64,000 nt of DNA, from assembly GCA_028720205.1 (NCBI GenBank), contig JAQYLE010000017.1, forward strand, positions 1 through 64,000, given 5' to 3'. A program made the translations under genes and the position numbers. The notes under the pieces are model-generated. The model was not told the origin of the DNA, searched no databases, and saw only the letters and a list, made by a program, of their open reading frames with translations. This DNA is from Clostridia bacterium. Its GTDB lineage: Bacteria; Bacillota; Clostridia; Christensenellales; Borkfalkiaceae. How positions within the stretch are numbered: the stretch's first letter is position 1; the number at the start of each line of letters is the position of its first letter. Positions 1 to 64,000 of the stretch are shown here, piece by piece.

Positions 1-402
1 TTTGAATATGATAGAACGGAATACGGATTTATACAATGCCTGGCAACTCAAAGAAATGTTTTATGATTTCAAAGACTGCAAAAAGGCGAGATACGCGAGG
101 AAATTATTACTTAAATTTATATTAGCGGCGGAGCGGTTGGAACTGCCGGAATTCAAGGAATGTTTAAGCGCGATGCATAATTGGGCGACGCCGATATTGA
201 ATTCGTTTCAACATAAATACACGAACGCATTTACGGAAGGGAGCAATAACACGATTAAAGTATTGAAGAGAATTTCTTACGGCTACCGACGCTTTGACCG
301 GTTCAAGAAGAAAATTTTATTTGTGCTTGCCTCTTAAAACTGAAATATTTGAATTTATTTTAACTTTTTCTTTTTATCCCCCCCAACATTTGACACAGAG
401 CC
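1..402 (+). mobile_element. Right end of an ISL3-family insertion sequence (cut by window edge)
   Basis: The element consists of the C-terminal part of an ISL3-type transposase followed by about 45 bases and a terminal-repeat-like sequence, AACATTTGACACAGAGCC (about 385-402). Read on the other strand this begins GGCTCTGTGTCAAAT, which resembles ISL3-family ends. The left end is outside the window. A T-rich stretch follows, so the usual 8-bp target duplication cannot be judged. The boundary at 402 is inferred from the repeat alone. Confidence 0.65.
2..337 (+). CDS. ISL3-family transposase, C-terminal fragment (partial at left edge)
   Basis: This is the last ~111 residues of a DDE transposase of the ISL3 family; the true start lies left of the window. 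The decisive motif is the C-terminal TEGSNNTIKVLKRISYGYR, with the terminal DDE glutamate in TEG followed by an RFDRFKKKILF tail, the standard ISL3 ending. The stop at 335-337 is in the expected place, so this end looks intact. Whether the whole element is functional cannot be seen. It is the only insertion sequence recognised in the window and it borders the origin region. Confidence 0.8.
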   Translation: MNMIERNTDLYNAWQLKEMFYDFKDCKKARYARKLLLKFILAAERLELPEFKECLSAMHNWATPILNSFQHKYTNAFTEGSNNTIKVLKRISYGYRRFDRFKKKILFVLAS

Positions 403-496
403 CTTTTTTTCCTCCGCGCCTTTTTATTATACTTTTTTTATCCGTATTTTTCTCGACGTTTTTTGCTTTTTTTCTTACGCCCGGCAAGAAAAAAAA

Positions 497-528
497 CGAA
501 AGGGTTTCGCCTTTTCGCTTTTTTTACT
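497..528 (+). terminator. Hairpin plus T-run downstream of the IS
   Basis: CGAAAGGG and CCTTTTCG can form an 8-bp stem around a short loop, followed by CTTTTTTT on the plus strand. It could stop transcripts leaving the insertion sequence. The stem contains a G-U pair, so it is weak. Confidence 0.35.
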
Positions 529-537
529 TCGCTATTT

Positions 538-1050
538 TTAAATATATACGATTTCGTCGCCTTTCTTTTTTAAAAATTTTTTTACCGTATACGCCGTTCC
601 GCCGCTGTTTTTTCTGAGAAACGCAATCAGCGCGTCGGCCTCTTCCGCCAGACGGTCGTCGCGATACGTCATACACCAGGGCACGTACGAAGTAAAAAAT
701 ATTTTCGATTTTTTTTCGTCGGAACAGTCTTTCAGATGCATATACCGCGCGATTTCCTCGTCGTTCATTTTTTCATACTGTTTTTCGTAAGGTATATACG
801 CGATCAGACGAATTTGCGGATACATTTTTTTTAAGGATAACACGCATTCGCCCGCCAACAGATCGAAGCCGCGCGCCATTCCGCAATAAAAATCGGTTGC
901 GCCGCGTTTTACGTACGCTTCCGTAGCCTCGTATAACTTCTGCGCGGAAAAATCGGCGTATTTTTCCACTTCCCGATGCCCCGTAAACGCTACCTTTGTT
1001 ATTTTTTTTTCAAGCGACGGCGCTTGTATTTTCAACTGTTCTTCTCTCAT
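538..1050 (-). CDS. SLOG/Rossmann-fold protein (DUF1273/YpsA-like)
   Basis: A 170-residue protein resembling the DUF1273/YpsA branch of the SLOG (LOG/DprA-like) superfamily. It starts the fold with KVAFTGHRE (residues ~19-27), has the nucleotide-binding-like GMARGFDLLAGE segment (~57-68, comparable to the GxARGID loop of DprA), and then YPQIRLIAYIPY and DALIAFLRKNSGGTAYTV, the second phosphate-loop-like region. SLOG proteins bind nucleotides or nucleotide-derived signals; the actual ligand here is unknown. It begins 7 bases after the rsmG stop on the same strand, with only a weak A-rich ribosome site, so it is probably translated from the rsmG transcript. A role in cell division, as for YpsA, or in defence would be speculation. 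Confidence 0.65.
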   Translation of the reverse strand: MREEQLKIQAPSLEKKITKVAFTGHREVEKYADFSAQKLYEATEAYVKRGATDFYCGMARGFDLLAGECVLSLKKMYPQIRLIAYIPYEKQYEKMNDEEIARYMHLKDCSDEKKSKIFFTSYVPWCMTYRDDRLAEEADALIAFLRKNSGGTAYTVKKFLKKKGDEIVYI

Positions 1051-1057
1051 TTTTTCT

Positions 1058-1756
1058 TTAAAGCGGCTGTTTTCTTTCTTTTCCGTTGCCGCGCGGATAT
1101 TTTTGCGGCGTATTCTTTTCTTTTTTTACCGCCGCAATCGTCCTGTTTCCGTATCCTTCCGGCAAAGAATAATCGTAAAACACGATTCCGCTCCCCCCGA
1201 GCAAAAAACATGCGTTTTTCGCCTTTTCCATTTCCTCTTTGTCCGCGCTTTTATAGGCGAAAAATTCACCGCCTTTTTTTACCAGAGGCAAGGAATACTC
1301 CAATAGCGTATTCATTTGCGCCACCGCCCGCGCTACGCCGTAATCGAATTTTTCCCGATAAAGCGCGTTCCGCGCCGCGTCTTCGGACCTCATATTACAA
1401 ATATTCATTCCTTTAAATTGCAACTTATCCACAATAAAGTTAAGAAAATCGCACTTTTTTCCAACGCTTTCAAACAAAGTAAACGATAAATCGTCGCGCA
1501 GTATTTTTAAAGGAACGGAAGGAAACCCCGCGCCGGAGCCTATTTCCGCCACGCTTTTTCCTTGTTCGAAAAAAACCGCCGTCGCCGTTGAATCGAGAAA
1601 ATGTTTATAATACACGTCTTTTTCTTCCCTGATCGCCGTCAGATTGTATTTTTCGTTGAATTCCAGAAGATACGCGCGATACGCTTCGAATTTTTCGAAA
1701 TATTCTCCTTTAATTTTGTTTAAATTTTCTTCGATTTCGATGGTTCTGTTCTTCAT
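1058..1756 (-). CDS. rsmG: 16S rRNA (guanine527-N7)-methyltransferase RsmG (GidB)
   Basis: RsmG methylates N7 of G527 in the 530 loop of 16S rRNA using S-adenosylmethionine. The 232-residue protein has the family signatures in order: LLEFNEKYNLTAI and HFLDS near the N-terminus, the SAM loop AEIGSGAGFPSVPLKI (residues ~70-85), FESVGKKCDFL, and FDYGVARAVAQ followed by KKGGEFFAYKS. The length matches the family plus a short basic tail. rsmG is a classic origin neighbour; here it faces away from dnaN across the AT-rich origin. A sigma-A promoter at 1763-1791 starts its transcript very close to the ATG. One DnaA box (1425-1433) lies within the gene. Confidence 0.95.
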   Translation of the reverse strand: MKNRTIEIEENLNKIKGEYFEKFEAYRAYLLEFNEKYNLTAIREEKDVYYKHFLDSTATAVFFEQGKSVAEIGSGAGFPSVPLKILRDDLSFTLFESVGKKCDFLNFIVDKLQFKGMNICNMRSEDAARNALYREKFDYGVARAVAQMNTLLEYSLPLVKKGGEFFAYKSADKEEMEKAKNACFLLGGSGIVFYDYSLPEGYGNRTIAAVKKEKNTPQKYPRGNGKERKQPL

Positions 1757-1762
1757 TGTTTT

Positions 1763-1791
1763 ATTATATCACATTCTTTAAAATTACGCAA
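1763..1791 (-). promoter_or_regulatory. Sigma-A promoter of rsmG
   Basis: On the minus strand TTGCGT, 17 bases, TATAAT, with a TGA extended -10. It lies only 7 bases upstream of the rsmG ATG at 1756, so the mRNA leader is very short or absent. Confidence 0.7.
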
Positions 1792-2242
1792 CGGTTTTAA
1801 CCTTTATTTCCCTTACAAATGCGTTGTGTATAAAGATTTTAACATCTTTTTACTTATCCACATTTTTTGTGGATAAGTTTTTCTTATATTATATTTATTC
1901 AATATTTCTTTTATAATTAAAAATTTATTTTTTATGTTTTTTGACTTTTTCACTTTTTCACAATTTATTTCAACTTTTTTCCACATATTTTTTCTGTTTT
2001 ATCCACAACTGAAAACGCATGGGTTTTCTTTCCTTTTCTTTCTTTTGGTATGAATATCCACATTTCCACCGTTCTTATTATTACTATTATTATCTTATTA
2101 TTTGTTCTTCTTCCCTTCAGAATAAGCGCGCCGAAAAAAACGCAGAAAAAACTTCGAAAAAAATTTTTTCCTTTTACGGACGCGCGTGTTTTACGGCAAA
2201 GTGAAAAGAAAGAGAAAATTTCTTCATATAAAATGTTTTTGC

Positions 2243-2271
2243 TTGCAAAAAGAAGGAAGGTATGGTAAAAT
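2243..2271 (+). promoter_or_regulatory. Sigma-A promoter of dnaN
   Basis: TTGCAA, 17 bases, TAAAAT with TGG before the -10. It leads into dnaN after a ~50-base leader with the ribosome site GGGAGGTAAAG. Confidence 0.65.
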
Positions 2272-2326
2272 AAACGGGTAGAAATACAAACGTCTGATTC
2301 TTTATAAAAATGGGAGGTAAAGAAAG

Positions 2327-3427
2327 ATGAAATTCGTATGCGATTCTATCGATTTATCCGCGGCGTCTCTTACCGTGGTAAAAGCGTGCGCGACGAGGAC
2401 GTTGACGCCCGTGCTCGAATGTATCCGAATCCTGGCAAAAAACGACGAAGTAACTCTTTCCGCTTACGACGGCGAATTATCCATAGAAAAAACTATTAAA
2501 GCGGACGTGCTGGAAGAAGGAGAAACTTGCGTAAACGGAAGATTGTTTACCGATTTTATCGGTAAAATTTTTCATACGCAGATCACGCTCGGCACGGAAG
2601 AAAAAGGGTTGGAAATAAGATACGACGATTCCCGCTCGTTTTTACAGACGCTTCCCGCCGAAGATTTTCCTCTTTTAAGCGGCGGAGAAAACGTAGGCTG
2701 TTTCGAAGTGGAAGAGGGAAAATTTAAAAATCTTGTGGCACGCAGCGTTTTTTGTTGCGCGACGGACGATTCCCGCCCTATTTTAAAAGGGTGTCTGATG
2801 GAAACGGAAGATAAGACGTTAAAGGTTTCTTCGCTGGACGGATACAGAATGGCCACCACTCAATGCGAAATATCCGGCGGCGACGACGGAAAAAAAATAA
2901 TATGCCCTGCAAGAACGCTTTCGGAAATAGCCAGAATGCTGACGGGCGGGGATAGATTGTTGAAAATAGAATTTTCAGCAAATCAACTGCGCGTGGAAGT
3001 AGACGATACGAAATTGATTTCCCGTTTGTACGTGGGCGAATTCGTTAAAAAAGAAAATATTTTTCCGCCCGCGTTTTCTACGGAAGTCACCGTTAAAAGA
3101 GAGGAACTGATTGAAAGCGCAGAGCGCGCGTCCGTTCTGATTCGCGGAGAAAAAAACAATCTCATCATTATGGACGTGAAAAGCGGCGCGATCTACGTAA
3201 CGGCAAATTCCGAAATAGGCAACGTTGCGGAAAAGGTAAGCGCAACGCTGGAAGGAAAAGAAATACGTATCGCGATGAACGGCAAATATCTTCTGGACGC
3301 GCTGAAAGCGCTGGATGAAGAAGAGATTATTTTGTATATGAATACGCCGATTGCGCCCTTCGTATTAAAAAACAGACAAAACCAATACGGAGCATATCTT
3401 ATTTTACCTGTAAGAACTACGTCGTAA
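2327..3427 (+). CDS. dnaN: DNA polymerase III beta sliding clamp DnaN
   Basis: DnaN is the ring-shaped clamp that holds the replicative polymerase on DNA and recruits repair and regulatory proteins. The 366-residue product has the normal length and three-domain pattern. Recognisable segments include MKFVCDSIDL at the start, ATRTLTPVLECI, the SSLDGYRMATTQ region in the middle and the terminal APFVLKN...YLILPVRTT, close to the canonical LIMPMR ending. The start ATG has a strong ribosome site (GGGAGG, about 9 bases upstream). In most Bacillota dnaN follows dnaA directly; here dnaN follows the origin itself and is transcribed from its own promoter at 2243-2271. Confidence 0.97.
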   Translation: MKFVCDSIDLSAASLTVVKACATRTLTPVLECIRILAKNDEVTLSAYDGELSIEKTIKADVLEEGETCVNGRLFTDFIGKIFHTQITLGTEEKGLEIRYDDSRSFLQTLPAEDFPLLSGGENVGCFEVEEGKFKNLVARSVFCCATDDSRPILKGCLMETEDKTLKVSSLDGYRMATTQCEISGGDDGKKIICPARTLSEIARMLTGGDRLLKIEFSANQLRVEVDDTKLISRLYVGEFVKKENIFPPAFSTEVTVKREELIESAERASVLIRGEKNNLIIMDVKSGAIYVTANSEIGNVAEKVSATLEGKEIRIAMNGKYLLDALKALDEEEIILYMNTPIAPFVLKNRQNQYGAYLILPVRTTS

Positions 3428-3441
3428 CGGTAAAAAATCGC

Positions 3442-3471
3442 TTGACGAAAAGGGATTTTTTGCTGTATAAT
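3442..3471 (+). promoter_or_regulatory. Sigma-A promoter of rpmH
   Basis: TTGACG, 18 bases, TATAAT, starting ~15 bases after the dnaN stop and giving a ~100-base leader to rpmH. Confidence 0.7.
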
Positions 3472-3576
3472 TAACGGGATACCGTATTTTTATCAATCAG
3501 CGGAAACAGTTAAAAAAAATACGGCTGAAAATGCGGAATTAAAAACAAACATTTTTCATGGAAGGAGAAAAACAGA

Positions 3577-3711
3577 ATGAAAAGAACCTATCAACCTAAA
3601 AAGAGACAGAGAAGCAAAGTACACGGATTCAGAAAAAGAATGGCTTCCAAAGGCGGCAGAAACGTTTTAAAGAGAAGAAGAAACAAAGGAAGAAAAAATC
3701 TTTCTAAATAA
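3577..3711 (+). CDS. rpmH: 50S ribosomal protein L34
   Basis: A 44-residue basic protein, identified by [19 protein letters not shown] at the start and the [12 protein letters not shown] tail, which match L34 along the full length. L34 is part of the large ribosomal subunit. The ATG at 3577 follows GGAGAAAAACAG. Normally rpmH diverges from dnaA; here it follows dnaN on the same strand and is ended by the terminator at 3746-3792, separating it from rnpA. Confidence 0.97.
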
Positions 3712-3745
3712 TTTTTTCTTTTTCCTCTCTGCGAGCCGGAAAAAA

Positions 3746-3792
3746 AGCCGCATGTTTCTCCTGTAAAAGGCGTATGCGGCTCTTCGTTTTAT
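3746..3792 (+). terminator. Terminator after rpmH
   Basis: AGCCGCAT (3746-3753) pairs with ATGCGGCT (3774-3781) and is followed by CTTCGTTTTATT. The T-run is interrupted, so read-through into rnpA is likely. Confidence 0.55.
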
Positions 3793-3926
3793 TAAACAGG
3801 CGCCGTTTCAGATATAAAAAAATAAAAAAACGAACAAAACAAACATACGTCCGGTTTTGAAAAGAACGTTTTTGACGATATTATAAAAGCGAAAAAAATT
3901 CCGCTTTCTATCAAGGAAAAAATCAC

Positions 3927-4244
3927 GTGGAGTATAAAAGACTGAAAAAACAGGCGGATATTCAGAATGTATTCAAAAACGGAAAAAGGGCGTATTCCGC
4001 CGGTCTGACGCTTTTATATTTACCCGCCGACGAAACGTATTTTGCCGTTTCCGTAGGGAAAAAACACGGAAAAAGCGTACGGAGAAACCGCATTAAAAGG
4101 CTGGTAAGGGAAGCGTTCCGGCTGAATCTGAATTTGTTGAAAGGTACGTATAAAATCGTGGCGTTGCCGAAAGTAAAAGACGAATACTCGTTTTCTGCGT
4201 TCGATTCGGAGATAAGGGACATTATACGGAGGAAAAAGTTGTGA
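3927..4244 (+). CDS. rnpA: Ribonuclease P protein component
   Basis: RnpA is the small protein subunit of RNase P that helps the catalytic RNA bind pre-tRNA. The 105-residue product carries the family signature KSVRRNRIKRLVREAFR (residues ~50-66), preceded by FAVSVGKKHGK, and the N-terminal KRLKKQADIQNVFKNGKR. The start is a GTG at 3927 (VEYKRLKKQ), preceded by AAGGAAAAAATCAC. It sits 215 bases after rpmH and its stop overlaps the GTG of yidD by 4 bases, giving translational coupling. Confidence 0.95.
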   Translation: MEYKRLKKQADIQNVFKNGKRAYSAGLTLLYLPADETYFAVSVGKKHGKSVRRNRIKRLVREAFRLNLNLLKGTYKIVALPKVKDEYSFSAFDSEIRDIIRRKKL

Positions 4245-4582
4245 AAAAGCGTCATGGCGCGCCGGATTATTGTTCGGATGAAGCGCCGCGCGCGGATCTT
4301 AAAGAAATCCTTTTTTTAAACGGCAGAATTCTCCGCAAAATTTTCAAACCCTATATAAAAATGCTGTGTATGCGGATGATCGTGTTTTATCAGCGGCACA
4401 TTTCGCGCCATACCTGTTTATATCGCCCTACCTGTTCTCAATATACGCTGGAATGTATCAATAACCGCGGCGTGATAGAAGGAATTCTTCTGGGCGCGTG
4501 GCGCATTTTACGGTGCAATCCTTTTTCGAAAGGAGGGTACGACCCCGCGAAAGAAAGCCGATATAAAAAATGGGTGATATAA
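4241..4582 (+). CDS. yidD: Membrane protein insertion efficiency factor YidD
   Basis: YidD is a small, membrane-associated protein thought to help YidC-dependent insertion. The hallmark is RPTCSQYTLECI (residues ~67-78) with the three-cysteine pattern C-x4-P-T-C, then GAWRILRCNPFSKGGYDP. At 113 residues it is longer than usual because of a ~40-residue N-terminal extension with no family match. The GTG at 4241 is preferred because GGAGG lies 8 bases upstream and it overlaps the rnpA stop. An internal ATG at 4361 would give a standard-length protein but has no clear ribosome site. Gene order rnpA-yidD-yidC-jag is the standard one. Confidence 0.93.
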   Translation: MKKRHGAPDYCSDEAPRADLKEILFLNGRILRKIFKPYIKMLCMRMIVFYQRHISRHTCLYRPTCSQYTLECINNRGVIEGILLGAWRILRCNPFSKGGYDPAKESRYKKWVI

Positions 4583-4645
4583 ACGGATAGGAACAATAAA
4601 ATAAAGCCGAAGCGTTAAAAATAAAAGATACGGAAAAAACGGAAA

Positions 4646-6004
4646 ATGCAGATATTTCAGATTTTAACAACACAGATTGCCCAGGTAAAATCGCTGGGAA
4701 ATACCAGCGTAGTGCATTTAGGCTGGCTTTCGAATATCATTAAATCCATTATCGAAGGCGTAGGAATCGTGGGCGTGGGGATTATTTTATTTTCGCTTAT
4801 TTTAAAAGCGATCGTTTTGCCGTTCGATATTTATCAACGCGTGGCGATGAGCAAACAGAACGCGAAGATGAAAGAAAACCAGGATAAAATGGAAAAATTG
4901 CAGAAGCAATATGCGAACGACAAAACGGCATATAATCAGAAACTGATGGAAATGTATAAAGAAAACGGCATTTCCATGTTTTCTTCCTGTCTTCCCGCCA
5001 TTTTATCCATCGTCATCTTCATCGTGGCGATTAACGCGTTTACCAGTTATTCAAAATACGCCGACCTGAACAATTATAATGCGTTGGTGGACGCATATCA
5101 CACGTCGCTTATCGAAAATTCGGCGGAAATTACGGACGGCAATATAAAAACGGGCACGATCGACGGAACGTCGTATACGATTACTCCCGACGGAAGCGGC
5201 AACTATTTTCTGGTAGTGGACGAGGCGGACGAAAGCAAATATATGGTAATGTCGGTTATCAAAAAAGATTTCGCTACCGCGGAAGAAAAAGTTGCGTACG
5301 TAAAAGAATCTCAAAGAAATTATTACGTAGACGTGGAACGTTACCGCAATTACGTTGGAAATAACGCTCTGACGGCAAGCGAATGTTCCGCGCAGGTGAA
5401 GGAAACGGCGTTGAATCGCGTAAAGACCGAATACGAACAGACGATTTCCGGCAATATGAAATTTTTGTGGATAAAAAACATATGGCAGACGGACGCGTCG
5501 TTTAAACACCCCGTATTGAGTTACTCCGATTTTTCAAAAACTCTGTCTGAACTTGACGCTAACGTAAAATCCGTTTCTCCTTACGACGAAGGCAGTTATA
5601 ATTTCATTACAGAAAAACTCGGCGATTATAAAACGCAGGCGAACGGCTATTACGTGTTGATCGTTCTTTCTATCGGCACGATTTTATTACAACAACTCAT
5701 TTCGATGAAAACGCAGAAGGAACAACAAAAATATTCTTCGGCGGACGGATCGGGCGCGTCCAATCAAAAAATGATGATGGTAATCATGACCGTAATGTTT
5801 GCCATTTTCTCGTTTATGTATTCCGCGGCGTTTTCCATTTATATGGTAACGAGTAATATTATTTCCATGCTGACCACGCTGATTATCAATAAGATTGTAG
5901 ACGTGAGCATGCGGAAAGCGGAAGAAAAGAAATTACAGCAAAAATACGACAACCGCTTTCCGGGCAGAACATACGGAAAAGAAAAAAGGAAAAAAAGCAA
6001 ATAA
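4646..6004 (+). CDS. yidC: Membrane protein insertase YidC with an enlarged extracytoplasmic loop
   Basis: YidC/Oxa1-type insertase that integrates membrane proteins alone or with SecYEG. Core features: a first core segment (residues ~35-60, GVGIVGVGIILFSLILKAIVLP), a charged cytoplasmic hairpin (MSKQNAKMKENQDKMEKLQK), then YKENGISMFSSCLPAIL and the C-terminal membrane segments (~325-410) with a basic tail GKEKRKKSK. Bacillota YidC proteins are normally ~260-290 residues; this is 452, because ~170-200 residues of soluble, tyrosine-rich sequence lie between the second and third core membrane segments (~130-325). There is no lipobox, unlike SpoIIIJ. Start ATG 4646; the upstream ribosome site is weak. 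Confidence 0.93.
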   Translation: MQIFQILTTQIAQVKSLGNTSVVHLGWLSNIIKSIIEGVGIVGVGIILFSLILKAIVLPFDIYQRVAMSKQNAKMKENQDKMEKLQKQYANDKTAYNQKLMEMYKENGISMFSSCLPAILSIVIFIVAINAFTSYSKYADLNNYNALVDAYHTSLIENSAEITDGNIKTGTIDGTSYTITPDGSGNYFLVVDEADESKYMVMSVIKKDFATAEEKVAYVKESQRNYYVDVERYRNYVGNNALTASECSAQVKETALNRVKTEYEQTISGNMKFLWIKNIWQTDASFKHPVLSYSDFSKTLSELDANVKSVSPYDEGSYNFITEKLGDYKTQANGYYVLIVLSIGTILLQQLISMKTQKEQQKYSSADGSGASNQKMMMVIMTVMFAIFSFMYSAAFSIYMVTSNIISMLTTLIINKIVDVSMRKAEEKKLQQKYDNRFPGRTYGKEKRKKSK

Positions 6005-6068
6005 GTAAAATAAGGTAAAACACCGCGAGACAACAAAGCGGACGAAGATAGAAGGAGTAGAATAAAAG

Positions 6069-7052
6069 ATGCAGGAATTTAAAGAATTTACCGCAAAAAC
6101 GGCGGAAGAAGCGATTGAAGAGGGGTTGAAAGAACTCGGTTTAACCAGAGAAACCGCCCAAATCAGAATTTTAGAAGAGGGAAAGAAAAAGTTGTTCGGA
6201 ACGGTGAAAGCCCGCGTGGAAATCGCTCCGCTTTGCAAAGAAGAAAATAAAGAAAACGAAGAAAGCGAAGAGAATGCGGAAGAAGTCGCGGCGGAAGAGA
6301 AAAAAGACGAAGAAAAAGAAGAAAACGGATTTTCCGAAGGCGGAAAAACGGACGGCGAAAGAGCCGTGGAATTTTTGGAAAATCTGTTTGAAATGATGCA
6401 TATCACGGCGGTAACAAATCTTGTTTATGAAGGAGAAAAAATCGTAATTAACGTAACGGCGGCAAACAACAACGCGTTGATCGGAAAAAAAGGAATGGTG
6501 CTTGACGCGGCGCAGACGCTTGCCGGCGCGGTGGCGAATATAGGCAGAGCGGAATACAGGCGCGTGGTGGTGGATTGTGAAAACTACCGCGAAAACCGCG
6601 AAGAAACGTTGCGCCGCCTTGCCGATAATCTGGCGGCAAAAGCCGTTCGGCTGGGCAGAAAAATTCGCCTCGAACCCATGAATCCGTACGAACGCCGTAT
6701 TATTCACGCCGAATTATCCGAAAACGGCGAAGTGATTACGCAGAGCGAAGGAAAAGAACCGGAACGCTATATCGTGATTATTCCCGCGGGCGTGGAGGAC
6801 GATCGCCCTCCTTTATACGCAGGCAACGACAGAAGAGAACGAGGCGAGTTCAATAAGGGCAATCGCGGAGGCAGAGAGTTTAACGGAAACAGGGGCGGAA
6901 AAGGCGCTCGCAGAAGCGGTTCGAAAGGCGGTTTTAACAAAGAACGCCGCATGAGCGGCGGCGACCGTGCTTCCGTGTATAAAAAGCCCGATTCCGATTT
7001 CTTCGGTACCTTCCTCGGTAACAGCGGAAACGACGGAACGAAAGACGAGTAA
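6069..7052 (+). CDS. jag: RNA-binding protein Jag/KhpB with an Arg-Gly-rich tail
   Basis: KhpB/Jag is an RNA-binding protein that, with KhpA, affects cell division and small-RNA biology in Gram-positive bacteria. Domains in order: Jag-N (residues 1-52, ending in the typical GKKKLFGTVKARVEI), an acidic linker (~57-100, almost all E/K), a KH domain (~110-185, with NNALIGKKGMVLDAAQ), and R3H (~186-235, including RRIIHAELSE). An unusual ~95-residue glycine/arginine/asparagine tail (GNRGGREFNGNRGG and repeats) follows. Such RG-rich tails bind RNA non-specifically in other proteins; here that is inference. Good ribosome site GAAGGAGTAG. Terminator at 7083-7123. Confidence 0.93.
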   Translation: MQEFKEFTAKTAEEAIEEGLKELGLTRETAQIRILEEGKKKLFGTVKARVEIAPLCKEENKENEESEENAEEVAAEEKKDEEKEENGFSEGGKTDGERAVEFLENLFEMMHITAVTNLVYEGEKIVINVTAANNNALIGKKGMVLDAAQTLAGAVANIGRAEYRRVVVDCENYRENREETLRRLADNLAAKAVRLGRKIRLEPMNPYERRIIHAELSENGEVITQSEGKEPERYIVIIPAGVEDDRPPLYAGNDRRERGEFNKGNRGGREFNGNRGGKGARRSGSKGGFNKERRMSGGDRASVYKKPDSDFFGTFLGNSGNDGTKDE

Positions 7053-7082
7053 AAACGCGAATCATTAAAAATTCAGGCAATT

Positions 7083-7125
7083 AAAAACCTCCCGAACGTC
7101 TCTTCCGGCGTCGGGAGGTTTTTGA
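7083..7125. terminator. Bidirectional terminator between jag and ricT
   Basis: AAAAACCTCCCGA (7083-7095) and TCGGGAGGTTTTT (7111-7123) form a 13-bp stem whose A/T ends act as T-runs in both directions. It fits the convergent jag (+) and ricT (-). Confidence 0.85.
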
Positions 7126-7136
7126 CAGAAAGAAAA

Positions 7137-8324
7137 TTATTTTTCTTTTTCAGGTAAAGAAGAAAAATCGAACACGGAAGAAGAATCGAAAACGTTTTCC
7201 TGTCGGACGGGTTTCTGATTTTCCTCCTGCCGTTTCTCGCTTTGTTTTTCGGAACGCGGCGTTTCAACCGCGCGGCGGACGGCTTTCTGAGCGGTATTCG
7301 CAGGGCGTTCGCCGTGCGGATCGCGGCGTTCCCGGGGGGCTTCGGCTTGTTTATCTTTGGCGTTTTTTTCGCGACGTTGTCCCTCTTTTTGCTTGCCGGC
7401 GCTCTGTCGTTGAGGATTGTTTTTTTCTTCCGCAGGCTTCGTTTCGTCGGATTCTTCCGAATCGGGAAGAAAATCTTCCTCTTCGGCGGCAGACGTCGCC
7501 TGTTCCTGCTGTTTTTTAAATTGTAACGCCGAAACGGGATAATCGCGGTAAGCGATATTCCCGGCGTTGTCGCTTAAACGGAGTTTTACCTCCATTTTCA
7601 ACATATTTACCGATACAACCGTGCCTGAGCCGTCGGGAGAGGTGGCGGCGGAACCGATTTTCGGCACTTTTTTAAAAGCCTCGGCATAATACTCGCTTTC
7701 GTAACTTAAACAGCACATCAATCTGCCGCAAAGCCCGCTGATTTTTCCCGGATTTAAAGAAAGTCCCTGCGTTTTCGCCATTTTTATGGTTACCTTTTTA
7801 AATTCCGGCATATTTCCCGCGCAACAGCAGACTCTGCCGCAAGGGGCGAGACCGCCGAGATATTTGGTTTCGTCGCGCGTGCCCACTTGCCTCAGTTCGA
7901 TGCGGCTATGGAAATGCGCGGCGAGATTGCGCACCAATTCCCGAAAATCAACCCTGCCGGCAGACGTGAAATAGAACACGATTTTCGAGCCGTCGAACGC
8001 GTATTCGCAGTCCACCAACTTCATATCGAGGTTTAATTCCAGAATTTTCTGTTTGCAGACAGCCATAGCGTCAGGCTTTTTTTCAAGGCAGGATTTGTAA
8101 AAGAGTTTGTCCTTTTCCGTTGCGATACGTACCACGCTTTTAAGAGGGGGCGTTATTTCATTCTCCGTCACTTGTTTTTCCGGATACGCCACCCACGCGA
8201 ATTCCAATCCTTTCGAAGTCTCTACGATTACGGGCATGTCGCGCGTATACGTTTCGCCTTCTTTCGGGGCGAAATAATACAGTTTTCCGCCGTTTTTAAA
8301 TTTGATTGCCACTACTTTTACCAT
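7137..8324 (-). CDS. ricT: PSP1-domain protein RicT (YaaT) with a charged C-terminal extension
   Basis: RicT (YaaT) belongs to the Ric complex that, in Bacillus, acts with RNase Y in mRNA maturation and affects sporulation and competence. The PSP1 core (residues ~1-235) contains the family cysteines in LGGLAPCGRVCCCAGNMPEF and SGLCGRLMCCLSYES, which bind an iron-sulfur cluster with partner proteins. After ~residue 265 comes a ~130-residue low-complexity tail rich in E, K, Q and R, absent from the Bacillus protein. ATG at 8324 has CAGGAAAAAAT upstream. The neighbour holB on the same strand matches the common holB-ricT order. Confidence 0.93.
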   Translation of the reverse strand: MVKVVAIKFKNGGKLYYFAPKEGETYTRDMPVIVETSKGLEFAWVAYPEKQVTENEITPPLKSVVRIATEKDKLFYKSCLEKKPDAMAVCKQKILELNLDMKLVDCEYAFDGSKIVFYFTSAGRVDFRELVRNLAAHFHSRIELRQVGTRDETKYLGGLAPCGRVCCCAGNMPEFKKVTIKMAKTQGLSLNPGKISGLCGRLMCCLSYESEYYAEAFKKVPKIGSAATSPDGSGTVVSVNMLKMEVKLRLSDNAGNIAYRDYPVSALQFKKQQEQATSAAEEEDFLPDSEESDETKPAEEKNNPQRQSAGKQKEGQRREKNAKDKQAEAPRERRDPHGERPANTAQKAVRRAVETPRSEKQSEKRQEENQKPVRQENVFDSSSVFDFSSLPEKEK

Positions 8325-8393
8325 ATTTTTTCCTGTAAAACATACGGGGTATGTCCGCGATGAACGCGTTTTTTATTTTAAAAGTAAAATATT

Positions 8394-9401
8394 TTAAGAA
8401 AGTTTTTCGTTCTGAATTTTTATTAAAGCAACTTCCAGAATCTGAGGAAAAACGCCGTTGAAATATAACTGCTTTTCGGCATCCGAAAGTATTTGCTGCG
8501 CTTTGAAAAGTCCTGCGACGGAAAACCCGGAAGCAAGGGCGGAAAGATCCGCCGGAGATAAAGGAGTCTGCGTTTTTTGAGCAACCGGATTCCGGCTTTT
8601 TGCGCCGTCGCCTTTCGTTTTAAAAATCAGCGCGTCGAAAAACACGATTTTCAAAAGAGACAGCAGTTCTTTTTTATATCGGGTTTCGCCCCATTGCCTG
8701 ACGAGCGCGGGCAGAGCCGGGGAAGAAGCGAAACAAAGCGTTTTTGCCGCCTGCAACAAATCCTGAAAACCCCCGCCCGTAGCCAGGTCGAACGCCTTAC
8801 CCGGAACGCCGCCGCTTAATCCGGCGCACAGCGCCGCGTTTTCTTGCGATATCCCCTCTGCGTTGCGCATAAGATACCCTTCGATTTCCGTATCGGAAAA
8901 GGGCGGGATTTCCGCTTTTTCCACGCGCGAAAGCACCGTGGGCAGCACGGAGAATTGAGAAGTGGCGCCAAGCAGAAAACACACGCTTTCCGGCGGCTCT
9001 TCCAACACTTTTAACAGTTTGTTCTGCGCTTCTTTCGTCGCCTGTGAAAAATCGCCGACGACGAACAGTTTCCGCGAACATTCCACGGGGCGCAGAGTAC
9101 ATTCTTCGATTACCGTTTCCGCGTTTTCCACCGAAAATTTCTTGCCTTCTTCGGGTAAGAACAGGCAGTCGGCAAACGATTCCCGTTCGATCAGCGCGGC
9201 GACGCGCGCCTGTTTCGCTCTTGTTTCCGCGGGCGAAGAAGCGGAAAAAACGCTTTCGTCGAAAAACAGCGGCGCAAACGTTTTTAAAGCGGCGCGCAGA
9301 TTTTTTGCGTCGGGAAACAACAGCAGATACGCATGCCGCAGTCGTCCTTTTCTTTCGGACAGAAACTTATATGCGGTTGTTTGCTGCAACAAAGTTTTCA
9401 T
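8394..9401 (-). CDS. holB: DNA polymerase III delta-prime subunit HolB
   Basis: Delta-prime is a clamp-loader subunit that helps load DnaN. The product (335 residues from the chosen ATG at 9401) has HAYLLLFPD at the start, QNKLLKVLEEPPESVCFLLG (residues ~120-140, typical sensor region with the EEPP motif) and LPTVLSRVEKAEIPPF. The Walker A motif is absent, as expected for delta-prime. An in-frame upstream start at 9461 was rejected because that stretch contains the promoter (9433-9461); the ATG at 9401 has CGGAGCGG in front. It ends 69 bases before ricT. Confidence 0.9.
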   Translation of the reverse strand: MKTLLQQTTAYKFLSERKGRLRHAYLLLFPDAKNLRAALKTFAPLFFDESVFSASSPAETRAKQARVAALIERESFADCLFLPEEGKKFSVENAETVIEECTLRPVECSRKLFVVGDFSQATKEAQNKLLKVLEEPPESVCFLLGATSQFSVLPTVLSRVEKAEIPPFSDTEIEGYLMRNAEGISQENAALCAGLSGGVPGKAFDLATGGGFQDLLQAAKTLCFASSPALPALVRQWGETRYKKELLSLLKIVFFDALIFKTKGDGAKSRNPVAQKTQTPLSPADLSALASGFSVAGLFKAQQILSDAEKQLYFNGVFPQILEVALIKIQNEKLS

Positions 9402-9432
9402 AAAACGCCGCTCCGTTTTTTCCTGCGCGATT

Positions 9433-9461
9433 ATTATACCACGAAACGCCGTAAAATGCAA
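9433..9461 (-). promoter_or_regulatory. Sigma-A promoter of holB-ricT
   Basis: Minus strand TTGCAT, 17 bases, TATAAT with TGG before the -10. The same TTGCAT/TGG pattern precedes both tRNA promoters in this window. Confidence 0.75.
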
Positions 9462-9553
9462 GCGGAAATTTTATAAGAGTCCGATTCACGGCGAAACAGC
9501 CGGAAAAATTTTAAGAAAAGCCGATAAATGCGGAAAAAATTCTATATATTTTC

Positions 9554-9582
9554 TTGCTATTTATCGATTTATATGGTATTAT
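9554..9582 (+). promoter_or_regulatory. Sigma-A promoter of the REC-GGDEF-EAL hub gene
   Basis: TTGCTA, 17 bases, TATTAT with ATGG before the -10, giving a ~105-base leader to the ATG at 9693. Confidence 0.6.
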
Positions 9583-9692
9583 AAACGTAGAAAAAAATCG
9601 CTTTTCGGTTATGATTTTCGGCTAAATTTTTATACTTATCCGTTTAAGTATTGCGTCGCTGACCTCGGCATATAAAAGGGGCGTGGAAATTT

Positions 9693-12272
9693 ATGAAAAA
9701 GAAAGAAATTCTGATTGTGGACGACAATGCCATAAACCGCGAGGCGCTGTTTAAAATTCTTCGGGAAAAATACAGCGTATTGCAGGCGGAAAACGGCGCC
9801 GAGGCGCTGGAACTGTTAAAAAAGAAGGAAGGAATTTCTCTCATTCTTTTAGACGTGACGATGCCCGTAACGAACGGTTACGCCTTTTTAGACAAGTTGA
9901 TGGAAGATAAAGAACTTTCTCTTATCCCCGTCATCGTGCTTACCCAGAGCGGCGGCGAGGAGGACGAAGTTGCCGCGCTTACGCACGGCGCAACCGATTT
10001 CGTGCCCAAACCCTACCGCCCGCAGGTAATGCTGCACCGCGTGGAAAACATCATTAAACTGCGCGAAACCGCCGCAATGGTCAATCAACTGCGGTACGAC
10101 AGGCTTACGGGAATTTACAACAAAGAGTATTTCTTTGAAAAAGTGCAGGATAAATTGCAGGAAAACCCCGACAAGGAGTACTGCATAGTCTGTTCCAATA
10201 TCGAAAATTTCAAACTGTTCAACGACGTTTACGGCGTTGACGCAGGCGACGAACTGTTAAAGGACGTTGCCCGCATTATGCTTGACATGGTGGGAAAAGG
10301 CGGCGTGTGCGGTCGCTTTTCGGCGGATAGGTTCGTCTGCCTTCAGGAAAAAGAAAGAGAAAAAACGGACAGAAGCAATTTCGGCAAATTCCACGCAAAA
10401 ATAACGCCCGACATGAAAAAAGTGACGATGCGCTGGGGTATTTACGACGTTACCGATCGTTCGGTTTCCGTGGAAAAGATGTGCGACCGCGCCATGCTTG
10501 CCGTAAACAGCATAAAAGGCACGTACAATCAGTATTTCGCCGTTTACGACGACGTTCTGCGCGGAAAACTTCTCCGGGAAAAGGCGATTACCGACGCGAT
10601 GGAAAACGCCTTGGCGGAAAATCAGTTCGTCGTTTATTTTCAACCGAAATACAGCCTGAGCGACGATTCCATGGCGGGCGCCGAGGCGTTGGTGCGTTGG
10701 ATACACCCCGTATGGGGTATCGTTCCGCCGAACGATTTTATTCCTCTGTTCGAAAAGAACGGCTTTATCTCCCGTCTGGACAAGTTCGTGTGGGAACGAT
10801 CGTGCGCGTTTCTCCGCGGCCGCAAGGAAAAGGGAAAGACGATTGTGCCCGTATCGGTAAATGTTTCGCGCGTGGATATATACCGTTTGAATTTAGAAGA
10901 AGTTTTTCCGGCGCTGATGGAAAAATACGGGCTCGACCCCTCGTATCTGCACCTGGAAATTACCGAAGGCGCCTGTTCGGAAAATCAGGAGGAGATAATC
11001 GCTACCGTCAACAATCTGCGTAAGTTGGGTTTCGATATAGAAATGGACGATTTCGGCAGCGGATATTCGTCGCTGAGTATGATCAGCAAAATGAAGTTGG
11101 ACGCATTGAAACTGGATATGAAGTTCGTTCGCAACGAAACCGCAAAACCTTTCGATCACAGCATTTTAAGCGACGTTGTAAATATGGCGCACCGATTGAA
11201 TCTGCGCGTAGTGGCGGAAGGCGTGGAAACGCGCGGGCAGATAAGGCGCTTGCAGGCGGTCGGCTGCGATTACGCGCAGGGATATTTCTTTTCCAAGCCC
11301 CTGCCTGCAGGCGAATTTGAACGGCTGCTCGACGTGCAACGGAAGAAAGAAGTTGTTTCGCGCGTAACTCACCCGTCGCAGGATATTGAAATATACAGCG
11401 TGTTGATCGCCGACGAGGACGACGGATTCCGCGAAAAAGTCAGCCGCGCGTTCGAGGGCGAATTCAACGCGATACAGGTTAGCGACGCGCAAAGCGCGAC
11501 GGACGCCGTGAATCGATACGGCGAAGGCATCGCCGCCGTTATTTTAAGCATGACGCTGCCCGACGACGGCGCGGAAAAGACGATGCGTTTTTTAAGGCGC
11601 GAATCGGGCTTCTGGCGGATTCCCGTACTTGCAACCGTTCCGACAAGCGAAAATAAAAAGGCGATGACGTTGGCGCTGGAAGCGGACGATTTCTTATGCA
11701 AGCGGCACCCCGTATTCGACCTGCGCAAAAAAGCGCAACGCCTTGCGGACGAAGCGGTAATGCACAGACAGATGAATTTTCTGCTTAATCAGGCGCATCA
11801 CGATTATACTACCGGGCTGTTGAACCGCCGCGGACTTGACGCGGCGATGGAAACGTTGCGCAGGGAAAACGGTACTTTCGCGCTCTGTATTTTCGATCTG
11901 GATAATCTGAAATCGGTAAACGATACTTACGGGCACGAGGAGGGCGACCGTATGATAGAGGCGTTTACGAATCTGCTGAAACGAAACATCCGCAGCGACG
12001 ATATAGCGGGGCGTTACGGCGGCGACGAATTCGTTGTAATTTTCAGGGGAACGGACGAAGAGACGGCGGTGAAGAGAGTAAACGAAATCTGCGAAAAATG
12101 CCGCGCATGCGTTATAGCGCAAAACATTCCGATGTCGTGCTCCGGCGGGATTGCGGTGTGCGAACAAGGCGACGCGCCTTCCGTCGCCTATATCGAGCGC
12201 GCCGACGAGGCGTTGTATCGTGCTAAGCGCGAAAACAAGGGGTTCTGCTGCGTCTGGAAACGACAGGCATAA
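9693..12272 (+). CDS. REC-GGDEF-EAL-REC-GGDEF cyclic-di-GMP hub protein
   Basis: An 859-residue cytoplasmic protein joining two receivers, two GGDEF domains and one EAL domain. REC1 (residues ~5-125) has the acidic pair D10/D11, phospho-acceptor D54 and K106. GGDEF1 (~137-285) is degenerate: the active site reads SADRF (210-214), so it cannot make c-di-GMP but may bind GTP. EAL (~300-550) has EAL at 331-333, VSVNVS, EITEGA, MDDFGSGYSSL and EGVET, so phosphodiesterase activity is plausible. REC2 (~567-690) lacks a clear canonical aspartate. GGDEF2 (~700-859) has an intact GGDEF at 776-780 preceded by an RSDD inhibitory-site motif. It therefore probably both makes and degrades c-di-GMP under phosphorelay control; the kinase is not nearby. 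It is single-cistron, with its own promoter and terminator. Confidence 0.92.
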   Translation: MKKKEILIVDDNAINREALFKILREKYSVLQAENGAEALELLKKKEGISLILLDVTMPVTNGYAFLDKLMEDKELSLIPVIVLTQSGGEEDEVAALTHGATDFVPKPYRPQVMLHRVENIIKLRETAAMVNQLRYDRLTGIYNKEYFFEKVQDKLQENPDKEYCIVCSNIENFKLFNDVYGVDAGDELLKDVARIMLDMVGKGGVCGRFSADRFVCLQEKEREKTDRSNFGKFHAKITPDMKKVTMRWGIYDVTDRSVSVEKMCDRAMLAVNSIKGTYNQYFAVYDDVLRGKLLREKAITDAMENALAENQFVVYFQPKYSLSDDSMAGAEALVRWIHPVWGIVPPNDFIPLFEKNGFISRLDKFVWERSCAFLRGRKEKGKTIVPVSVNVSRVDIYRLNLEEVFPALMEKYGLDPSYLHLEITEGACSENQEEIIATVNNLRKLGFDIEMDDFGSGYSSLSMISKMKLDALKLDMKFVRNETAKPFDHSILSDVVNMAHRLNLRVVAEGVETRGQIRRLQAVGCDYAQGYFFSKPLPAGEFERLLDVQRKKEVVSRVTHPSQDIEIYSVLIADEDDGFREKVSRAFEGEFNAIQVSDAQSATDAVNRYGEGIAAVILSMTLPDDGAEKTMRFLRRESGFWRIPVLATVPTSENKKAMTLALEADDFLCKRHPVFDLRKKAQRLADEAVMHRQMNFLLNQAHHDYTTGLLNRRGLDAAMETLRRENGTFALCIFDLDNLKSVNDTYGHEEGDRMIEAFTNLLKRNIRSDDIAGRYGGDEFVVIFRGTDEETAVKRVNEICEKCRACVIAQNIPMSCSGGIAVCEQGDAPSVAYIERADEALYRAKRENKGFCCVWKRQA

Positions 12273-12320
12273 TCTTATCTCTTATCGGCGTTCCGTAAAT
12301 ATTTCGATATAAACGAAAAA

Positions 12321-12366
12321 AACGATACGAACCGGACCTTTCCGTTCCGGTTCGTATCGTTTATAT
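12321..12366 (+). terminator. Terminator after the c-di-GMP hub gene
   Basis: AACGATACGAACCGGA (12321-12336) pairs perfectly with TCCGGTTCGTATCGTT (12346-12361). The 16-bp stem with a 9-base loop is flanked by A-run and T-rich sequence, so it may also stop the tRNA transcript from the other strand. Confidence 0.8.
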
Positions 12367-12368
12367 GT

Positions 12369-12443
12369 TGGAGCGGGAAACGAGACTCGAACCCGCGACA
12401 TTCACCTTGGCAAGGTGACGCTCTACCACTGAGCTATTCCCGC
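12369..12443 (-). tRNA. tRNA-Gly (anticodon GCC), CCA encoded
   Basis: Read on the minus strand, the gene starts GCGGGAATAGCTCAGTGG, has the anticodon arm TCACC-TTGCCAA-GGTGA with anticodon GCC, the T-arm GCGGGTTCGAGTCTCGT and ends TTCCCGCTCCA. All four stems pair. It is identical along its full length to the second copy at 26341-26415. Its own promoter lies at 12461-12489. Confidence 0.97.
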
Positions 12444-12460
12444 GTCTCCGTTACCCGTAT

Positions 12461-12489
12461 ATCATACCACGGGCGCGCCGAAAATGCAA
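12461..12489 (-). promoter_or_regulatory. Sigma-A promoter of tRNA-Gly
   Basis: Minus strand TTGCAT, 17 bases, TATGAT with TGG before the -10. An AAAAAACG stretch precedes the -35 and could act as an UP-like element. Confidence 0.7.
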
Positions 12490-12654
12490 GCGTTTTTTAG
12501 TTATAATACAAAAAACGCAAGAAAATAAATGACAAAATCAAACTGATTTTTGAATACTTGCATATTTCTTCCTTTTTTCGCGCAATCTGTTATAAAAAGA
12601 TACCGTAAATATTACGGAGCGTTTTTCCGTTTAAAACGGAAGAAAGGAGAAAAC

Positions 12655-13200
12655 ATGAAAGCAACGGGCATTGTAAGAAGAATAGACGAATTGGGCAGAG
12701 TGGTAATTCCGAAGGAAATCAGGCGCACGCTGCGCATCAAAGAAGGCGACCCTTTGGAAATTTTTACCGACAGGGACGAATTGATGCTGAAAAAATATTC
12801 TCCGATCGCCACGATCGAGAAATTCAGCGAGGCGGCGGCTAAATCGCTGAACGAATTGAGCGGAAGGCTTTCCGTGGTGTGCGATACCGACGGAGTATTA
12901 TACGCTTTCGGCGAAGGAAAAAGAGATTTTTCGGGCAGAACGCTTTCGGAAGAGATGGATAAAATATTAAAATCGCGCAAAAGTTACGTTTCATCGCAGG
13001 CTGAGGGCGGGGATATGCTTTCCATGACGTCGGCGAGAGAAGAAGGCATTACCGCGCAGGTGATCGTTCCCGTCGTATCGGGCGGGGACTGTTTAGGCGC
13101 GGTGGCGGTGCTGGATAAAGAAGAGGGCGCGAGAATCGATCAGAACGTGGTGAATCTGGCGCGGTTAACCGCCGAAATTCTTGCCAACCAATTCGAATAA
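12655..13200 (+). CDS. spoVT: Stage V sporulation protein T (SpoVT)
   Basis: SpoVT is an AbrB-type transcription factor that tunes sigma-G-dependent genes in the developing spore. The 181-residue protein has the AbrB swapped-hairpin DNA-binding domain (residues 1-52, starting MKATGIVRRIDELGRVVIPK and EIRRTLRIKEGDPLEIF) and a GAF-like C-terminal domain (~60-180). The ATG at 12655 is chosen because GAAAGGAGA precedes it; a longer reading frame from 12550 has no ribosome site. The length equals Bacillus SpoVT. It stands alone between two unrelated genes. Its presence is one of several sporulation markers here. Confidence 0.93.
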   Translation: MKATGIVRRIDELGRVVIPKEIRRTLRIKEGDPLEIFTDRDELMLKKYSPIATIEKFSEAAAKSLNELSGRLSVVCDTDGVLYAFGEGKRDFSGRTLSEEMDKILKSRKSYVSSQAEGGDMLSMTSAREEGITAQVIVPVVSGGDCLGAVAVLDKEEGARIDQNVVNLARLTAEILANQFE

Positions 13201-13252
13201 AACGGGATAAACGGCGCAAGCAATTCCGAATCCCTTTTACAATAGCAGAACG

Positions 13253-13294
13253 GTCGCAAAAAACAACCGCCGGCGGAATCGTCCGTCGGCGGTT
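13253..13294 (-). terminator. Terminator of the tandem CvpA-like gene
   Basis: AACCGCCGGCGGA (13265-13277) pairs with TCCGTCGGCGGTT (13282-13294), a 13-bp stem with an ATCG loop. On the minus strand it is followed by GTTTTTTG, so it serves the 13323-14555 gene. Confidence 0.75.
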
Positions 13295-13322
13295 AAACGG
13301 CCGGTAGAACGGAAAGTAAAAA

Positions 13323-14555
13323 TCAAGCGACGGATTCTATGGCGTTTTTCGCGTTTTCGAGATAGGGAAGAATGCGCCCGTCGAACAGCGATTTCAGCGA
13401 GGCGTTCAGCGGCGAATTTTCGTTGAACAACGAGGAGAAAGAGAATTTGCCCCGAAACACCTCCAGGTAATCGAGCGAAAACATAATTGCCGCCACCGCC
13501 GCCACCGCCGCTACGGCAAGGGCAAACGTAAAGATAAAGCATATGCTGCCGTCGATTACGCGGATTATCCCCGCGCGGCGGATCGTACGGGTTATGGCTT
13601 TCAGCAGCGCGTTGAGAATTACGAAGATGAGTATGAAAACAAGCGTAAGGCTGAGTCCCGTGGCAAGTTTTGCGAATAACGGCGCTTTTGAAGTCAGAGA
13701 TTCCGGCAATTTCAGAAACAACTTTTCGAACCATGCCGTTACCACGTTGAGCGGCGCTAAAAAGGTCTTGGTTTTCGCCCACGAAGAAAACGGAAGAAAA
13801 AAGCCGAAACCGACGGCGGCTAACAGACCTAACGTCATAAAAACAGAACGGATTCCGTTTAAAGCGCCTGCCCGATACCCGCAGTAAGAAACCGAAAGGA
13901 TAAATAAAATCGCCACCGAATCGAGCGCATACGCCTTTAAATACGGCAAAAAAGAATCGTAAAACGCAGAATCGTACAAAAACGAAAGACGGTTATTATA
14001 AAGCGCGGGAACGTACGAACAGACGAACACCGCCAGCGCAAGGATAAAGGCGATAAACACGCTTACGTTCAGAACGCAAGCCACGCCGCCCGAAAGGCGG
14101 GAAAAAGCGTTGGGTTTCCAGCGCTTGTCTATTTTCTTCTGCTCTTTTTTCCGTTCTGTTTCGTTGCTTTTTCTGGAAAGCAAAACGCCGCTTTCCAGTT
14201 TTTTTATGGCGCTCGCCTTTACGATGGCGTCGATTGTTCCGAACACGATATTCACCGCAACCGTTGCCGCTAAAAATAAGCCGAAAGATAAAATCGCGCC
14301 CTGGATATCCGCGCCGAGCGCGTTGACGTAAGGGATTTTTCCGAGCGGAATTTTTCCCGCATATTTCTTAAAGACGAAAAAGAACAGCGCAATTACCGCG
14401 AGGAATTTAATCCATCTGCGGCTCGTGCGGTAAAACCCCTTTGCCACGCCGCAGAAAAAGGCAACGAGGAGGATCAGCGCGCCCGCGCCGATTACGATAT
14501 AATATAAATTTTCCGAGATGAATTGCATAACGCCCGAAAGCAAAGTCGTCGTCAT
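13323..14555 (-). CDS. Tandem CvpA-like membrane protein, unknown function
   Basis: A 410-residue multi-pass protein. It appears to contain two consecutive CvpA-like units. Each begins with a membrane segment ending in a G-x(2-3)-G-x2-R/Y turn (unit 1 ~20-60, FFCGVAKGFYRTSRRW; unit 2 ~215-255, YCGYRAGALNGIRSVFM) and ends with an amphipathic stretch followed by a long alanine/valine-rich membrane segment (unit 1 ~165-190, RLSGGVACVLNVSVFIAF; unit 2 ~345-375, VIDGSICFIFTFALAV). CvpA proteins affect secretion and envelope homeostasis, but their mechanism is unclear. The ATG at 14555 has AAGGAG upstream; a longer frame to 14624 is less likely. A single-unit CvpA paralogue is at 27637. The assignment rests on pattern, not close similarity. 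Confidence 0.6.
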   Translation of the reverse strand: MTTTLLSGVMQFISENLYYIVIGAGALILLVAFFCGVAKGFYRTSRRWIKFLAVIALFFFVFKKYAGKIPLGKIPYVNALGADIQGAILSFGLFLAATVAVNIVFGTIDAIVKASAIKKLESGVLLSRKSNETERKKEQKKIDKRWKPNAFSRLSGGVACVLNVSVFIAFILALAVFVCSYVPALYNNRLSFLYDSAFYDSFLPYLKAYALDSVAILFILSVSYCGYRAGALNGIRSVFMTLGLLAAVGFGFFLPFSSWAKTKTFLAPLNVVTAWFEKLFLKLPESLTSKAPLFAKLATGLSLTLVFILIFVILNALLKAITRTIRRAGIIRVIDGSICFIFTFALAVAAVAAVAAIMFSLDYLEVFRGKFSFSSLFNENSPLNASLKSLFDGRILPYLENAKNAIESVA

Positions 14556-14661
14556 TTTTTTCTCCTTACACGTTACCGGTTTCGTCAGAAAGGCGCGCTT
14601 TCGACAGAGGCGGACGCTTAACATACGCTCTATCTATCGAGTGCGGCGGCCGACGGAAAGA

Positions 14662-16302
14662 TTATTTGTTGTAATTATCTTTTAACGAAACGATTTCCGA
14701 AAGCACGAGTCTGCCGTGTTCGTCCGTACATTTTTTAAAATACCCCACGCGCATCAACTGAAACGCCGTATCGTCTTTCGCCTCGGCAAGATACGGTTCG
14801 GCTTTCCCGTAAAAAATCGTCTCGCTTTGTTCGTTCATGCGTTCCGAAAAATCCTGCCCCGGATACGCCGCGTCTTTCAGCAGATAACCGTAGCGCCGTA
14901 TTTCCGCGTCAACGCCCGTTTTTGCGTTTACCCACTGAATCGTACCTTTCACTTTAATGCCGCTGGTATCGTGCGAAGAGCGGCTTTCCGGCACGTACGT
15001 GCAACGCAGTTCTTTCACCTTGCCGTCGCTATCGGTAATTACCTCGTCGCAGCGGATAATATACGCGTTTTTCAAACGCACGTAGCCGCCTTGTTTCAGC
15101 CGTTGATATTTAGGCGGCGGATCAAGCGAAAAATCGCTTTCGTCAATGTATAATTCATTGGAAAACGCCGTTTTTCTTACGCCCAGTTCCTCTTTTAACG
15201 GGTGGCGCGGAAATTCCAGTTCCTCTTCGCCCTCGTAATTGGTCAGTACCACTTTCAAAGGACTGATCACCGCCATGGCGCGCTCGGCGTTTTCGTTTAA
15301 ATTGTCGCGGATACACGATTCGAGATATCCGGATTCGCACACCGAATTGGCCTTTACTATACCCGCCTTTTCGCAGAACGAAAGAAGCGCCTCGGGCGGC
15401 ACGCCGCGGTTTCTTAAGCCCGCGATCGTGGGCATTCTGGGGTCGTCCCAACCGTGCACAAAGTTATCTTCCACCAGTTTTTTCAAATAGCGTTTGCTCA
15501 TCACCGTATTGGTGACGGCAAGCCGCGCGAATTCTATCTGGCGGGGTTTGGGCGAAAAGCCGAGTTGTATGCCCACCCAATCGTATAAGGGGCGGTGATC
15601 TTCGAATTCCAGCGTGCATAACGAATGCGTTACGCCTTGAAGATAGTCGCAGATGGGGTGCGCGTAATCGTACATGGGATAAATGCACCATTTATCCCCC
15701 GTTCTGTGGTGCGTACAGTGCAGAATCCGGTAAATCACGGGGTCGCGCATGTTCATGTTGGGCGAGGCCATGTCGATTTTTGCGCGCAGGCATTTTTCCC
15801 CGTCCGCGTATTTTCCCGCTCTCATTTCGCGGAACAGTTTCAGGTTCTCTTCCGCGCTGCGGTTTTTATACGGGCTTTCTGTTCCCGGCTGCGTAAGCGT
15901 GCCGCGCGTGGCGCTGATTTCTTCGGGCGAAAGGTCGTCGACAAACGCCTTTCCTTCCGTAATCAGGCGTTCGGCGTAAGCGTAAATCGTATCGAAAAAG
16001 TCGGAAGCGTACACTTCTTTCGCCCAATCGTAACCGATCCAGTGAATGTCGCGCCTGATGGCGTCGACGAATTCGGTCTTTTCTTTGGAAGGGTTGGTAT
16101 CGTCGAAAAAGAGGTTGCATTTTCCGCCGTACTTTTGCGCCGTGCCGAAATTCACAAGCATGCTCTTCACGTGCCCGATGTGCAGATAGCCGTTGGGTTC
16201 GGGGGGAAAGCGGGTCTGAATTTCGGTTACTTTTCCGCTTTCGATATCTTCGTTGATGATCTGTTCGATAAAATTCGTCGCTTCTTTCAGTGGTTCCGCC
16301 AT
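14662..16302 (-). CDS. glnS: Glutaminyl-tRNA synthetase
   Basis: GlnRS charges tRNA-Gln directly with glutamine. The 546-residue class I enzyme has RFPPEPNGYLHIGH (residues ~31-44, HIGH signature), FDDTNPSKE, CIYPMYDYAHPICD, LEFEDHRPLYDW and VMSKRYL, the KMSKS equivalent. The C-terminal anticodon-binding beta-barrels follow. GlnRS in Clostridia is patchy, since many use GatCAB instead; its presence fits a lineage with direct glutaminylation. ATG at 16302 follows GAAAGAGGAAAGAATC; promoter at 16380-16408. Confidence 0.96.
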   Translation of the reverse strand: MAEPLKEATNFIEQIINEDIESGKVTEIQTRFPPEPNGYLHIGHVKSMLVNFGTAQKYGGKCNLFFDDTNPSKEKTEFVDAIRRDIHWIGYDWAKEVYASDFFDTIYAYAERLITEGKAFVDDLSPEEISATRGTLTQPGTESPYKNRSAEENLKLFREMRAGKYADGEKCLRAKIDMASPNMNMRDPVIYRILHCTHHRTGDKWCIYPMYDYAHPICDYLQGVTHSLCTLEFEDHRPLYDWVGIQLGFSPKPRQIEFARLAVTNTVMSKRYLKKLVEDNFVHGWDDPRMPTIAGLRNRGVPPEALLSFCEKAGIVKANSVCESGYLESCIRDNLNENAERAMAVISPLKVVLTNYEGEEELEFPRHPLKEELGVRKTAFSNELYIDESDFSLDPPPKYQRLKQGGYVRLKNAYIIRCDEVITDSDGKVKELRCTYVPESRSSHDTSGIKVKGTIQWVNAKTGVDAEIRRYGYLLKDAAYPGQDFSERMNEQSETIFYGKAEPYLAEAKDDTAFQLMRVGYFKKCTDEHGRLVLSEIVSLKDNYNK

Positions 16303-16379
16303 GATTCTTTCCTCTTTCTTCGGTAAGTCGATTGTATTTTGTACGCCAAAACTACCGCATAAAATTACGGCTTATCATC

Positions 16380-16408
16380 ATTATACCACTTTTGCGGAAA
16401 AAATGGAA
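16380..16408 (-). promoter_or_regulatory. Sigma-A promoter of glnS
   Basis: Minus strand TTCCAT, 17 bases, TATAAT with TGG before the -10. It lies in the 388-base gap between glnS and glyQS, which otherwise holds only the glyQS promoter and leader. Confidence 0.6.
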
Positions 16409-16533
16409 TAATAATTTACGCTTTTTTATAAAAACAAAAAAATTTTTTTGGCGGATTTTTCAAAAACGGACTCGTTTTTTGTCTTTTTATCGTTCCAAAA
16501 GGCGTTTCGTGCGCGTTCGAAATGCAAAAGCAG

Positions 16534-16562
16534 TTGACTTCCCGCGGCGAAAAAGGTATAAT
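16534..16562 (+). promoter_or_regulatory. Sigma-A promoter of glyQS
   Basis: TTGACT, 17 bases, TATAAT. The ~120-base leader has no T-box signature sequence, so tRNA-sensing control is not apparent. Confidence 0.75.
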
Positions 16563-16690
16563 ATAACGGATATAAAAAATAAAAACAAATTTTCGTGCCG
16601 CGGGGCGGGTTCGGAATAAAAACGGGACGGCTTGCAAAAAAAGCGCGAAAAGGCGGATTAAATTATCAAACGATCAGGAGATACGGAAAA

Positions 16691-18091
16691 ATGGGCGAAA
16701 AACGTGCTGTGACGATGGAAAAACTGGTGTCGCTTTGCAAAAACAGAGGATTTATCTTTCCGGGCAGCGAGATTTACGGCGGGCTTGCCAATTCGTGGGA
16801 CTACGGCCCCTTGGGCGTAGAGTTGAAAAACAACGTCAAACGGGCGTGGTGGAAAAAATTCGTGCAGGAAAACCCGTATAATACGGGCGTGGACTGCGCT
16901 ATTCTGATGAATCCCCGCGTGTGGAAGGCTTCGGGGCATTTAAGCGGCTTTTCCGATCCGCTGATGGATTGCAAAAACTGTAAATCGCGCCACCGCGCCG
17001 ACGACCTTGTGGAACAATACGCGGAAAAACACAAGTTGAACGTTTCCGTGGAGGGAATGGACTCCGAACAGTTGCAAGCGTTTGTGGCGGAGCATAAAAT
17101 TCCCTGCCCCGTATGCGGTAAATCGGATTTTACGCCGATAAGAAAATTCAACCTGATGTTCAAAACCTTTCAGGGCGTTACGGAAGACACTACGAATACC
17201 GTATATCTCCGCCCCGAAACGGCGCAGGGTATTTTCGTCAACTTCGAAAACGTGCAGCGTTCCACCAGGATGCGCGTGCCGTTCGGCATCGGGCAGATAG
17301 GCAAGGCGTTCAGAAACGAGATCACGCCCGGCAACTTTACCTTCCGTCTGCGCGAATTCGAACAGATGGAACTGGAATTTTTCTGCAAACCCGGTACCGA
17401 CCTCGAATGGTTTGCCTACTGGAAAGAGTTCTGTAAAAACTGGTTGTTGTCCCTGGGTATGAACGAAGAGCATTTGCACCTTCGCGACCACTCGCCCGAG
17501 GAACTTTGCTTCTATTCCAAAGCCACTACCGATTTCGAATACGATTTCGCCTTCGGCCGCGGCGAACTGTGGGGCATTGCCGACAGAACGGATTACGATT
17601 TGTCGCAACACGCGAAAGAAAGCGGTAAGCCGCTGGAATATACCGACCCCGTAACGGGCGAAAGATACGTGCCGTACGTGGTGGAACCGTCGCTCGGCGC
17701 CGACCGCGTGGTGCTGGCGTTTTTAACCGACGCGTACGACGAAGAAGTGGTGGATAAAGAAAAGAACGACGTGCGCGTAGTGCTTCGGCTGCACCCCGCG
17801 CTTGCGCCGTATAAATGCGCCGTGCTCCCGTTGCAGAAAGGGCTTGCGGATAAGGCGGACGAGATCTACGCGAAAATCCGTAAGAAATTTTCCGCAACGT
17901 ACGACCTTACCGGTTCTATCGGCAAACGCTACCGCCGTCAGGACGAAATCGGCACTCCTTATTGCGTTACCGTGGATTTTCAGACGGTTGAGGACGGCAC
18001 CGTCACCGTACGCGACAGAGATACCATGGAGCAGATCCGCGTTTCGGTAGACGAGGCGATTGCCTATATCGAAGGGAAACTGGAATTTTAA
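16691..18091 (+). CDS. glyQS: Glycyl-tRNA synthetase, dimeric (alpha2) type
   Basis: Class II synthetase that charges tRNA-Gly, of the single-chain homodimeric type. The 466-residue product has [20 protein letters not shown] near the start, the zinc-type pair CKNC...CPVCG (residues ~97-145), motif 2 region [19 protein letters not shown], and motif 3 [11 protein letters not shown]...LGADRVVLA. The C-terminal anticodon-binding domain includes [14 protein letters not shown] 16691 is preferred, with CAGGAG 10 bases upstream; a frame extending to 16595 would run through the leader and is less likely. Both tRNA-Gly copies in this window are possible substrates. Confidence 0.96.
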
Positions 18092-18200
18092 GATTGCCGT
18101 TTAAAAAGAAGGCGTTTTTTCGCCGCTCGCCGTGGATAACGAAACGAGCGGACTCGACAGCGGCAAAGAAAAATAAAATGCGCGTTAAGCGCGCCTATAC

Positions 18201-18232
18201 CCCCGTCGTTTTCTACGGCGGGGCGTTTTGTT
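18201..18232 (+). terminator. Terminator after glyQS
   Basis: CCCCGTCGT (18201-18209) pairs with ACGGCGGGG (18215-18223), followed by CGTTTTGTTT. Confidence 0.75.
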
Positions 18233-18266
18233 TACCAAAAATTTGTTTTCCAAAAAGCGGAAAAAT

Positions 18267-19445
18267 TCAATTTCGCCGGCAACGGGAGCGGCTCATCCAG
18301 ATCACTTTGTCGTCGGCAAAGACCGCGCCGAGTTTTTTCTGCAGAGCGAGAGAGGCGGAATTATCTTCTATAACGTGCGCGTACGGCGTGCGCCCTTCCG
18401 CGATAACGGCGTTGATCTGAAAACTTTCGAGGTCTTGCGCGTAGCCGCGGCGGCGATATTCGGGAAAAATATACAAAAGCCCCATACTTCCTTCCGCATG
18501 TTGCCCGATATAGCCGACGAACGCTTCTTTATCTGCGCCTTCGCCTTGATCCGCAGGGGCAAAAGCGCAATAGATTTTTCCCCTTTGCACGAGTTGTTCA
18601 AGAGCCTCGGGAGATTCTCTGTCGTAGGTTCCGATAATTTCAGGCAAATGCGTTTCGGTTGCCTTTTCAAAGCGCAAAGCGCCCCGTACGAGCAGAGGCG
18701 CCGCAGGGCGGAATATAACCTGATAACAGGGCGTAACGGAATCGAAAGCGAAAAAATCGCGGCAGAACGCGGCGATTTTTTCGCCGTGGCACGCCAGCAG
18801 ACCGGTTTTTATGTTTTCGTATTCTTCCGGGCAGAGAAGAAGAATTCTGCGCGCCGCGTTTTCGTTTTCGGCGGCAAACACAAAAGTGCCGTGCTCGTAA
18901 AAGCCGCTTTCGTCCTGTAACAGAACGCCGTCTTCGCCCGCATAGACGAAGCGGCATTTTCCGTGCCGCGCCATATCCGCTACGTCCGCATAAGACGCGG
19001 GGTTTTTCGCAATAAATTTTTCGACGGTTTCAACCTGTTTTTCCCTCTTTGATTCCGAAAGGCGGCTTTTGTTGTTTTTCTGCCGTTTCACGGTAAAAAA
19101 CGCAAGAAACAAAAGTCCCGCGCACCCCGCGACGACTGCAAGCGTTATCGCAAACGTTTTCGTTTGCGCGGCGTTTTCCGTTTGTCCGTTCCCGTCGTTG
19201 AGGTTGGCCGAAAGGTCTTCGCCCGTTACGCTGCCGATCGAATCGAATTCTTCGCCCGACGAGGACGGGAAGCCGCTTTCCGCGCGCACGGCAAATTTCG
19301 CGCGGAAAAAAGAAACCGCTACGGCACAAAAACCGAGCAGAACGATCAGCGAAATAATAAGCAATCCTTTCCGCACACACCCCTTTATGCGCGGCTTAGC
19401 CGACGTTTTTAAAAACGTCGCATTTTTCCATTGAGTCATCGGCAT
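18267..19445 (-). CDS. Membrane-anchored GNAT-family acetyltransferase-like protein
   Basis: A 392-residue protein with an N-terminal membrane anchor of two helices (residues ~27-47 and ~98-119) flanking a ~50-residue acidic, serine/glycine-rich extracytoplasmic loop, then a long cytoplasmic part. The C-terminal ~140 residues are an FR47-like GNAT acetyltransferase domain: GLLYIFPEYRRRGYAQDLES is the acetyl-CoA loop (R/Q-x-x-G-x-A), followed by VIEDNSASLALQKKLGAVF. The central part is not recognised. The ATG at 19445 follows GGGAGGCAAA; a longer frame to 19655 would run through the parS site and the neighbouring gene. The substrate is unknown. Confidence 0.7.
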   Translation of the reverse strand: MPMTQWKNATFLKTSAKPRIKGCVRKGLLIISLIVLLGFCAVAVSFFRAKFAVRAESGFPSSSGEEFDSIGSVTGEDLSANLNDGNGQTENAAQTKTFAITLAVVAGCAGLLFLAFFTVKRQKNNKSRLSESKREKQVETVEKFIAKNPASYADVADMARHGKCRFVYAGEDGVLLQDESGFYEHGTFVFAAENENAARRILLLCPEEYENIKTGLLACHGEKIAAFCRDFFAFDSVTPCYQVIFRPAAPLLVRGALRFEKATETHLPEIIGTYDRESPEALEQLVQRGKIYCAFAPADQGEGADKEAFVGYIGQHAEGSMGLLYIFPEYRRRGYAQDLESFQINAVIAEGRTPYAHVIEDNSASLALQKKLGAVFADDKVIWMSRSRCRRN

Positions 19446-19467
19446 TTTGCCTCCCGAGCAGAATATA

Positions 19468-19483
19468 TGTTTCACGTGAAACA
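19468..19483. promoter_or_regulatory. parS: parS site (ParB/Spo0J-binding palindrome)
   Basis: TGTTTCACGTGAAACA is a perfect 16-bp palindrome and matches the near-universal bacterial parS consensus. ParB loads here and recruits SMC for origin segregation. It lies 17 kb from the oriC at 1.9 kb and between two minus-strand genes, upstream of the 19445 start. No parA/parB genes are in the window. No second copy was noticed. Confidence 0.92.
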
Positions 19484-19492
19484 CCGTTCTTT

Positions 19493-20257
19493 TTACAATA
19501 CGGCTAATAACTCCGTTAAGCGGCGCACGGTAAAATCGGGAACGGGCACAGCCGCGGGCGGTTTTTCGCCGCACGGAGAAAAGTAGCAGCAGCAAATTCC
19601 CGCCGTTTTCGCCCCCGCGATATCGGAGGAGAGTGAGTCGCCTACGAAAAGGCATTCCTCTTTCCGGGCGTTTAGTTTCCGAAGCATTCTGATAAAAAAC
19701 TCCTCCGCGGGTTTAATGGCGCCCAGCGATTCGGAAACGAAAAGGTGATCGAAGAACGGAAGAAGACCCTTCGTTCTGCCGCGCTGAACGGTTTCGAGGC
19801 CGTTGGTGGCGACGGATAAGACGTATCCGCGCGATTTTAAAACGGCAAGCGTTTCCCGCGCGCCTTCCACGTAGTGACCGCCGGTTTCCAGTTCGGTAAG
19901 AAACAAATCGCGCGCGCAAGCGGAAGAAACGGGCGTAAAAGCAATTTTCCGCGAATGAAGATAAGCAAATATTTCGTCGAACACATGCGTTATGTGGTCG
20001 CGGTATAACGCGTGATAGTGTTTCTGCACGCGCGGAGAAGAGACGTCGTACAAACCGGTTTCCGCCCAGATTCGTTCGGAAGCGTTGCAGGAAAAGGATA
20101 AAAGAGCGTCGTCCGCCGCAACGCCGAGCGTAGAAAACAGGCGCAGAAACGCGCCGCGTTCGTCGTCGCGGTAACAAAGAAGCGTATCGTCCGCGTCGAA
20201 TATCACGTGTCCGAACGAGGGTTTGTTTTTAAAAAGCGTTGAATCCGTAAAATTCAT
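19493..20257 (-). CDS. HAD-superfamily phosphatase, YjjG-like (5'-nucleotidase type)
   Basis: A 254-residue HAD hydrolase close to the YjjG/YfnB non-canonical pyrimidine nucleotidase group. Motif I is VIFDADDTLL (residues ~18-27, nucleophile D in DADDT), motif II LSVATNGLE (~150), motif III the lysine in GAIKPAEEFF and motif IV FVGDSLSSDIAGAKTAG. The cap domain (~30-125) is helical. Members hydrolyse nucleoside monophosphates or small phosphates; the substrate here is not determined. Ends ~14 bases from the small gene at 20271, so they may be co-transcribed. Confidence 0.85.
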   Translation of the reverse strand: MNFTDSTLFKNKPSFGHVIFDADDTLLCYRDDERGAFLRLFSTLGVAADDALLSFSCNASERIWAETGLYDVSSPRVQKHYHALYRDHITHVFDEIFAYLHSRKIAFTPVSSACARDLFLTELETGGHYVEGARETLAVLKSRGYVLSVATNGLETVQRGRTKGLLPFFDHLFVSESLGAIKPAEEFFIRMLRKLNARKEECLFVGDSLSSDIAGAKTAGICCCYFSPCGEKPPAAVPVPDFTVRRLTELLAVL

Positions 20258-20270
20258 AAAAGTTGCGGTT

Positions 20271-20486
20271 TTACCAATCCTGTTTTTTTAAAGAAGAATC
20301 TTTTACGTCGTCGTAAAATTCAAAGTATTTCTTTTTGAATTCTTCTTTGGTAAGCGGTTTGTCCTGCCGCGAAGCGTCCGCGTTCATGCGCGATAACAAT
20401 TCCTGTAACTCCTGCGGCGAAAAATCGGCGATTTCCGCTTCTTCGCCATACGATTGCATCAGTTTTAAAAGATCGAGTTCCGACAT
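20271..20486 (-). CDS. Small acidic protein, unknown
   Basis: A 71-residue protein (MSELDLLKLMQSYGEEAEI at the start) rich in E, D, K and S, predicted helical and cytoplasmic, with no family recognised. It lies between the HAD phosphatase and the large methyltransferase, all on the minus strand. ATG at 20486 is chosen; a TTG at 20510 is an alternative that would bring it closer to the methyltransferase stop. Codon use matches its neighbours, so it is probably real. Confidence 0.5.
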   Translation of the reverse strand: MSELDLLKLMQSYGEEAEIADFSPQELQELLSRMNADASRQDKPLTKEEFKKKYFEFYDDVKDSSLKKQDW

Positions 20487-20555
20487 ATTTCCGGTTTCTA
20501 CCCTCCGCAAGGTTTTTAAATTTTCCGCGATACAAAAAGAAAAATAAACTCGCCT

Positions 20556-23201
20556 TTATTCCTCTTCCGCCGCGCCGTCGAAGTAGCGTACGTCCTCGGG
20601 AATCATTCCGGCGTCGATAACGTCTTTCAACAGTTTGGCGCTCCATTTTTTGTGCGCGTTTTTTAAACACGTAAGAAGTTTTTTGCCTTCGGCGTCTTCC
20701 GCCACGGCGTTTTTCAACTGCATATAGCCCGCGTCCCAGATGGGCGCGAATTGGTTTACGTAGCAGTATTTATAAAACGCGCGCGCTTTTTCCATTACGG
20801 CGGACGCCTCTTTCGAAAGTCGTCTGCCTTTCAGCCAGAGCGCAAAAAACGATTCTCCCTCGTCCGTTTCTTTCGAACCGAGCGGCACGCCCCACGATTC
20901 CACTTCGGCAATCGTAAAGGGGAACAGATTGTTTCTTACGCGGTACGTTTCGCCTTTATACGCAACGTTTTCAAACGAGCAGGCGTTGTTCGAATCGGAA
21001 AAAACGCTCCATACGGCGCAATCGGTGTAAAACAGGCGCGACAATTCGCCCGAAGGGGCGCGGAACTGGTCGCGGTTATTCGACCACGCGGGAACGGCCA
21101 GCCGCCGCGCGGCGTGTACCGCCATGGATTTTTCGAAGTTGGCTTTTACCACGGAATACGAACCCGCCGACGCCTGCGGACCGGAAAACAGCGCCGTCTG
21201 GTTCTGGTGCTGGATATCGTTGCCGCAACACATCAGCGAACAGATAAACCCGTCCGCCACCTTATCCCGCACGTCCGCGTTATGTTCTCCGACGCCGAAC
21301 GCGCCCGTAAACGGCGGAAACACCCGCGTATTTTTCGGGCGTTTCACCCACGCGGAAAGCGGCTTGACTTCGCCCGTTTCCACCCGTTTTACGCCGATTT
21401 TTTCCGCGCGTTCGTTAAATACGTCGAGTTGAATCGTCTGCGCTTCAACGGAAACGTTTTTTTGCATGTTCCATACGATAAACGCCACGGGAAAACGCCC
21501 TTTACTGCCCGAAAAGTTTTCCGAAGAGAAAACGAAGCCCCTTTCCGCGCCGTAACGGAAAACGGTTTCGCGCAGTTTTTTATCGTTGGGCGCGTTGAGG
21601 TATTTTAAAGTGGAAAATAAGCCCAGATACGCCGTTTTTCCCTTAAATTCTTCGGCGATGCGGAATAAAAATTGCGAGAACAACTCCCTCCCCGTTTCTC
21701 CTAATCCGCGGGACAGCATCTCCCGGCGTACCGCCGTATCGGATACGCCCGTTTTTGAAGTTTTCCCCTGCGAAAGCGACGGGGTGTTGCTGGTGGCGAA
21801 CGGCGGATTGATGAAAATCAGCCATTTTAATCTGGGGTTTTGCAGATCTTCGAGCAAATTCGCGGGCATTTTCCGGGCAAAACGACGTTCTCCCGTTTCT
21901 GCTTCGTCAATAGGTTCGTCCGTTTCTGCCGCGGCGGAAATCTGTCTGCCGATTTCTTCCCGTTTTTCTATTTCGTTCAGCGCCAGAAGCATCGGATTTT
22001 CGGCATATACCCCGTCGGTTTCTTCTTTTTTAGTATCGCGGCGGCGGAATACGAGGGGAACGTCGTCGTTTAAATAATCGTACGTAAACACGGTGCAGTG
22101 CGGAAAAACGCGTTTGCAGTACATTGCGTCCTCTTCCAGCAACGTGGAAATATACGTGTAGGGCAAAAGAGCCGCAGGCAACGTAAATTCTAAGTTGCCG
22201 CTGCCGGCAGCCATATCCCATACGCGATACTCTCCGCTTGTCAGCCTTTTTTTCCCTATGGTTTTTTCAAGATAGGCGTACGCTTTTTGCGCAAACCGCG
22301 CGGGTGTGTAAAATTCGCCCTGTAACCGCCTGTCGGCGTCTTCGCCGAGACGGTCGATCTTGCGCCGCAGCGAAAAAGCCACGGTTTCGTCGGCGACGCG
22401 CTCGTAGATACTCCAGAAATAATTGTATTCGTACACAGGCAGACGGTGCGTTTCGCCGCCGCTTTCCAACAGAAAATCCACACGCCCGTTTTTGTTGTGT
22501 TTGCCGCCGCGCAGCGCGTCCGCAAGAAAGTATTCCGCAAGTTTTTTATCGCCGCGCTTTTCGTTAAGATACGGAGCGAACAGCGATGCCCAGTATTCGT
22601 AAACCTTTTCGAAATTTTCTTCCGTAATCGGCTTTTTTTGCTTGGGAAACAGAGATAATTGCGTGCCGCACGCGCACGAGAGCGCCGCGCGGAACGCGCG
22701 TTCGTCCTCTTCGTTTTGCAGGGAATACACCCGAACGGAAAACAGCGCGGAAGAGGACAATAAATCTCTGATTAAAACGGGGCAGGGAGAAGCGGGCGTT
22801 CTGTCCCAATCGTACTCTTTTTCGGCGCGTTTTCCGTAAAAGTGCGCGAAAGGCTGCGTTTCGCACAAAAACGCCTCTTCGCGGCACACGCCGCAAAGAT
22901 AAGCGGGCAGCGGCGCCGCTTCTTCCCGGCGGATTCTGCGCAAGGAATAGACGGCTTGCGCGATGAAAGCGGCAAGTTTTTGCGGCGTAAGTTTTTTTTC
23001 TTTTTTAAAAACGAAAAGCACGTCGCCGTATAAGTCGGTTTTATCGTCGCGCTCTACGAAATCATCGATGCCCGCGGAAATAAAAAAACGCTCTTTTACT
23101 TCGCTTGTCCGCTTTGCCGTTTTCAGGGCCGAAAACAATCTGCCGAAGGTTTCCGCGCTTTTTTGCTCCGCGCCGTTTTTACTTTTTTTTCTTTCGTTCA
23201 T
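20556..23201 (-). CDS. Large solitary N6-adenine-type DNA methyltransferase
   Basis: An 881-residue protein with a gamma-type N6-adenine methyltransferase core: GEFYTP (residues ~295-300), SAM motif I DMAAGSGN (~329-336) and catalytic motif IV NPPF (~465-468). The ~290-residue N-terminal part has a helical, cysteine-containing region (CGVCREEAFLC ~103-113) with no recognised fold and no P-D/ExK nuclease motif that I can see. The ~400-residue C-terminal part could hold target recognition. The ATG at 23201 follows AGAGGAACGACT; a longer frame to 23507 is improbable. No restriction endonuclease, specificity subunit or helicase gene is adjacent, so it may be an orphan methyltransferase or a single-chain type IIG-like enzyme. 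Confidence 0.75.
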   Translation of the reverse strand: MNERKKSKNGAEQKSAETFGRLFSALKTAKRTSEVKERFFISAGIDDFVERDDKTDLYGDVLFVFKKEKKLTPQKLAAFIAQAVYSLRRIRREEAAPLPAYLCGVCREEAFLCETQPFAHFYGKRAEKEYDWDRTPASPCPVLIRDLLSSSALFSVRVYSLQNEEDERAFRAALSCACGTQLSLFPKQKKPITEENFEKVYEYWASLFAPYLNEKRGDKKLAEYFLADALRGGKHNKNGRVDFLLESGGETHRLPVYEYNYFWSIYERVADETVAFSLRRKIDRLGEDADRRLQGEFYTPARFAQKAYAYLEKTIGKKRLTSGEYRVWDMAAGSGNLEFTLPAALLPYTYISTLLEEDAMYCKRVFPHCTVFTYDYLNDDVPLVFRRRDTKKEETDGVYAENPMLLALNEIEKREEIGRQISAAAETDEPIDEAETGERRFARKMPANLLEDLQNPRLKWLIFINPPFATSNTPSLSQGKTSKTGVSDTAVRREMLSRGLGETGRELFSQFLFRIAEEFKGKTAYLGLFSTLKYLNAPNDKKLRETVFRYGAERGFVFSSENFSGSKGRFPVAFIVWNMQKNVSVEAQTIQLDVFNERAEKIGVKRVETGEVKPLSAWVKRPKNTRVFPPFTGAFGVGEHNADVRDKVADGFICSLMCCGNDIQHQNQTALFSGPQASAGSYSVVKANFEKSMAVHAARRLAVPAWSNNRDQFRAPSGELSRLFYTDCAVWSVFSDSNNACSFENVAYKGETYRVRNNLFPFTIAEVESWGVPLGSKETDEGESFFALWLKGRRLSKEASAVMEKARAFYKYCYVNQFAPIWDAGYMQLKNAVAEDAEGKKLLTCLKNAHKKWSAKLLKDVIDAGMIPEDVRYFDGAAEEE

Positions 23202-23301
23202 AGTCGTTCCTCTGCGCGCTCTTTCACAAATTTTAACGCAATATCGGTTCCGCTTTTTATTCATATCGATTATACAACAAACCGACGAATAAAGCAAGTA
23301 A

Positions 23302-23337
23302 AACCGCGGACAATGCTGCGGTTGTCTTTTTTCGTTT
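23302..23337 (+). terminator. Hairpin with T-run between divergent genes
   Basis: AACCGC and GCGGTT form a stem around a GGACAATGCT loop, followed by GTCTTTTTTCGTTTTTT on the plus strand. The 337-base gap between the divergent methyltransferase and NlpC/P60 genes contains this, the methyltransferase leader and little else. No plus-strand gene precedes it, so it may block antisense transcription or be part of a small transcript. Confidence 0.4.
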
Positions 23338-23538
23338 TTTCCCTTCTTATGCGCCGATCGGGCGGCGAAACGATAAAATAACCGCAAAAAATGCAGGAAA
23401 AACAAGGCAGAACAGGTAAAAAACAACGCCGAAAAAGGAAGAGCAGGTACCCGTTTGAAAATATAGAAAAAATTTCCAGCCGGAATCAGCCGAAAACCGT
23501 GATACAATTAAAAAAATCAACGCAAAGGAGGAAAGATC

Positions 23539-24462
23539 ATGAACAAGATAAAAAACGCGGCGGCGTTGCTTCTTGCCGCCGGCATGACGATATTGCCCGC
23601 ATATTCTCTTACGCAGGCGTATCGCATGGAACAGACGATTACGTCCGCCTTGCCCCCGGCGACGGAGGAAGAGGCGGAAAGCGGCGAAACGGGGGGAAAC
23701 GAATCGTTGTTTCCGCCCGGGGAAAACGTTCCTTCGGAAGAAACGCCCGAAGAATCCGCGCCGTCCCCGCCGGACGAATCTCCTGCTTTGCCGCCCCCCG
23801 AAGAAGAGGAAAACGCGGAGGAGGAAGAAAACGAGCAACTGTACATATGCTGCGAAGGGAGCGGCGTGAATTTACGTTCCGGCGCGGGAAGCGGATATAC
23901 GGTGGTTGCCACGGCGGAGAAAGGCACGTCGTATGCGGTGGCGGAAAAAACGGGCGGATGGTACTGCGTGTACTATCGCGGTAAGAAAGTGTATCTTTCT
24001 GCCATATACGCCAGGGAAGTTACGTTGAAAAAGAGCGACGCCGCGGTGGAGGCGGTGCTGGAAGAGGGGTATAAACTCATCGGCACCCCGTACGTTTACG
24101 GAGCGGTGCGGCTGCACGACGGCAACGGGAATCTGTTGCGCGGTTTTACGAAAAACGCTTTCGATTGTTCTTCGCTGACGCAATATACTTTTTTTACGGG
24201 AGCGCACGTTCTGCTGGGAACGACCACCCGTATTCAGGTGCGGGAGGGAACGTATGTAAAAAGGAGCGAACTGCGCCGCGGCGACTGCATTTATTTTACC
24301 AATGCGTCGCGCTATTACAACACGGGAATCGAGCGCGTGGGACACGTGGCGATTTATCTCGGCGAGGGGTATATTCTGCACACCTCTTCCGATTACGCGC
24401 GGATAGAGAAACTTACCGCCGCGCGGGAAAAATATTATATCGAGGCGCGCCGCTTCGTGTAA
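23539..24462 (+). CDS. Secreted SH3b-NlpC/P60 peptidoglycan hydrolase
   Basis: A cell-wall endopeptidase that cleaves peptide stems of peptidoglycan. The 307-residue precursor has a Sec signal peptide (residues ~1-26, MNKIKNAAALLLAAGMTIL), an acidic/proline-rich linker (~40-100), an SH3b cell-wall-binding domain (~100-160, GVNLRSGAGSGYTVVA) and a C-terminal NlpC/P60 domain (~170-307). The catalytic triad is visible as Cys in FDCSSLTQYTF, His in VGHVAIYLGEG and the third polar residue at ILHTSSD. Ribosome site AAAGGAGGAAAG. A long linker rich in E and P is typical of wall-spanning enzymes. Confidence 0.92.
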   Translation: MNKIKNAAALLLAAGMTILPAYSLTQAYRMEQTITSALPPATEEEAESGETGGNESLFPPGENVPSEETPEESAPSPPDESPALPPPEEEENAEEEENEQLYICCEGSGVNLRSGAGSGYTVVATAEKGTSYAVAEKTGGWYCVYYRGKKVYLSAIYAREVTLKKSDAAVEAVLEEGYKLIGTPYVYGAVRLHDGNGNLLRGFTKNAFDCSSLTQYTFFTGAHVLLGTTTRIQVREGTYVKRSELRRGDCIYFTNASRYYNTGIERVGHVAIYLGEGYILHTSSDYARIEKLTAAREKYYIEARRFV

Positions 24463-24548
24463 ATCGCGTAACTTTCAAGCAACTCTGCCGTTCTTCCGTT
24501 TTCAGAGTATAAAACGTAACAAAAAAAGAATAATTGAAAACGCAACGT

Positions 24549-24577
24549 TTGTACGTGGCAAAAAGCGGGTATATAAT
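24549..24577 (+). promoter_or_regulatory. Sigma-A promoter of the YugP-type peptidase gene, with a palindrome at +1
   Basis: TTGTAC, 17 bases, TATAAT. Immediately downstream, ATCGGAAT (24584-24591) and ATTCCGAT (24595-24602) form an 8-bp inverted repeat around the transcription start, a possible operator or 5' hairpin. Confidence 0.6.
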
Positions 24578-24647
24578 TGATGAATCGGAATAGAATTCCG
24601 ATATAAATGCGGAAAACAAGAAAAATAAAAAAGAGAGAACGGGTAAA

Positions 24648-25364
24648 ATGTATTTTATTTTTTTGGGATTGTTGTTGCTCTGCGCGCTGTTTGCGGGCTG
24701 GGCGCAGATGAAAGTAAATTCCACGTACAGCGCGTTCAGAAGCGAGCGCTCTTCTTCAAAAATGACCGGGTACGATACGGCGGTGCGGCTGCTTGGCGCT
24801 AACGATATCAGAGACGTTTCCGTAGGGCGGGTGAAAGGCACGCTTACCGATCATTACAATCCTAAAGCCGCCGCGGTGAATTTATCGGAAAGCACTTACG
24901 GCGACGATTCCGTGGCTTCGGTGGCGGTTGCGGCGCACGAGATCGGGCACGTGATGCAAAAAGAACGCGGGTATCTGCCGTATAAAATCCGTACGGCGTT
25001 GGTGCCGCTTGCTAATATCGGTTCTCGGCTGGCCTTGCCGCTGGTATTATTGGGCGTGGTTTTAGAGTTGCTTGCGGCGGTATCGCCGGGCGTCGGTTTT
25101 AACGTGGCGATTGCGGGCGTTGTTGCGTACGGACTTTCCACTCTGTTTATGCTGGTTACGTTGCCCGTAGAACTCGACGCTTCGCGGCGCGCAAAAAAAA
25201 TGCTGTTAAGCGAAGGCGTGCTGAACGAGGACGAAATCGGCGGCGCAGGAAAGGTGCTTAACGCCGCGGCGCTTACGTACGTGGCTTCGCTGGCCACTTC
25301 TCTCGTATATTTTCTGCGCTTTTTCGTATGGGTGTTAGCGCTTTTCGGAAAACGCAGAGACTGA
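24648..25364 (+). CDS. Membrane zinc metallopeptidase, YugP family
   Basis: A 238-residue membrane protein of the neutral-zinc-peptidase YugP family. It has an N-terminal membrane helix (residues 1-20), the zinc/catalytic motif HEIGH (~95-99) in VAAHEIGHVMQKERGY, two central helices (~120-180) and a C-terminal helix. An additional conserved block ELDASRRAKKML (~185-196) probably provides the third ligand. The biological substrate is not known. Its position downstream of a wall hydrolase may be coincidental. It is followed by a terminator-like hairpin at 25377-25410. Confidence 0.88.
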   Translation: MYFIFLGLLLLCALFAGWAQMKVNSTYSAFRSERSSSKMTGYDTAVRLLGANDIRDVSVGRVKGTLTDHYNPKAAAVNLSESTYGDDSVASVAVAAHEIGHVMQKERGYLPYKIRTALVPLANIGSRLALPLVLLGVVLELLAAVSPGVGFNVAIAGVVAYGLSTLFMLVTLPVELDASRRAKKMLLSEGVLNEDEIGGAGKVLNAAALTYVASLATSLVYFLRFFVWVLALFGKRRD

Positions 25365-25376
25365 TCGGTTTTTACG

Positions 25377-25410
25377 AAAACGCCGGGGAGAAAACGTCCC
25401 CGGCGTTTCT
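25377..25410 (+). terminator. Terminator-like hairpin after the YugP gene
   Basis: AAAACGCCGGGG pairs with CCCCGGCGTTT across a short GAGAAAACGT loop. The T-run is short. Confidence 0.6.
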
Positions 25411-25448
25411 GTCGCGGCTTTATAAATATTTGGCAGAGGTGACGAATT

Positions 25449-26099
25449 TTGCTGGAAGAAATGAGCGATTTTTTTGAACGCAGAATAGACGTATACGACG
25501 AACATATGCTCACGTGCATCGAAGGCGCGAAAGAGTTCTATCCGTATACGGCCGGGCGCTTGCCGAATAAAAAAAACTGCCGTATACTCGATTTGGGTTG
25601 CGGCACGGGTTTGGAACTGGAAGCATACTTTTCGTTAAATCCTTCCGCAAAGATAACGGGAATAGATTTATCGGAGAAAATGCTGTCCGCTCTGAAAAAG
25701 AAATTCGAAGGCAAGGCGCTTACCTTAATTTCCGGTTCGTATTTCGACGTGCCGTTTGGCCGGCGTGTTTTTGACGCCGCCGTTTCGGTGGAAAGTTTGC
25801 ATCATTTTACGAAAGACGAAAAAATTCCTTTATATACAAAACTGCACGGCGCGTTAAAGCGCGGCGGTTATTTTGTGTTGACGGATTATTTCGCGCTGTC
25901 GGACGAAGAGGAAGTCCTGCGCCGAAAAAACCTGAATGCTTTAAAAGCGGAACAAGGCGTCGCAGACAATGTATTTTATCATTACGACACGCCGCTTACC
26001 GTAAAGCACGAAACGGAAGCGTTGCTTCAAGCGGGATTTTCGTCGGCGGAAGTATTAAAAAACTGGGGGCCGACTTTTGCGATAAAAGCGATTGAATAA
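25449..26099 (+). CDS. Class I SAM-dependent methyltransferase
   Basis: A 216-residue Rossmann-fold methyltransferase. Motif I is ILDLGCGTGLELEA (residues ~45-58); motif II contains KITGIDLSEKML and motif III DAAVSVESLHHF. The acceptor is unknown: the fold covers small molecules, lipids and tRNA. The start is TTG at 25449 (MLEEMSDFF), preferred because the MLE-x-M-x-x-FF N-terminus is typical and AGAGGTG lies upstream; ATG at 25461 is an alternative. Confidence 0.85.
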   Translation: MLEEMSDFFERRIDVYDEHMLTCIEGAKEFYPYTAGRLPNKKNCRILDLGCGTGLELEAYFSLNPSAKITGIDLSEKMLSALKKKFEGKALTLISGSYFDVPFGRRVFDAAVSVESLHHFTKDEKIPLYTKLHGALKRGGYFVLTDYFALSDEEEVLRRKNLNALKAEQGVADNVFYHYDTPLTVKHETEALLQAGFSSAEVLKNWGPTFAIKAIE

Positions 26100-26194
26100 A
26101 AGTTGGCGTTTAAAATAACAAACAAAAATTCAGAAACTAAAAAGATCAGCCCGATATAGACCCTGAAAAAAGCCCGGAAGGGCGAACTTCGTTG

Positions 26195-26230
26195 AAAAAA
26201 GCATTTGCGTAAAACGCAAATGCTTTTTTT
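26195..26230 (-). terminator. Terminator of the tRNA cluster
   Basis: GCATTTGCGT (26201-26210) and ACGCAAATGC (26214-26223) form a 10-bp stem with A-runs and T-runs on both sides. It ends the minus-strand Val-Gly-Cys tRNA transcript immediately after tRNA-Cys. Confidence 0.85.
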
Positions 26231-26304
26231 GGAGGCGCCACCCGGATTTGAACCGGGGCATAAAGGTTTTGCAGACCTTGGCCTTACCACTTGGCTATGA
26301 CGCC
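26230..26304 (-). tRNA. tRNA-Cys (anticodon GCA), CCA encoded
   Basis: The minus-strand sequence starts GGCGTCATAGCCAAGTGG, has the anticodon arm AAGGT-CTGCAAA-ACCTT (GCA), and ends GGCGCCTCCA. Last gene of the three-tRNA operon. Confidence 0.96.
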
Positions 26305-26340
26305 GCTAATTTATAATATAATCGGCGCGGATTTTTCTGA

Positions 26341-26415
26341 TGGAGCGGGAAACGAGACTCGAACCCGCGACATTCACCTTGGCAAGGTGACGCTCTACCA
26401 CTGAGCTATTCCCGC
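26341..26415 (-). tRNA. tRNA-Gly (anticodon GCC), second identical copy
   Basis: Base-for-base identical to the gene at 12369-12443, including the encoded CCA. Middle gene of the Val-Gly-Cys operon. Confidence 0.97.
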
Positions 26416-26439
26416 ATAAATGGAAAAATCCACGCCGTA

Positions 26440-26515
26440 TGGTGGAAGTTATAGGGATCGAACCTATGACCCTCTGCTTGTAAGGCAGATGCTCTCCCGG
26501 CTGAGCTAAACTTCC
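26440..26515 (-). tRNA. tRNA-Val (anticodon TAC), CCA encoded
   Basis: The minus strand begins GGAAGTTTAGCTCAGCCGGG, has the anticodon arm TCTGC-CTTACAA-GCAGA (TAC) and ends AACTTCCACCA. First gene of the three-tRNA operon, driven by the promoter at 26528-26556. Confidence 0.97.
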
Positions 26516-26527
26516 AAAAGCTTATAT

Positions 26528-26556
26528 ACTATACCATATTCGAAGGTGAAATGCAA
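26528..26556 (-). promoter_or_regulatory. Sigma-A promoter of the tRNA operon
   Basis: Minus strand TTGCAT, 17 bases, TATAGT with TGG before the -10 and AAAAACGC just upstream of the -35, nearly the same layout as the tRNA-Gly promoter at 12461-12489. Confidence 0.75.
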
Positions 26557-26683
26557 GCGTTTTTAACGCTGTTGCCGAATTTTTCCGCAAAAAAATTTTC
26601 CGTTTGCGCAAATCGTCCGTTCTGCCGTTTATAATATTATATGAATCGTCGCCTTGCCCGCGTGCCGTTCGGCGTGTTTTCGT

Positions 26684-27250
26684 TTAAGCGCCGCGAAAGT
26701 TTCCGCCCGAAGAATTGCGGTTGCCGAAAATTTCCCAAAGCACGGCGGCAACCCCTTCGGAGATGATTTCCGCCATGGTATATACGAGATGAAAGCGCGT
26801 GGAGTTTAAAAGCCCGAAGTTGTTCACAGATTTTTCCGCCACGATGCCCATTACCGAAATATCGCCGATTGCGCCGAGTTTTTTGTTTGCGCCCGCGCCG
26901 GGAAGCAACGCGCCGTCGTTGATTTTAATCAATCCGATATCGCCGCTGCCGCCTACCGCGGCGTCGACGGCAAGAATTTTTCTGCCTTCGTGCGTGTCTT
27001 TTAAAAAAGCGCGCAGATAGGGAATTTCTTTGGCGGTGACGGGCGCGGCAAGCGTACCGTAAATGAATACGGGCAAACCGCGGGTTTTGTATTGCAGCAT
27101 CGATCCGCATACGGGACCGAGCGAGTCGCCGATGGCAAGATCGCTGCCTACGCATACGATTACGGGCATTTCGTCGCCCGTAAATTTCTGTAACGCCGCG
27201 CTGATTCCGTCGGCGGCGAGTTTGTTGAAAATGTGAAACGCATATTCCAT
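26684..27250 (-). CDS. yyaC: Sporulation protein YyaC (DUF1256)
   Basis: YyaC is a conserved spore-former protein with an HybD-like, probably peptidase fold; its substrate is unknown. The 188-residue product shows the family blocks VCVGSDLAIGDSLGPVCGS (residues ~31-49), FIYGTLAAPVTA, LAVDAAVGGSGDIGLI, PGAGANKKLGAIGDISVMG (~116-134) and LNSTRFHLVYTMAE. It is a reliable marker of endospore-forming ancestry. Single gene on the minus strand. Confidence 0.9.
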   Translation of the reverse strand: MEYAFHIFNKLAADGISAALQKFTGDEMPVIVCVGSDLAIGDSLGPVCGSMLQYKTRGLPVFIYGTLAAPVTAKEIPYLRAFLKDTHEGRKILAVDAAVGGSGDIGLIKINDGALLPGAGANKKLGAIGDISVMGIVAEKSVNNFGLLNSTRFHLVYTMAEIISEGVAAVLWEIFGNRNSSGGNFRGA

Positions 27251-27362
27251 AACCGAAGATCTCCTACGGGAGGCGGAGTATATCGCCGCGCCGTTTTAAC
27301 GTAATTTAAAAAATTTTTTGAGCCGAAAACGCCTATTTACATTCGGAAACAAAACGGAAAGA

Positions 27363-27397
27363 ACCGAATGCGGCCTTGAAACCGAATGCGCCTTGAA
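27363..27397. repeat. Tandem 18/17-bp direct repeat upstream of yyaC
   Basis: ACCGAATGCGGCCTTGAA (27363-27380) is followed directly by ACCGAATGCGCCTTGAA (27381-27397), the same word with one G missing. A matching inverted half, ATTCGG, lies at about 27341-27346. It sits in the 386-base gap between divergent yyaC and cvpA, so it could be an operator. Apart from the cvpA promoter nothing else was seen in that gap. Confidence 0.6.
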
Positions 27398-27533
27398 TAG
27401 TATTGCCCGTTTTTCCGCCGATAAAACGTGCGCAACAAAATAACGCGAACGGCAAAAGCGCAGGCGAGGCGTAGGAGCGACCGGATCGGATTTCAGGAAA
27501 AAAGCGGCAAATTGCAAAATAACCGCAAAAGAC

Positions 27534-27562
27534 TTGAAAAATTTTACGCATTGTGTTATACT
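27534..27562 (+). promoter_or_regulatory. Sigma-A promoter of cvpA-GNAT
   Basis: TTGAAA, 17 bases, TATACT with TGT before the -10; ~70-base leader. Confidence 0.65.
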
Positions 27563-27636
27563 GTTAAAAAACTTCGTGAAAAATTCCGTATGCCGCGGCG
27601 GCGCGAAATAGCGTTGCGCGCGGAAAGGAGGAGAAA

Positions 27637-28197
27637 ATGTACTCGGCTTTGCTTGCCGGTTTCGGGCAATATACGATAGACGTGGTATGCGTGGCGCTGA
27701 TTCTGATTTTTACGATAGTCGGCGCGCGCAAAGGCGCGATACGTTCGTTGATCGGGCTTTGTTCTACGTTGTTTTCGCTTTTTGCGGCGTACTACCTCGC
27801 GGTGCCCGTTGCCAACTTGCTGAACGGTTGGTTTTCGGTGTTTGAAAAAGGCGGCGAAACGCTCTGGATAGCCGTATCGGGTATCGCGGCGTTCATTCTT
27901 TGCAAAATCGTGCTCGACCTTATAGGGAAACTGCTTACGAAACTTGCCGAAAGCGTAAAAGCGGTAGGCGCATTGAATACGCTCCTCGGCGCGGTTATCG
28001 GGTTTATAAAGGCGGCGATTCTTATCTGCGCGGCGCTTGCCGTTTTGTCGTTGTTGCCCGACGGCGCGTCGTTTGTCGTTAAGGCGCAGGAGGCGATTGA
28101 CAATACGTTCTTCGTGCACGTTATACGCGACCACAACCCGCTGCTTTCGTGGATGAGTAAAATATTGGAACGCGCGAAAGAGTCTATCAATATTTAA
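27637..28197 (+). CDS. CvpA family membrane protein
   Basis: A 186-residue, four-helix membrane protein of the CvpA (colicin V production) family. The N-terminal segment DVVCVALILIFTIVGARKG leads into the typical G-x-x-x-G/R turn, and the third region LNTLLGAVIGFIKAAIL (residues ~110-127) is the conserved CvpA C-terminal helix. Strong ribosome site GGAAAGGAGGAG. In other bacteria CvpA influences envelope homeostasis and secretion. A double-length relative is at 13323-14555. It starts the long run of plus-strand genes that continues to the window end. Confidence 0.85.
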   Translation: MYSALLAGFGQYTIDVVCVALILIFTIVGARKGAIRSLIGLCSTLFSLFAAYYLAVPVANLLNGWFSVFEKGGETLWIAVSGIAAFILCKIVLDLIGKLLTKLAESVKAVGALNTLLGAVIGFIKAAILICAALAVLSLLPDGASFVVKAQEAIDNTFFVHVIRDHNPLLSWMSKILERAKESINI

Positions 28198-28236
28198 CGT
28201 ACAGGTCGGAGTCGCCGAAAGGAGAACGAACGGATC

Positions 28237-28755
28237 ATGCTTATAAGAAAAGCCGAAAAACGCGACGTTCCTTCGTTGTTGCGTCTTTTAAAACAGGTGC
28301 TTGAATTGCATGCGAAACTGCGCCCCGATATCTTTATTTCCGGTACGACGAAATATACGCGCGAAGAAGTGGAACGTATTCTTTTAAACCCCGAAACGCC
28401 TGTGTTCGTGGCTGTGGCGACGGGCGACAACGGAGAAAACGGAGAAAGCGGCGAAAGAGGGGACGACCGCGGCGACGGGGTTATGGGATATATGTTCTGC
28501 ATACTGCGTCGGCAGCCGTTTTCCGCCAACATGCGCGATTTTAAAACGCTGTTTATCGACGATTTATGCGTGGACGAAACCTGCCGCGGAAAACGCGTGG
28601 GGCAGGCGCTTTACGAGTTTGCTCTGCAATACGCCGGAAAACAGGGTTGCTACAACGTTACCCTGAACGTGTGGGCGGGCAACGACGGCGCGCGCGCCTT
28701 TTACGAAAAAATGGGCATGCGCGTGCAGGAAACCCGAATGGAAAAGATTTTGTAA
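28237..28755 (+). CDS. GNAT-family N-acetyltransferase
   Basis: A 172-residue GCN5-type acetyltransferase. N-terminal MLIRKAEKRDVPSLLRLL matches the family start, and motif A with the acetyl-CoA loop is IDDLCVDETCRGKRVGQALY (Q/R-x-x-G-x-G/A; here CRGKRVGQ). NVWAGNDGARAFYEKMGM is motif B. A polar insertion (GDNGENGESGERGDDRGDG, residues ~69-87) separates two strands and is probably a disordered loop. The substrate is unknown. Likely co-transcribed with cvpA (39-base gap, GAAAGGAG site). Confidence 0.87.
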   Translation: MLIRKAEKRDVPSLLRLLKQVLELHAKLRPDIFISGTTKYTREEVERILLNPETPVFVAVATGDNGENGESGERGDDRGDGVMGYMFCILRRQPFSANMRDFKTLFIDDLCVDETCRGKRVGQALYEFALQYAGKQGCYNVTLNVWAGNDGARAFYEKMGMRVQETRMEKIL

Positions 28756-28786
28756 CGGCAAAGAGCGATTATTGAAAAAAATTCTT

Positions 28787-28934
28787 TGTGGATAACTTTA
28801 CCTGAAATTTTCTTCAAAACAACAGAGTTATCCACATTTTTGCCGAAAAAACGACCAAAAGTTTGTTTTTTGCAGGAAATTTTTTACAAAAAGGCGGAAA
28901 CTTATCCACATTTATTAACGTGCGTTGTGGATAA
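28787..28934. promoter_or_regulatory. Second cluster of four perfect DnaA boxes
   Basis: Perfect 9-mers lie at 28787-28795 (-), 28828-28836 (+), 28902-28910 (+) and 28926-28934 (-), all exactly TTATCCACA in sense or antisense, within 148 bases. The surrounding sequence (28756-29084, 329 bases) has no convincing gene and is A/T-rich between the boxes (for example AAATTTTTTACAAAAAG). It could be a DnaA-titration site, a DnaA-controlled promoter for the next gene or an origin module. Confidence 0.8.
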
Positions 28935-29084
28935 CGGGTTTATGGAGAACGGACAAAGAGAAAGAATGCGGAAACGACGGGGAAAAGGTTAGAAACGCGA
29001 AAGAAAACGACGGTAAAAAGATCGGAAGCGAATGCAAACGAAGGAAGAAACAGGTAATAAAAGCGAAAAAGCGAGGGAAAAAGA

Positions 29085-29477
29085 GTGAAAAAGAGCGAGG
29101 AAAAGAGCGAGGAAAAGAACGTTGCCTGGGCGGCGGCGGAATGTGCTTTTGCCGTGCCTTTAAAATACGGGTTCGATTACGAGTATACATACGATAAGGG
29201 TTCCGATTCTTCCTGCGTGTATATACACCGTTTTAAAAAGGCGGGAAATTATTTCGATCTTCGCGTGCTTTCCGGCGCGGAAACTGTTACCGTGGTGGCG
29301 TACGTCGACGGAGAATACCGTTTTCCCGACGTAAGAAAAAAATACAAAAAGGCGTGGCGGGCGTTTCGCGTTTCGCATTTGTTTAAAAAGCCTACGCAAA
29401 ACGAAGTCTGGCGGTTTTACGCCGAAATTTTAGAAGAAGAGGCGAAAAGCGGCGCGTTGTTCGGTATTTTGCTGTAA
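29085..29477 (+). CDS. Small protein, unknown
   Basis: A 130-residue protein with no recognised family. After a short charged N-terminus it has alternating hydrophobic strands (FAVPLKYGFDYEYTY, CVYIHRFKKAGNYFDLRVL, ETVTVVAYVDGEYRF), suggesting a small beta-rich fold, and a helical C-terminus rich in aromatic and acidic residues. No signal peptide or membrane helix. The GTG at 29085 lacks a strong ribosome site, so the start is uncertain. It lies 150 bases downstream of the DnaA-box cluster and is closed by the terminator at 29541-29574. Confidence 0.6.
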   Translation: MKKSEEKSEEKNVAWAAAECAFAVPLKYGFDYEYTYDKGSDSSCVYIHRFKKAGNYFDLRVLSGAETVTVVAYVDGEYRFPDVRKKYKKAWRAFRVSHLFKKPTQNEVWRFYAEILEEEAKSGALFGILL

Positions 29478-29540
29478 GATTTTGTCGTTTCGGGTATATT
29501 TTTTATGCGTCGCGCATAAAATGTATCATAAATAGACCGT

Positions 29541-29574
29541 AAAACCGTGAAAGAGAAAAAATTCACGGTTTTTT
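29541..29574 (+). terminator. Terminator before pckG
   Basis: AAAACCGTGAA and TTCACGGTTTT pair perfectly, followed by TT. It lies in the 330-base gap before pckG, which also holds the promoter at 29599-29627 and a ~180-base leader with no recognised RNA motif. Confidence 0.8.
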
Positions 29575-29598
29575 CATGCAACTTTTTCGTTCAAACTG

Positions 29599-29627
29599 TT
29601 TACATCGGTATAATTTTGTGGTATACT
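29599..29627 (+). promoter_or_regulatory. Sigma-A promoter of pckG
   Basis: TTTACA, 17 bases, TATACT with TGG before the -10. It gives an unusually long ~175-base untranslated leader. Confidence 0.7.
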
Positions 29628-29807
29628 TATAATCGGAAGAAAAAGGGTTTCTTTACGGAAAAAGGAAAAAAACGCCTTTCCGCATTTGGCAAAACGCCGC
29701 CAAAAAAGAGTGGCTCGCAACGGAAAAACCGCGAATCGGTATACAGTGCGGCGCGGAAACCCGATTATCAACAAACGGAAAAACATTTTTTAAGGAGATT
29801 TACCGCA

Positions 29808-31619
29808 ATGTTCGAAGTAAAAACCAATCTTACGACAAACAAAAAAGTTTTGCAGTTCGTAAAAGAAAGCGCGGAACTCGCTCAACCCGATAAAATCGTT
29901 TGGATCGACGGCAGCGAAGCGCAACGCGACGCGCTCCGCGCCGAAGCGGTGGCTACGGGCGAAATGATCAAACTCAACGAAAAGTTGCTGCCCGATTGCT
30001 ATCTGCACCGCACGGCGGAAAACGACGTGGCGCGCGTAGAGGATCGTACGTTTATCTGCTCGAAAAACGAGGAGGACGCGATGCCTCATTCCATCGTTAA
30101 GTGGATGGATCCAAAGAAGGCGTACGCGTTGATAAACGAAATCGCGCGCGGCAAAATGAAAGGCAGAACGATGTACGTTATTCCGTATTCGATGGGCGTC
30201 GTCGGCTCTCCGTTTTCGAAAATCGGCGTTGAAGTTACCGATTCCATTTACGTTGTATTAAACATGGAAATCATGACGAGAGTGGGCGTGGATTGCTATA
30301 AGCAACTCGGCGAAGACGGCGATTTTGTAAAAGGCTTCCACTGCAAGTGCGACGTAGACCCCGAAAAGAGATATATCATGCACTTCCCCGAAGACAACAC
30401 GATTGTTTCCGTAAACTCCGCTTACGGCGGAAACGTGCTCCTTGGCAAGAAGTGCTTTGCCCTGCGTATCGCCACGTACCTCGGTAAAAACGAGGGCTGG
30501 ATGGCGGAACATATGCTTATTCTCGGCTGCAAACGGCCGCAGGATAAGGAGATGAAATACGTGGCGGCGGCGTTCCCTTCCGCCTGCGGAAAGACCAACC
30601 TTGCCATGCTGATTCCGCCTAAGGAATACCGCGACGCGGGTTACGAAATCAAAACGGTGGGCGACGATATCGCCTGGATCAGAGTGGGCGAGGACGGCAG
30701 ACTTTGGGCTGCCAACCCCGAGAACGGGTTCTTCGGCGTAGCGCCCGGCACCAACGATCACTCCAACCCCAACGCGCTTGCCGCAACCCGGAAGGGCACG
30801 ATTTTCACCAACGTCGCCTACAACCCCGAAGACGGCACCGTATGGTGGGAAAAACTTACCAAAGAGGCGCCCGCGCACCTTATCGACTGGAAGGGCAACC
30901 CCTGGACGCCCGATATGAACGCGGACGGCAAACACCCTGCGGCGCATCCCAATTCCCGCTTCACCGCTCCTGCGGAAAACTGCCCCTGCATTTCGGAAAA
31001 CTTCAATTCCAAAACGGGCGTGCCCCTTTCCGCCATCATCTTCGGCGGCAGAAGAGCCACCACTACCCCCCTCGTTTATCAATCCAGAGATTGGAATCAC
31101 GGCGTATTCGTAGGTTCCATCATGTCTTCGGAAACCACGGCGGCGGCTACGGGCGCGGTAGGCGTTCTGCGCCACGATCCCATGGCGATGAAGCCGTTTA
31201 TGGGTTATTCCGTAGACCAGTATTTCCAGCACTGGATAGATATGGGCGCGAAGGTGGAAACAGACAAACAGCCTAAGATTTTCAACGTGAACTGGTTCCG
31301 TCAGGACGAAAACGGCAACTTTATGTGGCCCGGTTTCGGCGACAATATGAGAGTGCTGGATTGGATTCTCGACCGTTGCGAAAACAAGGTGGACGCGCGG
31401 GAAACGGCGATAGGGTACGTGCCTTACGCGAAAGATATCAACATCAAAAACACCGACGTTACGGAAGAAACGCTGGAAAAACTGCTGTATGTGGATAAAG
31501 AACGTTGGGCGGCGGAAGCGGAGGAAATCGAAAAGTATTATAACGATAACTTCGGCGACAAATTGCCTGAGGAAATCCGCGAAAACCTTGAAACGCTGAA
31601 AGCCAACTGCAAGGAATAA
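29808..31619 (+). CDS. pckG: Phosphoenolpyruvate carboxykinase (GTP)
   Basis: Interconverts oxaloacetate plus GTP and phosphoenolpyruvate plus GDP and CO2, a cytosolic step of gluconeogenesis or, in anaerobes, anaplerotic CO2 fixation. The 603-residue enzyme is of the GTP-dependent family: the P-loop-like FPSACGKTNLAML (residues ~260-272), the kinase-2-type TVGDDIAWI, and the active-site region VSVNSAYGGNVLLGKKC are present. The length is normal. ATG at 29808 has AAGGAG 10 bases upstream; a frame extending to 29547 overlaps the promoter and was rejected. The terminator at 31675-31706 follows. Confidence 0.97.
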   Translation: MFEVKTNLTTNKKVLQFVKESAELAQPDKIVWIDGSEAQRDALRAEAVATGEMIKLNEKLLPDCYLHRTAENDVARVEDRTFICSKNEEDAMPHSIVKWMDPKKAYALINEIARGKMKGRTMYVIPYSMGVVGSPFSKIGVEVTDSIYVVLNMEIMTRVGVDCYKQLGEDGDFVKGFHCKCDVDPEKRYIMHFPEDNTIVSVNSAYGGNVLLGKKCFALRIATYLGKNEGWMAEHMLILGCKRPQDKEMKYVAAAFPSACGKTNLAMLIPPKEYRDAGYEIKTVGDDIAWIRVGEDGRLWAANPENGFFGVAPGTNDHSNPNALAATRKGTIFTNVAYNPEDGTVWWEKLTKEAPAHLIDWKGNPWTPDMNADGKHPAAHPNSRFTAPAENCPCISENFNSKTGVPLSAIIFGGRRATTTPLVYQSRDWNHGVFVGSIMSSETTAAATGAVGVLRHDPMAMKPFMGYSVDQYFQHWIDMGAKVETDKQPKIFNVNWFRQDENGNFMWPGFGDNMRVLDWILDRCENKVDARETAIGYVPYAKDINIKNTDVTEETLEKLLYVDKERWAAEAEEIEKYYNDNFGDKLPEEIRENLETLKANCKE

Positions 31620-31674
31620 ATCGTTTTATTGCGCGCCGTATCCGCAGCGCCGTAAAAGAGACGCATAACAAATA

Positions 31675-31706
31675 ACCGTCGTCCTTACAGGGCGGCGGTC
31701 TTTTTT
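31675..31706 (+). terminator. Terminator after pckG
   Basis: ACCGTCGTCCT (31675-31685) and AGGGCGGCGGT (31689-31699) pair with two G-U pairs, followed by CTTTTTTG. Confidence 0.8.
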
Positions 31707-31726
31707 GTGCGCCGCGCGAAAAATTC

Positions 31727-31755
31727 TTGCTTTCGGCGACGAAAACTGGTATAAT
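31727..31755 (+). promoter_or_regulatory. Sigma-A promoter of tgt
   Basis: TTGCTT, 17 bases, TATAAT with TGG before the -10, about 60 bases upstream of the tgt ATG. Confidence 0.75.
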
Positions 31756-31784
31756 ATTATTTGATTCTTGTAAAAAACAGATAA

Positions 31785-32957
<1,173 letters not shown>

Positions 32958-33018
32958 AGGGAAGATAGGTAATAAACGCCGAAAAACGGGCGCATAGAAA
33001 ACAGCAAAAGAGGATACC

Positions 33019-34866
33019 GTGATTACGAAAAAAGAAAAACGAAAGAAGAAAAAAGACGCGATAAAGCGGTTTTGCAGTTATTATAAGCCGTATAAAAAGC
33101 AGTTTTTTTTAGATTTACTCTGTTCGTTCGCCATCGCCGTAAGCAACATGTTCTACCCCATGGTGGCGCGGAGAGTAATGAACGAATTCGTGCCCGATCG
33201 CAACCTGCAACTGATTATCGTGTGGTCGGCGGTGCTGGCGCTGATTTATCTTGCAAAAAGCGTGCTGACGTACGTGGTTACCTATTTCGGGCACGTGCTG
33301 GGCGTTAAAATACAGGGCGATATGCGGCGGGAACTGTTCCGCCATGTGGAAACGCTTTCTTTTTCTTATTTCGACGGGCATAAAACGGGCGGCGTAATGT
33401 CGCGTATCGTCAACGATCTGTTCGAAGTATCGGAACTTGCGCATCACGCGCCGGAAGAACTGTTCAATTCGGTTTTATCCATTGCGGGCGCGCTGATACT
33501 GGTGTGTACGCAAATCAATCCGTATCTTGCGCTGATTATTCTGCTGTACGTGCCGTTTATGGTATTTTTCGCCTCGAAGGCCCGGTACCGTATGTCGCGC
33601 GCAAGCACCAAAGCGCGTAAAAAAATCGCCGTTCTCAACGCGGAACTGGAATCTTCCGTTTCGGGCGTGCGCGTCACCAAAGCGTACGACGCGGAAACAG
33701 CCGAAGCGAAAAAATTCGACGCGGCGAACGATAAATTCAAAATCGCCAGCGCGGGCAGGTATAAGGCCATGGGATTGTTTCAGTCGGGCATGTCCGCGTT
33801 CAACGATTTTCTGTACCTTCTTGCGCTTGTTTCCGGTTCGCTGTTTTGCTATTTCGGCAAAATCACGTTCGCCGATTTAACGGCGTATATTTTATATATC
33901 AATATGCTGATCGCGCCGCTGCGCACGTTGGTTACCATGTTCGAGCAGATCGACGAGGGCGCTACGGGTTTCAGACGGTTTTGCGAACTGATGGACACGC
34001 CTTCCGAATACGAACCCGCCTGCCCCGTGCGGGCGGAACTCAACGGCGATATCGTGTTCGACAACGTAACGTTTTCGTATAAAACGGCGGCGCACGTCGA
34101 CGGCGACGGCGAAGAGGACGCGCCTTCAGCCAACGAGGGCGAAAACGTAATCGGTTGCGCCGAAGAGGGGGCGTCGGGCGGAGAGGACGTATTGAAGGGC
34201 GTATCGTTTACCGTAAAAAAGGGAAGCACGGCGGCGTTCGTAGGTCCGTCGGGCGGCGGAAAAACCACAATCTGCCATTTGTTGCCGCGTTTTTACGTGC
34301 GCGACGGCGGGAAGATCACGATAGGCGGCGTGGACGTCAACGACGTTTCGGCGCACGACCTGCGCAGAAAAATCGCCGTGGTGGCGCAGGACGTGTTTTT
34401 GTTTGCGGGCACGATCCGCGATAATATCGCCTACGGCGCGGAGAACGCTACAAACGAGCAGATCGTAGAGGCGGCAAAGCGCGCGAACGTGCACGAATTT
34501 GTAATGAGTCTGCCGCACGGGTACGATACGGAAGTGGGCGAGCGCGGCGTGAAACTTTCGGGCGGGCAGAAACAGCGCGTATCCATCGCCCGCGCCTTTT
34601 TGAAAAATCCGCCTATTTTAGTGCTGGACGAAGCGACGAGCGCCCTGGACAACGTTACGGAAATGCAGATACAATCGGCGCTGGCGGCGCTGAGCGAAGG
34701 CAGAACCACTTTCGTGGTGGCACACAGGCTTTCCACCGTGAAACACGCGGACGAGATTTTCGTTGTGGAGAACGGAAAAATCACCGAGCGCGGCACGCAC
34801 GATACGCTTACGGCGGCGGACGGGCTGTACGCAAAACTGTACCGCTACCAATTCCGCGAAAATTAA
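33019..34866 (+). CDS. ABC exporter, fused permease and ATPase (MsbA/MDR type)
   Basis: A 615-residue half-transporter that probably works as a homodimer. Six membrane helices occupy residues ~20-310; the ATPase (~345-615) contains Walker A VGPSGGGKTT, Q-loop VAQDVF, signature LSGGQKQR, Walker B ILVLDEATSALD and the H-loop VAHRLST. An unusual acidic insertion, about 35 residues (DGDGEEDAPSANEGENV and on), sits between the first two strands of the ATPase (~350-385). GTG start at 33019 with AGAGGATACC. Substrate unknown: lipid, peptide or drug. Confidence 0.93.
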   Translation: MITKKEKRKKKKDAIKRFCSYYKPYKKQFFLDLLCSFAIAVSNMFYPMVARRVMNEFVPDRNLQLIIVWSAVLALIYLAKSVLTYVVTYFGHVLGVKIQGDMRRELFRHVETLSFSYFDGHKTGGVMSRIVNDLFEVSELAHHAPEELFNSVLSIAGALILVCTQINPYLALIILLYVPFMVFFASKARYRMSRASTKARKKIAVLNAELESSVSGVRVTKAYDAETAEAKKFDAANDKFKIASAGRYKAMGLFQSGMSAFNDFLYLLALVSGSLFCYFGKITFADLTAYILYINMLIAPLRTLVTMFEQIDEGATGFRRFCELMDTPSEYEPACPVRAELNGDIVFDNVTFSYKTAAHVDGDGEEDAPSANEGENVIGCAEEGASGGEDVLKGVSFTVKKGSTAAFVGPSGGGKTTICHLLPRFYVRDGGKITIGGVDVNDVSAHDLRRKIAVVAQDVFLFAGTIRDNIAYGAENATNEQIVEAAKRANVHEFVMSLPHGYDTEVGERGVKLSGGQKQRVSIARAFLKNPPILVLDEATSALDNVTEMQIQSALAALSEGRTTFVVAHRLSTVKHADEIFVVENGKITERGTHDTLTAADGLYAKLYRYQFREN

Positions 34867-34914
34867 ATTCGGTTTACGGGGAAAAGCGTATAACCGGAAG
34901 GGAAAGAAAGCGTT

Positions 34915-35994
34915 ATGAAATTTTTTGAAAAATATACGTCTAATACGCTTGCCGCAGGCGGCAGCCAGACAATGTTTCTATCGGACGGAACGGCGGCGAC
35001 GGGCAGAATTTTTTATAAAATATTCGCCGCGGGCGAATACGGGTATTCGCTTTTGTTTCAGAATATCATGGATTCCACGTTTGCGGACGGATCGGACTCC
35101 GCCGCGGGCAATCTGTGCGACGAATGGGAAATTCTCGGCGTAAAAATTTACCGTTCCGATCTTGCCGATCCGCGCGCCGTAAAAAACGGCGTTGCGCTGA
35201 CCTTCGGCGGAAAAACTTCAAAAACGGTTGCGCCGGGCGAACTGTTTTGCAGCGACGAAATACCGCTTTCTTTTCAAGCGGGCGAATACATGTGCGTGGA
35301 AATCGCTTTCCGGGGCGAGCGTATGCCCTGCCACGAAGAGAGCGTTCTGCCCGTGTTCGTAGATACGGGGAACGGCTTTACGGCAAGCAAAAAAACGCCT
35401 ATGCCTTGCATGATCGGGTGCAACCGGAAGGTGAAAAAACGCGTCGTTTATCTGGGCGATTCTATAACGCAGGGGATCGGTACGCCCGTCGATTCGTACG
35501 CGCATTGGGCGGCGAAAGTATCGGAACGGCTCGGCACGGCGTATTCGTTCTGGAATCTCGGCTTGGGGTTCGGCAGGGCGGCGGACGCGGCAACGGACGG
35601 TTCGTGGCTTTTCAAGGCAAAAAATTGCGACGTCGCTACGGTGTGTTTCGGCGTGAATGATCTCTTCCGGGGCTATTCGCCCCGCCAAATCGCGGATAAT
35701 CTGGGAAAAATTCTGTATATCCTGCATAAAAACGGCGTAAAAGTATTGTTGCAATCGGTGCCGCCGTTCGATTACGGGGAATCGACGGCGCCGCTTTGGT
35801 ACGAAACGAACCGATTGATCGAAAGCGAACTCGCCCCCGAAGCGGACGCCTTGTTCAAGCCTTATCTGGCGGTGGGCAAAGGCGGAGCCGAGCCGCATGC
35901 GGCGCGTTACGGCGCTCATCCCGGCGCCGAGGGGTGTCTTCGCTGGGCGGAAATGCTGTATCCCGTTTTAAAAGAACTCGTCGAACGCGCCTGA
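34915..35994 (+). CDS. SGNH/GDSL hydrolase-like protein with an N-terminal accessory domain
   Basis: A 359-residue cytoplasmic protein. Residues ~1-170 form a beta-rich domain, and ~175-359 an SGNH hydrolase: block I VYLGDSITQGIGT (catalytic Ser), block II glycine in GLGFGRAAD, block III asparagine in CFGVNDLFRG, and block V RYGAHPGAEG (catalytic His). The Asp normally three residues before this His (D-x-x-H) is a Tyr here, so activity may be altered. Such enzymes are esterases or acetylesterases; the substrate is unknown. Ribosome site GGAAGGG. Confidence 0.85.
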   Translation: MKFFEKYTSNTLAAGGSQTMFLSDGTAATGRIFYKIFAAGEYGYSLLFQNIMDSTFADGSDSAAGNLCDEWEILGVKIYRSDLADPRAVKNGVALTFGGKTSKTVAPGELFCSDEIPLSFQAGEYMCVEIAFRGERMPCHEESVLPVFVDTGNGFTASKKTPMPCMIGCNRKVKKRVVYLGDSITQGIGTPVDSYAHWAAKVSERLGTAYSFWNLGLGFGRAADAATDGSWLFKAKNCDVATVCFGVNDLFRGYSPRQIADNLGKILYILHKNGVKVLLQSVPPFDYGESTAPLWYETNRLIESELAPEADALFKPYLAVGKGGAEPHAARYGAHPGAEGCLRWAEMLYPVLKELVERA

Positions 35995-36043
35995 CGGGGG
36001 ATACGTTGCGCCGCAGGCAATGCGGCGGCGGGCGTGAAACGGT

Positions 36044-36100
36044 AAAAAAAGCGGAAAAATATCGGAAAATATCGAAAAATATCGGAAAAAGCAGAAAAAA
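36044..36100. promoter_or_regulatory. Helically phased A-tracts (predicted curved DNA)
   Basis: Six A-tracts of 4-7 bases have centres near 36047, 36057, 36067, 36077, 36088 and 36097, about one helical turn apart, embedded in repeated (CGG)AAAAATAT words. Such phasing produces intrinsic bending. It lies 90 bases before the small gene at 36188. Confidence 0.6.
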
Positions 36101-36187
36101 GGCGAATAAATTCCCCTTGTAAGAGGCATACTTACGTTAAACCTGCGGCGAATAAATTGCGCGCGGGGAAGGGAGGAATATATCGTT

Positions 36188-36469
36188 ATGGAAAAATTCA
36201 TCATCGGCGCGCTGTGCGGCGGCATCGTGGGCGCGCTTGCGGTGAGCAATAACGCAAAAATGCGTATGCTTGTAAAAAAAGGTGAGGACGATCTGAAAGA
36301 AAAAGTCAACGGCATGATCGACGAAAAATTGTCGGTTATGCTTGAAAAATGCGGAAAATCGCAGGAAAGCGAGGGCGAAAACGCGCAAGACAAGGAAACG
36401 AAAAAGAACAAGAAGAAAAGCGATAAGAAACAACAACCGGCAGGCGGCGCAACCGCGCAGACGGTATAA
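36188..36469 (+). CDS. Small membrane-anchored protein, unknown
   Basis: A 93-residue protein. Residues 4-20 (FIIGALCGGIVGALAVS) form a glycine/alanine-rich membrane helix, reminiscent of YtxH-type small proteins; residues ~30-55 are amphipathic and the C-terminal 40 residues are a lysine-rich tail (KKNKKKSDKKQQ). Its function is unknown. Ribosome site GAAGGGAGGAATATATCGTT. It is preceded by phased A-tracts. Confidence 0.65.
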   Translation: MEKFIIGALCGGIVGALAVSNNAKMRMLVKKGEDDLKEKVNGMIDEKLSVMLEKCGKSQESEGENAQDKETKKNKKKSDKKQQPAGGATAQTV

Positions 36470-36541
36470 AGGAGCAAAAAGCCGCATACAATAAAAAGCA
36501 GGCTTCGGGGAAACGATGAAAAATATGTAAAAAACCTTAAA

Positions 36542-36576
36542 AAAGCGGCGAATCGGTAGACAAACGCCGCTTTTTA
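36542..36576 (+). terminator. Terminator overlapping the ruvX promoter
   Basis: AAAGCGGCG (36542-36550) pairs with CGCCGCTTT (36566-36574), followed by TTATG. The descending arm and T-run lie inside the spacer of the next promoter. Confidence 0.8.
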
Positions 36577-36585
36577 TGTTATACT
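36557..36585 (+). promoter_or_regulatory. Sigma-A promoter of ruvX, predicting a leaderless mRNA
   Basis: TAGACA, 17 bases, TATACT with TGT before the -10. The -10 ends 7 bases before the ATG at 36593, so transcription would begin at about the start codon. No Shine-Dalgarno sequence precedes the ATG. Confidence 0.7.
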
Positions 36586-36592
36586 GAAAACA

Positions 36593-37393
36593 ATGGAAAA
36601 GAAGCGCGTAGTGGCATTCGATATAGGCGAAAAACGCATCGGCGTTGCGGTAAGCGATCCGTTCGGAACGTATGCGGTTCCGTGCGATACGTACGTGCGC
36701 ACGGGAAAATTCGGCGAGGACGTTGCCAACACGGCGCGTATCGCAAAAGAAAAGGGCGCGGTAAAAATCGTATGCGGGTTGCCGTTCAATGCGGACGGCA
36801 CGGAGAGCGCGCAGACAAAGCGGACGCGCCGGTTTATCGAAATTTTAAAAAAAGAAACGGAGTTGCCCGTGGAGACCGAGGACGAACGCTATACCACTCT
36901 TGCCGCGCGCGAAACGCAGATACAGGCGGGTATCGCGCGGAAAGATAAGAAAAAAACGGTGGATTCCATCGCCGCTTCCTATATTCTGGAAGCGTATCTT
37001 TCTAAGCGGAATCAGGAAGAGATCGCACGAAACGGAAACGGTTTTGCACGGGGAGGAGAAAACATGAAAACAAAGGAAACGCTTACGGCGGAAGAGGAAG
37101 AAGAGCACGTTATAACGCTTACGGACGACGAGGGGAACGAGGTGGAGTATTACCACATCGCCACGCTTCCTTACAAAGGCGAAACGTATTGTTTCTTTCA
37201 GAAAGCGGAAATCGAAACGGAAGAAGACGAGGACGAAGTGGTGATTTACCGCCTTTCGGAGGACGACGAGGGGCAGGTTTTGTCCCCGTTGACCGACGAC
37301 GCGCTGATGGACGAAGTATTCGCCGAATTCTGCAAGGAATACGAGGCGTACGAAAACAGCGACGAGGCGGCAAAACTCGACGGGGCGGATTGA
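36593..37393 (+). CDS. ruvX: RuvX/YqgF nuclease fused in frame to a DUF1292 protein
   Basis: The N-terminal ~140 residues are RuvX/YqgF, an RNase H-fold nuclease involved in 16S rRNA 3' processing and Holliday-junction metabolism. AFDIGEKRIGVAVSDP carries the first catalytic Asp, ETEDERYTT the Glu, and KKTVDSIAASYILEAYL the last Asp. Residues ~165-266 are a DUF1292 domain (HVITLTDDEGNEVEYYHI, acidic). In most Bacillota these are two adjacent genes; here they are one frame of 266 codons. An ATG at 37064 has a near-perfect ribosome site (GGGGAGGAG, 7 bases), so the DUF1292 protein is probably also made alone. The first start appears leaderless. Confidence 0.9.
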   Translation: MEKKRVVAFDIGEKRIGVAVSDPFGTYAVPCDTYVRTGKFGEDVANTARIAKEKGAVKIVCGLPFNADGTESAQTKRTRRFIEILKKETELPVETEDERYTTLAARETQIQAGIARKDKKKTVDSIAASYILEAYLSKRNQEEIARNGNGFARGGENMKTKETLTAEEEEEHVITLTDDEGNEVEYYHIATLPYKGETYCFFQKAEIETEEDEDEVVIYRLSEDDEGQVLSPLTDDALMDEVFAEFCKEYEAYENSDEAAKLDGAD

Positions 37394-37488
37394 TTTTTGC
37401 CGCGCGGAAAATCGGATTGTAAAACGAACAAAAGAAAGGCGGAACGCCTGCTTTTTTCTTACCGGGAAAGGAATGTGAGGCTTTTCGA

Positions 37489-38997
37489 ATGATTAACGCG
37501 ATCAAAGAAAAATTAAAGGAGAGTTTATCCTCGGTATTGCCGGTGGCGCTCATCGTCGCGCTTCTTGCCGTTACGGTGGCGCCCGTCGATTCGGGGATAT
37601 TTTTATCGTTTTTAGCGGGCGCGGCGTTACTGGTTTTCGGTATGGCGCTCTTTACGCTGGGCGCGGATTCTTCCATGCTGGAAATCGGCAAAAAGGCGGG
37701 CGCGAGTTTAACGGCAAGCAAAAAAGTCTGGCTGATTGCGTTCGTCAGTTTCGTAATCGGCGTAATCGTAACGGTTGCCGAACCCGATTTGCAGATTCTG
37801 GCGGCGCAGGTAGAGGGCATAGGCAGGTTTACGCTGATATTATCGGTAGCGGCGGGCGTGGGGCTGTTTTTAACGTTCGCAATGCTTCGTATCGTGTTCG
37901 GCGTTTCTTTTAAAATCATGCTCGCCGTGCTGTATCCTCTGGCGTTTCTTCTGGCGCTCTTATTTGTGGATAAAAGTTTCTGGGCGCTTGCGTTCGACGC
38001 GGGCGGCGTGACGACCGGCCCGATGACGGTGCCGTTCATCATGGCTTTAGGCGTGGGCGTTGCGGCGATACATAAAGGAAAGAAAGGAAACGACAGTTTC
38101 GGCTTGGTGGCGTTATCCAGCATAGGCCCCGTTATCGCCGTGCTGATTTTAGGCATGATTTACAGCGTGAGCGGAAAGGATTTAACCGCCGCGGTAACGG
38201 TGCCCGAAACCACGAGAAGCGTTTTGCGGCAATACGGCGCGGGCATGATCGATTATGCAAAAGAAGTGGGCATAGCGCTATCGCCCATTCTCGCGTTCTT
38301 TTTGCTGTTTCAATTGTTTGCCAAGGCTTTTTCCAGAAGGCAGTTCATTAAGGTCTGCGTGGGGCTTTTGTATACGTTTGCGGGGCTTACTCTGTTTCTG
38401 ACGGGCGCTAACGTGGGATTTATGCCCGTGGGCGCGAAGATGGGCGAAACGCTGGCAAATATCGGGGGCGGATGGTTGCTTGTGCCCGTGGGCGCGGCGA
38501 TAGGCTATTATATGGTTGCCGCCGAGCCCGCCGTGTACGTATTGAACAAAGAGGTGGAACACGCCAGCGCGGGCGCGATCTCCGCGAAGGACATGAAGCG
38601 CGGGCTTTGCGCCGGCGTTTCTTTCGCCGTGGCGTTGGCGTTCTTCCGCATACTTGTCGGCTTCAACATTATGTGGGCGCTGATTATCGGGTACGCGGCG
38701 GCGTTGATTCTGATGATCTTTTGCCCGTCGATGTTCACGGGAATCGCGTTCGATTCGGGCGGCGTGGCAAGCGGCGCGATGGTATCTTCGTTCGTTTTGC
38801 CTATGGCAAAGGGCGCGTGCGCGGTAATCGCGCCGGGGCAGATTATGACGCTGGCGTTCGGTTGCGTGGCGCTGGTGGCGCTCGCTCCGCTGATATCCAT
38901 ACAGATTCTGGGCGTTTCTTATAAGAGAAAGACGGCGATTTACAAACGGACGTTTTTAAACGAAGAGGATACGTTCGTAAATTTCGAGGTGGATTGA
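37489..38997 (+). CDS. DUF1538 membrane protein (two-fold repeat, putative transporter)
   Basis: A 502-residue polytopic membrane protein of the DUF1538 family, with two internally similar halves. Each half has the conserved FDxGGVxxGxM loop (AFDAGGVTTGPMTVPF at residues ~170-185; AFDSGGVASGAMVSSF at ~420-435) and an xAEPxxxVL loop (VAEPDLQIL; AAEPAVYVL). The inverted-repeat-like arrangement and re-entrant glycine loops suggest a transporter or channel; the substrate is unknown. It is joined (1-base gap) to a PII-like gene, a pairing that suggests the PII-like protein regulates it. Confidence 0.88.
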   Translation: MINAIKEKLKESLSSVLPVALIVALLAVTVAPVDSGIFLSFLAGAALLVFGMALFTLGADSSMLEIGKKAGASLTASKKVWLIAFVSFVIGVIVTVAEPDLQILAAQVEGIGRFTLILSVAAGVGLFLTFAMLRIVFGVSFKIMLAVLYPLAFLLALLFVDKSFWALAFDAGGVTTGPMTVPFIMALGVGVAAIHKGKKGNDSFGLVALSSIGPVIAVLILGMIYSVSGKDLTAAVTVPETTRSVLRQYGAGMIDYAKEVGIALSPILAFFLLFQLFAKAFSRRQFIKVCVGLLYTFAGLTLFLTGANVGFMPVGAKMGETLANIGGGWLLVPVGAAIGYYMVAAEPAVYVLNKEVEHASAGAISAKDMKRGLCAGVSFAVALAFFRILVGFNIMWALIIGYAAALILMIFCPSMFTGIAFDSGGVASGAMVSSFVLPMAKGACAVIAPGQIMTLAFGCVALVALAPLISIQILGVSYKRKTAIYKRTFLNEEDTFVNFEVD

Positions 38998-38998
38998 T

Positions 38999-39856
38999 AT
39001 GGAGGAAAAACAGGGCGTTTCGCCGAATAGAAAAGGCTTGAAAGAAAATTTTAAACAAACCCTGAGGCGCAAGGTTGCCGAAAAAACGCCGCGCGGCGAA
39101 GAAGGCGCGGCGGAGGGGAAAAAGGGAGGCGCGCAAAGCGGAGGCGGATTAAAGGCGCTTCTGGGCGTAGTTTCCGCGCGCGACGCTGAAAAACTTACGG
39201 AATTATGCAACGGCGTATGCGCCGCGCTCTCCTACGAAACGGACGCGAAGGGCACGGCGAGAAGCGCCGTACTCGATTATCTGGGGCTGGGAGAAACGGC
39301 GAAAAAACTTGTGGTTTCGCTGCTTCCCGAACGCGCGGCGGAAACGGCGATGAAAGAAATACGGAATAATATGTCGCTGTATCTTCCGGGACGGGGAATC
39401 TGTTTTATTTTGCCTGTTTCCGGCGCATCGGCGATTGTTGCCAACGCATTGCAGAAAAGCGTTCCCGATACTGGGAAAAAAGGAGGTAAAAAATTGAAAA
39501 AAGAAAGGGAATATTCGCTTTTGGTTACGGCGATGCAGAAGGGATTTGCGGAGGAGGCGGCGGAAGCGGCGCGATCGGCGGGCGCCGCGGGCGGCACCGT
39601 ACTTTCCGCCGCCACGTTGAACGATAAAAAAGCCGAGCAACTCATCGGCGTTACGTTGCAGAAAGAAACGGATATTCTTCTGATACTGGTGAAAAACGAC
39701 GCCAAGGACGCCATTACCCGGGCGATTTTACAAAAAACGGGGCTGAAAACGGACGGTGGCGGAATCGTCTTTTCTCTGCCCGTCGACGAGATCGCAGGCG
39801 TGGGCGACGCGGGGCGTTTCGGCATGGAAAACGCCCCGGTAAAAAACGCGGAATAA
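38999..39856 (+). CDS. Double PII-like signalling protein
   Basis: A 285-residue protein with a basic N-terminal region (residues 1-45) and two PII-like ferredoxin-fold units (~50-145 and ~165-280). Each unit ends in the PII-type strand: PGRGICFILPVSG (~131-143) and GGGIVFSLPVDEIAG (~257-271). The T-loop regions are short and the canonical uridylylation tyrosine is not visible. PII-type proteins sense ATP/ADP and 2-oxoglutarate or other small ligands and bind transporters; the adjacent DUF1538 gene is the likely target. Ribosome site GGTGGATTGAT. Confidence 0.75.
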   Translation: MEEKQGVSPNRKGLKENFKQTLRRKVAEKTPRGEEGAAEGKKGGAQSGGGLKALLGVVSARDAEKLTELCNGVCAALSYETDAKGTARSAVLDYLGLGETAKKLVVSLLPERAAETAMKEIRNNMSLYLPGRGICFILPVSGASAIVANALQKSVPDTGKKGGKKLKKEREYSLLVTAMQKGFAEEAAEAARSAGAAGGTVLSAATLNDKKAEQLIGVTLQKETDILLILVKNDAKDAITRAILQKTGLKTDGGGIVFSLPVDEIAGVGDAGRFGMENAPVKNAE

Positions 39857-39952
39857 GCGTTGCCGCATATTGTCGGATTATGATAAAAAAGTTTACATTT
39901 TGTGATAAGTATTTACAAAAAAACGTTGTTTTCGCTTTTTTTATCGCCGTAT

Positions 39953-39981
39953 TTGACAATCCGGGGTAAATATGATATAGT
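39953..39981 (+). promoter_or_regulatory. Sigma-A promoter of the xpt/nucleoside-uptake operon
   Basis: TTGACA, 17 bases, TATAGT with TGA before the -10. It is the best -35 in the window and starts a ~350-base leader that carries two RNA structures and a terminator. Confidence 0.85.
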
Positions 39982-39992
39982 AAAAGCAAATT

Positions 39993-40045
39993 CCGACGAG
40001 GGTTAAGTCCGTGCGGAAACGCTACGGAAAAAAGGCGTTCGTCGG
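39993..40045 (+). ncRNA. Structured 5'-leader hairpin of unknown class
   Basis: CCGACGA (39993-39999) pairs with TCGTCGG (40039-40045). Inside are an asymmetric internal loop (GGGTTAAG against AAAAAGGCGT) and an inner stem TCCGT-GCG / CGC-T-ACGGA closed by a GNRA tetraloop (GAAA, 40016-40019). It lies right at the 5' end of the transcript, before the guanine aptamer. It does not match a riboswitch class I can name; it may stabilise the mRNA end or sense a second ligand. Confidence 0.55.
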
Positions 40046-40065
40046 GCGAAAGCAAATAGAAGAAA

Positions 40066-40146
40066 AGCCGATATAAGTTCCCGGAAGTGGTGGGAACGTC
40101 TCTACCGCAGTGCCCGAAACATAACTGCGACTATCGAGCGCTTTAT
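40066..40146 (+). ncRNA. Guanine-type purine riboswitch aptamer
   Basis: The fold and conserved bases match the purine riboswitch. P1 is CGATA / TATCG (40069-40073, 40132-40136), P2 GTTCCC / GGGAAC (40077-40082, 40092-40097), loop L2 GGAAGTGGT, junction GTCTCTACC (40098-40106), P3 GCAGT / ACTGC (40107-40111, 40124-40128) and J3/1 GACT. The specificity base equivalent to position 74 is C (40131), as in guanine rather than adenine riboswitches. One junction base equivalent to U48 is C. Together with the terminator at 40188-40223 it would turn off xpt and the nucleoside transporter when guanine or hypoxanthine is plentiful. Confidence 0.88.
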
Positions 40147-40187
40147 TCCTTGTTTCCGTTGCGGAAAAAGGAGTAAAAGCGGTATTG

Positions 40188-40223
40188 GCGAAGGAAGAAA
40201 AGTTCCTCGCTTTTTTCTTTTTT
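40188..40223 (+). terminator. Riboswitch-controlled terminator before xpt
   Basis: GCGAAGGAA pairs with TTCCTCGC (one bulged A) around a GAAAAG loop, followed by TTTTTTCTTTTTT. Position and strength fit the off-state terminator of the purine riboswitch. Confidence 0.8.
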
Positions 40224-40338
40224 AAGCAAAATACGTTAATCGCACGGTTCGCTTGCGGAACCGACGGAAAAAACGTTGCGGAAAAACGTTGCGGAAAAAA
40301 CGGAAGAACATGGCGTTACAGAGGGTTGAACAAACACG

Positions 40339-40911
40339 ATGAAGGCGTTGGAAGAAAAAATTTCGCAGGAAGGACAAGTTCTTCCCGGAAACGTATTGAA
40401 GGTGGGTTCGTTTCTCAATCAGCAGGTAGACTCGGTGTTTTTAAAGGAAATGGCGAAAGAGACGCGGCGGCTGTTTTCGGGCGAAGGAATTACCAAAATA
40501 CTTACGGTGGAGGCTTCCGGCATAGCGTTTGCCACGGCGGTGGCAATGGAATTTTCCGTGCCCATGGTATTTGCCAAAAAGCACCCATCGGCGAACGTTT
40601 CCGGCGAGCAATACAGCGCTTCGGTATTTTCGTATACCCATAAAAAAACGTATAACGTTGCCGTTACCAAAGAATATCTTACAAGTAAAGATACCGTTCT
40701 GATCACCGACGATTTTCTGGCGGGCGGCAACGCTTTGAAAGGACTCATCGATATCGCCAACCAGGCGGGCGCGAAAATCGCGGGGTGTTGCGCGGAGATC
40801 GAAAAAGGATTTCAGGGCGGCGGCGACGAGTTGCGCGCCCGGGGATATCGGGTAGAGTCTTTGGCAATCATCGAAAGTATGAACGAAAAAGGCATTACGT
40901 TCAGAAAATAA
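40339..40911 (+). CDS. xpt: Xanthine phosphoribosyltransferase
   Basis: Salvages xanthine (and often guanine) to the nucleotide with PRPP. The 190-residue protein has KILTVEASGIAFATAVAMEF (residues ~54-73) and the PRPP-binding VLITDDFLAGGNALKGL (~115-131), both characteristic of Xpt. The start MKALEEKISQEGQVLPGNVLKV matches family members. AGAGGG lies ~15 bases upstream, rather far. It heads the operon after the guanine riboswitch and terminator, and is followed by a nucleoside-type ABC uptake system. Confidence 0.95.
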   Translation: MKALEEKISQEGQVLPGNVLKVGSFLNQQVDSVFLKEMAKETRRLFSGEGITKILTVEASGIAFATAVAMEFSVPMVFAKKHPSANVSGEQYSASVFSYTHKKTYNVAVTKEYLTSKDTVLITDDFLAGGNALKGLIDIANQAGAKIAGCCAEIEKGFQGGGDELRARGYRVESLAIIESMNEKGITFRK

Positions 40912-40960
40912 ACAGCCTTAAAAATTTTTTAGCCTTGGAAAAAAGGCAAAGGAGAAATCT

Positions 40961-42178
40961 ATGAAGAAACTTGTATCTCTGGCTCTTTCGGCAGTGATGG
41001 CGTGCGGACTTGCGGCGGGTATCGCCGGGTGCGCAAAAGACGTTAAGGTCTCCGATTACGAGATCAAACCCGTGAAGGCGAGCGATCTGAAAGTGGGGCT
41101 CATCTGTCTGCACGACGAAACGTCCACGTACGATAAGAACTTTATCGACGCGATGGATAAAGCCTGCACGGCAAAAGGCGTCAGCGTGGTGAAGAAATTG
41201 GGAATTCCCGAAGACAACAAATGCTTCGAAGCCGCAGAGGAACTTGTGGGCGCGGGATGCAACGTGATTTTTGCCGATTCGTTCGGTCACGAAGACTTCA
41301 TGATGCAGGCGGCGATCAAATATCCCAACGTGCAGTTCTGCCACGCTACGGGTACCAAATCCAAAACGCACAACCTTGGCAACTATCATAACGCGTTCGC
41401 TTCCATTTACGAAGGCAGATACCTTGCGGGCGTAGTCGCCGGGTTGAAACTTAACGAAATCGGCTTGAAAGAAGGTCAGGATTATTATCAGATGGGTTAC
41501 GTAGGCGCGTTCCCCTATGCGGAAGTTATTTCCGGCTTCACCTCCTTCTATCTCGGCGCGCAATCGGTTGCCAACGCTACGATTAAAATGGAAGTGCAGT
41601 ATACTTCCAGCTGGTACGACGTAGAAGGGGAACAGAAAGCGGCGGATAACCTGATCACCCGCGGCGCGCAGTTGATTTCTCAGCACGCCGATTCCATGGG
41701 CGCACCCAACGCGTGCGAAACGAAAAAGGTTCCCAACGTTTCCTACAATGTGAATACGAGTAACGGCGCGCCCGAAACCTATCTTGTCGCTTCCCGCATC
41801 AATTGGCAGCCGTACTTCGAATATATGATCGACTGCGTGATTGCCGGGGATCAGATTGCCACCGACTGGACGGGAACGATTGCCACCGGTTCCGTGGAAC
41901 TGCTTGGATTAGGCAAGAACGTTGCGGCAGGTACCGCAGAAAAAGTAGCGGAAGTGAAAGCCCAACTCGAAGCGGGTGAAATCAACGTGTTCGATACTGC
42001 GAAGTTTACCGTAAACGGAGCGGCGCTTACCACTTATCTTGCCGACGTAAAAGATTACGGCGATTTCCAAGGCGAAACCGAGGTAATCAAAGACGGCGTG
42101 TTCCAGGAATCGAAATTCCGTTCCGCGCCATACTTCGATATTCTCATCGATAACATCACGAAGATTACGCAGGACTAA
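40961..42178 (+). CDS. BMP-family nucleoside-binding lipoprotein
   Basis: Extracytoplasmic substrate-binding lipoprotein (BMP/PnrA/BmpA family) that delivers purine nucleosides to an ABC importer. The 405-residue precursor has a lipoprotein signal ending in the lipobox AGIAGC (Cys ~27). The mature part shows KVGLICLHDETSTYDKNFID and the conserved GTKSKTHNLGNYHNAFASIYEGRYLAGVVAG segment (quoted in part), as well as YPNVQFCHATG. Good ribosome site AAAGGAGAAATCT. Guanine-riboswitch control and the neighbours xpt and NupA/B/C-like genes support purine nucleosides as cargo. Confidence 0.93.
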   Translation: MKKLVSLALSAVMACGLAAGIAGCAKDVKVSDYEIKPVKASDLKVGLICLHDETSTYDKNFIDAMDKACTAKGVSVVKKLGIPEDNKCFEAAEELVGAGCNVIFADSFGHEDFMMQAAIKYPNVQFCHATGTKSKTHNLGNYHNAFASIYEGRYLAGVVAGLKLNEIGLKEGQDYYQMGYVGAFPYAEVISGFTSFYLGAQSVANATIKMEVQYTSSWYDVEGEQKAADNLITRGAQLISQHADSMGAPNACETKKVPNVSYNVNTSNGAPETYLVASRINWQPYFEYMIDCVIAGDQIATDWTGTIATGSVELLGLGKNVAAGTAEKVAEVKAQLEAGEINVFDTAKFTVNGAALTTYLADVKDYGDFQGETEVIKDGVFQESKFRSAPYFDILIDNITKITQD

Positions 42179-42197
42179 GTTTGAAACAAACAAATAC

Positions 42198-42238
42198 GGG
42201 ATACGGGCGGAGAGTTTCTCCGCCTTATCCTGCTTTTT
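42198..42238 (+). terminator. Intra-operon hairpin after the lipoprotein gene
   Basis: GGATA..GGGCGGAGA pairs with TCTCCGCC..TATCC across GTT, followed by TGCTTTTTAA. A leaky terminator or processing hairpin here would let the binding protein be made in excess over the ATPase and permeases, as is common in ABC importers. Confidence 0.55.
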
Positions 42239-42300
42239 AAGGAACAACGATTTTAACTTCGGCTTTCGCCGAAAAAGAGTTTAACGTACGGAGGTGGCGC

Positions 42301-44088
42301 GTGGAAAGGGAAGTTGCGCTGGAAATGAGAGGCGTTTCCAAATTTTTCGGGCAGGTCGTCGCCAATAAAAACGTAGATCTCACCGTATATAAAGGTGAGA
42401 TTTTGGCGGTTTTAGGCGAGAACGGCAGCGGAAAAACCACTCTTATGAATATGATCGCGGGGATTTATTTCCCCGACGAAGGGCAGACGTTCGTCAACGG
42501 CGAAGAGGCGGTGATCCGCTCTCCGCAGGACGCGTTTAAATACAAGATCGGCATGATTCACCAGCACTTCAAGTTGGTGGACGTGTTCGACGCGGCGCAG
42601 AACATCACGTTGGGCGTAAAAACGCCGCCCGCGCCCGCGAACGGGAAGAACGCTTTTACGCGCTTTTTTTCCAAAATAGGGCACAGGCTGCAAAGCGGCT
42701 TGTACCGTAAAAAAGAAGTTGCCGCCGAGGTGAAGAAGATCGCCGATAAGTACGGGTTTGAAATCGATCCGAAAAAGAAAATTTACGATATGTCCGTTTC
42801 CGAAAAACAGACGGTGGAAATCGTAAAAGTACTCTATCGCGGCGCGAATATTTTAATTCTGGACGAGCCTACCGCCGTGTTGACGCCGCAGGAAACGGAA
42901 AAACTGTTTTCCGTGCTGCGTAAGATGAAAGAGGACGGCAAGTCGATTGTCATCATCACGCACAAACTCAACGAAGTGTTGGCGATTTCCGATCGCGTGG
43001 CGGTGTTGAGAAAGGGCGAATCCGTAGGCACGATAGAAACGAAAGACGCCGACGAAAACAAGCTCACCGAACTTATGGTGGGTAAAAAAATATCGCTGAA
43101 CATAGAAAGAAGCGCGCCCGTCAACCCCGAAGACCGGTTGGAAATAAAAGGGTTGAATCTGAAAAACCACGAGGGCGTGAAGGTGCTGGACGACGTATCG
43201 TTCACGGCGAAATCGGGCGAAATTCTGGGCATTGCGGGCATAGCCGGCAGCGGACAGAAAGAACTTCTGGAAGCGATTGCCGGGCTTCAGACCTTGCAGA
43301 GCGGCGATATGATTTTTCATAATCCCAAAAAAGACAAGCCCGTTACGTTTTTTCATAAAACGCTGCGCCGCGTGAAGGAACTTGCCCAAGAGGGCGCGTT
43401 CCGCTACGAGAACGGCGAAACCGTGGATTTTACGGGGATGAGCGATAAGCAGATCAAAGACCTTGTAAACGAGGGGAAAGTGCTGTTTAAAGAGGACGAA
43501 ATCATCGATCTGAAAGATAAAACGCCTTTGCAGATACGCGAACTGGGCATACGCCTTTCGTTTGTGCCCGAAGACCGCCTCGGCATGGGGTTGGTGGGAA
43601 ATATGGACATTGTGGACAATATGATGCTCCGTAGTTACCGCAAGGGGAAATCGATGTTTGTAGACCGTTCGCGCCCCGGAAAACTTGCGGACGAAATTAT
43701 CGGCGAACTGGAAGTGGTTACGCCCTCGTCGCATACGCCTGTACGCAGGCTTTCGGGCGGCAACGTGCAGAAAGTGCTGGTGGGGCGCGAAATCGCCTCT
43801 GCGCCCAAAGTGCTGATGGCTGCTTACCCCGTGCGCGGACTGGACATCAATTCGTCGTATACCATTTACAACCTTTTAAACAAGCAGAAGGAGAACGGCG
43901 CGGCGGTGATTTTCGTCGGCGAAGATCTCGACGTGTTGATCGAACTTTGCGACCGTATTCTGGTGATCGGCTCGGGTAAGGTTACGGGGATTGTGGACGG
44001 CAGAACGGCGGATAAGAGCGAGATAGGCTTGCTTATGACGAAAACCAAGAAAACGGCGGAAGAAAGCGTAAAGGAGGCGGCGGTATGA
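42301..44088 (+). CDS. Nucleoside ABC transporter, double ATPase subunit (NupA/YufO type)
   Basis: A 595-residue protein with two ABC domains in tandem. Domain 1 (residues ~1-250) has Walker A GENGSGKTT, VSEKQTVEIVK and ILDEPTAVLTPQE. Domain 2 (~275-590) has the degenerate Walker A GIAGSGQKELLE, RLSGGNVQKVLVGRE and MAAYPVRGLDI, as usual for this family. Each domain carries insertions: ~35 residues around 105-140 and ~75 residues around 345-420 (rich in K, D and E), larger than typical. GTG start at 42301 with GGAGGTGGC. ATG of the next gene overlaps its stop. Confidence 0.93.
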   Translation: MEREVALEMRGVSKFFGQVVANKNVDLTVYKGEILAVLGENGSGKTTLMNMIAGIYFPDEGQTFVNGEEAVIRSPQDAFKYKIGMIHQHFKLVDVFDAAQNITLGVKTPPAPANGKNAFTRFFSKIGHRLQSGLYRKKEVAAEVKKIADKYGFEIDPKKKIYDMSVSEKQTVEIVKVLYRGANILILDEPTAVLTPQETEKLFSVLRKMKEDGKSIVIITHKLNEVLAISDRVAVLRKGESVGTIETKDADENKLTELMVGKKISLNIERSAPVNPEDRLEIKGLNLKNHEGVKVLDDVSFTAKSGEILGIAGIAGSGQKELLEAIAGLQTLQSGDMIFHNPKKDKPVTFFHKTLRRVKELAQEGAFRYENGETVDFTGMSDKQIKDLVNEGKVLFKEDEIIDLKDKTPLQIRELGIRLSFVPEDRLGMGLVGNMDIVDNMMLRSYRKGKSMFVDRSRPGKLADEIIGELEVVTPSSHTPVRRLSGGNVQKVLVGREIASAPKVLMAAYPVRGLDINSSYTIYNLLNKQKENGAAVIFVGEDLDVLIELCDRILVIGSGKVTGIVDGRTADKSEIGLLMTKTKKTAEESVKEAAV

Positions 44089-45200
44089 ATATGAAAACGG
44101 TAAATTCGGGCGAAAAAGCGGTGAAAGAGCCGTTGTTTCATATCGTAAAGCGCAATGCCGTGCCGCTGAAACAACGTATTCTGATTAAAGCGGGCGCTAT
44201 CGTCCTTTCGATGATCGTCTGCGGGCTGTTGGGCACGATTCTTACGGGAAACAGTCCGTTTACGATGTACGCGTCTTTAATTAAGGGCAATTTCGGGCAG
44301 GAATCCAAAATATGGGCGATGTTGCAGGAAACGGCGTTGCTCCTTGGTATTTCGCTTGCGCTTCTGCCGGCGTTCAAGATGAAGTTCTGGAATCTCGGCG
44401 CGGACGGGCAAGTGTTGGTGGGCGCGTTGGTTTCGGCAGGATTGATGTACAAATTGGGTGCGAAAACGGACGGCGTGCTTTTAAACTTGTTGATGCTGGT
44501 TTGCAGCGTCGGCGCGGGCGTGATCTGGGCGCTGATTCCCGCTGTTTTCAAGGCGAAATGGAAGACGAACGAAACGTTGTTTACCCTGATGATGAATTAT
44601 ATCGCCGTGGGAATTACGGGATATATGATCAATCAATGGGCAACCAGCGGATCGGGTACGATGGGCGTAATCAAATACGGATGGTTGCCCGAACTCGGCA
44701 ATAAATCGGTGCTGACGATTATCGTGGTAGCGCTTCTTACCGCGGGAATGGTAATCTATATCAAGTACAGCAAACACGGCTACGAACTTACGGTGGTGGG
44801 CGAAAGCGAAAATACGGCGCGGTACGTGGGCATCAACGTAAAGAAAGTGGTTATCCGTACCATGATTGTATCCGGCGCGATCTGCGGATTGATCGGATTG
44901 CTTCTGGCGGGAAGCATTAACCATACCATCACAAAAACGTTGGTGGACGGGCGCGGTTTCACGGCGGTGCTTGTAACCTGGCTTGCCGATTTCAACCCCT
45001 ATTACATGATCGCCACGGCGTTTCTCGTCGCGTTTTTAAAAAGCGGATCGGCGCAGGTGATTACCGATTTTAAACTGAATAACGACGCTTTTTCCGCCAT
45101 TATCACCGGCATTGTGATTTTCTTTATCATCGGTTGCCAGTTTTTTGTTCAGTATCGCCTGATATTCAACTCTAAGAAAAAAAAGAAGGGGGAAAACTGA
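44085..45200 (+). CDS. Nucleoside ABC transporter permease (NupB/YufP type)
   Basis: A 371-residue permease of the branched-chain/nucleoside ABC family with ~8-10 membrane helices. The segment MKFWNLGADGQVLVGALVS (residues ~102-120) and VVGESENTARYVGINVKKV (~238-256, the cytoplasmic EAA-like coupling region) are typical. It starts 4 bases before the ATPase stop, in an ATGA overlap. ATG at 44091 is an alternative. Forms a heterodimeric channel with the following gene. Confidence 0.93.
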   Translation: MNMKTVNSGEKAVKEPLFHIVKRNAVPLKQRILIKAGAIVLSMIVCGLLGTILTGNSPFTMYASLIKGNFGQESKIWAMLQETALLLGISLALLPAFKMKFWNLGADGQVLVGALVSAGLMYKLGAKTDGVLLNLLMLVCSVGAGVIWALIPAVFKAKWKTNETLFTLMMNYIAVGITGYMINQWATSGSGTMGVIKYGWLPELGNKSVLTIIVVALLTAGMVIYIKYSKHGYELTVVGESENTARYVGINVKKVVIRTMIVSGAICGLIGLLLAGSINHTITKTLVDGRGFTAVLVTWLADFNPYYMIATAFLVAFLKSGSAQVITDFKLNNDAFSAIITGIVIFFIIGCQFFVQYRLIFNSKKKKKGEN

Positions 45201-45201
45201 G

Positions 45202-46152
45202 ATGGTGCTTTTTACGGTTATAAGAGAATCGATTAACCTCGGAACGGCTTTTTTGTTCGGCTCTACGGGCGAGACGATAACGGAAAAATCGGGGCATCTC
45301 AATCTTGGTATTCCGGGAATTATGTGCATGGGCGCGCTGGGCGGGTGTTACGGCGTTTCGCTGTATTTGCGCGGCATGGATCCGGCGTCGATCAACGGCT
45401 TTGCTCTTTTTATTTACGCTGTGTTTTTCTCGATGCTTTTCGCTATGGCAACGGGCGCGATATACGCTTTTTTAACGGTGGCGTTGCGTTGTAATCAGAA
45501 CGTTACCGGGCTTACCGTTACTACCTTCGGCGTAGGGTGCTCCAAGTATTTTATTAAAAACGTGGATACGACCAATTTCAATTATGCCAGCGAATCGTTA
45601 AGGCAACTTTTTCCGTTTGCATCGGATATGAACGAATTCTGGCAGATCTTTTTCGGGCACGGAGCGCTTGTATATCTTTCCGTCATTGTTGCGCTGGTTA
45701 CCGCGTTCGTGTTTAAAAAGACGCGCGTGGGGCTGCACCTTCGCTCCATCGGCGAAAATCCCGCGGCTGCCGACGCGGCGGGTATCAACGTAACGAAGTA
45801 CAAATATTGCGCTATTCTTATCGGAAGCGCCATCGCGGGATTGGGCGGATTGTTTTACATCATGGACAGATTGAAGGGCACGTGGGAATACAACGTAGAC
45901 GCGATCGGCTGGCTTGCCGTGGCGTTGGTTATCTTTACGATGTGGAGGCCCGATTTAAGTATTTTAGGCTCGTTTTTCTTCGGCTTGCTTTCTGTATTAT
46001 CGGGGTACGTATCGTTTTTGCCTACGCAGATCCTCGAACTCTTCCCTTATCTGGTAACCATTGTGGTTTTAATCGTGACCAGCGTGCTGGACAGCAAGGA
46101 AAATCAGCCGCCCGCGGCGCTGGGGCTTGCCTATTTCCGGGAGGAAAGATGA
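45202..46152 (+). CDS. Nucleoside ABC transporter permease (NupC/YufQ type)
   Basis: A 316-residue second permease. It has FLFGSTGETITEKSGHLNLG (residues ~17-36, the family's ITEKSGxLNLGxxG hallmark) and the coupling loop GLHLRSIGENPAAADAAGI (~176-194). Begins 1 base after the preceding stop; last gene before the strong terminator at 46202-46243. Together with the preceding three genes it completes the uptake system. Confidence 0.94.
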   Translation: MVLFTVIRESINLGTAFLFGSTGETITEKSGHLNLGIPGIMCMGALGGCYGVSLYLRGMDPASINGFALFIYAVFFSMLFAMATGAIYAFLTVALRCNQNVTGLTVTTFGVGCSKYFIKNVDTTNFNYASESLRQLFPFASDMNEFWQIFFGHGALVYLSVIVALVTAFVFKKTRVGLHLRSIGENPAAADAAGINVTKYKYCAILIGSAIAGLGGLFYIMDRLKGTWEYNVDAIGWLAVALVIFTMWRPDLSILGSFFFGLLSVLSGYVSFLPTQILELFPYLVTIVVLIVTSVLDSKENQPPAALGLAYFREER

Positions 46153-46201
46153 TTTAATTTCTTTCTGTCCGGCAGAAAGTAAATAAAATATAACCGCCTG
46201 T

Positions 46202-46243
46202 AACCGCCGCGTTTCTCGTTGTAAAAGAAACGCGGCGGTTTTT
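46202..46243 (+). terminator. Terminator of the purine uptake operon
   Basis: AACCGCCGCGTTTCT (46202-46216) and AGAAACGCGGCGGTT (46226-46240) form a perfect 15-bp stem, then TTT. Confidence 0.9.
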
Positions 46244-46381
46244 CGCGGCGTTTGCAGCCGTTAAAATACGCTCGTCTTTTTTCGGCAAAATATTGCGCGA
46301 AAGGCGATTTTTTTCGCGGCGGCGCCTGCTATAATAAAAGGACGGAAGAGAGGACGGGACAAGCGGAGGGCAAGTCATAAC

Positions 46382-47461
46382 GTGGAAGTATATGCGGAGT
46401 ACGCGTTCGCGGAAAATTTTCTTATCGACGCCATGTTGCTGTATGTTACGTTCCGTTGCACAAGAACGCCCGCGCGCGCGTTACCCGTCGTGACGGCGTC
46501 GTCGTTCGGAGCGACGTTCGCCGTTTTATATGCGTTGATTGCCTTGCCGTACGCGCTTTCGCTCTGTATAAAAATCGCGGCGGGCGTAGCGATGTGTCTG
46601 TTGGCGCGAGGAGGTATGTTTAAAAGAGACCTACGTTTTTTTAAACGGAACAGAGCGCAGAAACTGCGCTGCGTGCGTTCTTTTTCCGTGTTCACCGCGG
46701 TGTTTTTTCTGCTTTCGGCATGTCTTTGCGGAATGTTTTACGCCATAGACGCCACGGGAAAAGCGTTGAAAGCCTGGCAGATTCCCGTCTGCGTTTTTTT
46801 TGCTTTTGCCTGCGAATCGGGAGCGAAACGTCTGTTTAAAGAACAGAAAATCGCTCGGTTTACGCGGACGTGCATTTTATATGCGGGCGACGCGGGCGAC
46901 GAAAAAGGCGCAGACGGCGCGGTCGGCGCGAGCGTTGCGGATAAAACAAACGGCGTCCGCGTCCGCGGGTTTATCGATAGCGGCAACCGCGCGGTAACGC
47001 CGGAAGGGGTACCGATATGTTTTATTCCGCCTTCGATCGCGTTGTCGCTGTTAAACGAGAACGTGCGCATGCGGGATTTCAGCGTATCCACGGTGGGCGG
47101 CGAAAAAAAAATAAAAATTTTTAAGGGGGCTGTTTTGATATATGAAGGGTGCGAAGCGCATAAAATAAAACGAGCGTATTTTTATAAGGTATACTTTTCG
47201 CCTTCCGCGCATCTTTCGGGCGACCGCGTGCTTTTGCCCGCCGATTGTCTGAACGAAACGACGGCGTCGGAACGCCATAGCGGCGGTAAAGAAGATACCG
47301 AAAACAAAAAAGGAAAAGAGGGTTTTTTAAGCGAAGCGGCGATCGGAGAGGCAAAAACACGCGGCGGAGCCGAAAACGGAGAGACGATTGAAAAAACGAA
47401 TAAAAATAACGATAATGATAACGATAAAGCGCAAGCGGAAGAGCGAGGTGAAAAACGGTGA
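46382..47461 (+). CDS. spoIIGA: Sporulation sigma-E processing peptidase SpoIIGA
   Basis: SpoIIGA is the membrane aspartic protease that activates pro-sigma-E in the mother cell after septation. The 359-residue protein has an N-terminal membrane domain of about five helices (residues ~10-145) and a cytoplasmic protease domain with the active-site motif GFIDSGN (catalytic Asp ~199). [19 protein letters not shown] is the typical start. The C-terminal ~60 residues are a charged low-complexity extension ([17 protein letters not shown]). GTG at 46382, with GGAGG 12 bases upstream. It overlaps sigE by 4 bases, the classic spoIIG operon arrangement. Confidence 0.9.
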
Positions 47462-48171
47462 AATTCATAGAGGTATTACGGAGTTTTTTACATAAGATCG
47501 ACGCGGAAGACGCGGTGGATTACGTATGCGGCACGGAGGCGTTGCCTCTTCCCTTTTCCCCGCAGGAAGAAAAGGAAATGCTGGATAAACTGGAACGCGG
47601 CGAAAAAGAAGAAGCGGATAAAATCAAGGGAGAACTGATAAAGCACAATTTAAGGCTTGTGGTATATATCGCCCGAAAATTCGACAATACGGGCGTAGAC
47701 GGCGACGACCTCGTTTCCATCGGCACGATAGGGCTGATCAAGGCGATCAATTCCTTCCGTGCGGATAAAAACATAAAACTGGCAACGTACGCTTCGCGTT
47801 GTATCGAAAACGAAATATTGATGTATCTGCGCCGGACGGCGCGACTCAAAAGCGAAATTTCGTTCGACGAACCGCTCAATACCGATTTCGAGGGAAACGA
47901 ATTGTTGCTCTCCGACGTGCTCGGCACCAGCGCGGAAACGGTATACGGCGGCGTGGAAGACCGCGCGGAAAAAGAACTTTTAAAAGACGCGCTGACAAAA
48001 CTTTCCGAAAGGGAGAGAAAAATTATGTTTTTGCGGTTCGGGCTGTCGGGCGGCGAAGAGATGACGCAGAAAGACGTAGCGGATCTCCTCGGCATCTCGC
48101 AAAGTTATATTTCCCGTCTGGAAAAAAAGATTATTCAGCGTTTGAAAAAAGAAATTACAAAAATGGTGTAG
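47458..48171 (+). CDS. sigE: RNA polymerase sporulation sigma factor sigma-E
   Basis: Mother-cell sigma factor of early sporulation. The 237-residue protein has a ~28-residue pro-sequence ([18 protein letters not shown]...), region 2 with [19 protein letters not shown] and [20 protein letters not shown] (residues ~105-140), [21 protein letters not shown] in region 3 and region 4 [27 protein letters not shown] (DNA-binding helix-turn-helix), quoted in part. The sequence is close to the Bacillus/Clostridium sigma-E pattern throughout and looks intact. GTG start overlapping spoIIGA. Confidence 0.95.
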
Positions 48172-48351
48172 GTAAAAACCATTCCGGCAAGTACAAGCAT
48201 AAAATATTACGTCAACCCCGCGCCGAACGCGATACAAAAACAACGATCGGCGCGGATTTTTCCGCCTGGCAAAGGTTTCTGCCGTTTTTCAATAAAAAGA
48301 GCGCGCCGACGATAAAGTTAAACGAAAATAATCAAAAATAAAAGAAAACAG

Positions 48352-48380
48352 TTGAACGCCCGGCGGATTTATGCTATAAT
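48352..48380 (+). promoter_or_regulatory. Sigma-A promoter of rfbB
   Basis: TTGAAC, 17 bases, TATAAT with TGC before the -10. The tandem repeat at 48382-48419 begins 2 bases downstream and spans the predicted start point. Confidence 0.8.
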
Positions 48381-48381
48381 A

Positions 48382-48419
48382 TTAAGTAGTCGGCATACGG
48401 TTAAGTAGTCGGCATACGG
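48382..48419 (+). repeat. Tandem 19-bp direct repeat at the rfbB transcription start
   Basis: TTAAGTAGTCGGCATACGG occurs twice back to back (48382-48400, 48401-48419) with no mismatch, immediately after the -10 box. The gap 48172-48480 otherwise contains only this promoter and a ~60-base leader. Confidence 0.85.
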
Positions 48420-48480
48420 CGCAAACAAGCGGAACGGCGGATAGGAAAATCAGAAAAAAACGGTTTTTCAAAGGAGCGAA

Positions 48481-49512
48481 ATGAAAAAATCAAAAACGAT
48501 TTTAGTAACGGGCGGAGCGGGGTTTATCGGCTCCAACTTTGTTTATTATCTGTTGAAAACGCACCCGGAAGAAAAGATCGTGTGCGTGGATTGTCTTACG
48601 TATGCGGGAAATTTGTCCACGTTAAAAGAGGCGTTGCAAAACAAAAATTTCGTCTTTTATAAAACCAATATCTGCAACCGTAAGGGCATATATGAAATTT
48701 TCGAAGCGGAAAAGCCGGATATCGTGGTAAATTTTGCGGCGGAAAGCCATGTTGACCGCTCCATCGAAACGCCGGAAATTTTTCTTCAAACCAACGTGCT
48801 CGGCACGCAGGTGATGATGGACGCCTGCCGGACGTACGGCGTTGAACGATTTCATCAGGTTTCAACCGACGAAGTATACGGCGATTTGCCGCTCGATCGG
48901 CCCGATCTGTTCTTTACGGAAGAAACGCCGATCCGCGCTTCTTCTCCGTACAGCGCAAGCAAGGCTTCCGCCGATTTATTGGCGCAGGCGTATTACAGAA
49001 CGTACAATTTACCCGTTACCGTTTCCCGCTGTTCGAATAATTACGGGCCGTATCATTTTCCCGAAAAACTTATTCCGCTTACGATCGCCAACTGTCTGAA
49101 CGATCGGCCGTTACCCGTATACGGCGAAGGAAAAAACGTACGCGATTGGTTGTACGTGGAAGACCACTGCCGTGCGATCGATCTGATTATACGAAAGGGG
49201 CGCGTCGGCGAGGTGTATAACGTAGGCGGGCATAACGAGATGCGCAATATCGATATAGTAAAACTGATCTGCGACTATCTGGGCAAGCCGTATAGTTTAA
49301 TCAGGCACGTGGCGGACAGAAAGGGGCACGATATGCGTTATGCGATCGATCCTGCGAAAATTCATAACGAACTCGGCTGGCTGCCCGAAACGAAGTTTGC
49401 GGACGGGATACGAAAGACGATAGAATGGTATTTAACTAACCGTGAATGGTGGGAAACGATTATAAGCGGCGAATACCGCGATTATTACGAAAAAATGTAT
49501 AAAAACAGATAA
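48481..49512 (+). CDS. rfbB: dTDP-glucose 4,6-dehydratase
   Basis: Converts dTDP-glucose to dTDP-4-keto-6-deoxyglucose, the committing step to dTDP-rhamnose and other deoxysugars. The 343-residue SDR-type enzyme has NAD loop VTGGAGFIGSNF (residues ~9-20), SHVDRSIETPEIFLQTNVLG, the catalytic STDEVYGDL and YSASKASADLL (Tyr-x3-Lys), and SNNYGPYHFPEKLIP. The length is standard. rfbA, rfbC and rfbD are not in the window. It probably supplies sugar nucleotides to the polysaccharide locus 7 kb downstream. Confidence 0.95.
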   Translation: MKKSKTILVTGGAGFIGSNFVYYLLKTHPEEKIVCVDCLTYAGNLSTLKEALQNKNFVFYKTNICNRKGIYEIFEAEKPDIVVNFAAESHVDRSIETPEIFLQTNVLGTQVMMDACRTYGVERFHQVSTDEVYGDLPLDRPDLFFTEETPIRASSPYSASKASADLLAQAYYRTYNLPVTVSRCSNNYGPYHFPEKLIPLTIANCLNDRPLPVYGEGKNVRDWLYVEDHCRAIDLIIRKGRVGEVYNVGGHNEMRNIDIVKLICDYLGKPYSLIRHVADRKGHDMRYAIDPAKIHNELGWLPETKFADGIRKTIEWYLTNREWWETIISGEYRDYYEKMYKNR

Positions 49513-49551
49513 ATATTCTTATTTTTTACGAGGCAACAGGAGGACGGATTT

Positions 49552-50031
49552 ATGGATAAAATTTTATCGTTGCTTGAAAACGACGCGAAATTAACGCCCG
49601 AACAACTTGCCGCCATGCTTTCCAAAGAAGTGGGCGAGATACGCGATATTGTGGAAAATTACGAAAAAGAGGGCGTTATTTTAGGGTATAAATCCATCAT
49701 CGATTGGGATAAGACGGACCGGGAATTCGTAAACGCTTTAATCGAAGTGAAAGTAGTGCCGCAAAAGGACAAAGGCTTCGATTACATCGCCAAAAAAATT
49801 TACAACTATCCCGAGGTGCAGTCGCTGTATCTGATGTCGGGTGGATTCGATTTTGCGATTATGCTGGAAGGAAAAACGATGAAGGAAGTGGCTTTTTTTG
49901 TGGCGCAGAAACTTGCCACGATCGACGGAATTTCCGCGACGGCGACGCATTTCGTTCTTAAAAAGTACAAGGATAAAGGCGTTATTTATAAAAGCGACGA
50001 AGGCGATCCGCGCAACGATCTGATGTTATAA
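49552..50031 (+). CDS. Lrp/AsnC-family transcriptional regulator
   Basis: A 159-residue regulator with an N-terminal winged helix-turn-helix (residues ~1-50, MDKILSLLENDAKLTPEQLA) and a C-terminal RAM ligand-binding domain (~65-145, ALIEVKVVPQKDKGFDYIAK, SLYLMSGGFDFAIMLEGK). Family members sense amino acids. It is 15 bases from an aminotransferase gene and probably controls or is controlled with it. Ribosome site CAGGAGGACGG. Confidence 0.92.
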   Translation: MDKILSLLENDAKLTPEQLAAMLSKEVGEIRDIVENYEKEGVILGYKSIIDWDKTDREFVNALIEVKVVPQKDKGFDYIAKKIYNYPEVQSLYLMSGGFDFAIMLEGKTMKEVAFFVAQKLATIDGISATATHFVLKKYKDKGVIYKSDEGDPRNDLML

Positions 50032-50046
50032 CGGGCGGAAAGAGGC

Positions 50047-51216
50047 ATGATAGATTATAATTCGGTCATTCCCGAAAAAATCAGGGAAATAAAACCTTCC
50101 GGCATCAGGAAGTTTTTCGATATGGTGTCCACGATGAAAGGGGTGATCTCGCTTACGGTGGGACAGCCCGATTTCGTCACGCCCTGGCATATCCGCGAAG
50201 CGGCGATTGCCAGTTTGGTGGACGGCAAAACGTATTATACTTCCAACGCGGGCATGCAGGAGATCAGAAACGAAATTTCCTTGTATCTTTCGCGGCGTTT
50301 TTCGCTTGAATATACGCCGCGGGAAACGTTTGTTACGGTGGGCGGAAGCGAAGCGATCGACGTGGCGATGCGCGCGGTGCTGGCCCCCGGCGACGAGGTG
50401 ATTTTACCTCAGCCCGCCTTCGTCTGCTACGAGCCGATCGCTCAACTGTGCGGCGCGCGCGTGATAAAGATACCTACGAAAGAAGAAAACGCGTTTAAAC
50501 TGACGGCGGAAGAGTTGAAGAAAAACATCACGCCGAAAACCAAGTTGCTCGTGTTGCCTTACCCCAATAATCCCACGGGCGCGATTATGGAAAAGGCGGA
50601 ACTGGAAGAAATCGCCCGCGTGTTACGCGGAACGAATATCATGGTGCTTTCCGACGAGATTTATGCGGAACTCACTTACGCCGCGCCGCACGTTTCGATC
50701 GCTTCGCTCGACGGGATGAAAGAACGCACGATTCTGGTCAGCGGCTTTTCGAAGGCGTACGCAATGACGGGCTGGCGGCTCGGTTACGTCTGCGCGCCGG
50801 AGGCGGTGACGAAACAGATGTTGAAAATTCATCAGTACGCGATTATGTGCGCGCCCACCGTTTCGCAATTCGCCGCGGCGGAGGCGCTGAAAAACGGCGA
50901 CGTCGATATCGAATACATGAAGAGCGAATACGATTGCCGCCGCAAATTCATCGTGGACGGACTGAATAAAATCGGCTTGCACTGTTTTGAACCGAAAGGG
51001 GCGTTTTACGTATTTCCCCGCGTGAAAGATACGGGGTTAACAAGCGAAGCATTTGCGGAGAGGTTGCTTTCGGAATATAAAGTTGCGGTAGTGCCGGGCA
51101 CGGCGTTCGGCGATTGCGGCGAAGGGTACGTGCGCATATCGTACGCTTATTCCGTCGAACATATCCAGACGGCGCTTATCCGTATGGCCGAGTTTTTGGC
51201 GGGCTTGAAAAAATAA
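50047..51216 (+). CDS. Class I/II pyridoxal-phosphate aminotransferase
   Basis: A 389-residue fold-type I aminotransferase of the aspartate/aromatic aminotransferase group. Signatures: ISLTVGQPDFVTP (substrate region), YPNNPTGA (residues ~177-184), SDEIYAEL, and SGFSKAYAMTGWRLGY (~236-251), whose lysine binds PLP. Substrate specificity cannot be told. It is paired with an upstream Lrp-type regulator. Ends before the terminator at 51299-51350. Confidence 0.93.
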   Translation: MIDYNSVIPEKIREIKPSGIRKFFDMVSTMKGVISLTVGQPDFVTPWHIREAAIASLVDGKTYYTSNAGMQEIRNEISLYLSRRFSLEYTPRETFVTVGGSEAIDVAMRAVLAPGDEVILPQPAFVCYEPIAQLCGARVIKIPTKEENAFKLTAEELKKNITPKTKLLVLPYPNNPTGAIMEKAELEEIARVLRGTNIMVLSDEIYAELTYAAPHVSIASLDGMKERTILVSGFSKAYAMTGWRLGYVCAPEAVTKQMLKIHQYAIMCAPTVSQFAAAEALKNGDVDIEYMKSEYDCRRKFIVDGLNKIGLHCFEPKGAFYVFPRVKDTGLTSEAFAERLLSEYKVAVVPGTAFGDCGEGYVRISYAYSVEHIQTALIRMAEFLAGLKK

Positions 51217-51298
51217 ACATAAAAAAGAACGTCGGCATTCAGATTTTGCGGCTAAGAAAAGCCGTAAAAATGTAAAAAAGCGCAAAAATATACAAAAA

Positions 51299-51350
51299 AG
51301 AACGGAACGAACGAGGAAAAAATTTTTCGTTTCCGTTCTTTCTTTATTTT
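51299..51350 (+). terminator. Terminator after the aminotransferase
   Basis: AGAACGGAACGA pairs with TCGTTTCCGTTCT (one bulged T) around GGAAAAAATTTT, followed by TTCTTTATTTTTT. Confidence 0.8.
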
Positions 51351-51431
51351 TTGCGGCATATATTAGCATACAAAGCCATAACAAAGAGGCCGTGAAACAG
51401 AAAAACGGCAGGGAAAAAGGAGGCGTGTACC

Positions 51432-52376
51432 ATGAACGAAGAAATCGAATATGCCGAGATGTTGGAAATTCCCGTTTCCACCGTAAGCGTAACGGAAAAA
51501 CGCAGAAAATTCCGTAAGAGCAAAGGAGATCTGAAAGAAAAACTGATTTCCAAAGTCAACGGAAAAACGGCGGACGCGGCGAGCGCGTCTGCGGAAAGCG
51601 GCGAGACGTACTCGTATCCCGCTTATTCCGCCGATTTTTCGCGCGCGGAAAACAATGCGGAAACAATAAGCAATGCGTTTTCCGACGCGGAAAATTATAA
51701 ATACGCCGCCCGGGAAGCGGCGGCAGGTACGGCGGAAGCAAACGCTGCGAAGACGGAAAGCGAAAAATATTATTCCGCTTTTTCTACCGTAACGATAGAA
51801 AACGATATAGATCAAAACGAAAACGTCGCTCCGCCCGTACGCGGAAGAAGCAAAGCGGCGGGCAGGGTGATTGCGGTAGAGTTTGCGGCGGCGTGCTTAC
51901 TGTGCGCTACGATTTTTATGACCAACGTATTTATGCCGCAAAGCGGAATGAACGTATTTTTCCGTTCGCTCGGGCAGAAGGAAGAAACGCCCGTCAAAAA
52001 GAATTATACCGATTTTACGTTGCAGAGCGTTGTAAGCGATTTTGCCGAAGTGCCGCTCAGCGTTTCCGAAACGGGCGTGCTTTCCTTCCGCGGAAAATGC
52101 TGCGTATACCCCGCGGTAGACGGATCCGTGGCGGCGGTGACGAAAAACGAAAACGGCACGTACGACGTTAAAATATCGTATACGGAAGATTTTTACGGCA
52201 TGATCTGCGGACTCAACGAAGTGTATTACGCCGAAGGCGATAAAGTTTACGCCAATATTCCCGTGGGGTATACGCGCGGCGAAGAGGACGTGCAGGTGAC
52301 GATGTATTCGGGCGACGAAATGCTTACTTCGTTTACCGTGAACGATCAGAATTGTCTTTCGTGGGTTAATTCGTAA
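51432..52376 (+). CDS. Putative SpoIVFA-like partner of the M50 protease (degenerate M23 domain)
   Basis: A 314-residue protein with a long charged cytoplasmic N-terminus (~1-140), a single membrane helix (~143-165, VIAVEFAAACLLCATIFMTN) and an extracytoplasmic beta-rich C-terminal part (~205-314) that resembles a LytM/M23 fold: SFRGKCCVYPAVDGSVAAV and NGTYDVKISYTEDFYGMICG align with the strands that carry HxH motifs in true peptidases, but no zinc-binding histidines are present. In Bacillus, SpoIVFA has this design and holds SpoIVFB in complex. The gene is directly upstream of a SpoIVFB-type protease, supporting this role. Similarity is weak; SpoIIQ is the main alternative. Confidence 0.6.
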   Translation: MNEEIEYAEMLEIPVSTVSVTEKRRKFRKSKGDLKEKLISKVNGKTADAASASAESGETYSYPAYSADFSRAENNAETISNAFSDAENYKYAAREAAAGTAEANAAKTESEKYYSAFSTVTIENDIDQNENVAPPVRGRSKAAGRVIAVEFAAACLLCATIFMTNVFMPQSGMNVFFRSLGQKEETPVKKNYTDFTLQSVVSDFAEVPLSVSETGVLSFRGKCCVYPAVDGSVAAVTKNENGTYDVKISYTEDFYGMICGLNEVYYAEGDKVYANIPVGYTRGEEDVQVTMYSGDEMLTSFTVNDQNCLSWVNS

Positions 52377-52495
52377 CGATTTCGCGCGTTTTCCGCACGT
52401 TTCCCGCGCGGTCAATAAAAAAGCGCGGAAAGCGCACCCGCGGAAACGGCAAAAAATCAGGGCGAAAACCAAGCAGAAAATAAGGCGAAAACGGG

Positions 52496-53464
52496 ATGTT
52501 TAAAACCAAACGGACAAATAAAAAGGAGGGGCGGGCGTTCCGCGTCCACCCTCTTTTTTTTCTGGCGGGGATATATGCGTGTTTTACAAAATCTTTGCCG
52601 CTGTATCTGGGCGCGGTAACGGTGGCGTTGCAACACGAATGCGCGCATTCGTTCGCCGCGGCGCGGCTTGGTTTTCGGTTAAATCAGGTGGTGCTCACGC
52701 CTTTCGGCGCAACGATATCGGGCGATTTAAGCGGCATATCGCTGAAAGACGAAATTTCCGTGGCGATGGCGGGGCCGTTGTGCAATCTGGTTACGGCGCT
52801 GTTTTTCGCGGCGCTCTGGTGGTTGTTTCCCGATACCTACGCGTATACCGATACGGCGTTTTATCTTTCGCTGTATATCGGCGCGGGCAATTTGCTGCCC
52901 TTTTATCCGCTGGACGGCGGAAGAGTGCTGCGCGCGGCGATTGCGATGAAAACCGGAGAAAAAACGGCGGAAAAAATCTGTCGGAGCATCACGCTTGTCG
53001 CGGGGGCGGCGGTATTTTGTCTTGCCGCGGCGCTTTTCGTAAAAAAAACGTTAGCGGCGCCGTTGTTTGTCTTTTCGGTTTTTCTTATTGTCGGCGCGCT
53101 TTCGGGCGGCGGTCGGTACGAAAAAATAACGCCCGATTTTACGGCGGCGTTTTTGCGCGGCGTGGCGGAAAAGCGAGTGGCGATCGACGCTTCCTGCTCG
53201 TTGAAACGCGCGCTTTCGTTTTGCGAAAGCGGAAAGTATCTGCGCCTCGACGTATTTAAAAACGGCGAAAAAATTTTTGAAACGGACGAGAAAGCGTTGA
53301 CGGACTTTTTATCGGGCGAAACGCTGTATCTGCCGCTTTCGGCGATGATCGGCAAAACAGAGAGTCGTGCGGACAATACCGCTATGCCGCATGAGGAGTC
53401 CGGCAAATTTCTCCGCAACTGTATAAATTCGCATAAAAACAAGAATAATACCCATACTTGCTGA
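52496..53464 (+). CDS. spoIVFB: Site-2-type membrane metalloprotease (SpoIVFB-like, M50)
   Basis: A 322-residue intramembrane zinc protease. The N-terminal RVHPLFFLAGIYAC matches SpoIVFB; the zinc motif is HECAH (residues ~49-53, HExxH) and the distal ligand is in NLLPFYPLDGGRVLRAA (~133-149). About five membrane helices lie between ~18 and ~205, and a C-terminal CBS-like region (~215-285) follows. SpoIVFB cleaves pro-sigma-K; sigK is not in the window. The very C-terminus (KNKNNTHTC) is low-complexity. Paired with a SpoIVFA-like gene. Confidence 0.85.
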   Translation: MFKTKRTNKKEGRAFRVHPLFFLAGIYACFTKSLPLYLGAVTVALQHECAHSFAAARLGFRLNQVVLTPFGATISGDLSGISLKDEISVAMAGPLCNLVTALFFAALWWLFPDTYAYTDTAFYLSLYIGAGNLLPFYPLDGGRVLRAAIAMKTGEKTAEKICRSITLVAGAAVFCLAAALFVKKTLAAPLFVFSVFLIVGALSGGGRYEKITPDFTAAFLRGVAEKRVAIDASCSLKRALSFCESGKYLRLDVFKNGEKIFETDEKALTDFLSGETLYLPLSAMIGKTESRADNTAMPHEESGKFLRNCINSHKNKNNTHTC

Positions 53465-53479
53465 TATATCCGGACTATG

Positions 53480-53507
53480 CAAGTTTTTTATCGGCAAACT
53501 TGTTTTT
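53480..53507 (+). terminator. Terminator after spoIVFB
   Basis: CAAGTTT (53480-53486) pairs with AAACTTG (53496-53502), loop TTTATCGGC, then TTTTT. Confidence 0.7.
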
Positions 53508-53578
53508 ATCTTTCGCCGGTTTCTAACAAAAAACTGTAATCGCCCGCTACATATTTTTTCTGAAAGGAGGAAAAAAAT

Positions 53579-53980
53579 ATGCAGAAGGTGGAAATTTGCG
53601 GCGTGGATACGTCGGGGCTCCCTAAACTGACTGCGCAGGAAAACGAAACGCTGATGCGCGAATTGAAGGCGGGCGACGCGCAGGCGCGGGAAAAATTTAT
53701 CGTAGGCAATATGCGCCTTGTTCTTTCTTTAACCAAGCGTTTTCGCGCAAAAAACGCGCAGGCGGACGATTTGTTTCAGGCCGGGTGCGTGGGGCTGATT
53801 AAGGCTATCGACAATTTCGACGTTTCCGTCGGCGTGAAATTTTCCACATACGCCGTGCCGATGACGTTTGCAAAGCGAAACGCCCCTCTGCCTACGGAGG
53901 ACGAAATTATCGATGAATACCAAAGAAACGCTGCCGCTTACCCGCAAAGCCGCTGTTTTTCAGGCGATTACGCTGCTTGA
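53579..53980 (+). pseudogene. sigG: Truncated sporulation sigma factor sigma-G (region 2 only)
   Basis: The first ~105 residues match sigma-G: KVEICGVDTSGLPKLTAQEN at the N-terminus, GNMRLVLSLTKRF, DDLFQAGCVGLIKAIDNFD and VGVKFSTYAVPM. At this point, where sigma-G continues into region 2.4 and then regions 3 and 4, the sequence changes abruptly to an unrelated ~30-residue stretch and stops at 53980 (133 residues). Neither alternative frame restores the sigma-G pattern downstream. A strong ribosome site (AAAGGAGG) remains. Without regions 2.4-4 it cannot recognise promoters. Either sporulation is lost, or the second half lies elsewhere and is joined by rearrangement, or the assembly is chimeric. 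Confidence 0.8.
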
Positions 53981-54920
53981 AAAAGAGGGTAACCACGAAG
54001 AAGAAATACGGATACTTAAAAAATTTTCCGCCGGATTGCCCGCGGTGCAATGGACTAAAGAGGTCGCCGCGGACTGTATCGACAACTTTTTGCTGGAAAA
54101 CGGCAGGTTGCCCACGGTGACGGAACTTGCGCAGAATAAAGAACTGCCGTTTCATACGAGTTTTAAATATCTGTTCGGCATGCCCGCGCGCAAGTGGCTG
54201 GAAAAGCGCTATTCTTCCACGCGCGATATGCCCGTTGATTCGTCAGCCTCGCCGGTTTTACCTGTTTCTCCTGCCTCGCCTGTTTCGTCTGTTTTGCCCA
54301 AAACTTCGCGAAAACGGGCGCTTTTATCGGCGTATCGGGTGCTTGACGGCGAGGCGCGGGAGCGGATTAAAGATATGCTGGACGAATACCCGATTACGCA
54401 GTGGAACGATAAAAATATGGCTGACTGTATAGTGACGTATTATGAAAAATATCGGCGCGTTCCCGCGGAAGAGGAAATGAAACGCTCGGACGAGTTGCCT
54501 TATATCGGCGTATTTAAATACCGCTGGAAGACCACCTATCTGCAATGGCTGAAAGAACGCTTGCCCGTCTTGTACCGGCTGTATTGCGACGAGCGCACGC
54601 AACAAAGGGATTACGCGGGCGAATTCGTGCGCGAGTATAAAAGGATTCGCCCGAAGAACGAGGCGGATTTCAACAGAAAAAGAAACAGGGCGCTTTGTTG
54701 CGGTACGGAGCGCGTCAAGCGCGCTTTGAACGTTACCCGCTGGGCGGAACTTTTAAGCGCTTGTCGTCTTGAAGTTTGCAACGGCGCGGAGGAACGGGCG
54801 GAAATCGAGCGCGACAAAATCAAATCGGTGCGTATCATCGCGGTGGACTGCGGCGAAAATATCTTTTTCAGGCAATACGCCGCGGAAGAAGAACGGCGGT
54901 TTTTCGAGGCGGAGGGATAA
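53913..54920 (+). CDS. Repeat protein resembling homing-endonuclease-associated repeats, unknown function
   Basis: A 335-residue basic protein that begins inside the truncated sigG frame. It contains three related ~55-residue units: unit 1 (~47-106, QWTKEVAADCIDNFLLENGR then LPFHTSFKYLFGM), unit 2 (~155-215, QWNDKNMADCIVTYYEKYRR then LPYIGVFKYRWKT), and a more divergent unit 3 (~230-280, FVREYKRIRP then ERVKRALNVTRWAELL). The W...C...LP-x(4-6)-FKY/W pattern recalls repeats that accompany homing endonucleases and act as small DNA-binding units. No nuclease motif is seen. A serine/proline linker (SPVLPVSPASPVSSVLP) separates units 1 and 2. ATG at 53913 with GGAGG upstream. Confidence 0.65.
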   Translation: MNTKETLPLTRKAAVFQAITLLEKEGNHEEEIRILKKFSAGLPAVQWTKEVAADCIDNFLLENGRLPTVTELAQNKELPFHTSFKYLFGMPARKWLEKRYSSTRDMPVDSSASPVLPVSPASPVSSVLPKTSRKRALLSAYRVLDGEARERIKDMLDEYPITQWNDKNMADCIVTYYEKYRRVPAEEEMKRSDELPYIGVFKYRWKTTYLQWLKERLPVLYRLYCDERTQQRDYAGEFVREYKRIRPKNEADFNRKRNRALCCGTERVKRALNVTRWAELLSACRLEVCNGAEERAEIERDKIKSVRIIAVDCGENIFFRQYAAEEERRFFEAEG

Positions 54921-54966
54921 AAAGCGACGGTTGCGTAGGAAAGCGGCGTTAAAAAACGAAAAAAAT

Positions 54967-54997
54967 CGGGTATTCTTAGCGGAATATCCGTTTTTTA
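54967..54997 (+). terminator. Terminator after the repeat-protein gene
   Basis: CGGGTATTC pairs with GAATATCCG (one G-U) around a short loop and is followed by TTTTTTATT. It closes the chromosome-like part before the polysaccharide locus; the rest of the 334-base gap is AT-rich with the next promoter. Confidence 0.8.
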
Positions 54998-55157
54998 TTG
55001 CCGCGCACACGGTTTTTCGTGAAAAAATATGAAACAATACTGAACGATTATAAAATTTTTATGGTATTTTTCGGCGCGGTTTTTCTGTATTTTTCAGCAA
55101 AGGCAAATTTTTACTTAAAAAAATTATAGAAAAAATCTGCAATATAAACGGAAACGG

Positions 55158-55186
55158 TTGAATTTTCTATAATATTATGATATAAT
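55158..55186 (+). promoter_or_regulatory. Sigma-A promoter of the polysaccharide locus
   Basis: TTGAAT, 17 bases, TATAAT with TGA before the -10, in an AT-rich stretch. Confidence 0.75.
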
Positions 55187-55254
55187 ATTAATTATTTACC
55201 AAGTTTTGCAAACGAAGGTTGCGGCTGTTTTGTTATATTAACGGAGAAACGGAT

Positions 55255-56346
55255 ATGAAAAAACAATGCAAAAGAAACGAAAGCAGAATAAATTCTTCTA
55301 ATTTCGCCGCGCAACAAAGCCGTAGTATACCCGAAGAACAAGAAAAAAAAGCGCAACGTTTCTTTGCCGATGAGGAGAGCGTTGCACTTTCTTTTTCCGC
55401 CACCGCGAATCAATCGTTCGGATACAACAAAGCCGAAGAAGAGATTTATAAGCTGACTTTTTTTCAGAAATGTTATCGCGTAATAAAAGCCGGTTTAGAT
55501 TTTTTGATAGCGCTGCTTGCGCTAGTTGTTTTGTCTCCGCTGTTTTTGATTACGGCGATAGCGATAAAAATCGACTCGAAAGGTCCCGTGTTTTTTGTAC
55601 AGAAACGGATAGGAAGGGGCGGAAAAGAATTTAACTGCATTAAATTCAGAAGTATGTCGGTGGAGGCAAAGCACGACGTAGCCGGTTACGAGTATGCCGA
55701 AGCAGATTCATATATTACAAAAGTCGGGCACGTCATACGAAAATTGTCGATAGACGAACTGCCGCAACTGTTTTGCTTGCTGACGTTTAAAATGAGTTTG
55801 ATAGGATACCGCCCTTCGCAAAGCAACGAACACGAATTGAACGAGGCGCGTGAAAAATATGATTTGTATCAGATACGTCCGGGACTTTCCGGTTGGGCGC
55901 AGGTAAACGGAAGAGACGTTCTGGCTGCCCATCCCAAGAAAAAAGCAGAATACGACGCATATTATCTGCGGCATTTTTCGTTGTGGCTGGATATAAAAAT
56001 ATTTTTTATGACGATAGCCAAGGTATTTAAAAGCGAAGATATCGAAGAAGGCGTGATAGAGCCGACAGGCGATAAATTTGCGGAAAATACAAGCACGCTA
56101 ACTGTGGCGGAAGAAGTGGCGGCGGCAGATGGAAGGTTAGTAGAGGAAATCGCCAAAAAAGAGGCGGAGATTTTGCAGGAAGTCGCCGCGGCGGAAGATA
56201 TCGCTACAAAAACCGTTGCGGCAGAGAGCGTTGCGGAAGAAACCGTTTTGGAGGAGAGCGCCGTAGCAGAAAGTGTTGCCGTTCCCGTAGCGTCGCTTGT
56301 CGAAAAAGCAGAATCTCCCGCATCTATTAAAAGCGTAAATGGATAA
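55255..56346 (+). CDS. Initiating sugar transferase (undecaprenyl-phosphate glycosyl-1-phosphate type)
   Basis: Transfers the first sugar-1-phosphate to undecaprenyl phosphate, starting repeat-unit assembly at the inner membrane face. The Bac_transf domain (residues ~70-265) has one membrane helix (GLDFLIALLALVVLSPLFLI), then KGPVFFVQKRIGRGGKEFN, IKFRSM, KLSIDELPQLF, GYRPSQ and RPGLSGWAQVNGRD. A ~95-residue A/E/V-rich tail with repeated V-A-E/E-E-S words follows and is not part of the family. ATG at 55255 has a GGAGA site; an upstream TTG frame is less likely. The first gene of the polymer locus, still with the chromosomal base composition. Confidence 0.92.
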   Translation: MKKQCKRNESRINSSNFAAQQSRSIPEEQEKKAQRFFADEESVALSFSATANQSFGYNKAEEEIYKLTFFQKCYRVIKAGLDFLIALLALVVLSPLFLITAIAIKIDSKGPVFFVQKRIGRGGKEFNCIKFRSMSVEAKHDVAGYEYAEADSYITKVGHVIRKLSIDELPQLFCLLTFKMSLIGYRPSQSNEHELNEAREKYDLYQIRPGLSGWAQVNGRDVLAAHPKKKAEYDAYYLRHFSLWLDIKIFFMTIAKVFKSEDIEEGVIEPTGDKFAENTSTLTVAEEVAAADGRLVEEIAKKEAEILQEVAAAEDIATKTVAAESVAEETVLEESAVAESVAVPVASLVEKAESPASIKSVNG

Positions 56347-57439
56347 AAAAATGAAATACTTATTAATTTGTAATTCGTCACAAAATGTGATTACATTCCG
56401 AAAATCTTTAATTTTACATTTGTTGGAAGCGGGTAATGAAGTAGTTGTAATCGCCAGTGATAATGATTACAGGACGGAGACAGAAGCTTTGGGCGTTACT
56501 ATGTACGTATGCAATGCTAATAACCGTTCAATAAGTATAGCAAAAACGTTAAGTTATAAACGATCCGTTCGACAAGTGATAAAGAAAGAAAAACCGGACG
56601 TTGTTTTTACATTTCAAGTAAAACCTAATACGTTTGGGGTTTTTGCCGCTAAAAAAGAAAAAATCAAAACTATTTTTTGTATGGTGGAGGGAGCAGGAGA
56701 CGTATTTATTAAAAACGGACTGAAATGGAAGATTATACGTTTCTTTGTCTGCAAACTTTATAAAAAAGCGTTTAAAAGCGCAAATAAAGTTTTTTTCCTG
56801 AATAATGACGATAAGGCGGAATTTATTGCGCGAAAGCTTGTTAAAGAAAATCAATGCGTTGTTATTCCGGGAATAGGCGTTGATACAAAATATTTTGCTT
56901 TTAAACCAATTAAAAATCATAAAACATTTTTGATGGTCGCTCGGATGCTGAAAACAAAAGGAGTTTTGGAATACTGTAAAGCGGCGCGGATCGTGAAACA
57001 AAAATATCCTGAAGCCGTATTTAATTATCTGGGTGCCGAAGGGGATTTAAAAATTGCCGATATACAGGAATTTATCGATGACGGCAGCATTAACTATTTG
57101 GGCACGACAAAAGACGTCCGACCGTATATAGAAGATTCGCTACTACTACTACTACTGTCTAGTTACCGCGAAGGACTTCCTATGTCTATCATGGAAGCCG
57201 AATCTGTTGGGCGCGGAATTATTACAAGCAATAATATTGGGTGTAAAGACACTGTGATTGACGGATTTAATGGTTTTTTAATTGAACGCGGAGATTACAA
57301 TGCGATGGCGGAAAAAGTTATTTGGTGTATTGAACATCCAACGGAAGCCGAGCTGTTTGGTGTAAACAGCAGAAAATTAGTTGAAGATAAATTTGACGAA
57401 AATAAGGTTAATGAAGGAATTTTAAAAATTATATCATGA
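56339..57439 (+). CDS. GT4-family glycosyltransferase with a CTA tract
   Basis: A 366-residue GT-B enzyme. The C-terminal donor domain has VVIPGIGVDTKYF, FLMVARMLKTKGVLEY and SYREGLPMSIMEAESVGRGI (residues ~278-297), which contains the E-x7-E motif of GT4. The N-terminal domain (MKYLLICNSSQNVITFRKS) is the acceptor side. Donor and acceptor are unknown. A pure trinucleotide run, CTA x5 then CTG (about 57139-57156), encodes a hexa-leucine just before this motif. Overlaps the sugar transferase stop by 8 bases. From here the sequence is clearly more AT-rich. Confidence 0.88.
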   Translation: MDKKMKYLLICNSSQNVITFRKSLILHLLEAGNEVVVIASDNDYRTETEALGVTMYVCNANNRSISIAKTLSYKRSVRQVIKKEKPDVVFTFQVKPNTFGVFAAKKEKIKTIFCMVEGAGDVFIKNGLKWKIIRFFVCKLYKKAFKSANKVFFLNNDDKAEFIARKLVKENQCVVIPGIGVDTKYFAFKPIKNHKTFLMVARMLKTKGVLEYCKAARIVKQKYPEAVFNYLGAEGDLKIADIQEFIDDGSINYLGTTKDVRPYIEDSLLLLLLSSYREGLPMSIMEAESVGRGIITSNNIGCKDTVIDGFNGFLIERGDYNAMAEKVIWCIEHPTEAELFGVNSRKLVEDKFDENKVNEGILKIIS

Positions 57440-58482
57440 AAATTTTACACGTATTAAATTCCGATAGATTTTCCGGAGCTGAAAATGTTGTCTGTCAGAT
57501 TATAGAAATGTTTAAAAGTGATACCAACATTGAAATGGTTTATTGCAGCCCGGACGGTTCGATAAGAGATATGCTGAAAGAACGTGAAATTGTTTTTGCG
57601 CCGGTTTCAAAAATGACTAAAAAAGAATTAAAACGCGTAATTATCGAGCAAAAGCCGGATATTATTCATGCGCACGATATGCGTGCGAGCTTCGTTGCGG
57701 CAAGGTCGTGCGGAAAAATTACGCTTATTTCGCATATTCACAATAATAATTTTGACTCGCGAGGAATATCGGCAAAATCTATCGCTTTTTTGTATGCGGC
57801 AAAAAAATCGGAACATATTTTTTGGGTTTCTAAAAGTTCATATGAAGGATATGTGTTTCATGGGTTTTTCAAGAAAAAAAGCTCGGTGTTATATAATGTT
57901 ATAAATATTGAAGTCTTATATGAAAAAATGCGACAAGATGAAAAAAAATATGATTATGATGTGATATATGTAGGCAGATTGACCTACCCAAAAAATCCAC
58001 AACGACTGATGAATGTTTTTCGCTTGGTTGTTGAGAAAATACCGAATGTAAAGATTGCCGTTGTTGGTACGGGTGATTTGGAAAACGACGCAAAAAAACT
58101 CGCAGACTCATATGGATTACTTGATAATGTGCATTTTTTAGGTTTTCAGTCGAATCCGCTTAAAATATTGCATGACAGTAAAGTAATGGTTATGGCCTCT
58201 CGTTGGGAAGGAACTCCGATGTGTGCTCTTGAGACTATGGCATTAGGTGTGCCTATAGTATCAACACCTGTTGATGGGTTAAAAGATCTTATTGTTAATG
58301 ACGAAAACGGATTTTTAAGCGATGAGGATGAAGTGATGGCAGATAAAATTATTTCTTATATTAATACACCGACAAAGCGTAAAGAAATGTCTGATAAGCA
58401 AATGTTTTTTGCGAAAGAATGGAATGATATAAATAAGTATAAGCAGAAACTCTTTAATGTTTATAGGGAAATAAAAAAATGA
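57436..58482 (+). CDS. GT4-family glycosyltransferase
   Basis: A 348-residue GT-B enzyme. N-terminal MKILHVLNSDRFSGAENVV has the GAE-type loop common in GT4, and HAHDMRAS follows (~75-82). The donor site is in YVGRLTYPKNPQRLMNVF and SRWEGTPMCALETMALGVPIV (residues ~255-275). No membrane helix. Overlaps the previous gene by 4 bases (ATGA). Its codon use (many TTT, AAA and ATT) is unlike the upstream housekeeping genes. Confidence 0.88.
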   Translation: MKILHVLNSDRFSGAENVVCQIIEMFKSDTNIEMVYCSPDGSIRDMLKEREIVFAPVSKMTKKELKRVIIEQKPDIIHAHDMRASFVAARSCGKITLISHIHNNNFDSRGISAKSIAFLYAAKKSEHIFWVSKSSYEGYVFHGFFKKKSSVLYNVINIEVLYEKMRQDEKKYDYDVIYVGRLTYPKNPQRLMNVFRLVVEKIPNVKIAVVGTGDLENDAKKLADSYGLLDNVHFLGFQSNPLKILHDSKVMVMASRWEGTPMCALETMALGVPIVSTPVDGLKDLIVNDENGFLSDEDEVMADKIISYINTPTKRKEMSDKQMFFAKEWNDINKYKQKLFNVYREIKK

Positions 58483-59552
58483 AACTGGCTTTTTACATTA
58501 ATACTCTTTCTGGAGGAGGAGCGGAAAGAGTTGTGGCAAATTTAGCTAATTTTCTTTCGCAAGATAACGAGACTATTGTTATTAATTCTTTTAAAACGGA
58601 GAATGAGTATCCCCTAAACAATTTGATAAAACATATATATCTAGATAATAATGATTACTCGTCTCGGTTAAAAAAGAATGTTTATAGGATAAAAAATCTT
58701 AGAAAGATATTAAAAAAAGAAAAAGTAGACGTTTTGATTTCGTTTATGGCGGAACCCAATTTTAGGTCGTGTTTAGCATGTATAGGTCTAAAAACAAAGC
58801 TGATAGTTTCGGTAAGAAATGATCCAACTAAAGAATATTCAGGTATTTTGGGTAAAATAACCGGAAAAGTTTTAATGCCAACAGCAGATGGCTGTGTTTT
58901 TCAAACTGAAGATGCAAAAAGATGGTTTCCTAAAAAGTTGCAAAAAAAATCTACAATTATTTATAATGCGGTAAATAAAACATTTTTTTCCTCCGAGTAT
59001 AACGGGGAACGCAGAAATATTGTTACATGTGGTAGATTAACAGAACAAAAGAACCATAAATTGCTTATAGATTCTTTTAATATGATAAAAGAGGATTGCT
59101 CGGATAATTTATTAATTTACGGGGATGGTCCGTTAAAAGATAAATTGAAGAATTATTTGTCAGATTTAAAATTAAACGATAGAATTTTCTTAATGGGACG
59201 AACAGAAAATGTTATTACATCTATCAAAGATGCGAGAATATTTGTTTTATCTTCTAATTATGAAGGAATGCCTAATGCTTTAATGGAGGCAATGGCTTTG
59301 GGAATTCCATGTATATCGACGGATTGTCCTTGTGGCGGACCTAGAATGATAATAAACAACAAGGAGAATGGCTTACTGGTAAATTGTAACAATGTAGACG
59401 ATTTATCATCTGCGCTCAAGTTATTATTAGCTGATGAAAATCTATCTAAAACAATAGGCAAAAACGCACGTGAAGCAGCAACTAGAATGTTTGCATCAGA
59501 CAAAATTGATTTACAATGGAAAAATTATATTGAAGGTGTTTTTTATGAATGA
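58479..59552 (+). CDS. GT4-family glycosyltransferase
   Basis: A 357-residue GT-B enzyme. MKLAFYINTLSGGGAERVVA is the typical start with the GGGAERV loop; FVLSSNYEGMPNALMEAMAL and GIPCISTDCPCGGPRMIIN form the donor-binding end, close to the EpsF/WbnH-like branch. Substrates cannot be assigned. Overlaps the preceding gene by 4 bases and the next by 8, so the three GT genes are translationally coupled. Confidence 0.9.
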   Translation: MKLAFYINTLSGGGAERVVANLANFLSQDNETIVINSFKTENEYPLNNLIKHIYLDNNDYSSRLKKNVYRIKNLRKILKKEKVDVLISFMAEPNFRSCLACIGLKTKLIVSVRNDPTKEYSGILGKITGKVLMPTADGCVFQTEDAKRWFPKKLQKKSTIIYNAVNKTFFSSEYNGERRNIVTCGRLTEQKNHKLLIDSFNMIKEDCSDNLLIYGDGPLKDKLKNYLSDLKLNDRIFLMGRTENVITSIKDARIFVLSSNYEGMPNALMEAMALGIPCISTDCPCGGPRMIINNKENGLLVNCNNVDDLSSALKLLLADENLSKTIGKNAREAATRMFASDKIDLQWKNYIEGVFYE

Positions 59553-60924
59553 ATTTTTAATTTGTTCTTGCGGAATCATTTTATGTATGATCGGGGTATT
59601 CTTTCTTAGAAAAAGGGATAAAAGGATATTGTTATCAATAGATAATGGGTTTGTTGCGCTTTATATAGTATTTTTTGGGGTTATTTTTCCTATAAATTAT
59701 GTTTACGCCTCTAATTATGTTAAAGATAATGAATTGATTTTATCAATTGATACTTTAGATATTTTAATATATTATGAAGTTATTTTAATTGTGTTAATTA
59801 CAGTTAAGTCTTTTTTTACTATGTTGTGTCCCCAAAAGGAAATATTCAATTTTGTTCCTAGTTCTATAGACTTAGGTAATAATGAAAAAACATTCTATAA
59901 TACAGGACTTATTGTTTTTTTAATAGGGATTGTTAGTGATTTTCTATACTTGAAAGCTTATGGAGGATATTTTAACTATTTGAAATATTCCAATGCCATT
60001 AGAAGCGGGGTAATAACTGTACAAAATCCATTTAGTTTTTTAATTGCTTTTAGAGGTTGCATCAATATAAGTTCGTATGTTTTTTTTGCAGTGTACTTAA
60101 ATAGTCGAAAAGGACAACGTTTATTTCCCTTGATTCTTTTTCTAGGAACATGTATATATTCAATGATGATATTATATTCCAATAAGGGCCGAGTCGCTTT
60201 TGCTTTTTATTTTTTAATATTATTATTTATTTTTTTGTTTTCGAAAAAGAAAGTGCGCTTTTTAACTTTTAAAATGTTTTTTCATATTATCTTAATAATT
60301 TTATTTTTTATAATCGGATTAGGGTTGATAGGACATATATTAGGAAGAAATTCGTCAAATGACTTATTTTCTTTAATTATTGAAGAAATATCGTTTGTTT
60401 ATAATAACTTTTTTAGATTAATAAAAACGGAATCCGTGGAGTACAGATATTTTATTGATTGTATAAATTGGCCAATATATTTATTGCCTTCAAGTATTTG
60501 GAGTACTCGATTAGACATAAAAACAGTTTCGGACTTAATGACGATTTTGTCGTCAGGTGCAGTCAAAGGGGGAATTGGCGCTAGCGGCTCAATTGTTTAT
60601 GGGGAAACCCCTGCGGATTTAATATCTGTTTGTTATGCTCAATTAGGCTTTTTAGGTGTCCCTTTTTTTGCTTTGGCCTGGGCTTGGATAGGCAAACAAC
60701 TGTTAAAGTTTTGCAGTAGAGAAATGGAGAGCAAAGGAGCATATATATTTTATAAAGTATATGCTACATTATATTTTTTCTTTAATTCTATTTTGTATGG
60801 TGATCCTAAACATATTATTCAATCAATGTTTCCTTTTCTAGTTTTTATAATTATTTATCATGTGATGAAACCTAAACAAACATATAATAAAAAGGTTTTA
60901 TTTTACAATCAAAAAAATAGTTAG
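59545..60924 (+). CDS. Wzy-like polysaccharide polymerase (O-antigen polymerase type)
   Basis: A 459-residue membrane protein with about 10-12 hydrophobic helices and no close motif, as usual for Wzy. Evidence is the membrane pattern, a large extracytoplasmic loop (~ residues 280-370) and the location between glycosyltransferases and a flippase. Wzy joins undecaprenol-linked repeat units outside the membrane. ATG at 59545 has GAAGGTG; a longer frame from 59470 runs into the previous gene. It is the most AT-rich gene of the window (60241-60300 has 12 G/C in 60 bases). Confidence 0.8.
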   Translation: MNEFLICSCGIILCMIGVFFLRKRDKRILLSIDNGFVALYIVFFGVIFPINYVYASNYVKDNELILSIDTLDILIYYEVILIVLITVKSFFTMLCPQKEIFNFVPSSIDLGNNEKTFYNTGLIVFLIGIVSDFLYLKAYGGYFNYLKYSNAIRSGVITVQNPFSFLIAFRGCINISSYVFFAVYLNSRKGQRLFPLILFLGTCIYSMMILYSNKGRVAFAFYFLILLFIFLFSKKKVRFLTFKMFFHIILIILFFIIGLGLIGHILGRNSSNDLFSLIIEEISFVYNNFFRLIKTESVEYRYFIDCINWPIYLLPSSIWSTRLDIKTVSDLMTILSSGAVKGGIGASGSIVYGETPADLISVCYAQLGFLGVPFFALAWAWIGKQLLKFCSREMESKGAYIFYKVYATLYFFFNSILYGDPKHIIQSMFPFLVFIIIYHVMKPKQTYNKKVLFYNQKNS

Positions 60925-60950
60925 AAATTAATTAAAGGAGAAGACCAATT

Positions 60951-61886
60951 ATGAATTTAAAAAGAATGGTATACTTAGGTAAAAAGTATATAAGTGACTC
61001 TAATGATAGATTTTTGATAAATAGCTATTTAGGATTATACAATCATATGTTGGATGAAGAGTACCTTAAACGTAAATTTAAAGGTGTATTGGGTAAAGAA
61101 CTCAATCTTGATAATCCACAAACATTTAACGAAAAGATTCAATGGCTCAAATTGTATGACAGGCGTCCTGAATACACGATGATGGTGGACAAGTACCTGG
61201 TAAGAGATTATATAGCCGAAAAAATCGGAGAAGAATATCTTATCCCTTTGCTCGGAGTATGGGACAATCCCGATGAGATTGATTTTGACACGTTGCCAAA
61301 TCAATTCGTGCTGAAATGCAACCACAATTCAGGTCTTGGTATGTGCATATGCAAGGACAAATCAAAACTAGACATAAAAAAGGTAAAAAATCAACTTCGC
61401 AAAGGGCTAAAGCAGGATTATTATCTGACCGGCAGAGAATGGCCGTATAAAGATGTGCCTCGTAAGATTATATGTGAGCAGTATATTTCGGACAAAAATA
61501 CGGATTCCGAGCTTACCGATTATAAATTCTTTTGCTTTAACGGAGTTGCTGACAGCGTAATGCTGTGCCTTGACAGAAATACAGGCGACACCAAATTTTA
61601 TTTTTTTGACAAGCAATGGAATCTTCGCAGATATAATATTCGTGGCAAGAATGCTCCCGCAAACTTTACGTTGCCAAAGCCGAATAATATTGATAGAATG
61701 TTTGATGTTGCTGAATGTTTGGCTAAGGATTTACCGTTTGCAAGAATAGATCTGTATAATTCAGATGGACATATTTACTTTGGAGAAATAACTTTTTTCC
61801 CGGACAGCGGGTTTGACGCCAATTTGTTGCCGGAAACGGATAAGTATTTCGGCGGTTTGATTGATTTGAGAGGAATACGAAAATGA
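60951..61886 (+). CDS. TupA-like ATP-grasp protein
   Basis: A 311-residue enzyme of the TupA-like ATP-grasp family, named for the teichuronopeptide biosynthesis protein of alkaliphilic Bacillus. Features: TFNEKIQWLKLYDRRPEYTM and DKYLVRDYIAEKIGEEYLIP in the N-terminal half, the lysine-rich VLKCNHNSGLG (residues ~120-130), KIICEQYI and the metal-binding end DLPFARIDLYNSDGHIYFGE-ITFFPDSGF. ATP-grasp enzymes make amide or peptide bonds, so an amino-acid attachment to the polymer is plausible. Ribosome site AAAGGAGAAGACC. Overlaps the next gene by 4 bases. Confidence 0.85.
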   Translation: MNLKRMVYLGKKYISDSNDRFLINSYLGLYNHMLDEEYLKRKFKGVLGKELNLDNPQTFNEKIQWLKLYDRRPEYTMMVDKYLVRDYIAEKIGEEYLIPLLGVWDNPDEIDFDTLPNQFVLKCNHNSGLGMCICKDKSKLDIKKVKNQLRKGLKQDYYLTGREWPYKDVPRKIICEQYISDKNTDSELTDYKFFCFNGVADSVMLCLDRNTGDTKFYFFDKQWNLRRYNIRGKNAPANFTLPKPNNIDRMFDVAECLAKDLPFARIDLYNSDGHIYFGEITFFPDSGFDANLLPETDKYFGGLIDLRGIRK

Positions 61887-62839
61887 AAACAGTAGGATTT
61901 CCAATAAGTCACAAGGAAAACGAAAAACGTCGTGCATTGATCCCATATGATATAAAGCAAATAAGTGCTCCGGAGGCGTTATTCTTTGAAAGTGGATATG
62001 GTGAGGTAATCGGATTTGATGACGGTGATTATGAAATTATGGGCGCACATATATGCAGTCGCGAAGAAGTATTAAAAAAAGATATTATATGCGATCCTAA
62101 AATCGGAGATGCCGAATATCTTGACTCACTGTATGAACAGACAATTTTCGGATGGATTCATGCTGTGCAAAATCGTGATATTACCGATAAAATAATAAAT
62201 GGTAAGTTAACGGCATTCGCATGGGAAGACATGTTTGAAAAGGGACGTCACATTTTTTGGCGAAATAATGAACTTGCCGGAGAGGCGGCAATTATGCATG
62301 CTTCCCAATGCTATGGCAGGATGCCATATGAAACCAAAGTGGCTGTTATTGGCCGCGGAAACACTGCAAGAGGCGCTATACGTGTTTTGAATATGCTTGG
62401 TGCAGATGTTATGCAGTATGATAGAAAAACAGAATCATTATTAAGAGATGAGATAGGAAAATACGACGTTTTAGTTAATTGTGTCTTGTGGGACACAACG
62501 CGTTCGGATCACATTATTTATCGTAATGATTTGAAGCGTATGAAACGAAACGCAATGATTGTTGATGTAAGTTGTGACAGAAACGGAGGAATTGAGACAA
62601 GCGTTCCTACAACATTTGAATCACCTACATATTTTGTAGATGGCATTATGCATTATGCAGTAGATCACACCCCGTCTTTGTTTTATAAGACGTTTACGGT
62701 TGACAATTCAGCAACTATTGCTCCATATATAGATATGCTTATAAATGATAAACCTAACGATGTTTTGTTAAACTCAATTGCCGTAAAGGACGGAATTGTA
62801 GTTAATAATAAAATCAATCAATTTCAAAAACGAACATAA
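61883..62839 (+). CDS. N5-(carboxyethyl)ornithine synthase-like opine enzyme
   Basis: A 318-residue NAD(P)-dependent enzyme of the alanine dehydrogenase/PNT-related family. The start MKTVGFPISHKENEKRRALIP is nearly diagnostic of N5-(L-1-carboxyethyl)-L-ornithine synthase, and the nucleotide loop is VAVIGRGNTARGAIRVL (residues ~152-168). Such enzymes condense pyruvate reductively with the side-chain amine of ornithine or lysine to make opine-type amino acids. In this operon, coupled to the TupA-like gene, the product probably becomes a substituent of the polysaccharide; this is inference. Codon use resembles the TupA-like gene. Confidence 0.85.
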   Translation: MKTVGFPISHKENEKRRALIPYDIKQISAPEALFFESGYGEVIGFDDGDYEIMGAHICSREEVLKKDIICDPKIGDAEYLDSLYEQTIFGWIHAVQNRDITDKIINGKLTAFAWEDMFEKGRHIFWRNNELAGEAAIMHASQCYGRMPYETKVAVIGRGNTARGAIRVLNMLGADVMQYDRKTESLLRDEIGKYDVLVNCVLWDTTRSDHIIYRNDLKRMKRNAMIVDVSCDRNGGIETSVPTTFESPTYFVDGIMHYAVDHTPSLFYKTFTVDNSATIAPYIDMLINDKPNDVLLNSIAVKDGIVVNNKINQFQKRT

Positions 62840-62932
62840 GTAATAAAAACATGAAAGCATTATTTTTGGTTACATTGTAACTGCATATGCAAAAATACTG
62901 TTAAAGAATTAAGATAATCAAGAGGTAAACGA

Positions 62933-62983
62933 ATGAAAATATTGATCGGGGCGGATTTTGTTTCGACGCAAAGGAATATTTGA
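62933..62983 (+). pseudogene. Remnant of a CapA-like gene start
   Basis: A ribosome site (AGAGG) and ATG are followed by 16 codons, MKILIGADFVSTQRNI, then TGA. The sequence resembles the first residues of CapA/PgsA-type metallophosphoesterases found in capsule loci (MKILIAADLVPT...). Only ~50 bases remain before the next gene; the rest is lost. A second tiny frame at 62851 (MKALFLVTL, stop) is similarly vestigial. The assignment is tentative because so few residues survive. Confidence 0.4.
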
Positions 62984-63010
62984 ACCAATTTTGAAAGTTT
63001 GTGTGTAAAA

Positions 63011-64000
63011 TATGGAAAAACAAGGTAAAAGATTAGTTTTTAATACCATTTCATCGTTAGGGTATCAAATAGTAGCTATTGTTTGCGGATTAATTCTGCC
63101 ACGGCTTATTTTACAAAGCTTTGGTTCTAATGTTAACGGATTAGTTAATTCGATTGCTCAATTTTTGGGTATTATATCTTTTTTGGATTTGGGCGTGGGA
63201 GCGGTAATTCAATCGTCATTGTATAAACCGCTTGCGGAAAAAGATAATGAAGGTATAAGCAAAATAATAGTTTCAGGCGGAAAGTTTTTTCGTAGAATAG
63301 CATATATCCTGTCGGGTTATATTGTCATATTGACTATTGTGTATCCGTTTATTAACGACAGCGATTTTGATTTTTTGTTTACTGCTTTACTGATTCTTTC
63401 AATGGGAATCAGTTCATTTGCACAATATTATTTTGGTGTTGTAGATAGATTATTATTAAGTGCAGACCAAAGAGGGTATATTCAATATAATGCTCAGACA
63501 ATTACTTTAATTTTAAATACGATAGCATGTGTGTTTCTTATTAAATTAGGCGCTTCTATTCAAATTGTAAAATTAGTCACTTCTTTGATATTTCTATTAA
63601 GACCAATTGTTTTAAGAATTTACGTTAATAAGCATTATTCAATTAATAGAAAAATCAAATACGAAGGGGAGCCGATAAAACAAAAATGGAATGGAATGGC
63701 GCAACATATTGCCGCCGTTGTTCTAGACGGAACAGACACTATTGTTTTAACTGTTTTTTCATCTCTTGCGAATGTTTCTATTTATTCTGTATATCATTTA
63801 GTTGTTAATAGCGTCAAAACCCTTTTTACTTCTTTGACAAACGGAATTCATTCTCTCATGGGCGAATTATGGGCAAAGCAAGACGTGGCAAGGCTTCGAG
63901 AATTTTTCAGGAAAGTTCAGTGGATGTTGCATACAGGGACTATTTTTATCTTTGGTTGCACAGTGCTTTTGATTGTGCCGTTCGTTCAAGTTTACACGAA
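63011..64000 (+). CDS. Wzx-like polysaccharide flippase (partial, runs off right edge)
   Basis: The reading frame from ATG 63011 stays open to the window end (330 codons). It encodes a polytopic protein of the MATE/MOP oligosaccharide flippase superfamily: RLVFNTISSLGYQIVAIVCG, ILPRLILQSFGSNVNGLVNS and ISFLDLGVGAVIQSSLYKPL are the typical first two helices and loop of the RfbX/Wzx branch. Membrane segments alternate through residue ~330. Its job would be to flip the undecaprenol-linked repeat unit made by the preceding genes. No clear ribosome site precedes the ATG. Confidence 0.88.

Follow-up and report, generated by a model that had tools for sequence, protein, structure and literature searches.

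Why should a bacterial chromosome carry a second dense cluster of perfect DnaA boxes some 27 kb from the one beside dnaN? The question is raised by a 64-kb stretch of clostridial DNA (hereafter the window; positions 1–64000 of contig C17 of the source genome, G000), for which the initial annotation had offered four readings: a split origin, a moved origin, a datA/DARS-like locus, or DnaA control of an adjacent small gene. To our knowledge, DnaA-capture sites outside the origin have been described in a few model bacteria only, and their importance in Gram-positive bacteria is debated.

Two clusters of exact DnaA boxes in a 1.94-Mb genome

A motif search recovered four exact TTATCCACA DnaA boxes at 28787–28934 (148 bp) in the order - + + -, confirming the positions and strands first annotated (Table 1). 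The gap that holds them is bounded by a GNAT acetyltransferase gene and a small ORF and is free of genes, as had been claimed; a search of this gap for known RNA families gave no match. The statement that all genes to the right lie on the plus strand is true of the large ORFs, and strands are mixed at 7–27 kb as described. The window as a whole contains 11 exact boxes against 0.22 expected from shuffled sequence, and even at the window's own box rate the expected count for a group of four within 148 bp is about 3e-5. Genome-wide (1.94 Mb in 82 contigs) there are 30 exact boxes, which form just two clusters, one in the rsmG–dnaN gap (1854–2007) and the one at 28787–28934.

Two other features of the window may be recorded here. 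A purine riboswitch aptamer (Rfam RF00167) lies at 40049–40153, upstream of an ORF at 40339. Within 54000–64000 the G+C content falls from about 50% to 28–39% over roughly the last 9 kb, which is possibly an acquired stretch.

Table 1. Coordinates of features in the window that bear on the two box clusters.
Feature	Position	Strand	Remark
rsmG	1058–1756	-	Left flank of first box cluster
oriC candidate, rsmG–dnaN gap	1854–2062		Exact boxes 1854+, 1868-, 1999+; one-mismatch boxes 1977, 2054
DnaA-trio-like run TTATTATTACTATTATTA	2075–2092	+	Next to oriC box 2054
dnaN	2327–3427	+	Right flank of first cluster; followed by rnpA, yidD, yidC, jag
parS, perfect, TGTTTCACGTGAAACA	19468–19483		Between oriC and element; sole exact parS in assembly
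yyaC-like gene (DUF1256)	26684–27250	-	Positional marker of the element genus-wide
cvpA-like gene (Colicin V production family)	27637–28197	+	Usual immediate neighbour of the element
GNAT acetyltransferase	28237–28755	+	Between cvpA and element here; not at that position in sister species G001
DnaA box 1, exact	28787–28795	-	Motif match
DnaA box 2, exact	28828–28836	+	41 bp from box 1; kept in G001
DnaA box 3, exact	28902–28910	+	One-mismatch box at the same spacing in G001
DnaA box 4, exact	28926–28934	-	Kept in G001
Small gene, no family assigned	29085–29477	+	Adjoins the element in 3 genomes only

A conserved element beside yyaC and cvpA

We mapped yyaC, dnaN, cvpA, jag and rsmG together with exact boxes across the genus; the named comparison genomes are metagenome assemblies (Clostridia MAGs, several of them from the ruminant gut, and one Christensenella sp. 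MAG). Comparison with these relatives identified the cluster as one copy of a conserved non-coding element. Between two and eight exact boxes adjoin the yyaC–cvpA gene pair in about 50 of 57 genus genomes, and at least two lie near it in 49, the source genome included; in G040 a copy of one module of the element (described below) is found about 11 kb beyond the locus. No clear absence of the element was seen where the locus is assembled; in the remaining genomes the contig stops next to yyaC or no yyaC was identified.

The usual order is rsmG (leftward), oriC, dnaN (rightward), rnpA, yidD, yidC, jag (rightward), yyaC (leftward), cvpA (rightward) and then the box group. The distance from dnaN to the element, where both could be measured in relatives, is 6.6–15 kb with a median of 7.6 kb, compared with 27 kb in the window. 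Here jag and yyaC are separated by a block containing PSP1-like, holB-like, spoVT, tRNA synthetase and other genes; most relatives have the PSP1-like and holB-like genes on the rsmG side. A rearrangement thus accounts for the 27-kb distance as well as for the mixture of strands at 7–27 kb. The whole yyaC–cvpA–element block lies on the opposite side of dnaN in four loci (L108, L118, L142 and L152), and in two others (L116 and L144) the yyaC–cvpA pair is inverted while the boxes stay put. A cluster is also found beside yyaC in the sister genus g14, whereas in genera g16 and g15 it is weak or absent, and the element is therefore not universally needed. Four g14 loci (L234, L236, L238 and L240) carry a further conserved cluster of 3–6 exact boxes, which in L236 is just downstream of dnaK–dnaJ and, to judge from ORF sizes, occupies the same place in the other three; L242 also has a box cluster.

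The element is about 450 bp long and occurs as a whole unit in both orientations relative to its neighbours. Box pairs recur within it at spacings of 41, 55/56 and 83/84 bp, the first of these, which separates boxes 1 and 2 of the window, being the commonest in the genus. A search of the 57 genomes for direct box pairs spaced 40–42 bp returned 32 matches in 27 genomes, all on the contigs and near the coordinates of the yyaC–cvpA locus, and the same search with a reversed-control pair returned none. Two modules can be discerned, about 260 bp apart and in divergent orientation: module A consists of two boxes around a ACAAACGTTC-like core and module B of two boxes around an inverted GTGGACAAC. 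In an alignment of 26 units the mean pairwise identity is about 52%, with box columns about 90–99% conserved. The window carries a short form, in which three boxes match those of G001 at the same spacing, one of them with a mismatch, and the flanks have diverged. An order-wide search for the paired-box modules gave matches outside the genus that bear no resemblance to the genus modules. Some matches in one other family are triple boxes in tandem; in family f24, most of the loci L219–L225 contain a tandem run of three exact DnaA boxes spaced about 20 bp apart.

A probable origin at rsmG–dnaN

Could the element itself initiate replication, as an active origin or a second one? The AT-richness of the gap is in keeping with this idea, as is the number of exact boxes, which is higher in the element than upstream of dnaN in 29 of 32 genomes (mean 4.8 versus 1.8). 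Cumulative GC skew, the check named in the initial annotation, points elsewhere. Its minimum falls at or near rsmG–dnaN and never at the cluster: in four of the six relatives whose long contigs were tested (G036, G032, G041 and G008) it is no more than about 1 kb from the start of dnaN, towards rsmG, and in the other two (G033 and G004) it is past dnaN on the side opposite the element. G036 and G032, in which the element is itself on the rsmG side, give the strongest indication. In the window, whose contig includes only 2 kb of left flank, the switch to positive skew comes at about 2 kb rather than at 28.8 kb, and the average from 2 to 28 kb is slightly positive. Beyond the window, at about 68–75 kb of the same contig, the skew changes sign: positive values give way to negative ones at about 72 kb, and these persist as far as about 144 kb, a pattern suggestive of a misjoin in the contig or of a recent inversion.

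In C. difficile a DnaA-trio has been reported beside the unwinding site (PMC7561715), and the run TTATTATTACTATTATTA next to the oriC candidate in the window is similar. Under a strict definition (a YTA run of at least four, relaxed trios being left out) none of 48 elements has a trio-like run, and upstream of dnaN such runs were seen in 8 of 45 loci and in the window; their lack upstream of dnaN in the other genomes does not amount to the absence of an unwinding site. The element has neither the skew minimum nor, by this definition, the trio or unwinding element of an oriC. A moved origin is rejected on the skew, a moved or second origin is unlikely given the skew and trio results, and we consider an active origin at the element extremely improbable.

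The same data bear on the suggestion of a split origin, in which the element would be the far half, a box-rich and trio-less oriC1 that loops onto the unwinding region at rsmG–dnaN and was left behind when dnaA moved. The clostridial oriC1 is indeed box-rich and trio-less, with an oriC2 by dnaN that bears the trio (PMC7561715), and the two sites here match that arrangement. The element is also origin-proximal on whichever side of dnaN it lies, and the dnaN-upstream region of several genomes is poor in exact boxes. However, the two parts of known split origins are up to about 2 kb apart (PMC4285127), compared with 6.6–15 kb in the relatives and 27 kb here; the element is not within about 2 kb of an unwinding site, no dnaA gene intervenes between the sites, and genera g16 and g15 have only a weak second cluster or none. 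What stands of this proposal is the likeness to a trio-less oriC1 and what tells against it is the distance of 6.6–27 kb, leaving a weak possibility that we regard as doubtful, though it is the chief alternative to the explanation favoured below.

The dnaA gene itself is not at this origin. In the source genome it is on another contig (C6:53416–53919, locus L012), and dnaA and dnaN are on different contigs in every genus genome in which both were mapped. In other genera of the family, dnaA was not found in loci extending about 10–20 kb around dnaN; the dnaA–dnaN pair, judged by coordinates, is adjacent in several other families of the order. An exact DnaA box also lies within the rsmG coding sequence (1425–1433) and is kept at about 364 bp from the match end in most genus genomes, a conservation that may reflect either coding constraint or function.

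A further possibility is that the site serves something other than control of initiation, such as chromosome organisation with a nearby parS, and that DnaA binding is secondary. Besides the perfect parS of the window, near-perfect parS sites are found about 1.5–3 kb from the element in G041 and G032. None was found inside the element, though, nor adjoining it in the other contigs searched, and the conserved part of the element consists mainly of DnaA boxes, which makes this reading very improbable.

No conserved downstream gene

The remaining suggestion was that DnaA bound at this site regulates transcription of a neighbouring gene, namely the small gene at 29085 in the window, or ftsH or gerC in relatives. 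The element does precede the small gene by 151 bp, and in about 9–12 genomes (roughly a quarter of 49) it is upstream of ftsH. Homologues of the small gene are present in 50 of 57 genomes, but of the 30 such loci inspected the boxes adjoin it only in G000, G001 and G055, and no sigma-70-like promoter was found at 28600–29200. Convergent 3′ ends flank the element in about 33 of 49 genomes, most commonly those of cvpA and gerC (26 genomes), and the element occurs in both orientations. The conserved downstream gene and constant orientation expected of a DnaA-regulated promoter are therefore both lacking. Most homologues of the small gene have no adjoining element, its promoter is rejected as the conserved role, and regulation of any adjacent gene by DnaA appears highly improbable as the explanation of the element.

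Spo0A-box cores within the element

The Spo0A-box core of B. subtilis is TG[TA]CGAA (PMC4285127). In an unbiased count of words with the DnaA boxes masked, TTGTCGAA was present in 13 of 49 elements against 1.1 expected, and the module A core was also recovered. The 22.7 kb of elements contain 36 copies of TGTCGAA (1.58 per kb), compared with a density of 0.116 per kb across nearby long contigs totalling 856 kb, an enrichment of about 13.6-fold in counts drawn from genomes that are not phylogenetically independent. The density of TGTCGAA is 0.117 per kb in AT-rich windows and at background level (0.106 per kb) in the 1.5 kb upstream of dnaN, the peak being confined to the 1 kb centred on the element. 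For the longer TTTGTCGAA there are 17 occurrences (0.75 versus 0.027 per kb). When both forms of the core are combined the densities are 1.72 and 0.40 per kb, with nearly all of the excess due to TGTCGAA; the other form, TGACGAA, appears not to be enriched.

TGTCGAA is present in 27 of 49 elements, and two positions for it are visible in the 26-unit alignment; neither the window's own copy nor the g14 copies at yyaC contain it. For those copies that do, the embedded cores suggest a link to sporulation, a reading that would not extend to the copy in the window. The SpoVT-like gene in the window and the gerC-like gene that adjoins the element in many relatives fit with spore formers. An approximate query with the C-terminus of Spo0A found nothing convincing in 2.7 Mb of loci, a set that consists mostly of origin regions and is hence uninformative on this point.

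Discussion

The cluster at 28.8 kb is best explained as a conserved cis-acting DnaA-capture element, near the origin but separate from it, a reading to which we give a probability of about 0.58. Across the genomes compared, the array is conserved and origin-proximal, has a fixed internal layout in most of the genus, is indifferent to its orientation, to promoters and to the genes beside it, and shows no sign of being the origin. Its probable role is that of a control site at which the initiator DnaA is captured, not that of a second origin, and almost every relative in the genus has kept the element.

DnaA-box clusters outside oriC are of an already known kind. In E. coli, datA has been proposed to remove DnaA and so to act against early re-initiation. 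The present element shares with datA that it is a non-coding cluster of boxes outside oriC in a host whose dnaA is not beside oriC; datA needs IHF and acts via hydrolysis of DnaA-ATP, and the element is likened to it by description. Okumura et al. are said to have described, in 2012, DnaA-box clusters (DBCs) outside oriC in B. subtilis. Like these, the element groups several boxes within a few hundred base pairs in a non-coding gap outside the origin, 6.6–27 kb away, and the B. subtilis clusters are of high affinity, with sites defined in vitro (PMC4447404). B. subtilis likewise has one of its strongest sites close to the origin, downstream of jag and upstream of trmE. Unlike the DBCs, there is here one main element of fixed layout per genome, conserved genus-wide, which lies beside yyaC–cvpA and not trmE, contains Spo0A-box cores in many copies, and accompanies a dnaA gene that is away from oriC. 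According to two reports (PMC5295017, PMC13220808), deletion of six such clusters in B. subtilis leads to early initiation, and the clusters are proposed to restrain re-initiation by lowering free DnaA. It is in the form closest to these oriC-proximal clusters that the datA/DARS-like locus of the initial annotation survives. Compared with the oriC1 of C. difficile (PMC7561715), which is likewise a box-rich, trio-less partner of a trio-bearing site by dnaN, the element is not beside dnaA and is 6.6–27 kb from dnaN.

By analogy, we infer that DnaA would load cooperatively on the boxes and that the element, doubled soon after initiation, would remove or inactivate free DnaA. The lowered level of free DnaA would then help to prevent early re-initiation at rsmG–dnaN. 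More speculatively, in over half of the genus Spo0A may join or displace DnaA at the embedded core, tying the site to the decision to sporulate. In B. subtilis, according to Castilla-Llorente 2006 and Boonstra 2013 (cited in PMC4285127), DnaA boxes and Spo0A cores share one stretch inside oriC, whereas the composite found here is outside it. A bolder version, in which dnaA left the origin in this family of gut Clostridia and a separate conserved DnaA/Spo0A composite 7–27 kb away became the switch that joins initiation to sporulation, as B. subtilis does inside oriC, is conceivable from these motifs but on balance unlikely.

As far as the literature searched shows, the genus-wide fixed layout, the yyaC–cvpA marker, an origin without dnaA and the Spo0A-box cores are new. 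An element of fixed layout throughout an uncultured genus whose dnaA lies away from the origin offers a natural comparative system for the question of whether capture sites matter in Gram-positive bacteria, and the Spo0A-box cores, if bound, would make it a testable junction, outside oriC, between the control of replication and that of sporulation.

Follow-up and report, generated by a model that had tools for sequence, protein, structure and literature searches.

What interrupts sigG, which encodes the master regulator acting late in the developing spore, in the genome of a gut Clostridia bacterium, and where is the rest of the gene? The stretch analyzed here, referred to as the window, is 64 kb of contig C17 of this genome, and the promoter, gene, and att features of sigG and ORF1 described below lie on its forward strand. 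In the open reading frame starting at 53579, the match to SigG models is confined to residues 2-97 (NF006071, E 1.6e-40; TIGR02850, E 6.2e-38), and the truncated frame reaches a stop after 133 aa. Its codons 1-94 (53579-53860), corresponding to regions 1.2-2, are preceded by a Shine-Dalgarno sequence, AAAGGAGG (53563-53570), and are 85% identical to the SigG of G006 used as the query. Divergence from SigG begins at codon 94/95 (53860/53861), directly after YAVP, which is the same junction as in other split sigG genes. The tail of the frame (53861-53980) is unlike SigG of any congener. An initial sequence-only reading had described an intact sigG turning into unrelated sequence, with a new gene starting inside the tail behind its own ribosome site, and both points are confirmed. 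The new gene, ORF1 (335 aa, 53913-54920), is the first gene of the element described below; its ATG at 53913 is 53 bp past codon 94, and GGAGG is found at 53896-53900. Most of the 56 other genomes of the genus have one full-length 255-aa SigG that is 76-100% identical to the G006 query, so that the loss of regions 3-4 in the window genome is real relative to the genus.

A sigma-F/sigma-G-type promoter, GCATA-N17-CATACT (53431-53458), is found 148 bp upstream of sigG; its function is predicted from the consensus. It is the only match to G[CT]ATA-N14-18-CATACT on both strands of the window. Ten congeners have a motif of this type 56-145 bp upstream of sigG. Among genomes with a broken sigG, this pattern is found upstream of the gene only in the window genome and in G049. 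Five genes exist between sigE and sigG in the window (48481-53464): rmlB-like, an Lrp-type regulator, an aminotransferase, spoIVFA-like, and spoIVFB-like. In the congeners examined, unlike in the window, sigE and sigG are nearly adjacent.

The sequence around the break resembles a recombination site. A CC core (53858-53859, in codon Pro94) is followed by an arm, GATGACGTTTGCAAAGCGAAACGCC, the right arm of the element, and the two together extend over 53858-53884. Against a matrix derived from five other elements, this arm reaches 13.8 bits. In the window contig, 3 of the 311,922 positions do as well, and uninterrupted sigG genes reach no more than 0.1. The score and its rarity indicate that the window junction is an attL of this kind of element. 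The break in sigG is thus the left junction of a site-specific insertion, not random decay.

SigG residues 1-94 were searched against 398 genomes of the family. Among the roughly 160 matches listed, at least seven genomes have frames of only 102-140 aa: the window genome (G000), G238, G574, G498, G226, G504, and G597. The 3' half of sigG exists as a separate frame from MILGEI in five of these (G238, G574, G498, G226, and G504); in general, 3' halves of split sigG begin at MI(L/I/V)GEI. In G238, which belongs to the same family, the two halves are on one contig and on the same strand, in the order 5' half, ORF1, and, 9.2 kb on, 3' half. The element between them encodes, besides ORF1, an XRE regulator, an ECF-like sigma factor, a large serine recombinase (492 aa), a HipB/HipA-like pair, and a TIR/NB-ARC/TPR protein. 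The HipB/HipA-like and TIR/NB-ARC/TPR genes (L139, 11556-15249) resemble toxin-antitoxin and defence cargo. The other four genomes also have both halves of the gene, each with a matching element arm. A sporulation gene in two in-order parts is therefore found on one contig in G238 and also in four more genomes; the window holds the 5' junction only.

In every 5' half the similarity to SigG ends with codon 94, and in every 3' half it starts again at Met95. The element arms are imperfect inverted repeats around the CC dinucleotide, as in an attP site, matching at 16-20 of 25 positions (6.4 +/- 2.2, at most 15, in 2,000 controls). When the flanks are joined at CC, a complete in-frame 255-aa SigG is obtained in all five relatives having both halves. 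The pN/pS of the split sigG halves (0.21) equals that of intact sigG (0.20), which is expected if split sigG is still used or if the insertions are recent. The skin-like programmed split proposed in the sequence-only reading is strongly supported by these relatives as far as the separate 3' half, the flanking recombinase, the paired att arms, and the exact restoration of the frame are concerned, while the programmed excision itself is what we infer from them.

In G049, sigG is broken over two contig ends (L080 on C38 and L081 on C25) exactly at the att core, as a mixed population of excised and integrated forms or a shared k-mer would give. This genome is ambiguous, because its contigs simply end at the site, and it was left out of the count of split genes. 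Breaks of this kind, the draft nature of metagenome assemblies, and a shift in composition to the right of 55 kb in the window are what could be said for a chimeric join inside sigG made during assembly. However, the same codon, arm motif, and ORF1 recur in independent assemblies, which makes a chimera at the window junction unlikely, and each element has two complete arms. We regard an assembly artefact as very improbable.

The large serine recombinase, with Resolvase, Recombinase, and zinc-ribbon domains, is encoded by the elements of G238, G574, G498, and G504 and is absent from the window assembly. The four split genomes with an assembled element all have it, the 51 other genomes that were searched do not, and ORF1 and the recombinase are the only genes common to all four assembled elements. 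When the recombinase alone was used to scan one genome per species (84,980 species), 16 loci were found, and half of a sigG adjoins the recombinase in 15 of them. Named carriers include Candidatus Borkfalkia faecavium (L141) and Candidatus Gallimonas merdae (L142). Together with G000, G226, and G597, these 15 loci bring the genomes with a split sigG to at least 18. A recombinase of the same clade at L146 (10001-11536) has no sigG within its 10-kb flanks; it is flanked by genes for a WYL/DeoR-type regulator and for an aspartate-semialdehyde dehydrogenase-like protein. At L149-L151 and L153, whose records bear the titles Oscillospiraceae, Oscillibacter, Clostridiaceae, or uncultured bacterium, the recombinase belongs to a distant clade (31-33% identity), and sigG is split at the same codon. 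The L149 record, 'Clostridiaceae bacterium strain 9', has no metagenome-assembly label and may represent an isolate. At L151 (8772-10486, Oscillospiraceae), the recombinase gene abuts the 5' half of sigG in the opposite orientation; at the other three loci it precedes the 3' half. At L148 (431-9693), the recombinase and the sigG 3' half come right after branched-chain amino acid genes (ilvD, leuCD, and leuB-like), which represent either an element cargo of housekeeping genes or a rearranged region.

Recombinases that are 96-99% identical are found in hosts with SigG 3' halves of only 72-86% identity, indicating that the element moves between species. These near-identical recombinases in divergent hosts, together with the patchy occurrence of the element, a conjugation-type ATPase in the G504 element, and a cargo that differs from element to element, are also what would be expected if sigG were simply a conserved landing site for a selfish insertion. 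Without excision linked to sporulation, carriers would be spore-negative until the element left by chance or for transfer. The exact in-frame restoration in five of five pairs, with both halves intact, argues against this explanation, as does the position of ORF1 directly behind the sporulation promoter of sigG, and we consider it possible but rather unlikely. No phage genes were noticed in the G238 element. Viral contigs yielded a single relative of the recombinase (32% identity, without sigG) and no good relative of ORF1, and this lead was rejected.

The window's own genome has not yielded the other end of its element. The assembly (1.94 Mb in 82 contigs, 96% complete) has intact SigF, SigE, SigK, SigH, RpoD, and a SigB-like factor. 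One option in the sequence-only reading placed the 3' half elsewhere in the genome, as a separate frame for SigG regions 3-4 flanked by a recombinase or by a shared repeat; such a frame and a recombinase are found in the relatives, but in the window assembly there is neither the sigG-type recombinase nor any match to regions 3-4, even at E 10, and the presence of the 3' half elsewhere in this assembly was rejected. A second intact sigG, named in the same reading as evidence against a split, is also absent from the assembly. As assembled, contig C17 extends 102 kb past ORF1 through AT-rich DNA. On C17 as a whole, the only similarity to element genes other than ORF1 is a weak one to ABC transporters. 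Right after ORF1 (55-135 kb of the contig; from 55219 in the window), GC falls from about 50% to 34-46%. The exopolysaccharide cluster in this stretch is accompanied by three serine recombinases of other kinds (C17:78818-82831). The missing attR arm would resemble GGCGTTTCGCTTTGCAAACGTCATC and would be located ahead of the sigG 3' half. An arm of this type was searched for along C17, C75, and the first 20 kb of C78, and these locations were rejected, with scores of at most 15 (23-30 for true arms). Contig C75 (L097/L098) has prophage-like genes and two adjacent serine recombinases (12388-18849) near a ylmC-like gene (22016), the usual neighbour that follows sigG in several congeners. This prophage was rejected as the other end of the element, since it has no sigG sequence and its recombinases share only 21-25% identity with that of the sigG elements.

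The 3' half and the recombinase of the window genome may therefore be unassembled or lost, and its copy of the element may be incomplete or a remnant. If the right end (recombinase, attR, and sigG 3' half) was later deleted or rearranged, the strain would be without SigG and its sporulation incomplete. Besides the missing genes and the 102 kb without an attR-like arm, the host-like GC of ORF1 (0.52, compared with 0.32-0.47 elsewhere) suggests long residence, and the pN/pS of the window's sigG 5' half is slightly raised (0.23 versus 0.16). On the other hand, ORF1 has its full length and its ribosome site, the promoter of sigG is still there, and the genes for SigF, SigE, and SigK are intact. 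In other split genomes, too, contigs end at att sites, so that the absence of the attR contig is not surprising here. A remnant is a serious possibility, although we place it somewhat below an even chance. A non-sporulating lineage, as suggested in the sequence-only reading, may apply to this particular genome, from whose assembly the 3' half and the recombinase are missing. The window's own copy may still be excisable.

ORF1 homologues are the first gene after the sigG 5' half wherever this stretch has been assembled, and in the other elements they are also preceded by a purine-rich Shine-Dalgarno sequence. The window ORF1 is 51% identical to that of G504 and 30-32% identical to those of G574, G498, and G238. 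No relative of ORF1 is found in 40 kin genomes, and a search of 396 genomes within the order gave just one further strong match, in G238 (E 2e-22). The three homing-endonuclease-type repeats noted initially correspond to three similar helical units. The Pfam HNH_repeat (PF18780), found in homing endonuclease associated repeat proteins, is matched by two of five ORF1 homologues (best E 0.00076), but the window copy is below the threshold. The predicted structure (pTM 0.34) consists of helical repeats and has no match in PDB. The helical repeats and the matches of the two homologues suggest that ORF1 may bind DNA. Note that Pfam scans detected no nuclease domain in ORF1 or its homologues and that the junctions are att sites of a serine recombinase; a homing-type insertion, whether by an endonuclease, an intron, or an intein, is therefore not supported. 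The two genes shared by all four elements match the attL-rdf-int-attR unit of SPbeta, which makes ORF1 a candidate recombination directionality factor. From its position and co-conservation, we put this role just short of an even chance.

Taken together, the window probably has the left end of a mobile element that is inserted at Pro94/Met95 of sigG (in the conserved YAVPMI motif) by a large serine recombinase and would be excised in a skin-like manner. What the genomes show is that sigG is split at a shared codon, that the arms are paired, that joining restores the frame, and that the sharing of ORF1 and the recombinase is exclusive. The role of ORF1 and the timing and cell type of excision are what we infer. 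Recombination by this enzyme between the element's attP and the attB site in sigG would leave attL (sigG 5' half and ORF1) and attR (recombinase or cargo and 3' half). In the integrated state, ORF1 sits 40-55 bp behind the sigG fragment, and in the window downstream of the sigma-F/sigma-G-type promoter, which would read through the 5' half into ORF1. ORF1 would then act as, or control, the directionality factor, attL and attR would recombine, and the element would leave as a circle, resulting in an intact sigG. Most junctions of the ORF1/recombinase type with enough upstream sequence have an outward-facing sigma-A-type promoter, TTGNNN-N17-TANNNT, 72-100 bp before attR (a loose match in L152; absent in L147). 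In the circle, this promoter would be placed in front of ORF1 and drive it. Reintegration would be hindered if a constitutive promoter on the circle drove a directionality factor, which counts against the model. So does the size of ORF1, which at 179-335 aa across elements exceeds that of known directionality factors (58 aa for SprB, for example). A tentative version of the model, somewhat less likely than not, places excision in the forespore: sigma-F turns on the sigG promoter, ORF1 made by read-through drives excision, sigma-G is produced, and the circle in the spore reintegrates after germination or is lost.

Similar elements are known in other sporulation genes. The skin element in sigK (SpoIVCA in B. 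subtilis; CD1231, with the directionality factor CD1234, in C. difficile) is the same in-frame split of a sigma factor gene with a large serine recombinase, precise att sites, and a candidate directionality factor inside the element (PMC5025042). The skin target, however, acts in the terminal mother cell, while sigG acts in the forespore, whose chromosome is inherited; in addition, ORF1 is behind the promoter of the target gene itself, and the cargo differs. SPbeta in spsM (SprA, SprB) has the same attL-rdf-int-attR order, inverted-repeat att sites, and a gene restored by excision (PMC4191935, PMC6957869). SPbeta is a phage excised during sporulation only in the mother cell, unlike the elements described here, with a conjugation-type ATPase in one and no phage genes noticed in another. 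Compared by description only, gin in gerE of B. cereus ATCC10987 is also a non-phage serine-recombinase element splitting a small sporulation gene, but it has three recombinases and its target is a mother-cell regulator (PMC5595907). Skin, SPbeta in spsM, gin in gerE, vfbin, and others are found almost exclusively in mother-cell genes, and the spore keeps the element (PMC6957869, PMC4191935, PMC5025042). Excision from such targets is not inherited and costs the element nothing (PMC6957869). A mother-cell target is a trait shared by almost all known cases rather than a strict definition (PMC6957869), and the elements described here depart from it, since their target is sigG.

Sigma-G is a forespore factor (PMC6957869), and if sporulation is made possible by excision, the excised state would be inherited unless the circle reintegrates. 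This leaves two options, a cycle of germ-line excision and reintegration or an element that suppresses sporulation or is cured with it. If the circle is lost, each spore generation would cure part of the population. No report of a split or interrupted sigG was found in the open-access literature. Several gut Clostridia, including the window genome, carry an insertion at one exact codon of sigG, and elements targeting a forespore sigma factor in more than one Clostridia family contradict the mother-cell rule. A sigG that seems to be missing from a metagenome-assembled genome need not mean that the organism does not form spores. Carriers would seem to need DNA excision in the very cell that becomes the spore, which poses the question of how an element survives if sporulation of its host demands that it leave the germ-line chromosome.
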